Source: Verrucomicrobiia bacterium
GTDB taxonomy: Bacteria; Verrucomicrobiota; Verrucomicrobiia; Limisphaerales; CAIMTB01
Reading direction: 5' to 3'
Assembly (NCBI GenBank): GCA_019634625.1
Contig: JAHCBA010000049.1
Location: 1 to 44,504 of the forward strand
DNA: 44,504 nucleotides
The stretch's first letter is position 1; each line of letters starts with the position of its first letter. Of the stretch, positions 1 through 44,504 are shown piece after piece. The notes beneath the pieces were generated by a model. That model did not search any database and was not told the origin of the DNA. It was given only the letters and a program-made list of their open reading frames with translations. A program made the position numbers and the translations under genes.

Positions 1-371
1 TCATCCGTCGCGGAATCATGGGCTTCCTGGGCGCAGCCGACTGGAGCACGGCGTCAGCAGAATATCGCCTGGCGCTTTACGTGATTGGTGGGACGTCGGG
101 GCGGAGCGACAAGCGTGTGCTGGACCCGGAGGCGATCCGGGCGGAACTTGCGCGGGGCGGTCAACTACCGCTGGGGCAGATCCTGCGGTTAAGGATCCGG
201 CACATGACGGACGGGGTGTTCCTGGGATCGAAGGAGTTTGTGGACCAGATGTGGGAGCGGCACCGGGACAAGTTCGGCAAGCGGCGCAAGAGCGGCGCAC
301 GCTGCATTCGAGGCGCCCCCATCCCGGGGCTCACCGTGTTGCGCGATCTGCGAGTGGATGCGGTGGGATAA
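1..371 (+). CDS. RAYT-like (IS200-family-related) transposase, C-terminal part
   Basis: The reading frame is open to the left edge of the window, so this is the C-terminal 120 or so residues of a longer protein. The segment LDPEAIRAELARGGQLPLG, followed by a stretch containing RIRHMTDGVFLGSKEFV and a basic tail ending LRVDAVG, matches the C-terminal region of REP-associated tyrosine transposases common in Verrucomicrobiota. The catalytic HUH motif and Tyr would lie upstream and cannot be seen. RAYT proteins are single-copy housekeeping transposases that in other bacteria act on short palindromic repeats. The dispersed elements in this window do not show a clear link to it. It ends in TAA and is convergent with the glycoside hydrolase that follows. 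Confidence 0.7.
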   Translation, partial: IRRGIMGFLGAADWSTASAEYRLALYVIGGTSGRSDKRVLDPEAIRAELARGGQLPLGQILRLRIRHMTDGVFLGSKEFVDQMWERHRDKFGKRRKSGARCIRGAPIPGLTVLRDLRVDAVG

Positions 372-468
372 GTCGCTGATCGAACCTGCGCATAAGGTCG
401 AAGCCGCGGCAGAAGGCGTCGCCGCGGATCTGCCCTCCGAGGCTGGAAGCGCAGACAGGAGAAACAGG

Positions 469-1902
469 CTATCGCTCGGCGGCAACCCGGCCCCGCCCGG
501 GCATCGGAAAGTTCCTCCGTGCGTCGTCCAGCACCAGCACCCAGTCCTGCCCGCGGCCGGACGAAGGCGGGGTGAATGTCTGCACCCCCTCGTTGCCCGC
601 CCGGTAGATCGGATACGCCGTCCCGTATCGCGGATCGAACCAACTGGACTGCACCTGCGGCGACTCCACGCCACCCATCCGCACCGAGAACGGTTCTCCC
701 CGGGGCGAGTACACCAGCGCAAACGAACCGTCAGTTGCCCGGGCTGCCCGAACCTTCGCCCCCCCTTGTCGAGGACCGTCCACCACCAGGTCCGGATCCG
801 GCACCAGGTGCGTGAAATGGCGCGACTCGAACAACCGTCGCAAATGGCCCATCTGAAACGCCCCCGGATGATCCAGCGCCTCCCGCCACGGCACGTCCGC
901 GTGGATGACCGCGTCCCGCCCGGGCACCCACATCTGCCACACCGAATTGTGCCCGTACGTGTGCCCGCACGCCCCCGCCAGCATCGACCAGTACGCAGCC
1001 TGTCGCACGTCGTAGTCATCGAAACGCAAGGCCCGGGATGGGCCCTGCATGTAGAAACCTACCGGGATCTGCTCATACCGCGGCTCTCCATCCAGGGTCG
1101 GCTTCGCCGGCTTCAACGCATGGTCCGCCGCCGTGAACCATCCATTGTCGTGGTCACGCCCACCGTGCGAGGACTGATGCATGTTGAAATCCAGCCAGTC
1201 CACCTGATGAAAGTAGTCCGACGATCGCCCTGGACCCCGCGGATGGAAGGTCATCAGGTTCCGCCCTCCGTCGCCCGCCCGCAATCCCCGCGCCATGGCG
1301 TCGATGATTCGCCTGTCCTCCTCCGACTCGATGTTTCGGTCTCCCCCCAGGATCCAAATCACGGCTCGACCCCCGTATCGACGGCCGAGCCACTCGCCGT
1401 AGGCCCGCGCGTTCCCGGGCCGGAACACCACCGGCCCCGTGCCGCCGCGAACCGCCTGCCACTTGTCGCCCCAGGTGGGCAGGAACCCGATCCTCAGCCC
1501 CAGATCGCCCGCCCGATCCACAATCCAATCCACATGATCCCAATAGTCGTTTTCGGGCCCGTCCTTCACGTCCGGTCGCCCCGGATCGTTTCCCACCAAC
1601 GGTCGGTGCCCATAGGCGTTGGGCGTGTTCAATCCATCCAGTTCCGCCAAGGCCACTGCCTGGATCACCGTGAACCCCTTGGCCGCCCGGTTTCGCAAAT
1701 ACTCGTCAGCCTCCTCCCGAGTCAGCCGGTGAAACAGTTCCCACGCCGTGTCGCCCAGCCAAAAGAACGGCTTTCCGTCCGTCGTTTCCAAAAACCGCTG
1801 GCTCGGCCCCACCCGCACGGGCGCCAATCCGGCCGACTCTGCCGTCAACACCATCCCCGCCATACCAGCGGCCATCCACAGCCATCGACACAGGGTTCTC
1901 AC
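469..1902 (-). CDS. Secreted GH140-like glycoside hydrolase (DUF4038 plus collagen-binding-like C-terminal domain)
   Basis: A 477-residue protein with an N-terminal signal peptide (about residues 1-24, hydrophobic, ending AESA). Residues about 33-360 form a DUF4038-type TIM barrel; the hallmark region is DGKPFFWLGDTAWELFHRL near residue 42. Candidate catalytic residues are Asp188 in WILGGDRN and Glu273 in LDGEPRYE, the positions expected for acid/base and nucleophile in this clan. A small beta domain at about 375-465 resembles the putative collagen-binding domain that usually ends these proteins. Characterised GH140 enzymes release apiose from pectin side chains; the substrate here is inferred only. 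It acts outside the cytoplasm. It is divergent from the SIS isomerase gene, with 182 bp between them. Confidence 0.8.
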   Translation of the reverse strand: MRTLCRWLWMAAGMAGMVLTAESAGLAPVRVGPSQRFLETTDGKPFFWLGDTAWELFHRLTREEADEYLRNRAAKGFTVIQAVALAELDGLNTPNAYGHRPLVGNDPGRPDVKDGPENDYWDHVDWIVDRAGDLGLRIGFLPTWGDKWQAVRGGTGPVVFRPGNARAYGEWLGRRYGGRAVIWILGGDRNIESEEDRRIIDAMARGLRAGDGGRNLMTFHPRGPGRSSDYFHQVDWLDFNMHQSSHGGRDHDNGWFTAADHALKPAKPTLDGEPRYEQIPVGFYMQGPSRALRFDDYDVRQAAYWSMLAGACGHTYGHNSVWQMWVPGRDAVIHADVPWREALDHPGAFQMGHLRRLFESRHFTHLVPDPDLVVDGPRQGGAKVRAARATDGSFALVYSPRGEPFSVRMGGVESPQVQSSWFDPRYGTAYPIYRAGNEGVQTFTPPSSGRGQDWVLVLDDARRNFPMPGRGRVAAER

Positions 1903-2084
1903 CCCGCTCCTCTAGCCACCGTTCCGACCCCAGGCGAGGACAAAGCCGGCAACTCCCCTACGGCTCACCGTGACGACGCCCACCGTCCGCCCTTCACCCT
2001 GCAAGGAGACGCGCCACCCCGGTTTGCCTCCTCAGCCCGTTCCAGGCAGCCTGAACCCCGCGCCGCGGGAGCCGGCACCGCCCC

Positions 2085-2819
2085 ATGAACGCCATCGACC
2101 GTTACCATCAACTCGTCCAGTCCCAAGTCCACGCGCTCCTCGATTCCCAGCGCGAGGCCCTGGAAAGCGCCAGCGCCCTCGTCGCCAACGCCCTCATCGC
2201 AGACCGGTTCCTCTACGGATTCGGCACCGGCCACTCCCACATGCTCGCCGAGGAAATCTTCTACCGCGCCGGCGGACTCGCCCGTGCCGCGGCCATCCTC
2301 GATCCGCCCCTCATGCTCCACGAGGGAGCCGCCGTCAGTTCCACCCGGGAACAACAGTCCGGCTATGCCGCTCAACTCCTTGCCCGCTACCCCGTCACCG
2401 CAGGCGACGTCCTGGTCATCGCCTCCAACTCGGGCCGCAACGCCGTCCCCATCGAAATGGCCCTCGCCGCCCGCCATCTCGGACTGTCCACCATCGCCAT
2501 CACCAGCCTCGCCCACAGCCGCGCCTTTCCCTCCCGCCACCTTTCCGGTCAGCGCCTCTTCGAGGTCGTGGATGTCGTCCTCGACAACCAGTCCGTCCCG
2601 GGCGATGCCGCCCTGGATTGCCCGGGCCTGCCCCGTCGCATCGGCCCCACTTCCACCCTCACCGGCGCATTCCTGCTCAACCTGGTGGTCGTGCGCGCCA
2701 TCGAACGCGCCACCGAAGCCGGTCATCCCCCCGAGATCTACGCCAGCAGCAACGCCGATGTCCCGGGCTGGAACGAACCCCTCCTCGAACGCTACCGCAC
2801 CCGCATCCGACACCTCTGA
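2085..2819 (+). CDS. SIS-domain sugar isomerase (UPF0309 family)
   Basis: A 244-residue cytoplasmic protein with a single SIS fold (about residues 33-190). Visible hallmarks are FGTGHSHMLAEEIFYRAGG near residue 46 and the phosphosugar-binding segment VIASNSGRNAVPIE near residue 116. The family is annotated as sugar isomerase domain-containing or UPF0309 and is thought to handle phosphorylated (amino)sugars; no substrate can be assigned from sequence. Length is normal for the family. The start ATG is the first in frame and follows the divergent spacer from the GH140-like gene. The same-strand alpha/beta hydrolase begins 97 bp after the stop, so cotranscription is plausible. Confidence 0.85.
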   Translation: MNAIDRYHQLVQSQVHALLDSQREALESASALVANALIADRFLYGFGTGHSHMLAEEIFYRAGGLARAAAILDPPLMLHEGAAVSSTREQQSGYAAQLLARYPVTAGDVLVIASNSGRNAVPIEMALAARHLGLSTIAITSLAHSRAFPSRHLSGQRLFEVVDVVLDNQSVPGDAALDCPGLPRRIGPTSTLTGAFLLNLVVVRAIERATEAGHPPEIYASSNADVPGWNEPLLERYRTRIRHL

Positions 2820-2916
2820 CCCCCCGCTTCGCTGAAGAAAATTCCTGGCCGGATCGGCCCCCCCGCCGCGCATGGGAGACGGACGCACCCGCGTCCATCC
2901 ATCCCATCGCCAACCC

Positions 2917-3780
2917 GTGAAACCCCATCCATTCCACAGCCTCCTCGTCCCGGTCCTCATGCTGACCTCCCTCGCTCCCCGCGCGTCCGAATCCCGCCAC
3001 TTCGATTCCAACGGCGTCCGACTCCACTACCGTGTCGCCGGAACCGGACACCCCGTTGTACTCCTTCACGGCATCACCCGGTCGATCGAAGACGACTGGA
3101 TCGCGTCCCGTGTCTTCCCCGAACTCGCCACGCGGTTTCGCACCATTGCCCTCGATCAGCGCGGTCACGGTCAAAGCGACCGGCCCCCCGGGGTCCAACA
3201 CTACGGACATCCCATGGTCGAGGATGTCCGCCGGCTCCTCGACGTTCTCTCCATTGAGAAGGCCCACCTCGTCGGCTATTCCATGGGCGCCCGCATCGCC
3301 CTCAGGTTCATGGCCACTCATCCCGGGCGCGTCCGCGCCGGCGTCCTGATCGCCTCCGGCGGCGTCCGCCATCCCTCGGATACCGAACCGTTCCTGGCCC
3401 TCGCCGACGCCCTCGACCGCGGCGAAGGATTCCGGGCCTTCCTCCGCGCCATCGCCCCTCCCGGTCCCGGTTCGCTGTCCGATGCCCAGATCGCCGCCAT
3501 CGACCGCCAAATCCTGTCCCGCAATGATCCCGCCATCGTCGCCGCCGTGGCCCGTGGATTCCCGGACTGGCATGTCCCCCCGGACGCCCTCGCCATCCTC
3601 CGCCCACCCGTGCTCGCCCTCGTCGGCCACCGGGATCCCGTCCAGCCCGCTGTCGCACAACTCGCGCACGCCCTGCCTTCAGCCCGCCTGCACATCGTCC
3701 CCGACTCAGACCACGTCAGCGTCCTGTCCCACCCGGAACTTCTCGACGCCCTGACCGGATTCCTCGAAGCGACTCCTTGA
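2917..3780 (+). CDS. Secreted alpha/beta hydrolase
   Basis: A GTG start at 2917 is chosen because it gives a clean signal peptide (KPHPFHSLLVP, then a hydrophobic stretch ending APRASES). An upstream in-frame ATG at 2872 would add 15 polar residues in front. The 287-residue protein has the alpha/beta hydrolase order: oxyanion motif LLHGITR (about residue 49), DQRGHGQSDRP, nucleophile elbow VGYSMGA with Ser122, the acid in VGHRDPV and the catalytic His in PDSDHVSV near the C-terminus. All triad residues are present, so it is probably an active esterase or C-C hydrolase in the periplasm. The substrate is unknown. It is convergent with the FAD oxidoreductase gene. Confidence 0.8.
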   Translation: MKPHPFHSLLVPVLMLTSLAPRASESRHFDSNGVRLHYRVAGTGHPVVLLHGITRSIEDDWIASRVFPELATRFRTIALDQRGHGQSDRPPGVQHYGHPMVEDVRRLLDVLSIEKAHLVGYSMGARIALRFMATHPGRVRAGVLIASGGVRHPSDTEPFLALADALDRGEGFRAFLRAIAPPGPGSLSDAQIAAIDRQILSRNDPAIVAAVARGFPDWHVPPDALAILRPPVLALVGHRDPVQPAVAQLAHALPSARLHIVPDSDHVSVLSHPELLDALTGFLEATP

Positions 3781-3848
3781 ACCCGCGTTCTTCCGCGACA
3801 CCCCGCCCCCCGAAACGCGCCCGCTACTCCCGAACAGCACCCTTCGGC

Positions 3849-5498
3849 TCACTCGGGCACCGCCAGAATCTGTCCGTCCCGCTCCAACCGCTCCCGCAAC
3901 GCCTCGTAGGGAACGTCCTGCACGGGTACCCCTCGATCGAGGGCCAACACCGCCGCCGTGGCCGCCGACTGGCCGAGAATCATGAACACCGGCTCCATCC
4001 GTATCGACCCGAAGGCGATGTGGGAACTCGAGACACAAACCGGCACCAGCAGGTTCTCCACCTCGTCCCGTCTCGGAACCAGCGACCCGTAGGCAATCGG
4101 GTAGGGCCCCGGGGTCGGAACCCCGATGTCCCCTTCATTTTGAACCCAACCCTCCGGCGTGATGTATCGCTGCACATTGTGCGAATCGATCGTGTACGAA
4201 CCCATCCCCACCGGGTCGGGCGTCGGGCGGCGCCGGAGCAGTTCATTCTCGGTCATCACGTGCATCCCGGCCATCCGCCGCGCCTCCCGCACATACAACT
4301 GGTGCGGCCAGTGCCCGTTCCCGGGGAACTCGTCCTTCGCCAGTCCCCATTCCGCCATCCGCTCCCGCACCTCCGCCGGAACGCGCGGATCGTTGGCGAT
4401 GAAATGGAACCACCCCTTCTGATACCGCTCGTGTTCCCGCACAATCTCCCGGCGCCGCGCATACGAGGCCTCGGGATAGTCGTAGTTCGCCCCGATGTGG
4501 TCCGTGCTCATCGGACCATGGTTGTTGGTGTCGGTCTTCGCATTCGGCACGGGGTCGAACTTGTGAAACGTCTCCCGCCACCCCGCCTCGAAGATCCGCA
4601 GCAGCAGCTCGTACTCGTCCGGATCGTATCCCCGGGGACGCGGAAACGGCACCCGGTTGTCCGGGTGCCGCGTCAGGCACAACCGGAAACAGTAGGCCTG
4701 CACGCGGTGATCCCCCGCCCCGTACTCCCCCGGCGGCTCCACGCTGATCCGCGGCAGCACCCCGCTGGAGGGATCCCCGGGAACCCGGTAAGGGCTGATC
4801 GGCCGCGGCAGGACTCCGAAATGATGCCGGTGATGCAGCACGCCCGTCTGAACCCCCGCCCACTCCTCGCCGTACACGGCTCGCGCCTCCCGCCCGACGT
4901 GATACGACACGCCCGCCGCCGCCATCAAATCGCCCTCGTAGCCGGCATCGATGAACATCCGCCCCCGGTAGGTGCGGCCGCTCTGCATGGTCACCGCCAC
5001 GATCCGCCCGTCCTCCTTCCGTACCCCGTGTTCGCGGTCCAGCCATTCGTCCCGATGCACCGGGATCCCGTGCTCGGCCACCAGGGCCTCGAAAATCCCC
5101 TCCGCCACGTGCGGCTCAAAGATCCACATCGTCCGCTGCGCCCCATCGATGGCCGGCGTGCCCTGGCCCCGGTTCCCATACTCGTCCCGCCGCTGCCACC
5201 GCCACGCGCCCGGATCCTGATAATGCCGCCACACCCGGTGATAGAACTCCCGGGCCAAACCCCCGATCACCGCCTTGTTCCCCGTGTCCGTGAAACCCAG
5301 GCCGCCGCTCGACAACCCGCCCAGGTGCCGGTCCGGCCCCACCACAATGACCGACCGTCCCATCCGCTGCGCCTGCACCGCCGCCATCACCCCGGCTGAC
5401 GTGCCGCCATAGACCACCACGTCGTATTCCGTCCCCCTCACCCCTCCGCCAAGCGCCAGCAGCGCGCCAAGGAATCCCGTCAAGGCCCGCGTCCTCAC
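3849..5498 (-). CDS. Secreted FAD-dependent oxidoreductase (FAD_oxidored family)
   Basis: A 549-residue protein from the GTG at 5498. This GTG overlaps the TGA of the prepilin gene (GTGA), the arrangement of a translationally coupled pair. An ATG at 5513 would add five residues. A signal peptide (about residues 1-22) is followed at once by the FAD-binding Rossmann motif [20 protein letters not shown], then a segment with [16 protein letters not shown] and an internal region with [17 protein letters not shown], all typical of the FAD_oxidored family common in PVC and Bacteroidota polysaccharide degraders (sometimes labelled xanthan lyase). The physiological substrate is unknown. The enzyme is probably periplasmic and oxidises a sugar or related compound. 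Confidence 0.8.
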
Positions 5499-6361
5499 GG
5501 CAGCTCCCGCCATCGCGTGTGCTTGTACCGGTCGTACACCCACCGGTAATCCCGGTTCACCCTCAGGTTGCCCCCGGCCCAGTTGAAGACGCTCCGTCCC
5601 TCCGCCGAATCCCGGGCCGCCTTCAGGGTCGTCGCCTCCACCCACTTCCGCGATTCCGCGTGGCCATCCGCAAAACTCAACGTGCTGATGTTCCCATGAA
5701 ACACCGCAAATGGGTCCACCCAGCTCGGCGGATTCACATTGATGACCCACGTGCCACGGTTGTAGTCCCGCGGATCCGCCTCCTCCAGAAACACGATCGC
5801 CTCCGACGGACCCGGTACCGACGTCATCTTCTCGTACGGCGTCTGCGCCCCGCCTTCCCAACCCATGATCCCGTTCATCCCGTTCGCCTTCGAGTAGCTG
5901 TCGAACGCCCATCCCCGCCCCGGCCGCAGCCGCTTCGTCCGCAGATCCCCCGGACAATGGTAGGTCCCGTAACTCGACGCGTACTTCCACAACGGACCGT
6001 TCGACAGCCCCGCCTGGACCCGCGTCATCGCCTGCTCGATCGTGATCCCCGGCGTGATGTCCGGCCGCGGCCCCGGCCAGTACCCGCCCCCGAACATGTT
6101 CCCCACCACCACCCCCCGCGCGTCCCGCGGCTCGGTCGGCTGCATCACGTCCTCGTGGTCATCCGCATACAGCACGAAGGACAGCCCCAACTGACGCTGG
6201 TTGTTCAGGCAGCTCGCCCCGGTGGCCTTCTGTTTCGCATTGGCCAGCGCGGGCAGCAGCAGGCTGGCCAGGATCGCGATGATCGCGATCACCACCAGCA
6301 ACTCGATCAGGGTGAACCCGCCCCGGAACGGCGGACGACGAAGTATCGGCGGATGACTCAT
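5495..6361 (-). CDS. Prepilin-type N-terminal methylation domain protein (pseudopilin-like)
   Basis: A 288-residue protein from the ATG at 6361; in-frame codons to 6388 would add nine residues ahead of it. The class III signal is clear: a basic leader ending RGG, then [20 protein letters not shown], with Gly15/Phe16 as the prepilin peptidase site and Glu at mature position 5. The C-terminal part carries [17 protein letters not shown], the sequence that ends many of the numerous H-X9-DG type secretion pseudopilin-like proteins of Verrucomicrobiota and Planctomycetota. These proteins occur in large paralogous families of unclear function and need not be pilus subunits. The stop overlaps the FAD oxidoreductase start by 4 nt. 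Confidence 0.85.
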
Positions 6362-6410
6362 GCGCACAGGTGTTCCCTCGCATGCCACCCCAGCCGCCCC
6401 TCAGGCTCAA

Positions 6411-6450
6411 GCCCAATCGCCCAATCGCCCAATCGCCCAATCGCCCAACC
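6411..6450. repeat. 8-bp tandem repeat (GCCCAATC, five units)
   Basis: Four perfect GCCCAATC units are followed by a fifth with one change (GCCCAACC). The array lies 50 bp upstream of the prepilin-like start and directly next to the MITE at 6464. It is a simple sequence repeat that could vary in copy number by slippage. Confidence 0.9.
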
Positions 6451-6463
6451 TGTCAGGGGAGCA

Positions 6464-6622
6464 GTGCATCCCGGAGTTGTCGGTAGAGGTGCGAACTCCG
6501 CCAAGCGGCGCTTCGGAGGGCCGAGTTCCACGAGGCCGCAACGGTGTGGAGCGTTGGGTTGAGGACTCGCGGAGCTCGTCCCTCCGGTTCGCTGGCTCGG
6601 TACCGACAACTTGGGGATGCAC
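6464..6622 (-). mobile_element. MITE-like element, copy A (159 bp)
   Basis: The ends are imperfect terminal inverted repeats of 22 bp, matching at 20 positions by eye; the left end begins GTGCATCCCGGAGTTGTC and the right end is its complement with two changes. The body is the reverse complement of the element at 25903-26063, sharing for example GGAGGGACGAGCTCCGCGAG and CTCAACCCAACGCTCCAC. It has no coding capacity. A 10-bp direct repeat GTCAGGGGAG lies on each side, at 6452-6461 and 6624-6633, separated from the element by two bases and one base; this looks like a target-site duplication. Confidence 0.75.
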
Positions 6623-6638
6623 CGTCAGGGGAGTCCCG

Positions 6639-8087
6639 TCAGAGCAGCACCGCCCGGATCACTTCGCCGTGGACATCCGTCAGCCGCATGTCCCGGCCCC
6701 CGAAGCGGTAGGTCACCCGCTCATGGTCCAGACCCAGCTGGTGCAGCACCGTGGCATGCAGGTCGTACATCTCCACCCGGTTCTCCACCACCTTGTAGCC
6801 GTACTCGTCCGTCGCTCCGTAGACCATCCCCCCACGAAATCCGCCACCCGCCAGCCACACCGAGAACCCGAACGGATTGTGATCCCGGCCGTCGCTCCCC
6901 TGCGCAAACGGCGTCCGCCCGAATTCCCCCGCCCACAGGACGATCGTCGAATCCAGCAGCCCCCGCCCCTTCAAGTCCCGAAGCAGCGCCGCAATCGGCT
7001 GGTCCACCGCGCGCGCGTTGTTCTCGTGCCCCTGCTTCAATCCCCCGTGCTGATCCCACCGATCCCCCGCCACCACCGGACACGTCACTTCCACGAAGCG
7101 CACACCCCGCTCAACCAGTCGCCGCGCCAGCAAACACTGCCGCGCATAGATGCGCGTCGGCTCATAGGCCGAATCGAACCCGTACAGCGCCCGCGTAAGA
7201 TCCGTTTCCCCGCGCAGATCCATCAACTCGGGCACCGCCGCCTGCATCCGAAAGGCCAGCTCATGGTTGGCGATCGCCGACTCCACCGCGTCGGACGGCC
7301 CCATCCGCCCCATCAGCGACCGGTCCATTCGCCGCACCAGTTCCAACCGCCGCCGCTCGCCGGCGGCATCGCCGACCGGTGACACGATGTTGGCGACCGG
7401 CAACTCGCCCCCCTTGAAGATGGACCCCTGGTACGCCGCCGGCAGAAATCCGCTCCCGAAATTCTCCACGCCGCCCGGAGGCACCAATCCGCCGTTCAAC
7501 ACCACGAAGCCCGGCAGATCCCGGTTCTCGCTCCCCAACCCGTACGTCACCCACGCCCCCGCGCTCGGCCGCCCGGCCAGGCCATGGCACGTGTGCAGGA
7601 AGTAGTTCGCCGCCGTGTGCTCGGAAAACTCCGAAACCACCGACCGGATCACGCACAGATCGTCGGCACACTCCCGCACGTGCGGAAACAAATCGCTCAC
7701 CGGCAACCCGCTCCCGCCCCCCTGCCGGAATTCCCACGGCGAGCCCAGCGTGGAACCATTGTCGTTGAACTGCGTCGGCTCCATCCGCATCGCAAACGGC
7801 TTCCCATGCTCCGCCGTCAATCGCGGCTTCGGATCGAACGTGTCCATCTGCGACGGGCCCCCGTCCATGTACAGGAAGATCACGTTCCGCGCCCGCGCCG
7901 GGTGATGCGTCGGCCGCGTTCCCGATCCGCCCGGAACCCCCTCCCCTTGCGGCACCCAACGCTCCCCGTACGCCCGCTGCTCCCCCCAAAGCGCCGTCAT
8001 CGCCAACGCCCCGAAGCCGTTGGCGCATCGCAACAACATCTCGCGCCGGGTGGCCGGACGTTCCAGAAATCGGCGGCAGTGGGACAT
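6639..8087 (-). CDS. DUF1501 domain-containing protein
   Basis: A 482-residue protein of the DUF1501 family, which adopts an alkaline-phosphatase/sulfatase-like fold. Visible landmarks are a twin-arginine-like start (ATRREMLLRCANGFGA), NVIFLYMDGGPSQMDTFDPK near residue 70, SEHTAANYFLHTCHG, FVEVTCP, DQHGG, and the C-terminal WAGEFGRTPF plus GRDHNPFGFSVWLAGGG. It lies 35 bp downstream of a PSD1 gene; this two-gene order is one of the most common arrangements in Planctomycetota and Verrucomicrobiota. Function is unproven. The families are thought to act together outside the cytoplasm, perhaps in polymer turnover. The Tat-type signal suggests export in folded form. Confidence 0.88.
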   Translation of the reverse strand: MSHCRRFLERPATRREMLLRCANGFGALAMTALWGEQRAYGERWVPQGEGVPGGSGTRPTHHPARARNVIFLYMDGGPSQMDTFDPKPRLTAEHGKPFAMRMEPTQFNDNGSTLGSPWEFRQGGGSGLPVSDLFPHVRECADDLCVIRSVVSEFSEHTAANYFLHTCHGLAGRPSAGAWVTYGLGSENRDLPGFVVLNGGLVPPGGVENFGSGFLPAAYQGSIFKGGELPVANIVSPVGDAAGERRRLELVRRMDRSLMGRMGPSDAVESAIANHELAFRMQAAVPELMDLRGETDLTRALYGFDSAYEPTRIYARQCLLARRLVERGVRFVEVTCPVVAGDRWDQHGGLKQGHENNARAVDQPIAALLRDLKGRGLLDSTIVLWAGEFGRTPFAQGSDGRDHNPFGFSVWLAGGGFRGGMVYGATDEYGYKVVENRVEMYDLHATVLHQLGLDHERVTYRFGGRDMRLTDVHGEVIRAVLL

Positions 8088-8122
8088 GATTTTTGCCTCT
8101 CAGGCCGGTCGGTTCCGGCAGG

Positions 8123-11100
8123 TCATGGAATGAACTGAAACTCCTTCGCCACCCAAAGCGCATGGCAGAATTCCCCCCACGCCGTCGTCCCGTCCTCCCC
8201 CGAATCCTCCAGGCCGCCTGCCAGATACTCCCGCGCCAGGGCCCATTCCTCCGCATCGGGCGACCGCCCGTACGCCTCCCGATATGCCCGGTCCACCCGC
8301 GCCTCCCACCCCCCGGCCACCTCGCGGGCCAGCCGGTCCGCCCAACGTCGCGCCTCTTCGACCACCATCGGATCGTTCATCAGGGCCAGCGCCTGCGCCG
8401 GCACGTTCGAAACCGACCGCCATCCCACCGTCGTCGCCGGCACCGGCGTGTCGAACACCAGCAGAAAGGGCGAAGGAAAATTCCGTCGCACCTCCAAATA
8501 CAGGCTCCGCCGCCCCTCCCCGTCCAGCGGTCCGCTCCGCCCCGGACGTCCCCGCCCCTCCATGAACGGCGTCAGATGAACCGGCACCGGCGGCCCCCCC
8601 AGACTCCGGTCCAGCCGGCCCGACAACGCCAGCATCCCGTCCCGGATCGCCTCCCCTTCCAAACGCCGCACGTGCGCCCGATGCCACCACCGGTTGTCCG
8701 GGTCCGCTTCCTCGGCTGCCGGATCGGTCACGCCACTTCCCGCCTGCCACGCCCGCGACAACACAATCCGCCGGACCAACCGCTTCACCGAGCCCCCCTC
8801 GCTCCGAAACGTGTCCGCCAGCCAGTCCAGCAGTTCCGGATGACTCGGCGCCTCGCCCAGCACCCCGAAGTTGTCCACCGACGCCACCAACCCCCGCCCC
8901 ATCAGGTGCGCCCAAACCCAGTTCGCCATCACACGCCACGTCAACGGATTCTCCCCGTCGGTCAGCGCCTCCGCCAACGCCAGCCGGCCGCTTCCCTCCC
9001 CGTACGCCTCCCGCCCCGGCCCCACCGCCAGCGCTTCCAGAAACCCGCGCGGAACGGTGTCCCCAGGGGTCCGATGATTGCCCCGGATCAGCAGCGCCTC
9101 ATCCCACCCCGTCCCGTCGCTCATGACCCCGGCCAGCACCGGCGCCGTCACCCCCGACTCCAGACGATCCCATGCCTCCTTCCAACCCTCCGGAAACTCC
9201 GGCCGCTTCGCACCCAACACCTCCTCGATCCAACCAACCTCCCCCTCGCTCAACGTCCCCGGCGCGTCCCGCCACCGCCGCAGCAGTCGCAGCACCGCCC
9301 CGCCGTCCGTCGGCCCCGTCCAAACCCCCGTCCCAGGCGGCTCACGATGCGGCGACAGCACCACTTCCCCGACCGCCAGCCAGCCCTCGGCCCCCGCCGT
9401 TCCACCCCCCAGTTCCGAGGCCGGATCCCCCACCCCGAGATCCGAGAATTCCAGATACGCCCGCCGCCCTTTCCATGCCGAGACATCCACCGTCACCCAA
9501 TGCGGTTCCTCGCGGTTCACCGCCCGCCGCAACGACCCGTAAATCGGCGCCCGAATCAGCGTGAATCCCTCGATCACCACCCCGAATCGTGCCCCGCTGC
9601 CCGCCATCCGCACATGGACAAAATCCCGATCCAACACCCGCGTCGTCGAGGTCAGCCGCCCCTGAAACCGGCGCGACAACGAACCGCTGTCCCGCCATCC
9701 CGGACGAACCAGCCGCACCGCGCCATCCCCCTCGAGACGCGGTTGCCCCGCAACCTCCCCATCGGCCGTAAATGCCTCCCCGTCCCCCATCCACCCCTCC
9801 CCGTCCCACCGCGTCTCGCCCTCCCGCACCAGGACTCCGGCCGCGACTCCGGCCGCCACGTCAACCCCAGCCGCCTCCCCGCCCGCCCACGTCTCCAGCA
9901 ACCCGTCGGCCAGCGCCCGGCGCAACGCCTCCCGGGCCTTCACCATCTCCCCCGCCAGCCGGACCCGGCCCGCCGGGTCGTCCACCGCACCCACGGCATA
10001 CCGGGAACTCCCCAGAATCCCCGCCAGCGCGAAGTAGTCCCGCGCCGAAATGGCATCGAACTTGTGATCGTGACATCGGGCGCACGACACCGTCATCCCG
10101 AGGAACGCCTTGGTCACCACGTCGATCTGGTTGTCCACCACCTCGATCTGGTGGTTCCGCACGTCCACCGGCGAATGCACCTGCTGACAGAACCAGTACT
10201 GCAACGTGCCCACCGCCGACTCGTTGATCCCCTCCCCCTCCAGCCAGCGCGGGTCCGGAAGCAGATCCCCCGCGATCTGCTCCCTCACAAACCGCTCGTA
10301 GGGCAGATCCGAATGGAAGGCCCGCACCACGTAGTCCCGATACCGCCATGCCCCCAAAATCGGATAGTCGAACTCGTGCCCCATCGTCTCCGCATAACGC
10401 ACCTTGTCCAGCCAGTGCCTCGCCCAACGCTCCCCGTAATGGGGCGACGCCAGCAACCGGTCCACCACCCGCGCAAACGCCCCTTCCTCCCCATCCCCCA
10501 CAAACGCCTCGACCTCCTCCGGCGTCGGTGGCAACCCCGTCAACATCCACGTCGCCCGCCGAATCAACACCGGACGCGAGGCCGCCGGTCCAGGCTTCAA
10601 CCCCTCCGCTTCCAATCGCGCCAGCACAAACCGGTCAATCTCGCCCCCAGCCCATTCGGGGTCGCTCACCTCCGGCACTTCCGGACGCCGCACCGGATGC
10701 CATGCCCAATGCGCTTCCCGGCGCCCTGCCAGGTCAAATCCCGCCGGCCCCGCCTCCCCGCCCCCAGCCCCTGCCAGCCCCTCAGGCCACGGCGCCCCTT
10801 CCGCCAGCCAGACCCGGAAGTCCTCGATCACCTCGTCCGGCAGACGCGACTTCGGCGGCATCTGCAGATCCGGGTCCTCGTAGGTCAGCGCCTGCCACAA
10901 CGAACTGCGCTCCGGATCGCCCGGCACGATCGCCGGACCCGTCTCGCCGCCCCGCAGCAACCCCTCCAGGCTGTCCACCCGCAACCCGCCCCGCACCCGC
11001 GGCGCCTCGGCACTGTGACAGTCAAAGCAGTGCTCGATCAGCGCCGGCCGGATCCGCCGCTCGAACCGCTCCAGACCAAGCTCGCCCGCCGCCGCAGGAG

Positions 11101-11155
11101 CCAGCGCAACCCCGAGGATCGCTCCCCACCAGCCAGTGCGGGGCGGGCGTGCCAT
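8123..11155 (-). CDS. PSD1 and planctomycete cytochrome C domain-containing protein (DUF1549-DUF1553)
   Basis: A 1010-residue exported protein. The start ATG at 11155 is followed by a signal-like segment (about residues 1-23). The N-terminal PSCyt1 domain has one haem c motif, Cys43-x-x-Cys46-His47 (HCFDCHS), with LRVDSLEGLLRGGETGPAIV and LQMPPKSRLPDEV behind it. DUF1549 follows ([35 protein letters not shown]). It contains a second CxxCH (SCARCHDHKFD) near residue 358. The C-terminal DUF1553 domain includes TWRVMANWVWAHL and [12 protein letters not shown]. It ends KEFQFIP, a common family C-terminus. It probably works with the DUF1501 protein 35 bp downstream. The peroxiredoxin gene lies 8 bp upstream and may be cotranscribed. 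Role unknown; a periplasmic c-type haem protein is inferred. Confidence 0.9.
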   Translation of the reverse strand: MARPPRTGWWGAILGVALAPAAAGELGLERFERRIRPALIEHCFDCHSAEAPRVRGGLRVDSLEGLLRGGETGPAIVPGDPERSSLWQALTYEDPDLQMPPKSRLPDEVIEDFRVWLAEGAPWPEGLAGAGGGEAGPAGFDLAGRREAHWAWHPVRRPEVPEVSDPEWAGGEIDRFVLARLEAEGLKPGPAASRPVLIRRATWMLTGLPPTPEEVEAFVGDGEEGAFARVVDRLLASPHYGERWARHWLDKVRYAETMGHEFDYPILGAWRYRDYVVRAFHSDLPYERFVREQIAGDLLPDPRWLEGEGINESAVGTLQYWFCQQVHSPVDVRNHQIEVVDNQIDVVTKAFLGMTVSCARCHDHKFDAISARDYFALAGILGSSRYAVGAVDDPAGRVRLAGEMVKAREALRRALADGLLETWAGGEAAGVDVAAGVAAGVLVREGETRWDGEGWMGDGEAFTADGEVAGQPRLEGDGAVRLVRPGWRDSGSLSRRFQGRLTSTTRVLDRDFVHVRMAGSGARFGVVIEGFTLIRAPIYGSLRRAVNREEPHWVTVDVSAWKGRRAYLEFSDLGVGDPASELGGGTAGAEGWLAVGEVVLSPHREPPGTGVWTGPTDGGAVLRLLRRWRDAPGTLSEGEVGWIEEVLGAKRPEFPEGWKEAWDRLESGVTAPVLAGVMSDGTGWDEALLIRGNHRTPGDTVPRGFLEALAVGPGREAYGEGSGRLALAEALTDGENPLTWRVMANWVWAHLMGRGLVASVDNFGVLGEAPSHPELLDWLADTFRSEGGSVKRLVRRIVLSRAWQAGSGVTDPAAEEADPDNRWWHRAHVRRLEGEAIRDGMLALSGRLDRSLGGPPVPVHLTPFMEGRGRPGRSGPLDGEGRRSLYLEVRRNFPSPFLLVFDTPVPATTVGWRSVSNVPAQALALMNDPMVVEEARRWADRLAREVAGGWEARVDRAYREAYGRSPDAEEWALAREYLAGGLEDSGEDGTTAWGEFCHALWVAKEFQFIP

Positions 11156-11163
11156 GGGCCTCC

Positions 11164-11643
11164 CTACTTCAACCGCGCCAGCGTCGCCTTGATCGCGGCA
11201 AAGTCCGGCAGGTCCTTCGGGGTCGCCGTCTGTTCCGAGTATTGGACCACCCCGTTGCGATCGATCACGAAGGCCGCCCGCGCCGAGGTGTCCCCGATCC
11301 CCGCCAATCCCTTGAACTCCACCCCGTACGCCCGCGTGGCCTCCTTGTTCAGGTCGCTCACCAGCACGATCCCGATGTTCTCCTTCTGCGCCCAGGCCTC
11401 CTGCGCAAACGGGCTGTCCACGCTGACCCCGATCACCTCCGCGTCCAGCGATCGGTACGCCTCGATCCCCTGGGTCACATCGCACAACTCCGACGTGCAG
11501 ACGCTCGTGAAGGCGAGCGGAAAGAACAACAGCACCGTGTTCTTCTGCCCGAACTGGGCGCTCAACGTCACATCCACCAGTCCCGATGCGTTCTTCGACT
11601 TGAGCGTGAAGTCCGGCGCCTTGGTTCCAATTGCGATAGGCAT
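11164..11643 (-). CDS. Peroxiredoxin (AhpE/PrxQ-like)
   Basis: A 159-residue thiol peroxidase. The peroxidatic cysteine is Cys49 in FPLAFTSVCTSELC. A second cysteine, Cys54, lies five residues later, the spacing of the resolving cysteine in PrxQ/BCP proteins, on an otherwise AhpE-like scaffold. Thioredoxin-fold landmarks are GTKAPDFTL (residue 6), VIGVSVDSPFAQEAWA and AAFVIDRNGVVQY. There is no signal peptide, so it is cytoplasmic. It would reduce H2O2 or organic peroxides with thioredoxin-type electron donors. It sits 8 bp upstream of the haem-containing PSD1 gene and 134 bp downstream of the GYF/CNB gene. Confidence 0.9.
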   Translation of the reverse strand: MPIAIGTKAPDFTLKSKNASGLVDVTLSAQFGQKNTVLLFFPLAFTSVCTSELCDVTQGIEAYRSLDAEVIGVSVDSPFAQEAWAQKENIGIVLVSDLNKEATRAYGVEFKGLAGIGDTSARAAFVIDRNGVVQYSEQTATPKDLPDFAAIKATLARLK

Positions 11644-11777
11644 GTTCTCTTCCCTGATTGTTTTGGTTCCGATCGTGAGTGCCGAGTTTCGGCGCGGTCT
11701 TAATGAGGTGTGGCGGGAACCCTGTCAAACCGGCACCGCACCCGCCCGCCGCGCCCCTCACACCCCCTCCAGTCCCG

Positions 11778-12476
11778 TCATGCCCCGTCCACCTCCCGCC
11801 CCACGGCATCCATGTCCTTCGCCGCCGCCGCCCGCCGGTCCATCATCCGCATCCGTGCCGCCAGCACGCGCGCCATGTTCCACAAAAACCGGTTCGCCGC
11901 CGCCGGCGCCTCCTCGCATACCTTTCGCAAGCCCTCCGCCGTCAGCTTCAAGACCACCACGTCCGTCTCCGCCCGCACATCCGCCGACCTGGGACCCGGA
12001 TCGAACAACGACATCTCCCCGAAGGTGTCCCCCACCTGCAGCGCCATCAGAAACGACTCCGACACCTGCCCCCGCGTGCTGACCCCCACCTTTCCCTGGA
12101 TCACGAAGTACATCGCGTCCCCATGATTCCCCTGCCGCACAATGTGCGTGAAGGGCCGGTACGTTTCCTCGACCGTCGCCCGCGCGAACGGCTCCAGATC
12201 CTCCGGTGACAATTCCGCAAAGGCCCGCAGCCGCGTCAAGGTCCGCGCCGAGACCCCCGCCTTCGCACTCGCCGGCTCCGCCACCTCCTCCCCATCGAAA
12301 ACCGCCTTCAGCGCGCTCACCCCGCCCGCTCGTTGCCACAAATCCCCGGGATCGCTGTGGACCCAGGTGTCCCTCTGCACCCGCCCCTCCCCAATCCACT
12401 CCAGCAAGGTCGCCTCCGGCACCGGCCCGTATATCAGCCGGTCCGACCCGAGTATCCGGTATTCCATCGCACCCAT
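11778..12476 (-). CDS. GYF_2 and cyclic-nucleotide-binding domain protein
   Basis: A 232-residue protein from the ATG at 12476; a second ATG at 12467 would lose three residues. Residues about 2-55 resemble the GYF_2 module (YRILGSDRLIYGPVPEATLLEWI, VQRDTWVHSDP). Residues about 78-190 are a cNMP-binding (CRP-type) beta-barrel with IVRQGNHGDAMYFVIQGKVGV and the phosphate-binding cassette FGEMSLFDPGPRSADVRA, which keeps the Gly-Glu and Arg expected for a nucleotide binder. The C-terminal helix is basic and contains RVLAARMRMMDRR. No DNA-binding helix-turn-helix follows, so it is not a CRP transcription factor. It probably senses a nucleotide and acts through protein contacts. It is divergent from prfB. 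Confidence 0.75.
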   Translation of the reverse strand: MGAMEYRILGSDRLIYGPVPEATLLEWIGEGRVQRDTWVHSDPGDLWQRAGGVSALKAVFDGEEVAEPASAKAGVSARTLTRLRAFAELSPEDLEPFARATVEETYRPFTHIVRQGNHGDAMYFVIQGKVGVSTRGQVSESFLMALQVGDTFGEMSLFDPGPRSADVRAETDVVVLKLTAEGLRKVCEEAPAAANRFLWNMARVLAARMRMMDRRAAAAKDMDAVGREVDGA

Positions 12477-12547
12477 GTAAACCCCAGCTTGCCCCGCCCC
12501 ACCCCGCTGGCGAGCGCAAATCCACAACCCCGCCCGCCGTCCACCCG

Positions 12548-12610
12548 GTGCATCCCCGAGGCGTGGGTGAGGAGGCAGCGAATCGCCAACGGGGGTTCGC
12601 CCTCCCTCAC
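12548..12610 (+). repeat. Truncated MITE-like element (copy C)
   Basis: The first 38 bases or so match the left end of the 161-bp element at 25903: GTGCATCCCCGAGGCG, then GTGAGGAGGCAGCGAATCG. The similarity then stops; a short inverted repeat (GGTGAGG with CCTCACC) closes the segment. It lies in the 176-bp divergent spacer between the GYF/CNB gene and prfB. It looks like a deletion derivative with only one recognisable end. Confidence 0.6.
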
Positions 12611-12652
12611 CATTGCGCCCCACCCCCTCCAGCCCGTACCTTCCCCGCCCTG

Positions 12653-13796
12653 ATGTCCGACAACCTGAAGGAACTTCTCGCCGCCGCCGATGCCCGGGTC
12701 GCCAATCTGCGGAGGTTTCTTTGACGTCCCCAGACAACAGGCCCGCCTCGCCGAAATCGAGGCCCTGATGACCCGGGAAAACTTCTGGGATCAGCGCGAG
12801 CAGGCCCAGAAACTCATCGAGGAAGTCAACGGCATCCGGCGCAAACTCGACCCCATCCTCGCCGCCGAACACCGCGTCCGGGATCACCGCGAAATCTTCG
12901 ACCTCACCGCCGGCGAAGCCCCCGCGGACCAGGCCGCCCTCAACGAGGAGATCATCCGCGAACTCGCCCGCCTCGATTCGGACCTCGATGCCACCGAACT
13001 GACACTCCTCCTCACCGGACCCCACGACGTCCGTCCCGCCATCCTTAGCATCAACGCCGGCGCCGGCGGCACCGAGGCCTGCGACTGGGCCACCATGCTC
13101 TGGCGCATGTACCAGCGCTGGGCCGAACGCCGCGGCTGGACGGTCTCGGTCACCGATATCGTCGAGGACGACGAAAAGCGCGTGAAGAGCGTGACCCTCC
13201 GCCTCGAAGGCGAAAACGCCTACGGCTTCGCCAAGGCCGAACGCGGTGTCCATCGCCTCGTCCGCATCTCCCCCTTCGATGCCAACAAGCGACGCCACAC
13301 CAGCTTCGCCAGCGTGGACGTCATCGCCGAAATCGAACCCGAGGGCGACATCGTCATCCCCCCGGTGGAACTCCATGTCGATACCTACCGCTCCGGCGGC
13401 AAGGGCGGCCAGAACGTCAACAAGGTCGAAACGGCCGTCCGCATCACCCACCTCCCCACCGGCCTCGTCGCCGCCTCCCAAAGCGAACGCTCCCAACACC
13501 AGAACCGAGCCATCGCCATGACCCTCCTCATGGCCAAGCTCTATGCCCTCCGCGAAGATCAAAAACGTTCCGAAATGGAACGGTTCTATGGCGACAAGGG
13601 CAGCATCGGCTGGGGCAACCAGATCCGCAGCTACGTCCTTCAACCCTACCGCCTCGTGAAGGACCTCCGCACCGGCTGCCAGACCAGCAACACCGAGGCC
13701 GTCCTCGATGGCGACCTCGACGAATTCGTCCAGGCCTGGCTCCGCGCCGGCTGCCCCACCCGCCGCCTCACCGGCGTCCGTGACGACGAAGACTGA
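12653..13796 (+). CDS. prfB: Peptide chain release factor 2 (programmed +1 frameshift)
   Basis: RF2 terminates translation at UGA and UAA. The true start is the ATG at 12653. A 23-codon frame runs to an in-frame TGA at 12722-12724, and translation continues in the +1 frame from GAC at 12723, so the coding join is 12653..12721 plus 12723..13796, about 380 residues. The RF2-type tripeptide SPF is in VRISPFDANKRRHTSF, and the catalytic GGQ loop is in SGGKGGQNVNKVETAVRITH. The N-terminal helical domain and RNA-binding core are complete. An in-frame ATG at 12690 gives an ORF without the shift but would lose the conserved N-terminus. trpC begins 15 bp after the stop. Confidence 0.95.
12710..12725 (+). 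promoter_or_regulatory. prfB: prfB autoregulatory frameshift site
   Basis: The sequence CGGAGGTTTCTTTGAC has all parts of the classical RF2 signal: an internal Shine-Dalgarno-like GGAGG at 12711-12715, a 3-nt spacer, the slippery CTT codon at 12719-12721, the TGA stop and a following C. When RF2 is scarce, ribosomes pause at the poor TGA-C context and slip +1, so RF2 controls its own synthesis. The mechanism is established in other bacteria; use here is inferred from the identical layout. Confidence 0.93.
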
Positions 13797-13811
13797 TCCC
13801 GTCACCCGCCC

Positions 13812-14618
13812 ATGGCCACCCACATCCTCGACCGCATCGTCGCCCACAAGCGCACCGAACTCGCCCGCCTCCCCGACCAACCCGTCACCCCGGCCCGCCT
13901 CGACGACGCCCTCCGTGCCCACGGCCCCCGACGCGATTTCGCCGCCGCCCTCCGCGCTCCGCACCGCCCCGGCCTGGCCCTCATCGCGGAGGTCAAGAAA
14001 GCCTCCCCCAGCGCTGGCATCATCCGCCCGGACTTCGACCCCGTCCGCATCGCCACCGACTACCATGCCGCTGGCGCCGACTGCCTTTCTATCCTCACCG
14101 ACGAGTCGTTCTTCCAGGGCTCGCTGGCGTTCCTCCGCGACATTCGCGAATCCGTTCCGCTCCCGCTCCTCCGAAAGGACTTCGTCATCGACGCCCGCCA
14201 GATCCTCGAAGCCATCGAATGGGGAGCCGACGCCGTCCTCCTCATTGTCGCCATCCTCGACGACCGCCGGCTCCGCGACTTCCACCGCCTCGCCACCGAC
14301 GCCGGTCTGGCCGCCCTGGTCGAGGTCCATGACGAGGCCGAACTCGACCGCGCCCTCGCGGCCGAAGCCCGCCTCATCGGCGTCAACAACCGCGACCTCC
14401 GCACCTTCACCGTGGACCTCGCCACCACCGAACGCCTGGCCGCCCGCCTCGAACCCCATCCCGCCCGGCCCAATACGCTGCTCATTGCCGAAAGCGGCAT
14501 CCGCGACCGCGATGACGTCCGCCGCCTCCAACGCGCCGGCGCCGGCGCCATCCTCGTGGGTGAGTCCCTCATGCGCCACACCGACCTCCCCGCCAAGGTC
14601 CGTGAACTGATGGAATAG
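13812..14618 (+). CDS. trpC: Indole-3-glycerol phosphate synthase
   Basis: A 268-residue single-domain (beta/alpha)8 enzyme that closes the indole ring in tryptophan biosynthesis, converting CdRP to indole-3-glycerol phosphate. Landmarks in order: IAEVKKASPSAGIIRPDFDP (about residue 59, with the substrate-binding and catalytic Lys), ILTDESFFQGS, PLLRKDFVIDARQI with the catalytic Lys, LVEVHDEAEL, LIGVNNRDLRTF and the phosphate-binding IAESGIRDRDD and GAILVGESLMR. Length and motifs are complete. No other trp gene is nearby. It follows prfB by 15 bp on the same strand and is probably cotranscribed with it. Confidence 0.95.
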   Translation: MATHILDRIVAHKRTELARLPDQPVTPARLDDALRAHGPRRDFAAALRAPHRPGLALIAEVKKASPSAGIIRPDFDPVRIATDYHAAGADCLSILTDESFFQGSLAFLRDIRESVPLPLLRKDFVIDARQILEAIEWGADAVLLIVAILDDRRLRDFHRLATDAGLAALVEVHDEAELDRALAAEARLIGVNNRDLRTFTVDLATTERLAARLEPHPARPNTLLIAESGIRDRDDVRRLQRAGAGAILVGESLMRHTDLPAKVRELME

Positions 14619-14862
14619 GGCAACGGACTCAAGTCGGCACCTTCACATTCCCTCCGTCGCCGTTCACCAGGTGCATCGCCTCCCGCCATGGGGCATGGAA
14701 ACCGGCAGTCGGGTGCCCACGCTTTAACGTGTCGGGCCCTGGGAGTTGAGCCGGGATCGGAACGATTGCTCCTCCTTGTCTGCAGCCCGAAGGGCGGCCT
14801 TCGTCCGCATCCAGGAAACGGCTTGGACTTGGAATCCCCTTCCTGGAGCCCCCATTCAGTTG

Positions 14863-14883
14863 GTCAGGCTCTATATTGCTGAC
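14863..14883 (+). repeat. 21-bp imperfect palindrome, copy R1
   Basis: Left arm GTCAGGC, six bases TCTATA, right arm TTGCTGAC. The outer five bases on each side (GTCAG and CTGAC) are perfectly complementary. It is followed by ACACCGCGCTTTACCCCGGG, which is shared in part with R2 and R3. Copy R2 lies exactly 160 bp downstream. Confidence 0.7.
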
Positions 14884-15022
14884 ACCGCGCTTTACCCCGG
14901 GACCCAAAGAAACCGATCCGACGGTAAACAGTCATGTGTTCTGTGCCTGGCCTATTACTTCCTTCTCCTTTCGCCTATTCCCGGCGCGGCAGCTCGCTCC
15001 GGCCCTTGTACTAATTTAATTA

Positions 15023-15043
15023 GTCAGGCATTATCTTGCTGAC
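15023..15043 (+). repeat. 21-bp imperfect palindrome, copy R2
   Basis: Left arm GTCAGGC, six bases ATTATC, right arm TTGCTGAC. It is followed by ACACCGCGCTTCGACCCGGC, so the similarity to R1 and R3 extends to about 40 bp. It is preceded by an AT-rich run, TACTAATTTAATTA. Confidence 0.7.
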
Positions 15044-15148
15044 ACCGCGCTTCGACCCGGCACCTCTGCAATCCCACCCGACCCCGGCGGATAAACTATT
15101 CGTAAGTTGTCAAAATTAAGATGCGGGACCCTTTTTATTTGATATCTG

Positions 15149-15169
15149 GTCAATTTTATTGTGCCGGGC
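15149..15169 (-). repeat. 21-bp imperfect palindrome, copy R8 (inverted, diverged)
   Basis: Read on the minus strand: left arm GCCCGGC, six bases ACAATA, right arm AAATTGAC. About 14 of 21 positions match R5 by eye, at the same length. It sits where recognisable PSD1 homology of the broken gene begins. Confidence 0.45.
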
Positions 15170-18145
15170 TTATTGCACGACCCCGGCAAACCGGATGTCT
15201 CCCTCCTCCTTCAGGTGCTCACCGGCAGTCATCCCGACATCGCCCGCATGCCCCGCCGCGCAGACCCTTTCAGCGGGGAACAACTCCGCCTCGTCCGCGC
15301 CTGGATCGGGGCCGGCGCCCCATGGCCTGACCCGCCAGACGGTGCCCCCGCGAAAACCGTTCCGCACTGGGCCTTCGTTCCCCCAATCCGCCCGGCGGTC
15401 CCTCCCCTCGAATCCGGATCGGGCTCCCCGGTCCACCCAATCGACGCCTTCGTCCGCACCGCGCTCTCATCCCACGGCCTGGCCCCCGCCCTCCAGGCCG
15501 CCCCAATCGACCTCCTGCGCCGCCTCCACCTCGATCTCATCGGGCTGCCTCCCACCCTCGAAGAAGTGGATCGGTTCCTGGCCGCCGACCCGGCCACCGC
15601 CCTCTCCGAAATGGTCGAGCGCCTCCTCGCCTCACCCCATTACGGGGAACGCTGGGGACGCCACTGGCTCGACGCGGCGCGGTACGCCGACAGCGACGGC
15701 TTCGAGAAGGACAAGCCACGCTCGGTAGGTTTTGCCGGGATTGGGTGATCGACGCCCTCAACCGCGACCTGCCCTACGACCAGTTCATCATCGAACAGAA
15801 CGCCGGCGACCTGCTCCCCAACCCGTCCCAGGACGAGATCGTCGCCACCGGCTTCCTCCGCAACGCCATGCTCAACGAGGAGGACTGTCGATCCCGAGCA
15901 GTTCCGCATGGAAGCCCTCTTCGACCGCATGGATGCCATCGGCAAATCCGTGCTCGGCCTCACCGTCCAGTGCGCCCAGTGTCACGATCACAAGTTCGAT
16001 CCCATCCGACAGGACGATTACTTCCGACTCTTCGCCTTCCTCAACAACGACCACGAATCCTCCCGGGTCGTCCACACGCCGGACCAGCTCATGGCCATCG
16101 CCGACCTGCGACGCCAAATGGATGCCATCGAGGCCGACCTCCGCCATCGCACCCCGGATTGGGAATCCCGCATGGCCGAATGGGAGGAACAAGCGCTCGC
16201 CGCCCCAATCCCCTGGACCATCGTCCCCGTCGTCAATGCCGGCGACAACAGCGCCCGCTACTACTACCACGCGACGGTTCCGTCCGCGCCGCCGGCTATG
16301 CCCCTACGCTCTGGACCGCCCCCTTCCGCGGCACCAATACTCTCCCGGTCATCGGGGCCTTCCGACTGGAACTGCTCACCGATCCCAACCTCCCCAACCA
16401 TGGCCCGGGCCGTTCCCTCAAGGGCATGGCCGCCCTCAGCGAATTCAAGGTGTCCATCGAGGACCCCGCCCGACCCGGACCCCGCACGGAAGTCCGGTTC
16501 ATCCGCGCCACGGCCGATTTCGCCAATGCCGAGAAACCCCTCGAACCCGAGTTCGACAACCGCTCCGGACGCCCCCGCACCTACGGACCCGTCGAGCACG
16601 CCATCGACGGCAACGGCGACACAGCCTGGGGCATCGACGCCGGACCGGGCCGCCGCAACCGCTCGCGCCACGCGGTCTTCGTCCCCGAATCCCCGCTCAC
16701 CTTCACCCACCCGGTGATCCTTCACTTCGGCCTGATGCAGAACCACGGCGGCTGGAACTCCGACGACAACCAGAACCACAACCTCGGCCGGTTCCGCCTC
16801 AGCGTGACCTCCGCCACCGACGCCGTCGCCGACCCCGTTCCCGCCGAAATCCGCGCCATCCTGTCGATCCCCCGAGAGTAACGGAACCCCGCCCACGTGG
16901 CCGCCATCTTCTCCCACTGGCGAACCACTGTCCCGGCCTTCGCCGAGGCCAACACCAGGGTTGAATCGCTCTGGGGCCAATGGCCCGAAGGCCACTCCAC
17001 CCTCACCCTCCTCGCCCGTCGCGACCTCGGCCCCGGTGACGAATCGCGCCCCACCCACCTCCTCCACCGCGGCGACTGGCTCCGACCCGGCCCCGAGGTG
17101 GCAGCCGGTGTCCCCGGCTTCCTCCATCCATTGCCGGAGCCGGCCGGCTCGGATCGCCTGACCTTCGCCCGCTGGCTCGTGGACCGCCGCTCGCCCACCA
17201 CCGCCCGCTCCCTGGTCAATCGCGTCTGGCAGCAGTACTTCGGCTCCGGCCTGGTCGAAACTAGCGAAGACCTCGGCACCCAGGCCCCGCCCCCTTCGCA
17301 TCCCGAACTCCTCGACTGGCTCGCCGTCGAGTTCATGGAACCTGCGGTCCGCCTTCCAGGCGCCCCCGAACCCGCTCCATGGAGCCTCAAACACCTCCAT
17401 CGCCTCATCGTTCACAGCGCCACCTACCGCCAGTCCTCTCACGCCCGCCCCGAAGACTACGCCAACGACCCCGCCAACCGCCTCCTCGCCCGCGGCCCGC
17501 GGCCCGCGCAGCCAGGTCGAAGCCGAGATCGTTCGCGACATCGCCCTCGCCGCGAGCGGACTCCTCCATCCCGCCCTTGGCGGCCCGCCCGTCCAACCGC
17601 CAGCTCCGGACTTCCTCTTCCGGCCCCCTGCCAGCTACGGCCCAAAGACCTGGGAGGAAGCCACCGGACCCGACCGCTACCGGCGCGCGCTCTACACCTT
17701 CCGCTACCGCAGCGTCCCCTACCCCGCCCTCCAGGTTTTCGACGCCCCTAACGCTGACTTCGCCTGCGTCCGCCGTGTCCGCTCGAACACCCCCATGCAG
17801 GCGCTCACCGCGCTCAACGAAACGCTCTTCTTCGAAGCCGCCCAGGCCCTCGCCCGCGTCACCCTCGAACTCGGCGGAGGGTCCGATCCCGATCGCGTCA
17901 CCCATGCCTTCCGCCGCGTCCTGAGCCGGCCGCCAACCCCCGCCGAACGCGACGAACTGCTCGGATTCCTGGAGCGTCAGCGACATCGCATCGCCGAAGG
18001 CTGGGTCAACGCCCACGCCCTCGCCTCGGCTGACCGCGACCTCCCCCGCGACCTGCCGGCCGGCTCCACCCCCACTCAACTGGCCGCCTACACCGCCCTC
18101 AGCCGCCTCCTCCTCAACCTCGACGAAGCGATCACCCGGGAATAG
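15161..18145 (+). pseudogene. Decayed PSD1 (DUF1549-DUF1553) gene, 5'-truncated and frameshifted
   Basis: Homology to PSD1 proteins runs through three kilobases but only by changing frame. It starts inside the PSCyt1 domain (DPGKPDVSLLLQVL, ARMPRRADPFSGEQL); the haem CxxCH of that domain is missing. DUF1549 pieces follow: [20 protein letters not shown], then a shift near 15725, [17 protein letters not shown], a shift near 15885, [18 protein letters not shown] and [12 protein letters not shown], a shift near 16270, an in-frame TAA at 16879-16881, then [20 protein letters not shown] and the DUF1553 end. The last shift is explained by a tandem 7-bp duplication GCGGCCC at 17492-17505. The usual DUF1501 partner is absent downstream. 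Several independent lesions make true decay more likely than a single sequencing error. Confidence 0.85.
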
Positions 18146-18303
18146 CCCGCCCGGGAGCCGGCAGATTCTGTCAACCGGGGGATCATTCCACGCGGTACTC
18201 CCCCCCCCCGGCACCCGTCCTGCCCGGATGGCCTCCGGATCCACCCCCGCCCCCCCCGCTGGCCTCTCCGCCGCATCACTGCAAATCCAGGCTTTGATAG
18301 TAA

Positions 18304-18324
18304 GACAGGCATAGTGTTATTGAC
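18304..18324 (+). repeat. 21-bp imperfect palindrome, copy R3
   Basis: Left arm GACAGGC, six bases ATAGTG, right arm TTATTGAC. It is followed by ACCAAGCTCGAACCCG, which aligns with the sequence after R1 and R2. It lies 159 bp after the end of the broken PSD1 gene. Confidence 0.65.
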
Positions 18325-18408
18325 ACCAAGCTCGAACCCGATATCCCCCCCCGGAAATTCCATCCAGCCGCTGGAGATGACCTGACCACGAATCGTCTAC
18401 AAAACATT

Positions 18409-18429
18409 GTCTGGCTTAATATTGTTGGC
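18409..18429 (+). repeat. 21-bp imperfect palindrome, copy R7
   Basis: Left arm GTCTGGC, six bases TTAATA, right arm TTGTTGGC. It lies about 260 bp upstream of the large secreted protein start. The sequence after the element does not match R1-R3. Confidence 0.6.
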
Positions 18430-18690
18430 TTCTTCTGCTGGAGCGAAACGCTGTAATCGCAGGACCGAACTCCCGGAGGCCGCAGGGGGGGTAAAGCATA
18501 GGGATGGGGGTTTCTCGGAACTCGCCCCCCCCTCCAAGTCCCCTGATCCCGGTGATCGTCTTGGGCTCATTCAGGCCCTTGCCCGCCCCTACCGCATGTG
18601 CCAGCCTCCGACCCGCTGGCGATTCCCGTCGATCCGGTTCAGGAGCGCGGACGCCCCCTGAATCGTCCCAACGACCGAATCGATCCTGCG

Positions 18691-21600
18691 ATGAACGCGA
18701 ACCCCGGTGGACCGCGCACGTACCTCTGGTGGCTTGTCCTCGCCCTCTCGCTCGCCGGCGGGTCCCTCGTCCCTCCCCTCGGCGCCCAAACCTTCCGTCT
18801 CTCCGAGATCCGCCGCGAACCCGGCGGCGCCGTCGTCGTCGCCTTCCACGCCAAGCCCACCTCCTACTACCTCCTTCAACGGGGCGAGTCCCTCCCCTCC
18901 CTTGCCACCCCGGTGACTCTCATTCTCGGAACCGGCAGCTCCGCCTCCCTCCGCGACCCGGCCGCCCCACTCTCCTCGGCCTTCTATCGCGTCCTCGAAT
19001 ACCCCATCGACCGCCCGGCCGACACCGATGGCGATGGCATCGACGATGTCTTCGAGCTCCAGACCGACGGTCTCGATCCGCTCAATCCCTCCGATGCCAG
19101 TCTCCCCGCACCCGGAGCCGGTGGTCGAACCTGGCTCGACCTTTACCTCGAACTACGTCTCCCCCTCACCACCCTCGCCGAATCCTCCCCCTTCCGCGGC
19201 GAGGACGGCGTGGCCGTCACCCGCGAAGTCATCCTCCGCCTTACCCGTCCCCTGGCGCCTTCCGCCGTGGTCACCCACGACCATCTCCATGCCACTTTCG
19301 GCGGACGCCGCCTGCTGGCCCGCGTCGAAACCGCTGCCGACCGCCGTGCCATCACCCTCTTCCCCCTCGAGAATCTCCCCGCCAACGCCCGCATCCGCGT
19401 CACCTTCGATCCCGCCGACCTTCGCGATGACCTCGGACGCCGCCTCGACCCCGCCGGCACCGGTGAACCCGGCAGCCTCGCCCGCATCGACTTCGACACC
19501 CTGAGCATCACTCCAGTCGGCGACACCGGCGTCATCGGCCACGTCTTTGCCAGTGAACCGGTCCCCGACGGTGCCGGCGGGTTCCGCGACCAGCCCCTGG
19601 TCAATGTCACCGTCACCGTGGACGGCGCCGAGGAAACCCTCCGCACCACCACCGACGCCACCGGCTTCTTCCGCCTCCAACCCGCCCCGGCCGGGCGGTT
19701 CTTCGTCCGCATCGACGGACGTACCGCCACCGACAGCGCCTGGCCCAACGGCGCCTATTACCCCGTCGTCGGCAAGGCCTGGGACGCCCTGCCCGGCGTG
19801 GCCACCAACCTCGCCAACGGCTCCGGGGTCATCTATCTCCCTCTCATCCCCGCCGATGCCCTCCGCCCGGTCTCGGCCACCGAGGAAACCGTCGTCCCCT
19901 TCCCCGCCTCGGTCGTGGCCCGGCATCCCGAGTTTGCCGGCGTGGAAATCCGCGTCCCCCCCAACGCCCTCTTCGCCAACAGCGGCCAGCGCGGCGGCCG
20001 GGTCGGACTTGCCCCCGTCGCTTCCGACCGCCTCCCCGAACCCCTGCCGCCCGGCCTCGACCATGTCCTCGATATCACCGTCCAGTCCGACGGCGCCGAG
20101 AACTTCGACCAACCCGTCCCGGTCCGCTTCCCCAACCTCCCCAACCCTCGCACCGGCGATCGCCTGCCCCCCGGCGCCCAGACCGCCCTGGTCAGCTTTA
20201 ATCACGACACCGGCCGCTGGGAGGTCGCCGGTTCAATGACGGTCAGTGACGACGGCCTCTTCCTCGATTCCGATCCCGGTGTGGGCATCCGTCAGCCCGG
20301 CTGGCACGGCTGGCAGCAACTCACCACCGTCAACCCCTGGTTCACCACTTCCCCCTGGTGGACCGCGTCGCCGCCGGTTCCGCCCACCCCTCCCGGTCCC
20401 TTTCCGCCAACCTTTCCCCAACCGGTGCCACCCGACCCGCCCGAGCCAGTGCCCCCGGACGAAGACGTGGACTGGCCGCCGAGTCCGCCCAGGTGGCCCG
20501 ACTCCGGCCCCAACACCTGGGGCGACCTCCCGCCACCCGCGCCCGATGATCCCTCGGGCCCGCCCCCGGACGGCCCTCCTCCCTCGGGCGGAGGCGGACC
20601 CGGTCCACGCCCCGATGGCGGAGGCGTGTCCGCCGGCCCCTTCTGCCTCACCGCCGACATCGAATCCGACTGCACGAATTCCGAAACCCTCGTCCCCCCG
20701 GCCGCCACGGTCGGAATCCGCCCCGACGGCGCCACGCGCTTCGAACTCCGCTTCTCCGAACTCAACGGCGTCGTCTCCGCCGAGGTCCGCGAACGCGCCA
20801 ACCACCGCCTCGCCTTCGCCACCCAGGTCCAACCCTTCCGCCCCCCCAACAGCCTCGGCTTCGGTCCCGCCGAACAGGCCTTCGTCCATGTCTTCCGCCA
20901 GACCAGCGCCTCCGGTGCCTCCGGCAACGAGGTCGTGCAACTGGTCACCCTCCGCGAAGGCGCCCAAAGCCATGCCCCCGCCCGCACCCTCGTCATGGGC
21001 GCCTCCTTCCTCAATGCCTCGTCCGTCCGGTTCAGTCCCCATGGTCGCTACCTCATCTACACGGCCCTCAAGACCGACGGACAGATCGCCCTCACGGTTG
21101 TGGATGTGGCCACCCGCGACACGGTCTTCAACGGCAGCTTCCCGTACTTCACCGGCATCGTCCTTGTGCCGCCGTCCGACATGGTCCAGTTCGGTCCCGA
21201 CTGCTCCGACCGCTCGATGGTCTTCCGATTCGGCGACACGCCCACCTCCCTCGCCTGGCACCTGATCAATCTCGAAGCCCGCCGCATCGTCGCCAGCCGC
21301 CGGATCGCCCCCGGCGCGTTCAGTTCCTGGGCCTTCACGTCCTGCGGCGACGCCGTTCGACTCAACGCCGGCGCCGCGGTCGATCCCGTCACGTTCGCCA
21401 CCCTCGACGGGCGCGTTCTCACCAGTCTCGCCCTCGCCGGTCCCCGCCGGACCCCGGCGGCCCCTCCTGTTCCTGCTGTCGATCCCTCCACCCCCCGCCA
21501 ACCCCGCCTCCTCTACTCCCGCGGACTCCACTTCTGGACCCTCGTGGACATGCTGACCGGCGATGTGGTCCAGCGCGGGCGCACCGGGGGCAGCGGCGCC

Positions 21601-24600
21601 CTCATGGAAGGCGGCCTGTTTGCCCCCAACCGGCCCTACCGCCTCCATGTCCTCCGGGCCGCCGACCTCGCCGTCGGTTCCGCGGACTTCGTCTCCGGCA
21701 ATGTCGGTCAGTCGTTTACCGCCCCTTCCCCGATCCTCCTCGCGGACACGTCGCCCGACACCGACGGGGATGGCCTTCCCGACTTCGCCGAGTTCATTGC
21801 CGGCTCCAATCCGGCCCTGCCGGATTCCAACGGCGACGGCATCAACGACGCCGCAGCCGTCCGGGCCGGTCTCGATCCCGTCGAAGGCTCCCCCCTCGCC
21901 ACCGGCATCGTCGCCTCCGTCCCGCTCCCCGGCTCCGCCATCGATGTCTGTGCCATCGGCGATCGCGTCATCGTCGCCCTCGGCTCCGCCGGCATCGCCG
22001 TGCTCCAGCACCTTCCCGGTCGCACCCCGACGGTCATCGCCCTCGTCAATACTCCCGGCAACGCCCAGCGCGTGGCCTGCCATGCCGATCTCGTCGCCGT
22101 GGCCGGCGGCTCCGCCGGTCTCCAGATCGTGGACATCTCCGATCCGCCGGCCGCCCGCGTCCGCCATTTCCTCCCCGGCCTCGGCACCATCCATGCCGTC
22201 ACCACCGCTGCCGGCCTCGCCTACGCCGGAACCCAGGCGGGCCACGTGATCGCCATCGACCTCGCCACCGGCACCGAGATCGACCGCCTCGCCCTCGACG
22301 CCCCCATCCAGGACCTCCAGTTCGGTGGCGACCGCCTCTACGTCCTCTCGAACCGCCGCCTCATCCCGCTCCGACAGACCCCCGACGAACTGGCCCGGTC
22401 CGGTCCGCCCGTGCTGAGCGGAGGCACCGACGTCGCCAACCGCCTCTTCGTCGGTGGCGGCTTCGCCTACGTCACCCACGCCAACGGCTACCGCGTATTC
22501 GACCTCGCCGACCCGGATCTTCCCGTCGAGCGCACCACCCGCGACGACACCCAGATCGGCTGGTCCCAGCTCGTCGCCAACGGTTCCGGCCTCGGCATCG
22601 CCGCAGCCGGCTTGCAGGCAAACCTCAATAACGAGGTCCAGCTCTACAACCTTTCCGACCCCGCCCGGAACGATCAGTTCCTCACCCGTTACGTCACCCC
22701 CGCCCCCGCCGTCGGCGTCGCTGTCCACCTCGGCAGCGCCTATGTCGCCACCACCACCGCCGGACTCCAGGTCCTCAACTATCTCCCCGCCGAAACCGGC
22801 ACCAATCCCCCTTCCATCCGCCTCACCGCCTCCTTCCCCCTCGATCCGCCCACCCTCGAATCCGGCGCTTTCGCGTCCGTTCAGGCCGAGGTCGCCGACG
22901 ACGTTCAGGTCCGCGAGGTCGAGTTCTACTTGGATGGCCGCCGGGTCTCCGCGGACGGCGGATTCCCCTTCGAGCACGCCTTCTTCGCCCCGCTCCTGAG
23001 CGAAGAGCGATCCTCGTTCCGCCTGCGCGCCCGTGCCATCGACACCGCCGGCAATTTCACGTGGAGCGATGAACTCGAAGTCGCTCTCCTCGCCGATGCC
23101 ACTCCGCCCCGGGCCCGCCCGGGCGCCCCCGCCGCCAATGGCTTCGCCGTCTCCCCGACCGCCATCTCGGTGCTCTTCAGCGAACCCATCGACCCCGCCA
23201 CCATCACCCCCGAACGCCTTTCCCTCCGCTACCTCGGACCCGACCGGCGCCTCGGAACCGTCGATGACCTGGCCATTCCCGGCACCCTCGCCTACCTCGC
23301 CGGCAGCCTGCGCGCCGAACTCCGGTTCCCCGAGATCACCGTCCCCGGTCGTTATCAGGCGTTCCTCGCTCCCGGTGTCACCGATGCCTCCGGCAATGCC
23401 ATGGCCACCGGTCTGACCTGGGCCTTCGAGGTCGTCATCGGCGCCGACTCCGACGGCGATGGCCTCACCGATGCCTACGAACTGGCCGCCGGCCTCGATC
23501 CCTTCAACCCGGACGAAAATAACAACGGCATCCCCGATTCCCTCGACGATTTCGATGGGGACGGCCTGACCAACGGGCAGGAAATGATCCTCGGCACCCT
23601 CCCCCGCGTCACCCGCACCTTCGACGGCATCCTCGACAGCCAGCTCGACCGCGATGGCGACTGGCTCACCGACATCCAGGAACTCGAACTGGGCACCGAC
23701 TGGACCCGCTGGGACACCGATGGCGATGGCTGGAACGATGAGGTCGAACTCACCACGGGCGATTCCCCGCTCGTCCCCAACGCCTACCTCCGCGGGGTTC
23801 GCACCACCTCCAGCCCATGGCACCTGCTCCGTCACGAAGGCTCCCAGCACGCCGTCTCCATGAGCCACCTCCTGCGCCTCGGCGACGGCCAGGTCGTTCA
23901 GGCCTCGGCCCAGGCCCAGCTCATGCGCTTCGCCGGACCCAACCCCTTCGGACACTCCATCGTCCCCGGCCAGCCCCCTGTCCGCCTCCGCATCTTCGAC
24001 CTCGCCGCCACCGACCTCGCCCCCAACGAACTCCCCCGCGCCGGCGCCTTCGTCATCGAGGCCGAGGACTTCAACTTCGAGTCCGGACGCGACGAACCCG
24101 TCGCCAGCCTCATGCCCTACCGCGGCGGCGCCTACGCCAACCGGACCGCCGTCCCAGGGGTGGACTTCTCCGGCACCCTCGCCATCGACTCCCAACCCTA
24201 CCGCCCGCTGCCGGCCGCGGAGACCGTCCGACTCCTCGACAACCTCACCGGACAGTTCGGCGCCGAACGCCCCGGCTGGTACGCCACCCTCAATCACCGC
24301 GTCAACGGAGGGGCCCCCGGCGCCTGGCTCCAGTTCACCCGCCGCATTCCCCCCGGCGACTATTGGATCTGGGCCGCCCTGTCCGCCCCCGGCACCGGAC
24401 CCGCCGACCTCCGTGCCACCCTCGACCGGGTCACCGGGGATCCTTCTCAACCCGGCGCCGCCACCTTCCCGCTCGGCTCGTTCTCCGAGGCCGGCACCGC
24501 CGCCGCCGGACGCAACCGCCTGGTCCTCCTTCGTCAGGCCTCCGGCACGCCCGCCGTCGTGGGCATCGATTCCCCGGCCACCACCTTCCGCGTCCATCTC

Positions 24601-24654
24601 CACGCCGGCGACTTGGACTGGTTCGTCCTGATCCCCGTCGCCTCCGCCCCTTGA
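18691..24654 (+). CDS. Very large secreted multidomain protein (TSP3, LVIVD and Ig-like repeats)
   Basis: A 1987-residue protein. The ATG at 18691 is chosen because it precedes a clear signal peptide (TYLWWLVLALSLAGGS, ending LGAQ). In order: a calcium-binding TSP3-like repeat near residue 110 (DTDGDGIDDVFEL); an Ig/SbsA-like domain at about 165-265; a carboxypeptidase-regulatory-like beta-sandwich at about 275-350; a Pro-rich linker at about 561-650; a beta-propeller-like region at about 660-1000 (RFSPHGRYLIYTA); TSP3 repeats at about 1020-1067; LVIVD-type repeats at about 1070-1367 (GLQIVDISDPP); an SbsA-like domain at about 1484-1580; more TSP3 repeats at about 1584-1697 (DSDGDGLTDAYEL, DTDGDGWNDEVEL); and a carbohydrate-binding-like C-terminal domain (FVIEAEDFNFESGR) at about 1784-1987. 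No PEP-CTERM or LPxTG-like tail is seen. It is probably a cell-surface or released adhesin or carbohydrate-binding protein; function is inferred. Confidence 0.8.
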   Translation: MNANPGGPRTYLWWLVLALSLAGGSLVPPLGAQTFRLSEIRREPGGAVVVAFHAKPTSYYLLQRGESLPSLATPVTLILGTGSSASLRDPAAPLSSAFYRVLEYPIDRPADTDGDGIDDVFELQTDGLDPLNPSDASLPAPGAGGRTWLDLYLELRLPLTTLAESSPFRGEDGVAVTREVILRLTRPLAPSAVVTHDHLHATFGGRRLLARVETAADRRAITLFPLENLPANARIRVTFDPADLRDDLGRRLDPAGTGEPGSLARIDFDTLSITPVGDTGVIGHVFASEPVPDGAGGFRDQPLVNVTVTVDGAEETLRTTTDATGFFRLQPAPAGRFFVRIDGRTATDSAWPNGAYYPVVGKAWDALPGVATNLANGSGVIYLPLIPADALRPVSATEETVVPFPASVVARHPEFAGVEIRVPPNALFANSGQRGGRVGLAPVASDRLPEPLPPGLDHVLDITVQSDGAENFDQPVPVRFPNLPNPRTGDRLPPGAQTALVSFNHDTGRWEVAGSMTVSDDGLFLDSDPGVGIRQPGWHGWQQLTTVNPWFTTSPWWTASPPVPPTPPGPFPPTFPQPVPPDPPEPVPPDEDVDWPPSPPRWPDSGPNTWGDLPPPAPDDPSGPPPDGPPPSGGGGPGPRPDGGGVSAGPFCLTADIESDCTNSETLVPPAATVGIRPDGATRFELRFSELNGVVSAEVRERANHRLAFATQVQPFRPPNSLGFGPAEQAFVHVFRQTSASGASGNEVVQLVTLREGAQSHAPARTLVMGASFLNASSVRFSPHGRYLIYTALKTDGQIALTVVDVATRDTVFNGSFPYFTGIVLVPPSDMVQFGPDCSDRSMVFRFGDTPTSLAWHLINLEARRIVASRRIAPGAFSSWAFTSCGDAVRLNAGAAVDPVTFATLDGRVLTSLALAGPRRTPAAPPVPAVDPSTPRQPRLLYSRGLHFWTLVDMLTGDVVQRGRTGGSGALMEGGLFAPNRPYRLHVLRAADLAVGSADFVSGNVGQSFTAPSPILLADTSPDTDGDGLPDFAEFIAGSNPALPDSNGDGINDAAAVRAGLDPVEGSPLATGIVASVPLPGSAIDVCAIGDRVIVALGSAGIAVLQHLPGRTPTVIALVNTPGNAQRVACHADLVAVAGGSAGLQIVDISDPPAARVRHFLPGLGTIHAVTTAAGLAYAGTQAGHVIAIDLATGTEIDRLALDAPIQDLQFGGDRLYVLSNRRLIPLRQTPDELARSGPPVLSGGTDVANRLFVGGGFAYVTHANGYRVFDLADPDLPVERTTRDDTQIGWSQLVANGSGLGIAAAGLQANLNNEVQLYNLSDPARNDQFLTRYVTPAPAVGVAVHLGSAYVATTTAGLQVLNYLPAETGTNPPSIRLTASFPLDPPTLESGAFASVQAEVADDVQVREVEFYLDGRRVSADGGFPFEHAFFAPLLSEERSSFRLRARAIDTAGNFTWSDELEVALLADATPPRARPGAPAANGFAVSPTAISVLFSEPIDPATITPERLSLRYLGPDRRLGTVDDLAIPGTLAYLAGSLRAELRFPEITVPGRYQAFLAPGVTDASGNAMATGLTWAFEVVIGADSDGDGLTDAYELAAGLDPFNPDENNNGIPDSLDDFDGDGLTNGQEMILGTLPRVTRTFDGILDSQLDRDGDWLTDIQELELGTDWTRWDTDGDGWNDEVELTTGDSPLVPNAYLRGVRTTSSPWHLLRHEGSQHAVSMSHLLRLGDGQVVQASAQAQLMRFAGPNPFGHSIVPGQPPVRLRIFDLAATDLAPNELPRAGAFVIEAEDFNFESGRDEPVASLMPYRGGAYANRTAVPGVDFSGTLAIDSQPYRPLPAAETVRLLDNLTGQFGAERPGWYATLNHRVNGGAPGAWLQFTRRIPPGDYWIWAALSAPGTGPADLRATLDRVTGDPSQPGAATFPLGSFSEAGTAAAGRNRLVLLRQASGTPAVVGIDSPATTFRVHLHAGDLDWFVLIPVASAP

Positions 24655-24689
24655 ACCGGATCCACCAACCCCGACTCCACGTCCCCACC

Positions 24690-25895
24690 ATGAATCCTCC
24701 CAGCGCACTCCCGTTCCGACTCCCGCCATCCCTCGCCGCGGCCCTGGCCGTCCTCGCCCTGCCCGCCCTGGCCCAGATTCCAGGCATCGATTTCGACTCG
24801 GGCTCCAACGGCTCCCTCGGCGATGGGGTCATCACCAACCACACCACCATCGTCCTCCCCCCGGACGGCATACTCCACTACCGGTCCCTCCACCTGGCCA
24901 ACAACTCGGTCCTCCGTTTCATCCGCAACGCCCATAACACCCCCGTGTACCTGCTCTCACAGGGCGACGTGATCATCGAAGGCACCATCAGCCTGGACGG
25001 CGAGGGATCCGCCACAGTGCACGGACCCGGCCGCGGCGGCCCTGGAGGCTTCGACGGCGGCCATCGCGGTCTCGGCGAAGTGCCGCCAGGCGATGGGCAG
25101 GGTCCCGGCGGCGGTCGCGCCGGTTCCGAAGTTGGACCAGGCGCCGCCAACAGCGCCGGCAGCGGTTCCTACCTGACCCAGCGCTCCGCCGGCTCCACCA
25201 ACATCGGCGCCATCTACGGCAATGGCGCCCTTATCCCCCTCCTCGGCGGCTCCGGCGGCGGCGGGACGCCTTCAGCGGGCGGCGGCGGCGGCGGCGGCGC
25301 CATCCTCATCGCCTCCAGTTCCCGCATCGCCTTCGGCGGCGCCATGACACATCGCATCGATGCCACCGGCGGCGAATGGGGAACCGCCGGCGCGTGGAAC
25401 GGCGGCAGTGGCGGCGCGGTCAAACTGGTCGCTCCCACCATCACCGGAGTCACCCGCATCCAGGCCCAGAACCGCAATGGCACCGGCGGCTCCGGCCGCA
25501 TCCGCTTCGATGCCATCAGCTACGAAGGCGCCAACTTCACCGCCATTCATCCCCCCGAATCCTTCAGCCGCGGATCCATGCTCGCCACCGGCCTCGAAGG
25601 CTCCCTCCCCCGCCTCGAACTCGTCAGCGTCGCCGGTCGCCCCATCCCCGCCGGCGCCGGAGCCTCCGGCTTCGTCCTCCTCCCCAATGGCAGCGACCCC
25701 GACCAGCCCGTCGTCATCCGCGCCCACAACTTCGGCACCCGCCTCGATGTCAGCGTCGTCGTCCAGCCCGACCAGGGTTCCACCCTCCAGGTTCCCGTGG
25801 TCATCGACAACACCGCCGCCAATCCCGCCACCGCCACCGTGACCGTCCCCGTCCCCGCCAACACCCCCGTCAAGATCAACGCCTGGACACGCTGA
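24690..25895 (+). CDS. Gly-rich secreted protein
   Basis: A 401-residue protein that starts 35 bp after the giant gene and probably shares its transcript. A signal peptide (about residues 1-28, ending ALAQ) is followed by a beta-rich segment (HYRSLHLANNSVLRFIRN, VYLLSQGDVIIEGTISLDG), a long Gly/Ser/Ala-rich region (about 110-250, with a run of Gly in AGGGGGGGAILIASSSRI) and a beta-sandwich-like C-terminus. This layout is seen in uncharacterised secreted proteins of myxobacteria and Verrucomicrobiota. No enzymatic motif and no anchoring signal are visible. A structural surface role next to the giant protein is inferred from position only. Confidence 0.75.
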   Translation: MNPPSALPFRLPPSLAAALAVLALPALAQIPGIDFDSGSNGSLGDGVITNHTTIVLPPDGILHYRSLHLANNSVLRFIRNAHNTPVYLLSQGDVIIEGTISLDGEGSATVHGPGRGGPGGFDGGHRGLGEVPPGDGQGPGGGRAGSEVGPGAANSAGSGSYLTQRSAGSTNIGAIYGNGALIPLLGGSGGGGTPSAGGGGGGGAILIASSSRIAFGGAMTHRIDATGGEWGTAGAWNGGSGGAVKLVAPTITGVTRIQAQNRNGTGGSGRIRFDAISYEGANFTAIHPPESFSRGSMLATGLEGSLPRLELVSVAGRPIPAGAGASGFVLLPNGSDPDQPVVIRAHNFGTRLDVSVVVQPDQGSTLQVPVVIDNTAANPATATVTVPVPANTPVKINAWTR

Positions 25896-25902
25896 GCCCC
25901 CG

Positions 25903-26063
25903 GTGCATTCCGGAGTGGTGCGTGAGGAGGCAGCGAATCGGAGGGACGAGCTCCGCGAGTCCTCAACCCAACGCTCCACTTCGTTGTGGCCGCGTGGAAC
26001 CCGGCCCTCCGGGGCGATGCTTCGCGAAGTTCGCGCCCCTCTACCCACCACTCCGGAATGCAC
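25903..26063 (+). mobile_element. MITE-like element, copy B (161 bp)
   Basis: Perfect 18-bp terminal inverted repeats: GTGCATTCCGGAGTGGTG at 25903-25920 and its complement at 26046-26063. The body is strongly similar to the reverse complement of copy A at 6464-6622. It has further internal palindromes (CGATGCTTCGCGAAGTTCG) and no coding capacity. It fills the gap between two convergent genes, ending 8 bp before the stop of the glycosyltransferase-PHP gene; its folded RNA could serve as a two-way terminator. No clear target duplication is seen here. Confidence 0.8.
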
Positions 26064-26071
26064 GGCTAGGG

Positions 26072-28159
26072 CTAAACCTGCGCCATCGGACGGGGCTCCG
26101 GCAGTTCATCCCCGAAATCGCCTCGCACGCCATCCCCCCCGATGCCGGCGCCGAAGGCGATCGGCGTGCCGCAGGGGACGAGTTCCGGCACCGGCATGGT
26201 CCCGACGGACGGATGCCGACCGACCCACCCGGTGGCCTCCAGGGTTCCCGCCAGCCTCAAGTCCGGACGACGGTACAAGGTCATCGACACCTTCTCGTTC
26301 CGCCGTATGCACTCCTTGATGGATCTCGGATCCCGCGCGCAATGCAGCAGCGTCTTCCACGAATAAATGTGCTTGGGCTTGTGGAAATCGCTGTTCGCCA
26401 GAAAGGGCAGTTGCTTCAACGCGACGGGCGCGAAGACGTTGTTGCGGTTGGCAATCTCCCACGCGTCGAGCAACGGAGCGTACGTGTCGAGGTTCTCCCA
26501 AAGGTGCAGCGTGTTCTTCCCCCACTCGCTCTTCATCAGATGCGGATGCGATGCCACCGCCAGCCCCCCTTGCCCGTGGATGGCCGCGATGGTGTCCACC
26601 AGGTCCAGATCGGGCGCGATCGGGCCCTTCAGATCCAGCCCGAGCAGATGGGCCGACGACTTCCTCCGGTAGCCGTCCTTGTTGAACTCGATCCCCGCCA
26701 GGACCAGCATGCCGTACCGTTCCAACGCCCGCGCCGCCTCGCGTCGGATCACTTCAAAATACTCCTCCACCTGCGCCGAACTCAGGGTCAGCCGGCTCAG
26801 CCGGGAGAGCTTCCCAAGCAACCGCCGGGGATCGGCCAGGTGGTCGGTGATGCAGATGCAGTCGAACCCGCGCGTTCCGTAATAATCCACCACCTCCGCC
26901 ACCGTGAGACGCCCGTCCGAGTAGTTCGTGTGAATGTGGAAATCGCAGAGCAGCGGCCCGCCCAGGGCGGTCGCCCCCCTGCCGCCCAGCCTCCCATCCT
27001 CCCGCACCCCCCCCTGCCATTCGCACCCCGCACGCGCCTGAACCCTCCCACGCGGCCGGGGTTCCTCCTCCGCCAGCATGCGCTCGACAATCCGGAATGC
27101 CGCCCCCGGCCGGTTGGCCCGCCCCAGATTCGAACGCCACTCGCACCACCGCCGTGCGTCGTTCGCAAACGCCCCCTCCACCGCCGCCACCGTCGCCCGA
27201 CGCCCGTCCGCCACCACCCCGAATCCTGATTCCACCACCAGCCGCGCATTCCCTTCCTCATGCCCCGGAATGGTCCGGTTCAGGATCATCGGGCACTCCG
27301 CCGCAATCGCCTCCTGCACCGTCGCGCCCCCCGCCTTGGTGATCACCACATGATGGGTCCGCAGCAGACGCGGCATCAGATTGGTCCACCCCAGAATCCG
27401 TACCCGCCCGTCACCTCCAAACCTCCCGAACAGCTCCGCCTTCAAATCGCTGTCCCGCCCCGTCGTCACCGTCACCCGGACATGCCGCACCCGCAGCAGG
27501 TCGTCCACCAACCGCTCCACTTTTCCACCCGCTCCCCCGGCCAGACACAACACCCGCCGGACCTGACCCTCCACCGGGGGTTCCAACTCCGGTGCGGGCT
27601 CTTCCACAAACAGCGGACTGACCGGAAACCCGGTAACCGCAATCCGGTCGTCCGAGACGCCCGCCCCCCGCAACACCTCCGCCGTGGCCTCGTTCGCCAC
27701 ACAGTAAAGATCGGTGTCCCCCGCAACCCACGAGGCATGCACCGTGATCGAATCCGTCACCACCGTGACCAGCCGGAACGGACGCTCCGCATGGTCCCGA
27801 TACAGGTCCTCGATCACCTGGGCGTAGATGGGATACGTCGAAACCACCCAGTCCGGCTGGCTCGCTTCCACAATCGCCATCAGCGACGCCCTCAACCGCG
27901 CCAGCCATCGGACCCCGGAAATGCCCCCGGGCCCGTCCGCCAACCCGTACACCCGACGCCACACCGACGGCGCGTGCTGCACCACGCCCAGATAGGCCGA
28001 CTGTATCCACCGGTTCACCCGGCCGTAGGCGATCTCCAAGGGATCGTGAACCTCCGCCCGAACCTCGGGACCCAGCCGTTCCAGCGCCTCCCGCAGATGC
28101 CTCGCCGCCGCGTTGTGCCCGTCTCCAAAACCCGCCGTAAGGATGAGGACCTTGTTCAC
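26072..28159 (-). CDS. Fusion protein: MGDG-synthase-type glycosyltransferase plus PHP phosphoesterase domain
   Basis: A 695-residue protein from the GTG at 28159, chosen because homologous N-termini begin at KVLILTAGFGDGHNAAA; the longer frame to 28210 starts with TTG. Residues 1 to about 355 are a GT-B glycosyltransferase of the MGDG synthase/processive diacylglycerol glucosyltransferase type: glycine-rich GFGDGHNAAARHL at the N-terminus and the nucleotide-sugar-binding VITKAGGATVQEAIAAECP near 272. A basic, Gly-rich linker runs from about 360 to 402. Residues about 405-690 are a PHP domain with the metal ligands intact: DFHIHTNYSDG, CITDHLAD, GIEFNK, SHPHLM and ANSDFHK (about 588). The N-terminus would glycosylate a lipid at the inner membrane; the C-terminus would hydrolyse a phosphoester. 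It is 137 bp downstream of the cmk pair. Confidence 0.82.
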   Translation of the reverse strand: MNKVLILTAGFGDGHNAAARHLREALERLGPEVRAEVHDPLEIAYGRVNRWIQSAYLGVVQHAPSVWRRVYGLADGPGGISGVRWLARLRASLMAIVEASQPDWVVSTYPIYAQVIEDLYRDHAERPFRLVTVVTDSITVHASWVAGDTDLYCVANEATAEVLRGAGVSDDRIAVTGFPVSPLFVEEPAPELEPPVEGQVRRVLCLAGGAGGKVERLVDDLLRVRHVRVTVTTGRDSDLKAELFGRFGGDGRVRILGWTNLMPRLLRTHHVVITKAGGATVQEAIAAECPMILNRTIPGHEEGNARLVVESGFGVVADGRRATVAAVEGAFANDARRWCEWRSNLGRANRPGAAFRIVERMLAEEEPRPRGRVQARAGCEWQGGVREDGRLGGRGATALGGPLLCDFHIHTNYSDGRLTVAEVVDYYGTRGFDCICITDHLADPRRLLGKLSRLSRLTLSSAQVEEYFEVIRREAARALERYGMLVLAGIEFNKDGYRRKSSAHLLGLDLKGPIAPDLDLVDTIAAIHGQGGLAVASHPHLMKSEWGKNTLHLWENLDTYAPLLDAWEIANRNNVFAPVALKQLPFLANSDFHKPKHIYSWKTLLHCARDPRSIKECIRRNEKVSMTLYRRPDLRLAGTLEATGWVGRHPSVGTMPVPELVPCGTPIAFGAGIGGDGVRGDFGDELPEPRPMAQV

Positions 28160-28240
28160 GCGCCCCAAGCCTGTCGCGGCCCTGTCACAACCCCGCGGCG
28201 GCCGGGTCAAGAGTCATTCACATTTCACCCCGGCCCCGGC

Positions 28241-28312
28241 ACCGCCGATCACACCGCCGATCACACCGCCGATCACACCGCCGATCACACCGCCGATCAC
28301 ACCGCCGATCGC
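28241..28312. repeat. 12-bp tandem repeat, six units (ACCGCCGATCAC)
   Basis: Five perfect ACCGCCGATCAC units and a sixth ending GATCGC. The TGA of the downstream cytidylate kinase (28297-28299) lies inside the array, so expansion or contraction by whole units leaves the stop in place. On the minus strand the unit reads GTGATCGGCGGT. It occupies half of the spacer before the glycosyltransferase-PHP gene. Confidence 0.95.
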
Positions 28313-28956
28313 ACAGCCGTGACAATCGCTTCCACCAGTTCCTCGGGCGCCCGCCCCGTCGTGTCGATCCGTACAGCCCCCAGCCCAAGCATCAGCGGCG
28401 CCGCCGCCCTCTGACTGTCCTGCCGGTCGCGGTAGCCCAGATCGTCGTCCATCCCCTGGGCCCGGCGCCGACGCGCCCGCTCCTCGGCCGAGGCGTCCAG
28501 CCAGAACTTATGGTCCGTCTCGGGAAAGACGTTCGTCGCAATGTCCCGCCCTTCCATCACCAACCCCCCGTACTGCGCACAGTCCCGCTGGATCCGCTTC
28601 ATCCATGCCCGCACCGCCGGCACCACCGCCACGTCCGATGCCGCCTCGCTCACCGCCCGGCTGCGCAGTTCGCCCACCGGACGATACCCGTCCACCAGCA
28701 GCACCACCTCCGCCGGCTCGCCTTCCATCCAGTGCAGCCGCGTCTTCCAACGCCGGCACGCCGCCGCGATCCGCCGCGGCTCCCGCACATCCACCCCGGT
28801 CTGCAAACAGTGCCACGCCAGCGTCCGGTACATCGCGCCCGTATCCACATAGGCGTACCCCAGCGCCCGGGCCACCCCCCGCGCCACCGTGCTCTTCCCG
28901 GCCGCTCCGGGGCCGTCGATCGCCACCACCCGCGATGTCCTCGCTGTCGCCGTCAC
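28297..28956 (-). CDS. cmk: Cytidylate kinase, second copy of a tandem pair
   Basis: A 219-residue (d)CMP kinase. The GTG start at 28956 overlaps the TGA of the upstream cmk (GTGA). It keeps the P-loop IDGPGAAGKSTVARG, the CMP-binding DTGAMYRTLAWHCL, VMEGRDIATNVFPE and the LID-like YRDRQDSQRAAAPL. It differs from its neighbour throughout, roughly 40 percent identical by eye, so the duplication is old or one copy was acquired. Both keep catalytic residues. The function is phosphorylation of CMP and dCMP for nucleotide supply; a divergent substrate for one copy is possible. The C-terminus ends in a 12-bp repeat array. Confidence 0.88.
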   Translation of the reverse strand: MTATARTSRVVAIDGPGAAGKSTVARGVARALGYAYVDTGAMYRTLAWHCLQTGVDVREPRRIAAACRRWKTRLHWMEGEPAEVVLLVDGYRPVGELRSRAVSEAASDVAVVPAVRAWMKRIQRDCAQYGGLVMEGRDIATNVFPETDHKFWLDASAEERARRRRAQGMDDDLGYRDRQDSQRAAAPLMLGLGAVRIDTTGRAPEELVEAIVTAVRSAV

Positions 28957-29606
28957 AGCCCCAGGCGCCTCCTCATCGACTCGTACTGAGCCAGCAAATA
29001 CTCCGCCGTCACCGCCGGACTCTCGTGGGAATTGTCCACCTCGATCGCATCCTCCGCCCTCTTCATCGGTGCCGCCGCCCGCTGCGCGTCCCGCCGGTCC
29101 CGCTCCGCCGTGTTGTCCGCCGAACCCTCCGCCTTGCGCCGAAGCGCCCGCACCTCCGCATTCGCCGACAGGAAAAACTTGAACGGCGTCTCCGGAAACA
29201 CATGCGTCCCCACATCCCTCCCGTCCATCACCAGATTCCCAAACCGCAGGCATTCCCGCTGCGTCCGCACCATCCAGATCCGCACCCCGGCCATCGGCGA
29301 GACCCGCGCCACGGTGTTCGAGACCTCGTCCGAGCGGATCTCAACCGCCGGGTAATACCCGTCCACCAGCAACCGCACCTCCCCCTCCTGCACCGCCAGT
29401 TCCACCGGCCAGGCCCGCACCGTCGCCAGCACTGCCGCGGCGTCGTTTACGTCCACGCCGCTCCGCAGGCAGTGCCACGTCAACGTCCGGTACATCGCCC
29501 CGGTGTCCACCAGCAGAAAACCCAGCTTCCCCGCCAGATACCGCCCGCAGGTCCCCTTGCCGCTCGCACTCGGACCATCAATGGCAATCACTATCGCGTT
29601 CTTCAT
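28953..29606 (-). CDS. cmk: Cytidylate kinase, first copy of a tandem pair
   Basis: A 217-residue (d)CMP kinase with P-loop IAIDGPSASGKGTCGRYLA, DTGAMYRTLTWHCLRSG, VMDGRDVGTHVFPE and ERDRRDAQRAAAPM. The ATG at 29606 overlaps the TGA of aroA (ATGA), and its own TGA overlaps the GTG of the second cmk, so three genes are translationally coupled. The order aroA-cmk is widespread in bacteria and supports this as the ancestral copy. The C-terminal NSHESPAVTAEYLLAQYESM is ordinary for the family. Confidence 0.92.
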   Translation of the reverse strand: MKNAIVIAIDGPSASGKGTCGRYLAGKLGFLLVDTGAMYRTLTWHCLRSGVDVNDAAAVLATVRAWPVELAVQEGEVRLLVDGYYPAVEIRSDEVSNTVARVSPMAGVRIWMVRTQRECLRFGNLVMDGRDVGTHVFPETPFKFFLSANAEVRALRRKAEGSADNTAERDRRDAQRAAAPMKRAEDAIEVDNSHESPAVTAEYLLAQYESMRRRLGL

Positions 29607-30925
29607 GCCGTCCCGTCTCCCGCCAAAGCTTCCTCCGCGCCAATCCGCCGCCCGGTCACCGGCTCGTACAATCCCACCCCCAGCCCTTCCGGAACCGGAG
29701 CCGCCAGCTTGGCGAAGAAGTTCGGAAAGGTCTTTCCCACACACGCCGGATCCCGCAGCCGGATCCCCGCAACCCGCAGCCCCAGCACCGCAAAGGCCAT
29801 CGCCATCCGATGATCCCCGTACGTCTCGATCTCCGCCCCATGCAACCGCTCCGCCGGATGCACCGTCAGCATGTCCCCCTCCTCCTCCACCCGCACCCCG
29901 CACTTCCCCAGTTCGGTCCGCAACGCCGCCACCCGCTCGCACTCCTGGACCCGCAACCGCCCCAGCTCCGTGAAGCGCACCGGCCGCTCCGCCATCGGCG
30001 CCAGCACCACCGCCGTAAGAATGCTGTCCGCAAGATCCGTCCGACGCGATATCTCCGCCGGCAACGGCAGGTACCCCGGAAACGCCGCGTCCGCCTGCCA
30101 CCCCGACGTCGGCCATCGTTCCACCTCCACCCGTCCCGCCCGCCGTGTCCCCTCCCCAAGCACCGCGTCGGCCCCCCAGAAATAACTCCCGCTCGAGGCG
30201 TCCGCCTCCACCTCGAACACCCCGCCCGCCTCCGGAAACACATCCGCCATCCGCCGCGTCATCTCCACGTACGGCAACTCCTCCTCCGCCGCCCCTTCCA
30301 CCGTCACGTCCCACCCCCCAACCCGCGCCCCCAGCAACAGCGCCGACGCAAATTGCGAACTGGCCTGCGCACTCACCCGGCACCGCCCCGCCCGCCGCCC
30401 GCCCCCGTGCACCACCGCCGGCAACCGGTCCGAACCCGCCTCGATCCGGTACCCCATCGACCGCAATGCCGCGAACAACTCGGCCTGCGGCCGCTCGTGC
30501 ATCCGGTCCACACCCCGCAACCGGAAAACCCCCTCCCCCAGGCAAACCAACGCCGTCAGAAATCGCGCCGCCGTCCCCGCGTTGCCCACCCACAAATCCA
30601 CCGGCGCCGAACCGGTCCCACCAGCCACCGGACCCCGCCCGGTTCCCAATACCCGGATCGTCCGGTTCGCGCCCTCCGCCGGGTCGGGATCGACCCGCAC
30701 CTCGTATCCCAGCCGGCGCAGCGCCTCCACCATGACCCGGGTGTCCTCACTCCACAGCGCCCCGCGCAGTTCCGCCCAACCCCGTCCCAGCGCCGCCAGG
30801 ATCAGCGCCCGATTGGTCACGCTCTTCGACCCGGGCACCGTCACCCGCGCCTGCCAGTCGCCGTTCCGCCGCAACGGCTCGATCTCCAGCAACCCCGGCA
30901 ACCCAGGCATCCCCTCCCGGCTCAT
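29603..30925 (-). CDS. aroA: 3-phosphoshikimate 1-carboxyvinyltransferase (EPSP synthase)
   Basis: A 440-residue enzyme that joins PEP to shikimate 3-phosphate, the sixth step of the shikimate pathway. Substrate-binding motifs are present: VPGSKSVTNRALILAAL near residue 30, LWVGNAGTAARFLTALVCLG, QASSQFASALLLGA, RTDLADSILTAVVLAP and YGDHRMAMAFAVLGL near the C-terminus. The ATG overlaps the TGA of tyrA (ATGA at 30922-30925). Its position between tyrA and cmk gives a classical aromatic amino acid and nucleotide operon. Full length, no lesion. In place of the usual GNAGTA loop residues nothing unusual is seen. Confidence 0.95.
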   Translation of the reverse strand: MSREGMPGLPGLLEIEPLRRNGDWQARVTVPGSKSVTNRALILAALGRGWAELRGALWSEDTRVMVEALRRLGYEVRVDPDPAEGANRTIRVLGTGRGPVAGGTGSAPVDLWVGNAGTAARFLTALVCLGEGVFRLRGVDRMHERPQAELFAALRSMGYRIEAGSDRLPAVVHGGGRRAGRCRVSAQASSQFASALLLGARVGGWDVTVEGAAEEELPYVEMTRRMADVFPEAGGVFEVEADASSGSYFWGADAVLGEGTRRAGRVEVERWPTSGWQADAAFPGYLPLPAEISRRTDLADSILTAVVLAPMAERPVRFTELGRLRVQECERVAALRTELGKCGVRVEEEGDMLTVHPAERLHGAEIETYGDHRMAMAFAVLGLRVAGIRLRDPACVGKTFPNFFAKLAAPVPEGLGVGLYEPVTGRRIGAEEALAGDGTA

Positions 30926-31806
30926 TCACCGCCCCCTTTCGAAAATCCACGTCCCCACTCCTCCCGCCGTTCCCGGATTCCCCGCAGCGCCTCTCCCAAC
31001 CCCTCCGCGTCGCCCGCCGCCAACGCCTGCCGCAATCCCCCAACCGACCGCTCAAACCGGTCCAACGCCTCCAGCAACGCCCGCCGGTTCGCCAGCCCGA
31101 TGTCCCGCCACATCTCCGGCGAGCCCAACGCCACCCGCGTCGTGTCTCGAAATCCCGTGGCACACAACAACCCCTGCTCCTCATCCGCCCCGTTCCCCAG
31201 CACACAATCCACCAGCGCCGAGGCCACCAGATGCGGCAGATGGCTGCTCCGGCTCACCAGCGCATCATGCCGCCCGGCATCCATCGTCAGCACGCGCGCC
31301 CCGACCGATTCCCACAGCGCGTTCACCCGCAATACCGCCTCCGCATCGCTCGCCTCGGTCGGCGTCACCACCGACACCGCCCCCTCGAAAAGATCCTCCC
31401 GCGAAGCCTCCACCCCGGTCCGCTCCGATCCCGCCATCGGATGGCTCCCCACGAACCGCCCCCCCGCCGCCAACACCCGCGGTTCCAGCGATGCCACCAC
31501 TCCCGCCTTCGCCGATCCCACGTCGGTCACCACCGCCCCCGCCTCCAATACCCCGTTCAATCGCTCCCCCAGCCCTTCCATCTGGCCAAGCGGCGTGCAA
31601 AACACCACCAGATCCGCCCCCGCCACCACCGTCTCCAGACACTGGCTCGCCTGATCCACCGCCCCCATCCGGACCGCCGCGGCAACCGTCTCCGTGCGCC
31701 GCACCAGACCCGTCACCTCGCCGGCCAGCCCGCGCCGTCGCAGGGCCAGCCCAAGCGAGCCGCCAAGGAGTCCCACGCCCAGTATCGCCGCCTTCCGCCA
31801 AAGCAC
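30922..31806 (-). CDS. tyrA: Prephenate/arogenate dehydrogenase
   Basis: A 294-residue NAD(P)-dependent enzyme of tyrosine biosynthesis. It has the N-terminal Rossmann motif ILGVGLLGGSLGLALRRRG, the segment VVFCTPLG, and the substrate region GSHPMAGSERTGVEAS, then SRSSHLPHLVASALV, characteristic of TyrA. The start is taken as the GTG at 31806, just before LWRKAAILGVGLLGG; the frame stays open upstream but with no family-like sequence. No ACT or chorismate mutase domain is attached. The stop overlaps the aroA start. The Maf gene ends 67 bp upstream. Confidence 0.92.
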   Translation of the reverse strand: MLWRKAAILGVGLLGGSLGLALRRRGLAGEVTGLVRRTETVAAAVRMGAVDQASQCLETVVAGADLVVFCTPLGQMEGLGERLNGVLEAGAVVTDVGSAKAGVVASLEPRVLAAGGRFVGSHPMAGSERTGVEASREDLFEGAVSVVTPTEASDAEAVLRVNALWESVGARVLTMDAGRHDALVSRSSHLPHLVASALVDCVLGNGADEEQGLLCATGFRDTTRVALGSPEMWRDIGLANRRALLEALDRFERSVGGLRQALAAGDAEGLGEALRGIRERREEWGRGFSKGGGE

Positions 31807-31873
31807 GCCCGGGATTAACCGCCATGCGCGTCCCCGAGGCAAGCGGTCGCGATCTCCCCGTCGTGTTCCCCCG

Positions 31874-32458
31874 TCATCCCGTCCACCCCGCCGGCCGCAC
31901 CTCCGCCGGCAACTGCCGCAGGGCCTCCCGCAATGCCCCCAACGGAAGCCCGATGACATTGGACAGCGACCCTTCAATCCCCTCCACGATCCATTCGCCC
32001 CGGTCCTGGATCGCGTAGGCGCCGGCCTTGTCCAGCGGATCGGTCTCCCGCACATACGCGTTCACCTGCCGGGCCGTCAGCGGATGAAACGTGACGTGGG
32101 TCGTCTCCGCAAAGCTCAGCCGCACGTGCCGGTCCAGGCAAACCAGGCACACCCCGGTGATCACCTGGTGCGTGCGCCCGGCCAGCTCCGTCAGAAACGC
32201 CACTGCCTCCCGACGGTTTCGCGGTTTGCCAAACACCCGCACCCCCATTGCCACCTCCGTGTCCGCCCCCAGCACCAGTGCCCCCGGATGCCGCCGTGCC
32301 ACCGCCATGGCCTTCGCCCCCGCATTGGCCAGGCATACCTCGTGCGGCGCCAGCACTCCCGCCCCAATCTCCCGCACCGACGACGTCACCACCCGGAATC
32401 GTACCCCGAGCCGCGCCAGCAACTCCTGTCGCCGCGGCGAGGCCGAGGCCAGAATCAT
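31874..32458 (-). CDS. maf: Maf-like nucleoside triphosphate pyrophosphatase
   Basis: A 194-residue protein starting MILASASPRRQELLARLG, the usual Maf N-terminus. A GGGGAAGG stretch about 13 bp upstream could be a ribosome site. An in-frame ATG at 32500 would add 14 residues. Other family motifs are LGADTEVAM, KPRNRREAVAFLTELAGRTH, ITGVCLV, and YVRETDPLDKAGAYAIQDRG followed by EGSLSNVIGLPLGAL. Maf proteins hydrolyse modified or canonical NTPs (dTTP/UTP type) and have been linked to septum inhibition. In this protein the Ser-Arg-Arg loop, acidic residues and Lys are present. It is part of the minus-strand cluster, 49 bp after the TIGR03790 gene. Confidence 0.9.
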   Translation of the reverse strand: MILASASPRRQELLARLGVRFRVVTSSVREIGAGVLAPHEVCLANAGAKAMAVARRHPGALVLGADTEVAMGVRVFGKPRNRREAVAFLTELAGRTHQVITGVCLVCLDRHVRLSFAETTHVTFHPLTARQVNAYVRETDPLDKAGAYAIQDRGEWIVEGIEGSLSNVIGLPLGALREALRQLPAEVRPAGWTG

Positions 32459-32507
32459 CCCAGGCGCCTTCCCCAAAGACGGACGCTTTCGCCCAAGCAT
32501 GACCCGT

Positions 32508-34220
32508 CTATGGCGCAGACGGAGCCTGAAGTCGATTCCGTTCCTCGCCCCACCGGCGCGCCTCCTCCCCCCGCCCCAATCCCGACGCCAGCCCCTCCAA
32601 CCGTTCGTAAAGCATCGCCGGAGCCCAGTGCGCTCCCGGCCCCCCGGCAAGATCCCGGTACTGCTCGTAGGCGTCGATCGCCCGTCCCGCCTTCTCGTAG
32701 GCTTCCCCGGCCAGCCACTGCAACCGCCGCCGCTGCTGCCCGCTCGTCGGCCACCGCAACGCCTCCCGGTACGCCCCGCCCGCCTCCTCCCATCGACCCA
32801 GGTCCCCCAGCAGATCGCCCCGCTTCTCCTGCAGAATCGCCGAAAACCGCAATCGCGCCTCCTCCTCGAGTTCCTTCAGCACCCCCGCCGCATCCCCGCT
32901 CGCCTCCCGCTTCCGGTTGTAAAGACTCACCAGCAGCCAGTCCAACCGCCCGTCCCCCGCCGCCGCCAGCTGCTTCGCCCGGTCCAGCGCGCTCATCCGG
33001 AACGGCCGGTACAACGGATCCCCCACCACCGTCAGTTGCCAGGAAAGAAACCGCTGCGACACCAATGCCGCCTCCCCCCAGGTGAACCCCGAAAACAGCA
33101 GCCGCGCAAAGCACAAACCCACATCCGGCGTCCCCTGCAGATACGGCTCATGCACCATCCCCATCGTCGCCGTCACCCCCGCCGCCACCAGCGGACCCAC
33201 CCAGTGCCGGTCCGCCGCCCGCAACGTCGCCGCACTGAAGGAATGCAGATGGTACCCCACCGCCCCCGGCGTGAACTCCACCGTCCCCCCCTGGAAAGGC
33301 CCGCTCACATGCCCGTCGTACCACCCCGCATAAAACGCGGTGTGGCTCATGGGAAACCCGGCCGGCAGCGTGCCCGGCTCCCGGTCGAGGTGCGTGTCAA
33401 ACCCGTACCGGCTCACCACCGCCCACGCATTCGAGATCCACTGGTCCCCCACCTGGTACGCCGGATGCCCAATGCTCCGCACATCGAAATAACCCCGCCC
33501 CACCAATCCGTGCCGCTCCGCTTCAATGGCCCGGTCCACCAACCCCCGCGCCAATTCCGCCGTCGGACCGTCCAGTCGGCCCACCACAAGCACCCCGTTC
33601 CGCGGATGCAGCACCGACGCATTGGTCGCCCCGAAAAACCGGTTCCCGATCGGCCCCATCCGCGGCGCCCCCGCCAACAGCATCGGCAGGGCCGTCAGTT
33701 CGGCGTCCACCGCCGCCCGGTTCACCCGCAACGTCTCGGGCAGACCCTCGATCCCCGCCTCCTGCAACGCCGCATCCTCCCCGATCTTCAACGGCACCCC
33801 GTAACACACCACCAGGCACCGGAACGGCGCGTCGGTAACCACCTCCAGGATGCTCCCCGGCGCCGTCTCCGTCGCCGGTCGGATCTCGTCCCGGATCTGC
33901 ACCAGTCCCCGGTCCCGCAACGCCCTCACCAACGGCCGCTCCAACTGCGTCACGAACTGCTGCCTCGTGATCGACTCGCCCGTCGGCAGTTCCAACCCGA
34001 TCCAGCGGTTGGTCGGCACGCCCCGCCGCAACGCATAGTGCTCCGCCACCCCCAACGACTCCGGCACCGCCGTGTTATACAGCAACACCACCTCGCCCCC
34101 ACCCACCCACGGATCGTACTCCTCCCCCCATCCCGTGCCGCCTCCCCCAAGAACCACCCCCCACACCGCCCACCCCAGCAGCCACCGCCACCGGCCCGAC
34201 TGAACCTCGCCTCGCTTCAT
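32508..34220 (-). CDS. TIGR03790-type secreted protein with a C-terminal TPR-like region
   Basis: A 570-residue protein from the ATG at 34220, which overlaps the TGA of the MBL gene (ATGA). Signal peptide about residues 1-34. The core resembles the TIGR03790 family: [115 protein letters not shown] and [12 protein letters not shown]. The last 150 residues are helical with a TPR-like pattern ([35 protein letters not shown]). TIGR03790 proteins have a caspase/gingipain-like flavour in some predictions, but no function is established. Exported. Confidence 0.75.
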
Positions 34221-34999
34221 TCCGGATACTCCACCTTGAGACCGTCGTAGGCCAGCCGAACCCCCGTCGGAAGCTCCGCCTCGTCCCGGTCGTGATCGTA
34301 GTCGTGCGTCAGATGTGTGAAATACGTCCGCTCCGCCCCAATCCGCCGGGCCACCGTCAGCGCCTCGTCCAGACACAAATGCGTCGGGTGCGGCGTCCGC
34401 CGCAGCGCATCCAGCGCCAGCACCTCCACCCCCCGAACCTGCTCCAGCACCGCGTCCGGCACCGCCGAACAATCACTCAAATACGCCAATCGCCGCCGCC
34501 CCCCCTGCCGGAACAGCAACCCCATCGTCGACATCCGCCCGTGCGGCAATGCCAGCGGTGTCACCTCCAGATCCCCCAGTCGAAACGGCCCCGTCACCTC
34601 ATGCGGTTCCGGATCGAAATACCCCTTCGGCACCGGCCCGTTGAACGCATACCAGTACACCCGCCGCAGGGCCTCGAGCGTCTCCGGTGTCGCGTACACC
34701 GGCACCTTCCCCCCACGCACATCGCAGTACCGCCGCAAATCGTCCATCCCCATGATGTGATCCGCGTGCGGATGCGTGATGATCACCGCGTCCAGCCACC
34801 GGATCCCCTCCCGCAACATCTGCTGCCGAAAGTCCGGCCCCGTATCCACCACCACCCCCACCCCACCCGTCACCACATGGATCGAGGCCCGCGTGCGATG
34901 ATTGCGCGGATTCGCCAGAAACTCGGCCGTGTACTCCCCCGCAATCACCGGCACCCCCACCGAGGTCCCCGACCCCAAGAATGTGAACCCAAACGCCAT
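34217..34999 (-). CDS. MBL-fold metallo-hydrolase (PhnP-like)
   Basis: A 260-residue protein from the ATG at 34999 ([20 protein letters not shown] follows, the normal family start); an ATG at 35023 would add eight residues. The metal-binding motif [15 protein letters not shown] is complete, with further ligands in [15 protein letters not shown] and [11 protein letters not shown]. The organisation is that of PhnP-like phosphodiesterases that cleave cyclic phosphodiesters, a group whose members act on varied substrates, so the substrate stays open. It is the first gene of the minus-strand cluster, and its promoter must lie in the AT-rich island at 35000-35250. Confidence 0.85.
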
Positions 35000-35061
35000 G
35001 CCCCCAAACCCTGCCACCCCCACCGCCGCCCCTCCAAGACCCGAAAGATTTCACATATTTG

Positions 35062-35082
35062 GACAGACTTAGTACTGTTGAC
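35062..35082 (+). repeat. 21-bp imperfect palindrome, copy R4
   Basis: Left arm GACAGAC, six bases TTAGTA, right arm CTGTTGAC. ACAG and CTGT within it are complementary. It lies 63 bp upstream of the MBL-fold gene start. Confidence 0.65.
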
Positions 35083-35172
35083 GAAATATAATTACACATC
35101 CTATGGTTTGTTGACTTACAAGTTTAGATAATGCTTCATTCTTTTTAATATTGACCATTGACCAGTCAATAA

Positions 35173-35193
35173 GCCAGGCAACGTATTGTTGAC
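35173..35193 (+). repeat. 21-bp imperfect palindrome, copy R5
   Basis: Left arm GCCAGGC, six bases AACGTA, right arm TTGTTGAC. Downstream is the AT-rich run AAATACAAATAATAAGATAA. Confidence 0.65.
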
Positions 35194-35221
35194 GGCACAA
35201 ATACAAATAATAAGATAATAG

Positions 35222-35242
35222 GCCTGACATAATACAGTTGTC
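35222..35242 (+). repeat. 21-bp imperfect palindrome, copy R6
   Basis: Left arm GCCTGAC, six bases ATAATA, right arm CAGTTGTC. It is 28 bp after R5 and about 205 bp before the S9 peptidase start, at the edge where G+C content rises. Confidence 0.6.
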
Positions 35243-35447
35243 GGTACCGCCGGTGATAAACCTTTACCCGTCGCCTTGCGCCTTTGTGGGCCGTGGGCCG
35301 TGGACCCGCCCAAGCCCGCCTCCTTGGGTGACTCTCCTTCGATGGGAAACCCTTTCCTTCGAAAAGGCGCTTCTCCGAGGCCTTCCACAGATTCGACCAT
35401 CATCCCCAACCTTGACCCCGCCTCCTGCTCGCCTAGCGTCCCACCCC

Positions 35448-37448
35448 GTGAACCTCGTTCGCCCGGCCGCTTCCCCGTCGCCGCACCTTGCGCTCGCCTT
35501 CCTCCTGACCCTCGCCTGGCTCGGCCTGGTCCCCGCTTCCATGGCCCAACTCCCTCCCCTCATCCCCCGCGAGGTCCTCTTCGGCAACCCCGAACGTATC
35601 GCTCCGCGCCTCGCCCCCGACGGACGTTCCCTCGCCTGGCTCGCCCCCGATACCAACAACGTCCTCCAAATCTGGGTCCGTACCGTCGGTCAACAGGATG
35701 ACCGCATCGTCACCGCCGACCGCAAACGTGGCATCCGCATCTACCACTGGGCGCGCAACTCCCGCATGCTCCTCTACCTCCAGGACACCGATGGTGACGA
35801 AGACTACCAAATCCATGGCGTGGATCTCGCCTCCGGGAACGTCCGCAACTTCACCGCCATCCAGGGAGTCCGGGCCGACATCGTCGCCACCCACCGCGAT
35901 TTCCCCGACGAAGTCCTCGTCAGCCTCAATGCCCGCGACCGCACCGTCTTCGATGTCCATCGCCTCAATATCGTCTCCGGTGCCCTCACCCCCGACACCG
36001 AAAACCCCGGCGATGTCGTGGACTGGACCCCCGACGCCCTCTTCCGCGTCCGTGGCGCCACCGTCGCCACTGCCGACGGCGGCACCGAACTCCGCATCCG
36101 CGACGAACCGGGGGCCCCCTGGAAAACCCTCCTCACCGTTGGTCCCGACGAAATCCTCGCCCTTCACGGCTTCTCCGCCGACGGCCGCTCGGTCTATCTC
36201 GAGTCCTCCCTCGGGCGCGACACCACGGCCCTGCTCGAACGTAACCTCGCCACCGGCACCGAACGGGTCATCGCCGCCTCCCCCGAGGTGGACCTTGGCT
36301 CCGTGCTCATTCACCCCGTCCGCCGCACCGTCGAGGCCGTCTCGTTCGAGCCCGGCCGCTCCTCCTGGCGCGTCATCGACCCCGCCGTGCAGGCCGACTT
36401 CGACGGAATCCGCCGCCTCCACGATGGCGATTTCTTCATCGGCAGCCGCAGCGATGCCGACGATCGCTGGCTCGTGGCGTTCACCACCGACCGCGGTTCG
36501 ACCCGCTACTACGCCTGGGACCGCGCCGCAAAGTCCGGCGAACTCCTCTTCACCGCCCAGCCCCGACTCGACACCTACACCCTTGCCCCCATGAAGCCGG
36601 TCGCCATTCGCGCCCGCGACGGCCTCACCCTCCACTCCTACCTTACCCTCCCCGTCGGCGTCCCGCCCACTAACCTCCCCATGGTCCTCAATGTCCATGG
36701 CGGACCCTGGGCCCGAGACACCTGGGGACTCGATCCCACGGCCCAGTGGTACGCCAACCGCGGCTACGCCGTCCTCCAGGTCAACTTCCGCGGCTCCACC
36801 GGCTATGGAAAGAACTTCCTCAACGCCGGCAACCGCCAGTGGGGCCTCAAAATGCACGATGACCTCATCGACGCCGTCCGTTGGGCCGTCGACCAGCGCA
36901 TCGCCAACCCCGCCCGCGTCGCCATCACCGGCGGTTCCTACGGCGGCTACGCCACCCTCGCCGGCCTCGCCTTCACCCCCGACGTCTTCGCCTGCGGCGT
37001 GGACATCGTCGGTCCCTCCAACCTGGAAACCCTCCTCCGCTCCATCCCCCCGTACTGGAAACCCGTGCTCAGCATGTTCAATGTCCGCATCGGCAACGTG
37101 AACGACCCCGCCGATGCGGAATTGATCCGCAACGCCTCGCCCCTCTTCCGCGCCCACCAGATCCAACGCCCCCTCCTCATCGGTCAGGGCGCCAATGATC
37201 CCCGCGTCAAACAACCGGAAAGCGAACAGATCGTCGCCGCCATCGAGAAGAACGGCGGCAGCGTCGTGTACGTCCTCTACCCCGACGAAGGCCATGGCTT
37301 CGCCCGTCCCGAAAACCGCCTCGACTTCCAGGGCCGCGAGGAACAGTTCCTCGCCCGCCACCTCGGAGGGCGCTATGAACCCATGACCGCAGATCCCCAC
37401 CCCGGTTCCTCCGCCGTCGTCCGCATCCTTGAACCCCGGCCCCGTTGA
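35448..37448 (+). CDS. Secreted S9-family peptidase (prolyl oligopeptidase/acylaminoacyl-peptidase type)
   Basis: A 666-residue protein from the GTG at 35448, chosen because it gives a signal peptide (NLVRPAASPSPHLALAF, ending ASMAQ); the frame is open back to a TTG at 35238. An N-terminal beta-propeller (about residues 35-390; PRLAPDGRSLAWLAPDTNN) precedes the alpha/beta hydrolase domain. Landmarks: NVHGGPWARDTWG, NFRGSTGYGKNF, nucleophile GGSYGGY with Ser497, Asp in GQGANDPRVKQ and His in YPDEGHGF. All triad residues are intact. It probably cleaves peptides in the periplasm. It is divergent from the minus-strand cluster across the AT-rich island. Confidence 0.9.
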   Translation: MNLVRPAASPSPHLALAFLLTLAWLGLVPASMAQLPPLIPREVLFGNPERIAPRLAPDGRSLAWLAPDTNNVLQIWVRTVGQQDDRIVTADRKRGIRIYHWARNSRMLLYLQDTDGDEDYQIHGVDLASGNVRNFTAIQGVRADIVATHRDFPDEVLVSLNARDRTVFDVHRLNIVSGALTPDTENPGDVVDWTPDALFRVRGATVATADGGTELRIRDEPGAPWKTLLTVGPDEILALHGFSADGRSVYLESSLGRDTTALLERNLATGTERVIAASPEVDLGSVLIHPVRRTVEAVSFEPGRSSWRVIDPAVQADFDGIRRLHDGDFFIGSRSDADDRWLVAFTTDRGSTRYYAWDRAAKSGELLFTAQPRLDTYTLAPMKPVAIRARDGLTLHSYLTLPVGVPPTNLPMVLNVHGGPWARDTWGLDPTAQWYANRGYAVLQVNFRGSTGYGKNFLNAGNRQWGLKMHDDLIDAVRWAVDQRIANPARVAITGGSYGGYATLAGLAFTPDVFACGVDIVGPSNLETLLRSIPPYWKPVLSMFNVRIGNVNDPADAELIRNASPLFRAHQIQRPLLIGQGANDPRVKQPESEQIVAAIEKNGGSVVYVLYPDEGHGFARPENRLDFQGREEQFLARHLGGRYEPMTADPHPGSSAVVRILEPRPR

Positions 37449-37591
37449 ATTCCAAACCGCATCCGCCCCATCCCCCCGTCTCCGGCCTGCCACAATAGAA
37501 GTGACCCTTCGACCCGCCTCGATACCCTGCCCACCTTCCATGCCGATGGAGGCCCGTTCGTCGTCGTCCACCCACGACCCCCACCCCACCC

Positions 37592-38866
37592 GTGCAATCC
37601 CTCGTCGTCCCGTTCGACCGCGCCGCCCGCCCGGTCGATCCCGGCGGGCTCCGTGCCCTGATCCGGCCCCTCCGCGACGCTGCCATCACCGACCTCCTGG
37701 TCTTCGCCCACGGCGCCTGCCGTGATACCAACGAGGCCCGGGAACTCGCCACCCGCCTCGCCGCCTCGCTCGGCTCAGCCCTCGCCCACGTCCCTCCCTC
37801 GTCTCCCGCACGCGCCTTCGCGCTGGCCCTGATCGCCTGGCCGACCCGGGCAGCACACGATCCTGCCCATGTGGACAACCCCGCCCCCGGTGACCCCGGG
37901 GCCGGCCTCCGTGCCCTCGCCGGCGAAATCGATGAGTTCCGAATCTGGCTCGGACCCGAAGCCGAATCCGAGACCACCGAACTCGCCCGACTGGCCCCCG
38001 AACTCCCCGACCGCCCCGAAGCCCGCGAGGCCTTCGTCCAGCATGCCATCACCCTCTTCGCCCGCGCCGTCGGAGGCCACCGCGGCACCACCCTCCCACT
38101 CGTCCCGGAGGAGGAACCGCCCGCGCTCGCCACATTGACCCCACACGAAATCCTCGAACGCCTTCGCCCCCCAGTCCCCACCAACGACCCCGCCTCACCC
38201 GCCCCGCCCGGCACCCATCCAGGTTCCTTTGCCGACGGTGCCCGCCGGTTCCTCGAATTCGGCGCCAGCTATGCCTTGCGCGTCCTCGCGGACCAGATCG
38301 GCGAAAAAGGTCTCGCCCCCCTCCTCCAGCAGCTCGCCGGCGACCTCCCCGCACTGCGCCTTCACCTCGGTGGTCATGGCCTCGGCGCCCGTCTGGTCCT
38401 CGCCGCCGCCCATGCCGCCGAAGATCCCGCCATCCAAACCCTCTCCCTCCTCCAGGCCGCCGTTTCCCAATTTGCCTTCACCGCCGATTATCGCCCCGGA
38501 CAGGACGGCTCCTTCCGCCGGATCATCGCCCACCGCCGCATCCGCGGCCCCATCCTGGTCACCCGCTCCCGACACGACGCCATCCTCGTCCGCGCCACCG
38601 CCCTCGCCTCCATGCTCGCCGCGCCGACCGAAACCGCCCCCGCACCATTCTCCAGCCTCTACGGCAGCCTCGGCACCCATGGCGCCCGCAAACTTGCCCC
38701 CGCCGAACACGCCAACGGCCTCCTCGGCGATCCCCATTTCATTGCGGCCCACGCCGAACTCGCCCTCCTCAACCTCCATGCCGACGCCCAGATCCGAAGG
38801 CACCACGACGTCACCGGACCGGCCGTTGGCAACGCCATCCTGACCGCCATCCACCGGACCCCCTGA
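37592..38866 (+). CDS. Alpha/beta-hydrolase-like protein with Gly at the nucleophile position
   Basis: A 424-residue protein from the GTG at 37592; no ATG in frame gives a better start. The N-terminal TDLLVFAHGACRDTNEARE has an oxyanion-type HG. The position of the nucleophile elbow reads LGGHGLGARLVLAAAHA, where GHSLG is expected, so Gly263 replaces the catalytic Ser. A later segment, GPILVTRSRHDAILVRA, keeps the Asp region of such hydrolases. No signal peptide. It may be a non-catalytic member that binds a ligand, or use another residue; family name not recognised. It lies 143 bp after the peptidase gene, same strand, and is convergent with the LolA-like gene (6 bp apart). Confidence 0.6.
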   Translation: MQSLVVPFDRAARPVDPGGLRALIRPLRDAAITDLLVFAHGACRDTNEARELATRLAASLGSALAHVPPSSPARAFALALIAWPTRAAHDPAHVDNPAPGDPGAGLRALAGEIDEFRIWLGPEAESETTELARLAPELPDRPEAREAFVQHAITLFARAVGGHRGTTLPLVPEEEPPALATLTPHEILERLRPPVPTNDPASPAPPGTHPGSFADGARRFLEFGASYALRVLADQIGEKGLAPLLQQLAGDLPALRLHLGGHGLGARLVLAAAHAAEDPAIQTLSLLQAAVSQFAFTADYRPGQDGSFRRIIAHRRIRGPILVTRSRHDAILVRATALASMLAAPTETAPAPFSSLYGSLGTHGARKLAPAEHANGLLGDPHFIAAHAELALLNLHADAQIRRHHDVTGPAVGNAILTAIHRTP

Positions 38867-38872
38867 CCGCTC

Positions 38873-39658
38873 TCAACGCGCCGACCCCGGCAGGTGCCGA
38901 ACGCCAAGCTTCTCCGGGTTCTCCACCTCGAACAGCAGCGTGGTCCGCGAATCCGTCTGCGCATTCCGAATTTCCATGTCGCGCAATTCGTAACGCGATC
39001 CCACCCGCGCAAAGCTCCCCGGCGAAAACTCCTTCAGCAACCGGTTCGACAAATCATACGCCTCCGCCCGCACAATCCCCCCCGTCTCCTCGTCGATCCA
39101 TGTCACCACCCTCCGGTACGCCCCGGGTGCCGGATTCGGATTCCGGCTCTCCAGGATCTGGCAACTCCGCGTGCGGCGCGTCTCCCGTCCGATCACCCGC
39201 TGTTCCGGCCAGTGCAGAAATCCCATCCCCAGGTCCATGAACCAGAAGTCCGTCCCCGCAAATGCCGTGAACAGCTCGTCCGCCCGTTCCAAACGCCGCT
39301 CCGCAACATTCCCGTCCCGTGTCGTCCGCTGCAGCACGAATTGGGGTGCCGCCTCCGGCCGCGCCACCACCTGCAACGCCTCCCGCCTCCCGTCCGGAAA
39401 TCGCGCCCGGTACACCGTGCTCCACCCGTTCGTCCCCAGGACCACCCCCACCTCCACCGGAATCGTCTGCCGCCGGCCATCCGCCGCCCGCAGCCGCAAA
39501 GTCCCGTTCGAGGACGTCGGCCCCGCCGGCCGCTGGGAACGCACCTCCGCCGCCAAGGCGCGACCCCGTTCCTCTTCCCGGCTCAGGGTCTGTCCCCCCA
39601 AGGGCAACATCCACCCCGGCAGGGTGGCCAAGAACACCATCCAGACAATTCGCTTCAC
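38873..39658 (-). CDS. Outer membrane lipoprotein-sorting (LolA-like) protein
   Basis: A 261-residue protein. The GTG at 39658 overlaps the TGA of lon (GTGA at 39655-39658). It has a signal peptide (KRIVWMVFLATLPGWMLP, ending GGQT). The mature part matches LolA-like proteins of the PF17131 type: DELFTAFAGTDFWFMDLGMGFLHWPEQ is split here by family-typical residues (GTDFWFMDLGMGFLHWPEQ), then CQILESRNPNP, VVTWIDEETGGIVRAEAYD and a C-terminal beta segment. Such proteins bind lipid or lipoprotein chains in the periplasm. Coupling to lon is likely transcriptional rather than functional. Confidence 0.75.
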   Translation of the reverse strand: MKRIVWMVFLATLPGWMLPLGGQTLSREEERGRALAAEVRSQRPAGPTSSNGTLRLRAADGRRQTIPVEVGVVLGTNGWSTVYRARFPDGRREALQVVARPEAAPQFVLQRTTRDGNVAERRLERADELFTAFAGTDFWFMDLGMGFLHWPEQRVIGRETRRTRSCQILESRNPNPAPGAYRRVVTWIDEETGGIVRAEAYDLSNRLLKEFSPGSFARVGSRYELRDMEIRNAQTDSRTTLLFEVENPEKLGVRHLPGSAR

Positions 39659-42048
39659 GATTTTTTCAGGGCTTGCGGCAGAGCCTGCTCCACCGACTCG
39701 ACGAAGATGGCCCGAATCTGATCCCGCGCCTCCCGCGGCAGCTCCGGCCAGTCCTTCCGATTCGCCTCCGGCAGAATCACCCGCCGCACCCCGTGCCGCA
39801 ACCCCGCCAGCAGCTTCTCCTTGATTCCCCCCACAGGCAGCACCCGCCCCCGCAAACTGATCTCCCCCGTCACCGCGGTATCCTCCCGCACGCACCGCCC
39901 GCTGAACAGCGACGCCAATGCCACGCACAACGCCAGCCCCGCGCTCGGCCCGTCCTTCGGCGTCGCCCCCGCCGGCACATGAATGTGCAAATCGTACCGC
40001 TCGTGGTCCCCCGCCGCCACGCCATAGGGCTCCGATTGCCCGCGCAGCAAACTCAACGCCGCGTGCGCGCTCTCCTTCATCACCTCCCCCAGGGAACCCG
40101 TCAGAATCAACTTCCCAGCCCCCGGCATCCGGCTGGCCTCGATATGCAGCAATTCACCCCCCACCGGCGTCCAAGCCAGCCCCATCGCAATCCCCGGCTG
40201 TCCCATCGGCGTCCGACCTTCCCCAAGAAATCGCGGCGGACCCAGCAGCGACGCCAGATCCTCCGGCCGCGCCACAAACGGCTCCCGCTTTCGCTTCCCT
40301 CCCGCCAGTCGCCGCGCCGCCTTCCGCAGGACCGAGGCAATCTCCCGGTTCAACTGCCGGACCCCCGCCTCCCGGGTGTAATCCTCGATCATCCGCCGCA
40401 GCGTCGGAAGCCCCAGCCGAACCTCACGCGCCGTCAAGCCATGCTCCTCCAGCGACCTCGGCAGCAGATGCCGCCGCACGATCTGCAGCTTCTCGTCCAG
40501 CGTGTAACTCGGCAGGTCGATCACCTCCAGCCGGTCCCGCAACGCCGGATGCACCGGCTCCAGCCAGTTGGCCGTCGTGATGAACAGCACCCGCGACAGG
40601 TCAAAGGGCATCTCCAGGTAGTGGTCCGTGAAGCCCCGGTTCTGCTCCGGATCCAACACCTCCAGCAGCGCCGCCGCCGGATCCCCACGGTAGTCGCTCC
40701 CCATCTTGTCCAGCTCGTCCAGCAGCAATACCGGATTCCGCGTCCCCGCCCGCCGCATCGCCTGCAGTATCCTGCCCGGCATCGCCGCCACATACGTCCG
40801 CCGATGCCCCCGGATCTCCGCCTCGTCCCGCATGCCCCCAAGCGCAATCCGGATGAACTGCCGGCCCAGCGCATCCGCCAGACTCCGACCCAACGACGTC
40901 TTGCCCACCCCGGGCGGTCCCGCCAGACACAGGATCGGCCCCCCGGAATCCGGCTTGCGCTGCATCACCGCCAGGAACTCCAGCAGCCGGTCCTTCACCC
41001 GCTGCAACCCGTAGTGCTCCCGGTCCAGCAGCCGGCTCGCCGCCCCGAGATCCAGCCGGTCGGCACTCGTCTGCCTCCAGGGAAGCTGCAGAATCCAATC
41101 CAGGTAATTCCGCACCACCGTGTGCTCCGCCACCGCCGGCGGAATCGTCGCCAGCCGCTCCAGTTCCCGTTGCGCCACCGCCGCCACCTCCGACGGCAAC
41201 CCGGCCCGCTCAATCTGTTCCCGCAACGCATTCCACTCCGCCTGAGCCGGGTCCGTCTCCCCCAGCTCCCGCCGGATCACCCGCAATTGCTCCCGCAGGA
41301 AATAATCCCGCTGGCTCTTGCTCAGCGTGCTGCTCACCTCGTCCTGGATCTTCGCCCCCAACGCGCTCAACTCCAGTTCCCGCTCCAGCCACGGCGCCAG
41401 CAACGCCATCCGCTCCTCCACCACCGGCGTCTCCAGCAACCGCTGCTTCTCCGACAACTGAAACTGCAGCGTCCCCGCAATCAGATCCGCCAGACGCCCA
41501 GGCTGGCTCACATTCAACGACGCCAGCTTGATGTGCTCCCCCACCGGCGGCGATATCTTCAACACCTCCTGAAATCGCGATTGCAGCGCCCGCATCATCG
41601 CCTGCGTCCGCGCCGTGCCATCCTCCTTCTCCGGCAGCACCTTCACCCGCGCCTTCAAATACGGCTGACGTGACGTGTACCGCGCCACCCGAACCCGTTC
41701 CAACCCCTCCACCAGAATCCGCGCCGTCCCGTCCGGGTACTTCAACATCTTCAGCAACCGCGCCGCACACCCCACCCCGTACAAATCCTCCGGCGCCGGA
41801 TCCGCCACTTCCTCCCGCTTCTGCAACACCAGGCACAACAGCCGGCCCCCCGCTACCACGTCGTCCACCAACCGGATGCTCGATCCCGAATCCACCAGCA
41901 ACGGCGAAACGTTGCCCGGAAAAATCACAATGTCCGACAACCCCAGTACCGGAAGCTCCCCAGGCAATTCCGCCCGTGGCCCCTCCTCCCCGGAAGGCAC
42001 CGCAGCATCCCGTACCAGACTGATGAACTCGGTATCCAGACCTCCCAT
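39655..42048 (-). CDS. lon: ATP-dependent protease Lon
   Basis: A 797-residue cytoplasmic AAA+ protease. The ATG at 42048 is chosen (GGLDTEFISLVRDAAV follows). The N-terminal LonN domain runs about residues 30-230 (LPVLGLSDIVIFPGNVSPLL); the coiled/helical linker contains QRDYFLREQLRVIRRELGE; the AAA+ module has Walker A CLAGPPGVGKTSLGRSLA and Walker B LLLDELDKMG; and the proteolytic domain has the Ser-Lys dyad at Ser702 (TPKDGPSAG) and Lys743 (VGGIKEKLL). Complete. It degrades misfolded and regulatory proteins. It lies 79 bp downstream of an Hsp20 gene, so the two heat-shock-type genes may share control. Confidence 0.95.
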   Translation of the reverse strand: MGGLDTEFISLVRDAAVPSGEEGPRAELPGELPVLGLSDIVIFPGNVSPLLVDSGSSIRLVDDVVAGGRLLCLVLQKREEVADPAPEDLYGVGCAARLLKMLKYPDGTARILVEGLERVRVARYTSRQPYLKARVKVLPEKEDGTARTQAMMRALQSRFQEVLKISPPVGEHIKLASLNVSQPGRLADLIAGTLQFQLSEKQRLLETPVVEERMALLAPWLERELELSALGAKIQDEVSSTLSKSQRDYFLREQLRVIRRELGETDPAQAEWNALREQIERAGLPSEVAAVAQRELERLATIPPAVAEHTVVRNYLDWILQLPWRQTSADRLDLGAASRLLDREHYGLQRVKDRLLEFLAVMQRKPDSGGPILCLAGPPGVGKTSLGRSLADALGRQFIRIALGGMRDEAEIRGHRRTYVAAMPGRILQAMRRAGTRNPVLLLDELDKMGSDYRGDPAAALLEVLDPEQNRGFTDHYLEMPFDLSRVLFITTANWLEPVHPALRDRLEVIDLPSYTLDEKLQIVRRHLLPRSLEEHGLTAREVRLGLPTLRRMIEDYTREAGVRQLNREIASVLRKAARRLAGGKRKREPFVARPEDLASLLGPPRFLGEGRTPMGQPGIAMGLAWTPVGGELLHIEASRMPGAGKLILTGSLGEVMKESAHAALSLLRGQSEPYGVAAGDHERYDLHIHVPAGATPKDGPSAGLALCVALASLFSGRCVREDTAVTGEISLRGRVLPVGGIKEKLLAGLRHGVRRVILPEANRKDWPELPREARDQIRAIFVESVEQALPQALKKS

Positions 42049-42098
42049 GCGAAGATTATGACGAAGGCCACGTCCTCCTTCCCGTGCCGCCCTCGTTC

Positions 42099-42124
42099 GC
42101 TCCCACCGTTTGCTCCCACCGTTT
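42099..42124. repeat. 13-bp direct repeat between hsp20 and lon
   Basis: Two perfect adjacent copies of GCTCCCACCGTTT lie in the 79-bp spacer between the Hsp20 stop and the lon start. On the coding strand the unit reads AAACGGTGGGAGC. It could be a slippage product or a binding site; nothing supports either. Confidence 0.7.
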
Positions 42125-42127
42125 GCC

Positions 42128-42541
42128 TCAGGCCACCTCAATCCGCTGCGGCCCTCCCGCCGTCTCCCCCAATCGCCCAAACTCCACCCGCAAAAACCCG
42201 TTCAGGTACACCGCCCGCGCGCTCGCCATGTCCGTGCCCAAAGGCAACTCCACCGCCGCCTCAAACGCCCCGTATTCGATCTCCAACATCAGGAAACGCG
42301 AGCCGGGGGCCCGCGGACAATCCCGTCGTATGCCCTTGATGCGCAAACGATTCCCATCGACGGTCAAGGACAGGTCCTCACGCCGGATTCCCGCCAGCTC
42401 CGCCTTCACGACGATTCCTTCGTCGTGCGCAAACACATCCACGTTCGGGACCCAAGCCACGCCATTGCCTGCCGTCTTCATGGGCGCCTTGGGCCGCGTC
42501 GTGACAAACTTAGCCGCGGTACTGATCTTCGAGGAAGCCAT
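42128..42541 (-). CDS. Hsp20/alpha-crystallin family small heat-shock protein
   Basis: A 137-residue protein from the ATG at 42541. The alpha-crystallin domain spans about residues 33-130: WVPNVDVFAHDEGIVVKAEL, GIRREDLSLTVDGNRLRIKG, RDCPRAPGSRFLMLEIEYG and YLNGFLRVEF. A short polar N-terminus (ASSKISTAAKFVTTR) is followed by a short tail without a clear IxI motif, ending RIEVA. Small heat-shock proteins hold unfolding clients for refolding or for proteases such as Lon, which is encoded next. Cotranscription with lon is likely. Confidence 0.88.
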   Translation of the reverse strand: MASSKISTAAKFVTTRPKAPMKTAGNGVAWVPNVDVFAHDEGIVVKAELAGIRREDLSLTVDGNRLRIKGIRRDCPRAPGSRFLMLEIEYGAFEAAVELPLGTDMASARAVYLNGFLRVEFGRLGETAGGPQRIEVA

Positions 42542-42631
42542 GCCCAGTGACCGGAGGTTACGACACCGCGTCCAGCCACGCAAGACATCGACCCGGACTT
42601 TTGCAGGCCCCGCCCCGGCGTCCCATGCTTC

Positions 42632-42796
42632 CTATCTCCCTCCCCCAGAGGTATTCCCCCCGGAGCCGCCGCCCTTCCATCCCTTCCTCCCGCAACATCC
42701 CCCTCCGCACCCCCCGCCGCGATGCCATGCCTTCCAAGCCATCCCGCCCGCCGATAGGGCCACAATCCCCAGTGCCGTCCACGCCTGCCAATCCAT
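42632..42796 (-). CDS. Small Cys-rich membrane protein, FeoB-associated type
   Basis: A 54-residue ORF. It begins MDWQAWTALGIVALSAGGMA, one membrane helix preceded by a short hydrophilic end, then WKAWHRGGG and a Cys-rich Gly stretch (CGGGCCGRKGWKGGG), and ends GGNTSGGGR. One helix followed by a Gly/Cys cluster close to the membrane is the layout of the FeoB-associated Cys-rich membrane proteins, which are usually next to feoB. No feoB is visible here, so the assignment rests on the layout alone. The frame ends in TAG at 42632-42634. It lies upstream of hsp20 on the same strand, 90 bp away. Confidence 0.5.
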   Translation of the reverse strand: MDWQAWTALGIVALSAGGMAWKAWHRGGGCGGGCCGRKGWKGGGSGGNTSGGGR

Positions 42797-42909
42797 GACG
42801 CATCCTCGCTCCGGTCCTCACTCCCGGCCTCCTTCCCACCCGCCGGTCCCGTCGCCCCCCCCGCACCTGGCGCAACGCCGACCGGGGGGGGGGACACGAC
42901 GCCCTGGGG

Positions 42910-42942
42910 CCAATGGGCTGCCAATGGGCTGCCAATGGGCTT
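42910..42942. repeat. 11-bp tandem repeat, three units (CCAATGGGCTG)
   Basis: Two perfect CCAATGGGCTG units and a third ending CTT. The last two bases overlap the TAA of the Gfo/Idh/MocA oxidoreductase gene (42941-42943), the second case in this window of a tandem array at a stop codon. Confidence 0.9.
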
Positions 42943-44401
42943 ACACCACCTCGGGCACCACGAACGGCGCGCGATATTCCCGGGTCAGCAACCGGTTCGC
43001 CTCGCGATTCCCCCGGAACCGCTCGCTCGACGGATCCATCCGCAACCCGACGCCCAGCGTGATCCGATCCGCATCGAGATCCACCTCGTTCGCCTGCAGG
43101 TGCTCCACCATCCGGTCATAGGCCTCCTCCAAGGAGGCATGTTCCCGAATCTGCTCCCGGATCGCGCCCACCGACTGCTCCTTCCCAAGTTGGTGCGAGA
43201 TGTTGCCGGTATGGCAAAGCGCACTCGAAAGGTGACCCTCCAGAATGTCCGCGGTCAGGTCCTCCACCTGCCGGCTCCGCACCGCCGCAATGAAGTTCTC
43301 GTAGTGGTTGCGGGTCCCGTTCCATCGCTTCAATTCGGTGCCATCCTTGTCGTAGGCAATCGCGCTGTTGTAGTTCGGCACCAGCACATGTCCTCCCTCG
43401 CACTCGACCACCACCGCCACCGAACCGCCCCGGTACCGGTCCATATTGCGCCCCCACTCCGCCTGACCCGCCTTGTCCTTCGGCAAACCTCTCACCTCAA
43501 AGATCAGCGGCGCCTTGGCATACCCGTGGTACGCCACCTGGGTGTTGGGCGTGTCCCCGTCGTCCACGTACCCCAGCCGCCCCCCCACGCTCAGCACCAC
43601 CGGAGACAACTCCATCTCGCCCAGGAACCATCGCGCAATGTCCATCTGGTGGATCCCCTGGTTGCCCAGATCCCCATTGCCGGTCTCGAAGACCCAGTGC
43701 CAGTCGTAGTGAAGGTTCTGCCGCATCAACGGCGACATCGGGGCCGGCCCGCACCACAGATTGTAGTCGATGTGCTCCGGAATCGGCTGCGGCCCGTCCA
43801 CCTTGCCGATGCTCGCGCGCGCCTTGTAACACAGCCCCCGAGCCACCTTGATCTTCCCAATGTTCCCCGCCGCCACCCAGTCCACCGCCTCCTGAATCGC
43901 GTGGCTCGACCTGCTCTGCGTCCCGGTCTGTACAATCCGCCTGTATTTCCGCGCCGCTTCCACCGCCTTCCGCCCCTCCCACACGTTGTGGGACACCGGC
44001 TTCTCCAGGTACACGTCCTTGTTCGCCTGGCACGCCCAAACCGAGATCAGCGCATGCCAGTGGTTCGGCGTCGCCGTCGAGATGATGTCGATGTCCTTGT
44101 CCGCAATGCAGTCCCGAACGTCCAGATACCCCTTCACGTCGTGTCCCTGCTCCTTGAGTTTCGACACCGCGCCATCCAGCACCCGCTGGTCGCAGTCGCA
44201 CAAGGCCGCCACCCGCACCCCGGGAATCCTCAGGAAACTGTTGATGTGGTCGTTGCCGCGCCCCTTGAACCCGACCACCGCCACCCTCAGGGCGTCGTTG
44301 GCTCCGTAAACCCGGTTCCAGGAAACGGCAGGCAGGGCCAGGGCGGCGGATGCCACGGCCGTGGTCTTGAAAAACGATCGACGATGCATGCGTACACTCA
44401 T
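42941..44401 (-). CDS. Gfo/Idh/MocA family oxidoreductase, Tat-exported
   Basis: A 486-residue NAD(P)-dependent sugar oxidoreductase. The N-terminus has a twin-arginine motif (HRRSFFKTTAVASAALALPA); an ATG at 44389 (four codons in) is an alternative start. The Rossmann fold follows at once (LRVAVVGFKGRGNDHI), then STATPNHWHALISVWAC and the family signature DVYLEKPVSHNVWEGRK with the catalytic-region EKP. The C-terminal alpha/beta domain contains GNGDLGNQGIHQMDIARWFL. Exported members of this family are typical of PVC and Bacteroidota sugar degraders. It is near the right edge of the window with no same-strand neighbour visible upstream. Confidence 0.9.
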   Translation of the reverse strand: MSVRMHRRSFFKTTAVASAALALPAVSWNRVYGANDALRVAVVGFKGRGNDHINSFLRIPGVRVAALCDCDQRVLDGAVSKLKEQGHDVKGYLDVRDCIADKDIDIISTATPNHWHALISVWACQANKDVYLEKPVSHNVWEGRKAVEAARKYRRIVQTGTQSRSSHAIQEAVDWVAAGNIGKIKVARGLCYKARASIGKVDGPQPIPEHIDYNLWCGPAPMSPLMRQNLHYDWHWVFETGNGDLGNQGIHQMDIARWFLGEMELSPVVLSVGGRLGYVDDGDTPNTQVAYHGYAKAPLIFEVRGLPKDKAGQAEWGRNMDRYRGGSVAVVVECEGGHVLVPNYNSAIAYDKDGTELKRWNGTRNHYENFIAAVRSRQVEDLTADILEGHLSSALCHTGNISHQLGKEQSVGAIREQIREHASLEEAYDRMVEHLQANEVDLDADRITLGVGLRMDPSSERFRGNREANRLLTREYRAPFVVPEVV

Positions 44402-44504
44402 GGGCTTGTCTTGGGGTTGGGGTTGGGAATCGATCCGGGAATTTCCTGAGTATCGGGTGCCCGCATCCCGGCGGACAACCCTTTTTGAGCTCTGTGCCCG
44501 CCGA
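44402..44504. other. Upstream spacer of the oxidoreductase gene
   Basis: No gene is seen in the last 103 bp. It contains three near-perfect TTGGGG units (44411-44427 region, CTTGGGGTTGGGGTTGGG), a G-rich tract close to the start codon of the oxidoreductase. Confidence 0.6.

What the first reader, a model, noticed from the sequence alone, without database searches (positions are those of the whole stretch)
26072..28159. Glycolipid glycosyltransferase fused to a PHP phosphoesterase
One reading frame joins an MGDG-synthase/processive diacylglycerol glucosyltransferase-type GT-B enzyme (GFGDGHNAAA) and a complete PHP domain (DFHIHTNYSDG, ITDH, SHPHLM, NSDFHK). The two activities are not normally coupled. 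A plausible idea is that the PHP domain removes a phosphate from a lipid or sugar precursor or product, or makes the reaction irreversible. The fusion is continuous with a Gly/Arg-rich linker and no sign of a frameshift.
Basis: partly seen in the sequence, partly recalled or inferred. Interest (0 to 1): 0.55.

Follow-up and report, generated by a model that had tools for sequence, protein, structure and literature searches.

The report
Phosphate-starvation glycolipid enzyme fused to phosphoesterase
One bacterial protein joins an enzyme that puts sugar on membrane fat to one that clips phosphate, and its control DNA suggests it is switched on when phosphate runs out, as if to swap phosphate-containing membrane lipids for phosphate-free ones.

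Summary
The fusion is real: one 695-aa frame joins an MGDG-synthase/UgtP-type GT-B domain (1-366) to a complete TM0559-like PHP domain (403-634). It is not an assembly join. In a 288-genome phylum sample, all 8 strong matches to this PHP are fused. Of 80 named-genome loci (best 80 of 236), 79 carry GT sequence upstream of the PHP in the same frame; one (L076) has lost nearly all of it.

(1) The gene looks like a Pho-regulon member: arrays of 7-nt half-sites at 11-bp spacing lie before many fused genes, the window's included, and before 0 of 22 unfused GTs. The same motif precedes pstS and PhoB-type genes in these genomes. pst/phoU genes adjoin the fused gene in 6 of 80 loci. (2) The PHP outlasts the GT: 9 of 80 full-length members have a degenerate GT active site (3 lack the catalytic His), while the PHP metal ligands are complete in 79 of 80.

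Best reading: a one-polypeptide counterpart of the PlcP-Agt lipid-remodelling operon, with PHP freeing phosphate from a phospholipid and GT glycosylating the diacylglycerol. Pho control is well supported; the PHP substrate is inferred.

The parts
26072..28159 (-). Fused gene, 695 aa, GTG start: N-terminal GT-B (MGDG-synthase/UgtP-like) + linker + C-terminal PHP
27062..28159 (-). GT-B domain (residues 1-366): catalytic-base motif GFGDGHN (H15, aligned with H155 of MGD1), donor-site motifs KAGGATVQE (275-283) and PGHEEGN (298-304)
   Evidence: role of H155 from PMC7419546 and PMC12022483 (passages)
26954..27061 (-). Linker, residues 367-402, Gly/Arg-rich, low-confidence coil; 25-107 aa in relatives
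26258..26953 (-). PHP domain (residues 403-634), TM0559-like; putative metal ligands H408, H410, D415, H440, E491, H538, D591, H593 (ligand roles recalled from PHP enzymes; conservation tested)
26075..26257 (-). C-terminal tail, residues 635-695, pLDDT below 50, not conserved
28184..28234 (-). Pho-box-like array (7-nt half-sites every 11 nt) 25-75 nt upstream of the start codon; matches a PWM trained on 11 other loci, z 5.6 against shuffles

Best explanation
A phosphate-starvation enzyme of Verrucomicrobiota that carries out, in one polypeptide, the two steps done elsewhere by the plcP-agt operon. When phosphate is scarce, PhoB-type control switches the gene on. The PHP domain, a metal phosphoesterase, cleaves the phosphate (or phospho-headgroup) from a membrane glycerophospholipid or phosphatidic acid, giving diacylglycerol and recoverable phosphate. 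The MGDG-synthase-type GT domain, sitting on the membrane, adds a sugar from a UDP-sugar to that diacylglycerol, giving a phosphate-free glycolipid. The PHP step is the indispensable one: in some lineages the GT half has decayed and probably remains only as a membrane anchor or scaffold. SHOWN by sequence: the fusion and its wide spread, intact PHP ligands, repeated GT decay, 11-bp-spaced Pho-box-like arrays, pst/phoU neighbours. INFERRED: Pho induction (about 0.85), DAG as GT acceptor (about 0.7), a lipid phosphate as PHP substrate (about 0.4).
For: Fusion: 8 of 8 strong PHP matches in 288 phylum genomes are in the fused frame; 79 of 80 named loci have GT-like sequence directly upstream in frame. 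Pho control: half-site pairs at 11-bp period in 24 of 69 upstreams against 1-5 at gaps 0-3 and 5-11, and again at 22 bp in 19 of 69. De novo, GTNAC pairs occur at distance 11 in 15 upstreams, at 22 in 6, at all other distances from 5 to 33 in 0-3. A PWM from 11 loci scores z>=4.5 in 22 of 39 held-out fused loci including the window, and in 0 of 22 unfused GTs. Over 987,980 bases its best hit away from a fused gene is directly upstream of pstS (L122), with a weaker one at pstS in L123. Genome-wide, YTGTCACN4YTGTCAC (1 mismatch) gives 75 hits against 19 for the reversed pattern in 12 genomes, 5 of the 26 sites examined preceding a PhoB-type regulator. pst/phoU genes adjoin the fused gene in 6 of 80 loci: L082, L085, L092, L096, L122, L123 (family match confirmed in L082, L092, L122, L123). 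GT is closest to MGD1, a DAG galactosyltransferase. PlcP-agt lipid remodelling under P limitation is established elsewhere, and PlcP was reported absent from verrucomicrobial methanotrophs (PMC9239053, passages); this fusion is in Methylacidiphilum (L099).
Against: No PHP enzyme acting on a lipid was found: one search reports 44 papers holding 3 of 4 terms (12 listed), none on this subject by its title. The PHP substrate is therefore a guess from context. If the two activities were tightly coupled, the GT should not decay while the PHP stays; it does in 9 of 80, and 6 of those genomes have no other GT of this family. The strict two-half-site box is found in only 15 of 62 intact-GT upstreams against 7 of 7 degenerate-GT ones, and the array PWM fails in 17 of 39 held-out loci, most of them Methylacidiphilales and relatives. 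Five of 400 permuted motifs did as well as the first motif tried. Only 5 of 27 pstS-like genes of the same genomes carry the strict box, and none of the three pstS-like genes of the window's own genome does (best array score there 6.7 bits). The exact three-half-site array is nearly private to the fused gene (6 of 7 matches). BtaA genes, an alternative DAG consumer, mostly lack the box.
Confidence: 0.45

Rival explanations
1. A Pho-regulon scavenger whose PHP domain releases phosphate from a soluble substrate (nucleotides, RNA, glycerophosphodiesters). The GT domain is an independent glycolipid enzyme, fused for joint expression or membrane placement and dispensable.
For: PHP is kept with boxes where the GT has decayed (7 of 7 non-redundant degenerate-GT upstreams); in six of the nine degenerate-GT genomes no other GT of the family was found. 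The nearest PHP models, all below cut-off, are nucleases and nucleotide or histidinol phosphatases and a metallohydrolase domain.
Against: Does not explain why this PHP, in 8 of 8 phylum genomes, sits only on a lipid-type GT, nor why the GT is intact in 71 of 80.
Confidence: 0.3
2. One reading: PHP removes a by-product or sugar-phosphate precursor and makes glycosyl transfer irreversible, like an auxiliary pyrophosphatase.
For: Constant fusion and fixed domain order. A similar pyrophosphatase role was once proposed for the PHP of DNA polymerase III (PMC3666897, passage).
Against: PHP is retained at high identity with a degenerate or deleted GT. Most genomes with a GT match have no strong PHP match at all (110 of 288 with a match to the whole query, 8 of 288 with a strong PHP match).
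Confidence: 0.1
3. The degenerate GT halves are not dead but have changed donor or acceptor, so that the fusion stays coupled in all lineages.
For: Six of nine keep the catalytic-base histidine and vary mainly in the donor motifs; all nine GT halves stay full length, at 33-44% identity to the window GT.
Against: Three (L107, L114, L116) lose the histidine; in MGD1 its change to Ala abolishes activity (PMC12022483, passage). GT identity falls to 0.53 in degenerate pairs with PHP identity 0.8-0.9, against 0.73 in intact pairs.
Confidence: 0.1
4. Assembly join or frameshift artefact.
For: None found.
Against: Same fusion in many independent assemblies, including records titled Methylacidiphilum and Methylacidimicrobium isolates.
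Confidence: 0.01

Closest known systems
PlcP-Agt lipid remodelling (plcP-agt operon; Sinorhizobium, SAR11, Methylosinus)
   Same: Phosphoesterase + diacylglycerol glycosyltransferase pairing; Pho boxes upstream; P-limitation context (PMC9239053, PMC4796936, passages)
   Different: Here one polypeptide; phosphoesterase is PHP, not PlcP's metallophosphoesterase type; GT is MGDG-synthase/GT28-like, not GT4 Agt; substrates unproven
MGDG synthase (plant MGD1) and bacterial processive diacylglycerol glucosyltransferase (UgtP)
   Same: Same GT-B fold, catalytic His, donor motifs
   Different: Carries a C-terminal PHP; donor sugar and acceptor untested; far under the NCBIfam equivalog cut-off (158 of 500 bits)
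TM0559 (PDB 2anu), stand-alone PHP of Thermotoga maritima
   Same: About 40% identity over the whole PHP domain, same ligands, Z 31
   Different: Stand-alone; no function found in the two papers that name it (listing; passages of one); lacks the KDGxxxKSSAHLLG segment of the fused group
PHP domain of bacterial DNA polymerase III/PolC
   Same: PHP fused to an unrelated enzyme; one half may lose its catalytic residues (PMC3666897, passages)
   Different: There the PHP decays and the polymerase stays; here the GT decays and the PHP stays

Membership tests
MGDG synthase/UgtP-type glycosyltransferase (PF06925 + GT28 C-domain) | Profile match above curated cut-off in both halves | tested here: met
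   71.7 (cut-off 25) and 24.9 (cut-off 22) bits
MGDG synthase/UgtP-type glycosyltransferase (PF06925 + GT28 C-domain) | Catalytic-base His and UDP-donor motifs | tested here: met
   Window H15, KAGGATVQE, PGHEEGN intact; 9 of 80 fused relatives degenerate
MGDG synthase/UgtP-type glycosyltransferase (PF06925 + GT28 C-domain) | Sugar transfer to diacylglycerol | not testable with these tools
   needs enzyme assay
Diglucosyl diacylglycerol synthase equivalog (NF010135) | Score over curated cut-off of 500 bits | tested here: not met
   158 bits
PHP phosphoesterase superfamily | Profile match above cut-off and complete metal-ligand set | tested here: met
   30.1 bits (cut-off 26.4); eight ligands in window and 79 of 80 members
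Known PHP equivalogs (RNase RNM, PolX, HisJ, nucleoside bisphosphatase, CehA/McbA domain) | Score over curated cut-off | tested here: not met
   44.3 bits or less, all below cut-offs
Pho regulon | Pho-box-type direct repeats with 11-bp period upstream | tested here: met
   Window array z 5.6; clade-wide; motif also before pstS and PhoB-type genes; not in every member
Pho regulon | Induced by phosphate starvation through PhoB | not testable with these tools
   needs expression data
PlcP-Agt system | PlcP-type metallophosphoesterase (calcineurin-like fold; class recalled) | tested here: not met
   Only PHP is matched; no PF00149 match in the protein
PlcP-Agt system | GT4-type Agt | tested here: not met
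   GT is PF06925/GT28
PlcP-Agt system | P-limitation-induced replacement of phospholipid by glycolipid | not testable with these tools
   needs lipidomics

The most novel reading that the evidence does not exclude
The first PHP-family lipid phosphoesterase: a single-polypeptide membrane-lipid remodelling enzyme that replaces the unrelated PlcP in a large part of Verrucomicrobiota, including methanotrophs reported to lack PlcP. In several lineages its glycosyltransferase half has become a pseudoenzyme that merely holds the phosphoesterase on the membrane.
Probability: 0.35. Interest if true: 0.75.

Novelty: new variant of a known kind. Interest (0 to 1): 0.6.

Why it matters
Verrucomicrobial methanotrophs were reported to lack PlcP, so how they spare phosphate in their membranes is open. 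This gene is a direct, testable candidate in a culturable genus. It would be a second, unrelated invention of coupled phospholipid breakdown and glycolipid synthesis, would assign a lipid function to a TM0559-type PHP, and shows one half of a bifunctional enzyme decaying while the other stays conserved.

Tried and rejected
Assembly artefact: rejected. Stand-alone copies of this PHP in the phylum: none among 8 strong matches of 288 genomes (the 4 other matches are weak, E 1.7e-7 to 7.2e-6). In the order, 72 of 320 genomes match: 67 strongly and 5 weakly (E 3.6e-8 or worse). 60 of the 67 have an open frame of 583 aa or more; the other seven have shorter frames, which I take for contig ends or broken frames: G375 and G482 have stops reported inside the match, and one (G490, 345 aa) is by length and identity the same gene as L076, where the GT is deleted. 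Homologues outside the phylum: not reached. The one genome-contig scan kept the best 80 of 236 relatives, so 156 were not seen and may include unfused forms; viral contigs gave none; plasmids gave one weak match (27% identity).

Conserved gene neighbourhood as a functional clue: no gene recurs next to the fusion in most loci, and no cmk, aroA or tyrA cluster shared with the window appeared among the recurrent neighbours. Coupling to betaine-lipid synthase BtaA: PF11899 is present in 7 of 24 genomes, including the window's own and all three Methylacidiphilales with degenerate GT, but in none of the six other degenerate-GT genomes, and its upstreams mostly lack the box; not pursued. Positive control on pstS was weak with the strict pattern (5 of 27) and modest with the relaxed one (10 of 25 against 1-7 at other gaps); the stronger control came from unbiased scans. 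The relaxed motif was refined after seeing the data; the gap controls are the guard against this. GT-domain tree: fused and unfused GTs need two changes, but one clean split is not rejected (p 0.44), so a single fusion is likely, not shown. Rows dropped: 8 of the 80 loci with under 350 aa upstream were left out of the motif table; upstream analysis used 69 non-redundant of 71; of the fused upstreams, 39 not used for training were scored. In one search I examined 26 of the 30 site loci given, and 15 of their genes by profile (one search also held two neighbours of fused genes).

Full report
OBSERVATION. The frame at window 26072-28159 (-) is a continuous 695-residue protein. Its first 366 residues match MGDG synthase and GT28 profiles and its residues 403-634 a PHP domain, all above Pfam cut-offs. 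The closest solved relatives are TM0559 of Thermotoga maritima (2anu) for the PHP part and, for the GT part, a bacterial processive diacylglycerol glucosyltransferase (9wde) and plant MGD1 (4wyi). An AlphaFold2 model from 51 sequences (pLDDT 83, pTM 0.83) matches MGD1 (Z 35.6, 2.2 A over 312 residues) and 2anu (Z 31.1, 1.8 A over 217). The linker and the last 63 residues are predicted disordered.

DISTRIBUTION. In 288 genomes sampled from the phylum, 110 have a match to the query, nearly all to the GT half only. Twelve have a PHP match; 8 are strong and all 8 are the fused gene; the other four are weak. A scan of named genomes found 236 relatives; the best 80 were kept and their titles are Verrucomicrobiota, unnamed bacteria, or look mislabelled. 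In 79 of the 80 the frame upstream of PHP matches the window's GT; the exception, L083, is cut by a contig end. In the order, 72 of 320 genomes match, 67 of them strongly; two of these (G375, G482) have stops in the PHP. In the GT tree a single split between fused and unfused forms is not rejected (p 0.44), so one fusion event is the simplest account. The 156 relatives not kept may include unfused forms elsewhere.

PHP OUTLASTS GT. Eighty full-length fused proteins (window, L003-L009, and 72 of the 80 loci; near-copies such as L007 and L099 are among them) were aligned with 22 unfused GTs of the phylum. The eight PHP ligands are complete in 79 of 80 (L092 has Val for E491). The GT motifs are broken at several sites in 9 of 80: L068, L073, L074, L086, L087, L093, L107, L114, L116; L078 has milder changes and was not counted. 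In L107, L114 and L116 the catalytic-base histidine is lost; its equivalent in MGD1, H155, is the catalytic base and its Ala mutant is inactive (PMC7419546 and PMC12022483, passages). The other six keep the histidine but have degenerate donor motifs. All 22 unfused GTs are intact, though they were among the best-scoring ones. On the PHP tree the degenerate label needs four changes, two forced by well-supported branches. At PHP identity 0.8-0.9, GT identity averages 0.73 in intact pairs (n=65) but 0.53 in degenerate pairs (n=13), so constraint on the GT is relaxed while PHP is held. Six of the nine genomes contain no other GT of this family at E 1e-5; the three Methylacidiphilales have a second, unfused one with intact motifs. 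These genomes are metagenome bins, so absence is provisional. In L076 only about 45 residues of GT remain before an intact PHP.

PHO CONTROL. Neighbourhood clustering showed phosphate genes next to the fusion in 6 of 80 loci. L082 has pstS-pstC-pstA-pstB-phoU directly upstream on the same strand, all five over NCBIfam cut-offs; phoU in L092 and L122 and pstS in L123 are confirmed likewise, while L085 and L096 rest on similarity clustering. On the PHP tree these loci fall in at least two well-separated parts, including the most divergent pair, L122 and L123. Sixty-nine non-redundant upstreams were then scanned. With a Pho-box half-site (recalled E. coli type), 18 score 10 or more at the 4-nt gap against 0-4 at gaps 0-3 and 5-11. 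Without a full motif model, GTNAC pairs lie 11 nt apart in 15 upstreams, 22 apart in 6, and 0-3 at other distances from 5 to 33. With the refined half-site the numbers are 24 of 69 at 11-bp period and 19 of 69 at 22-bp, against 1-5 at gaps 0-3 and 5-11. None of 22 unfused GTs has the strict pair within 300 nt. In the best loci five half-sites follow one another at 11-bp steps. A matrix from 11 loci scores z 4.5 or more in 22 of 39 held-out fused loci, the window among them (28184-28234, z 5.6), and in 0 of 22 unfused GTs, whose maximum is 3.6. It fails in 17 of 39, most of them Methylacidiphilales and relatives. Related loci share ancestry, so these counts are not independent events.

IS IT REALLY A PHO BOX? 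Scanning 987,980 bases with that matrix gave 55 hits at fused genes (training loci included) and 17 elsewhere; the best of the 17 is immediately upstream of pstS in L122 and another precedes pstS in L123. Genome-wide in 12 genomes, YTGTCACN4YTGTCAC with up to one mismatch has 75 matches against 19 for the reversed pattern. Of 26 sites whose surroundings I read, five precede a regulator whose best family is PhoB (241-248 bits, below the 296-bit cut-off); others precede a PAP2 phosphatase and putative porins, and several precede genes of no evident relation. Against this, the strict pair is upstream of only 5 of 27 pstS-like genes, and the strict three-half-site array is nearly private to the fused gene, 6 of 7 matches in 24 genomes with none for the reversed control. 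I take Pho control as likely, about 0.85. Degenerate-GT members keep the box (7 of 7 non-redundant) more often than intact ones (15 of 62).

MECHANISM. In proteobacteria PlcP turns phospholipid into diacylglycerol and Agt glycosylates it, often from adjacent genes with Pho boxes (PMC9239053, PMC4796936, passages); PMC9239053 reports no PlcP in verrucomicrobial methanotrophs, while PMC4796936 reports PlcP in some other Verrucomicrobia. The fused protein has the right parts for the same job from unrelated families. That GT uses diacylglycerol rests on homology with MGD1 and UgtP. That PHP acts on a lipid phosphate is inference; a soluble substrate is the main rival and fits the retention of PHP without GT. 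Either way PHP is the conserved function and the GT an accessory.

LITERATURE. Searches for TM0559 (2 papers), for PHP domain with monogalactosyldiacylglycerol (0 papers), for PHP domain with glycosyltransferase, fusion and Verrucomicrobia, for lipid remodelling with Verrucomicrobia and PlcP, for Methylacidiphilum with membrane-lipid terms, for PHP domain with phospholipid terms and for Verrucomicrobia, glycolipid and Pho regulon (2 papers) gave listings in which I saw no description of this fusion. The library holds open-licence papers only.

Noticed in passing
window 28240-28319: A 12-bp tandem repeat (CACCGCCGATCA, 6.7 copies, 97% matches) lies just upstream of the Pho-box-like array and reaches into the end of the neighbouring cytidylate kinase frame.
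   Followed up: partly
window 28297-30593 (-): Two cytidylate kinase genes in tandem, followed upstream by aroA, prephenate dehydrogenase, Maf and a TIGR03790 protein.
   Followed up: no
L076, about 4850-5889: PHP gene whose GT half is gone except for about 45 residues.
   Followed up: partly
L092:6825-8495 (-) and L058:7919-9031 (+): A type I phosphodiesterase/nucleotide pyrophosphatase-like protein and a metallophosphoesterase lie downstream of the fused gene, further phosphate-related neighbours.
   Followed up: partly
G305 (two contigs); L075 and L077 (same metagenome bin): Two full fused paralogues in one genome.
   Followed up: no
L066:1277-1714; similar in L055, L057, L065, L071: A single-receiver protein (L066: best match PhoB receiver) ends directly before, or overlaps, the frame of the fused gene.
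   Followed up: partly
L056, L057, L058, L062, L065, L067, L071, L075, L077, L118: Records titled Proteobacteria, Klebsiella pneumoniae or Akkermansia muciniphila carry this fusion and group on the PHP tree with Verrucomicrobiota of other names, so their titles look wrong.
   Followed up: no
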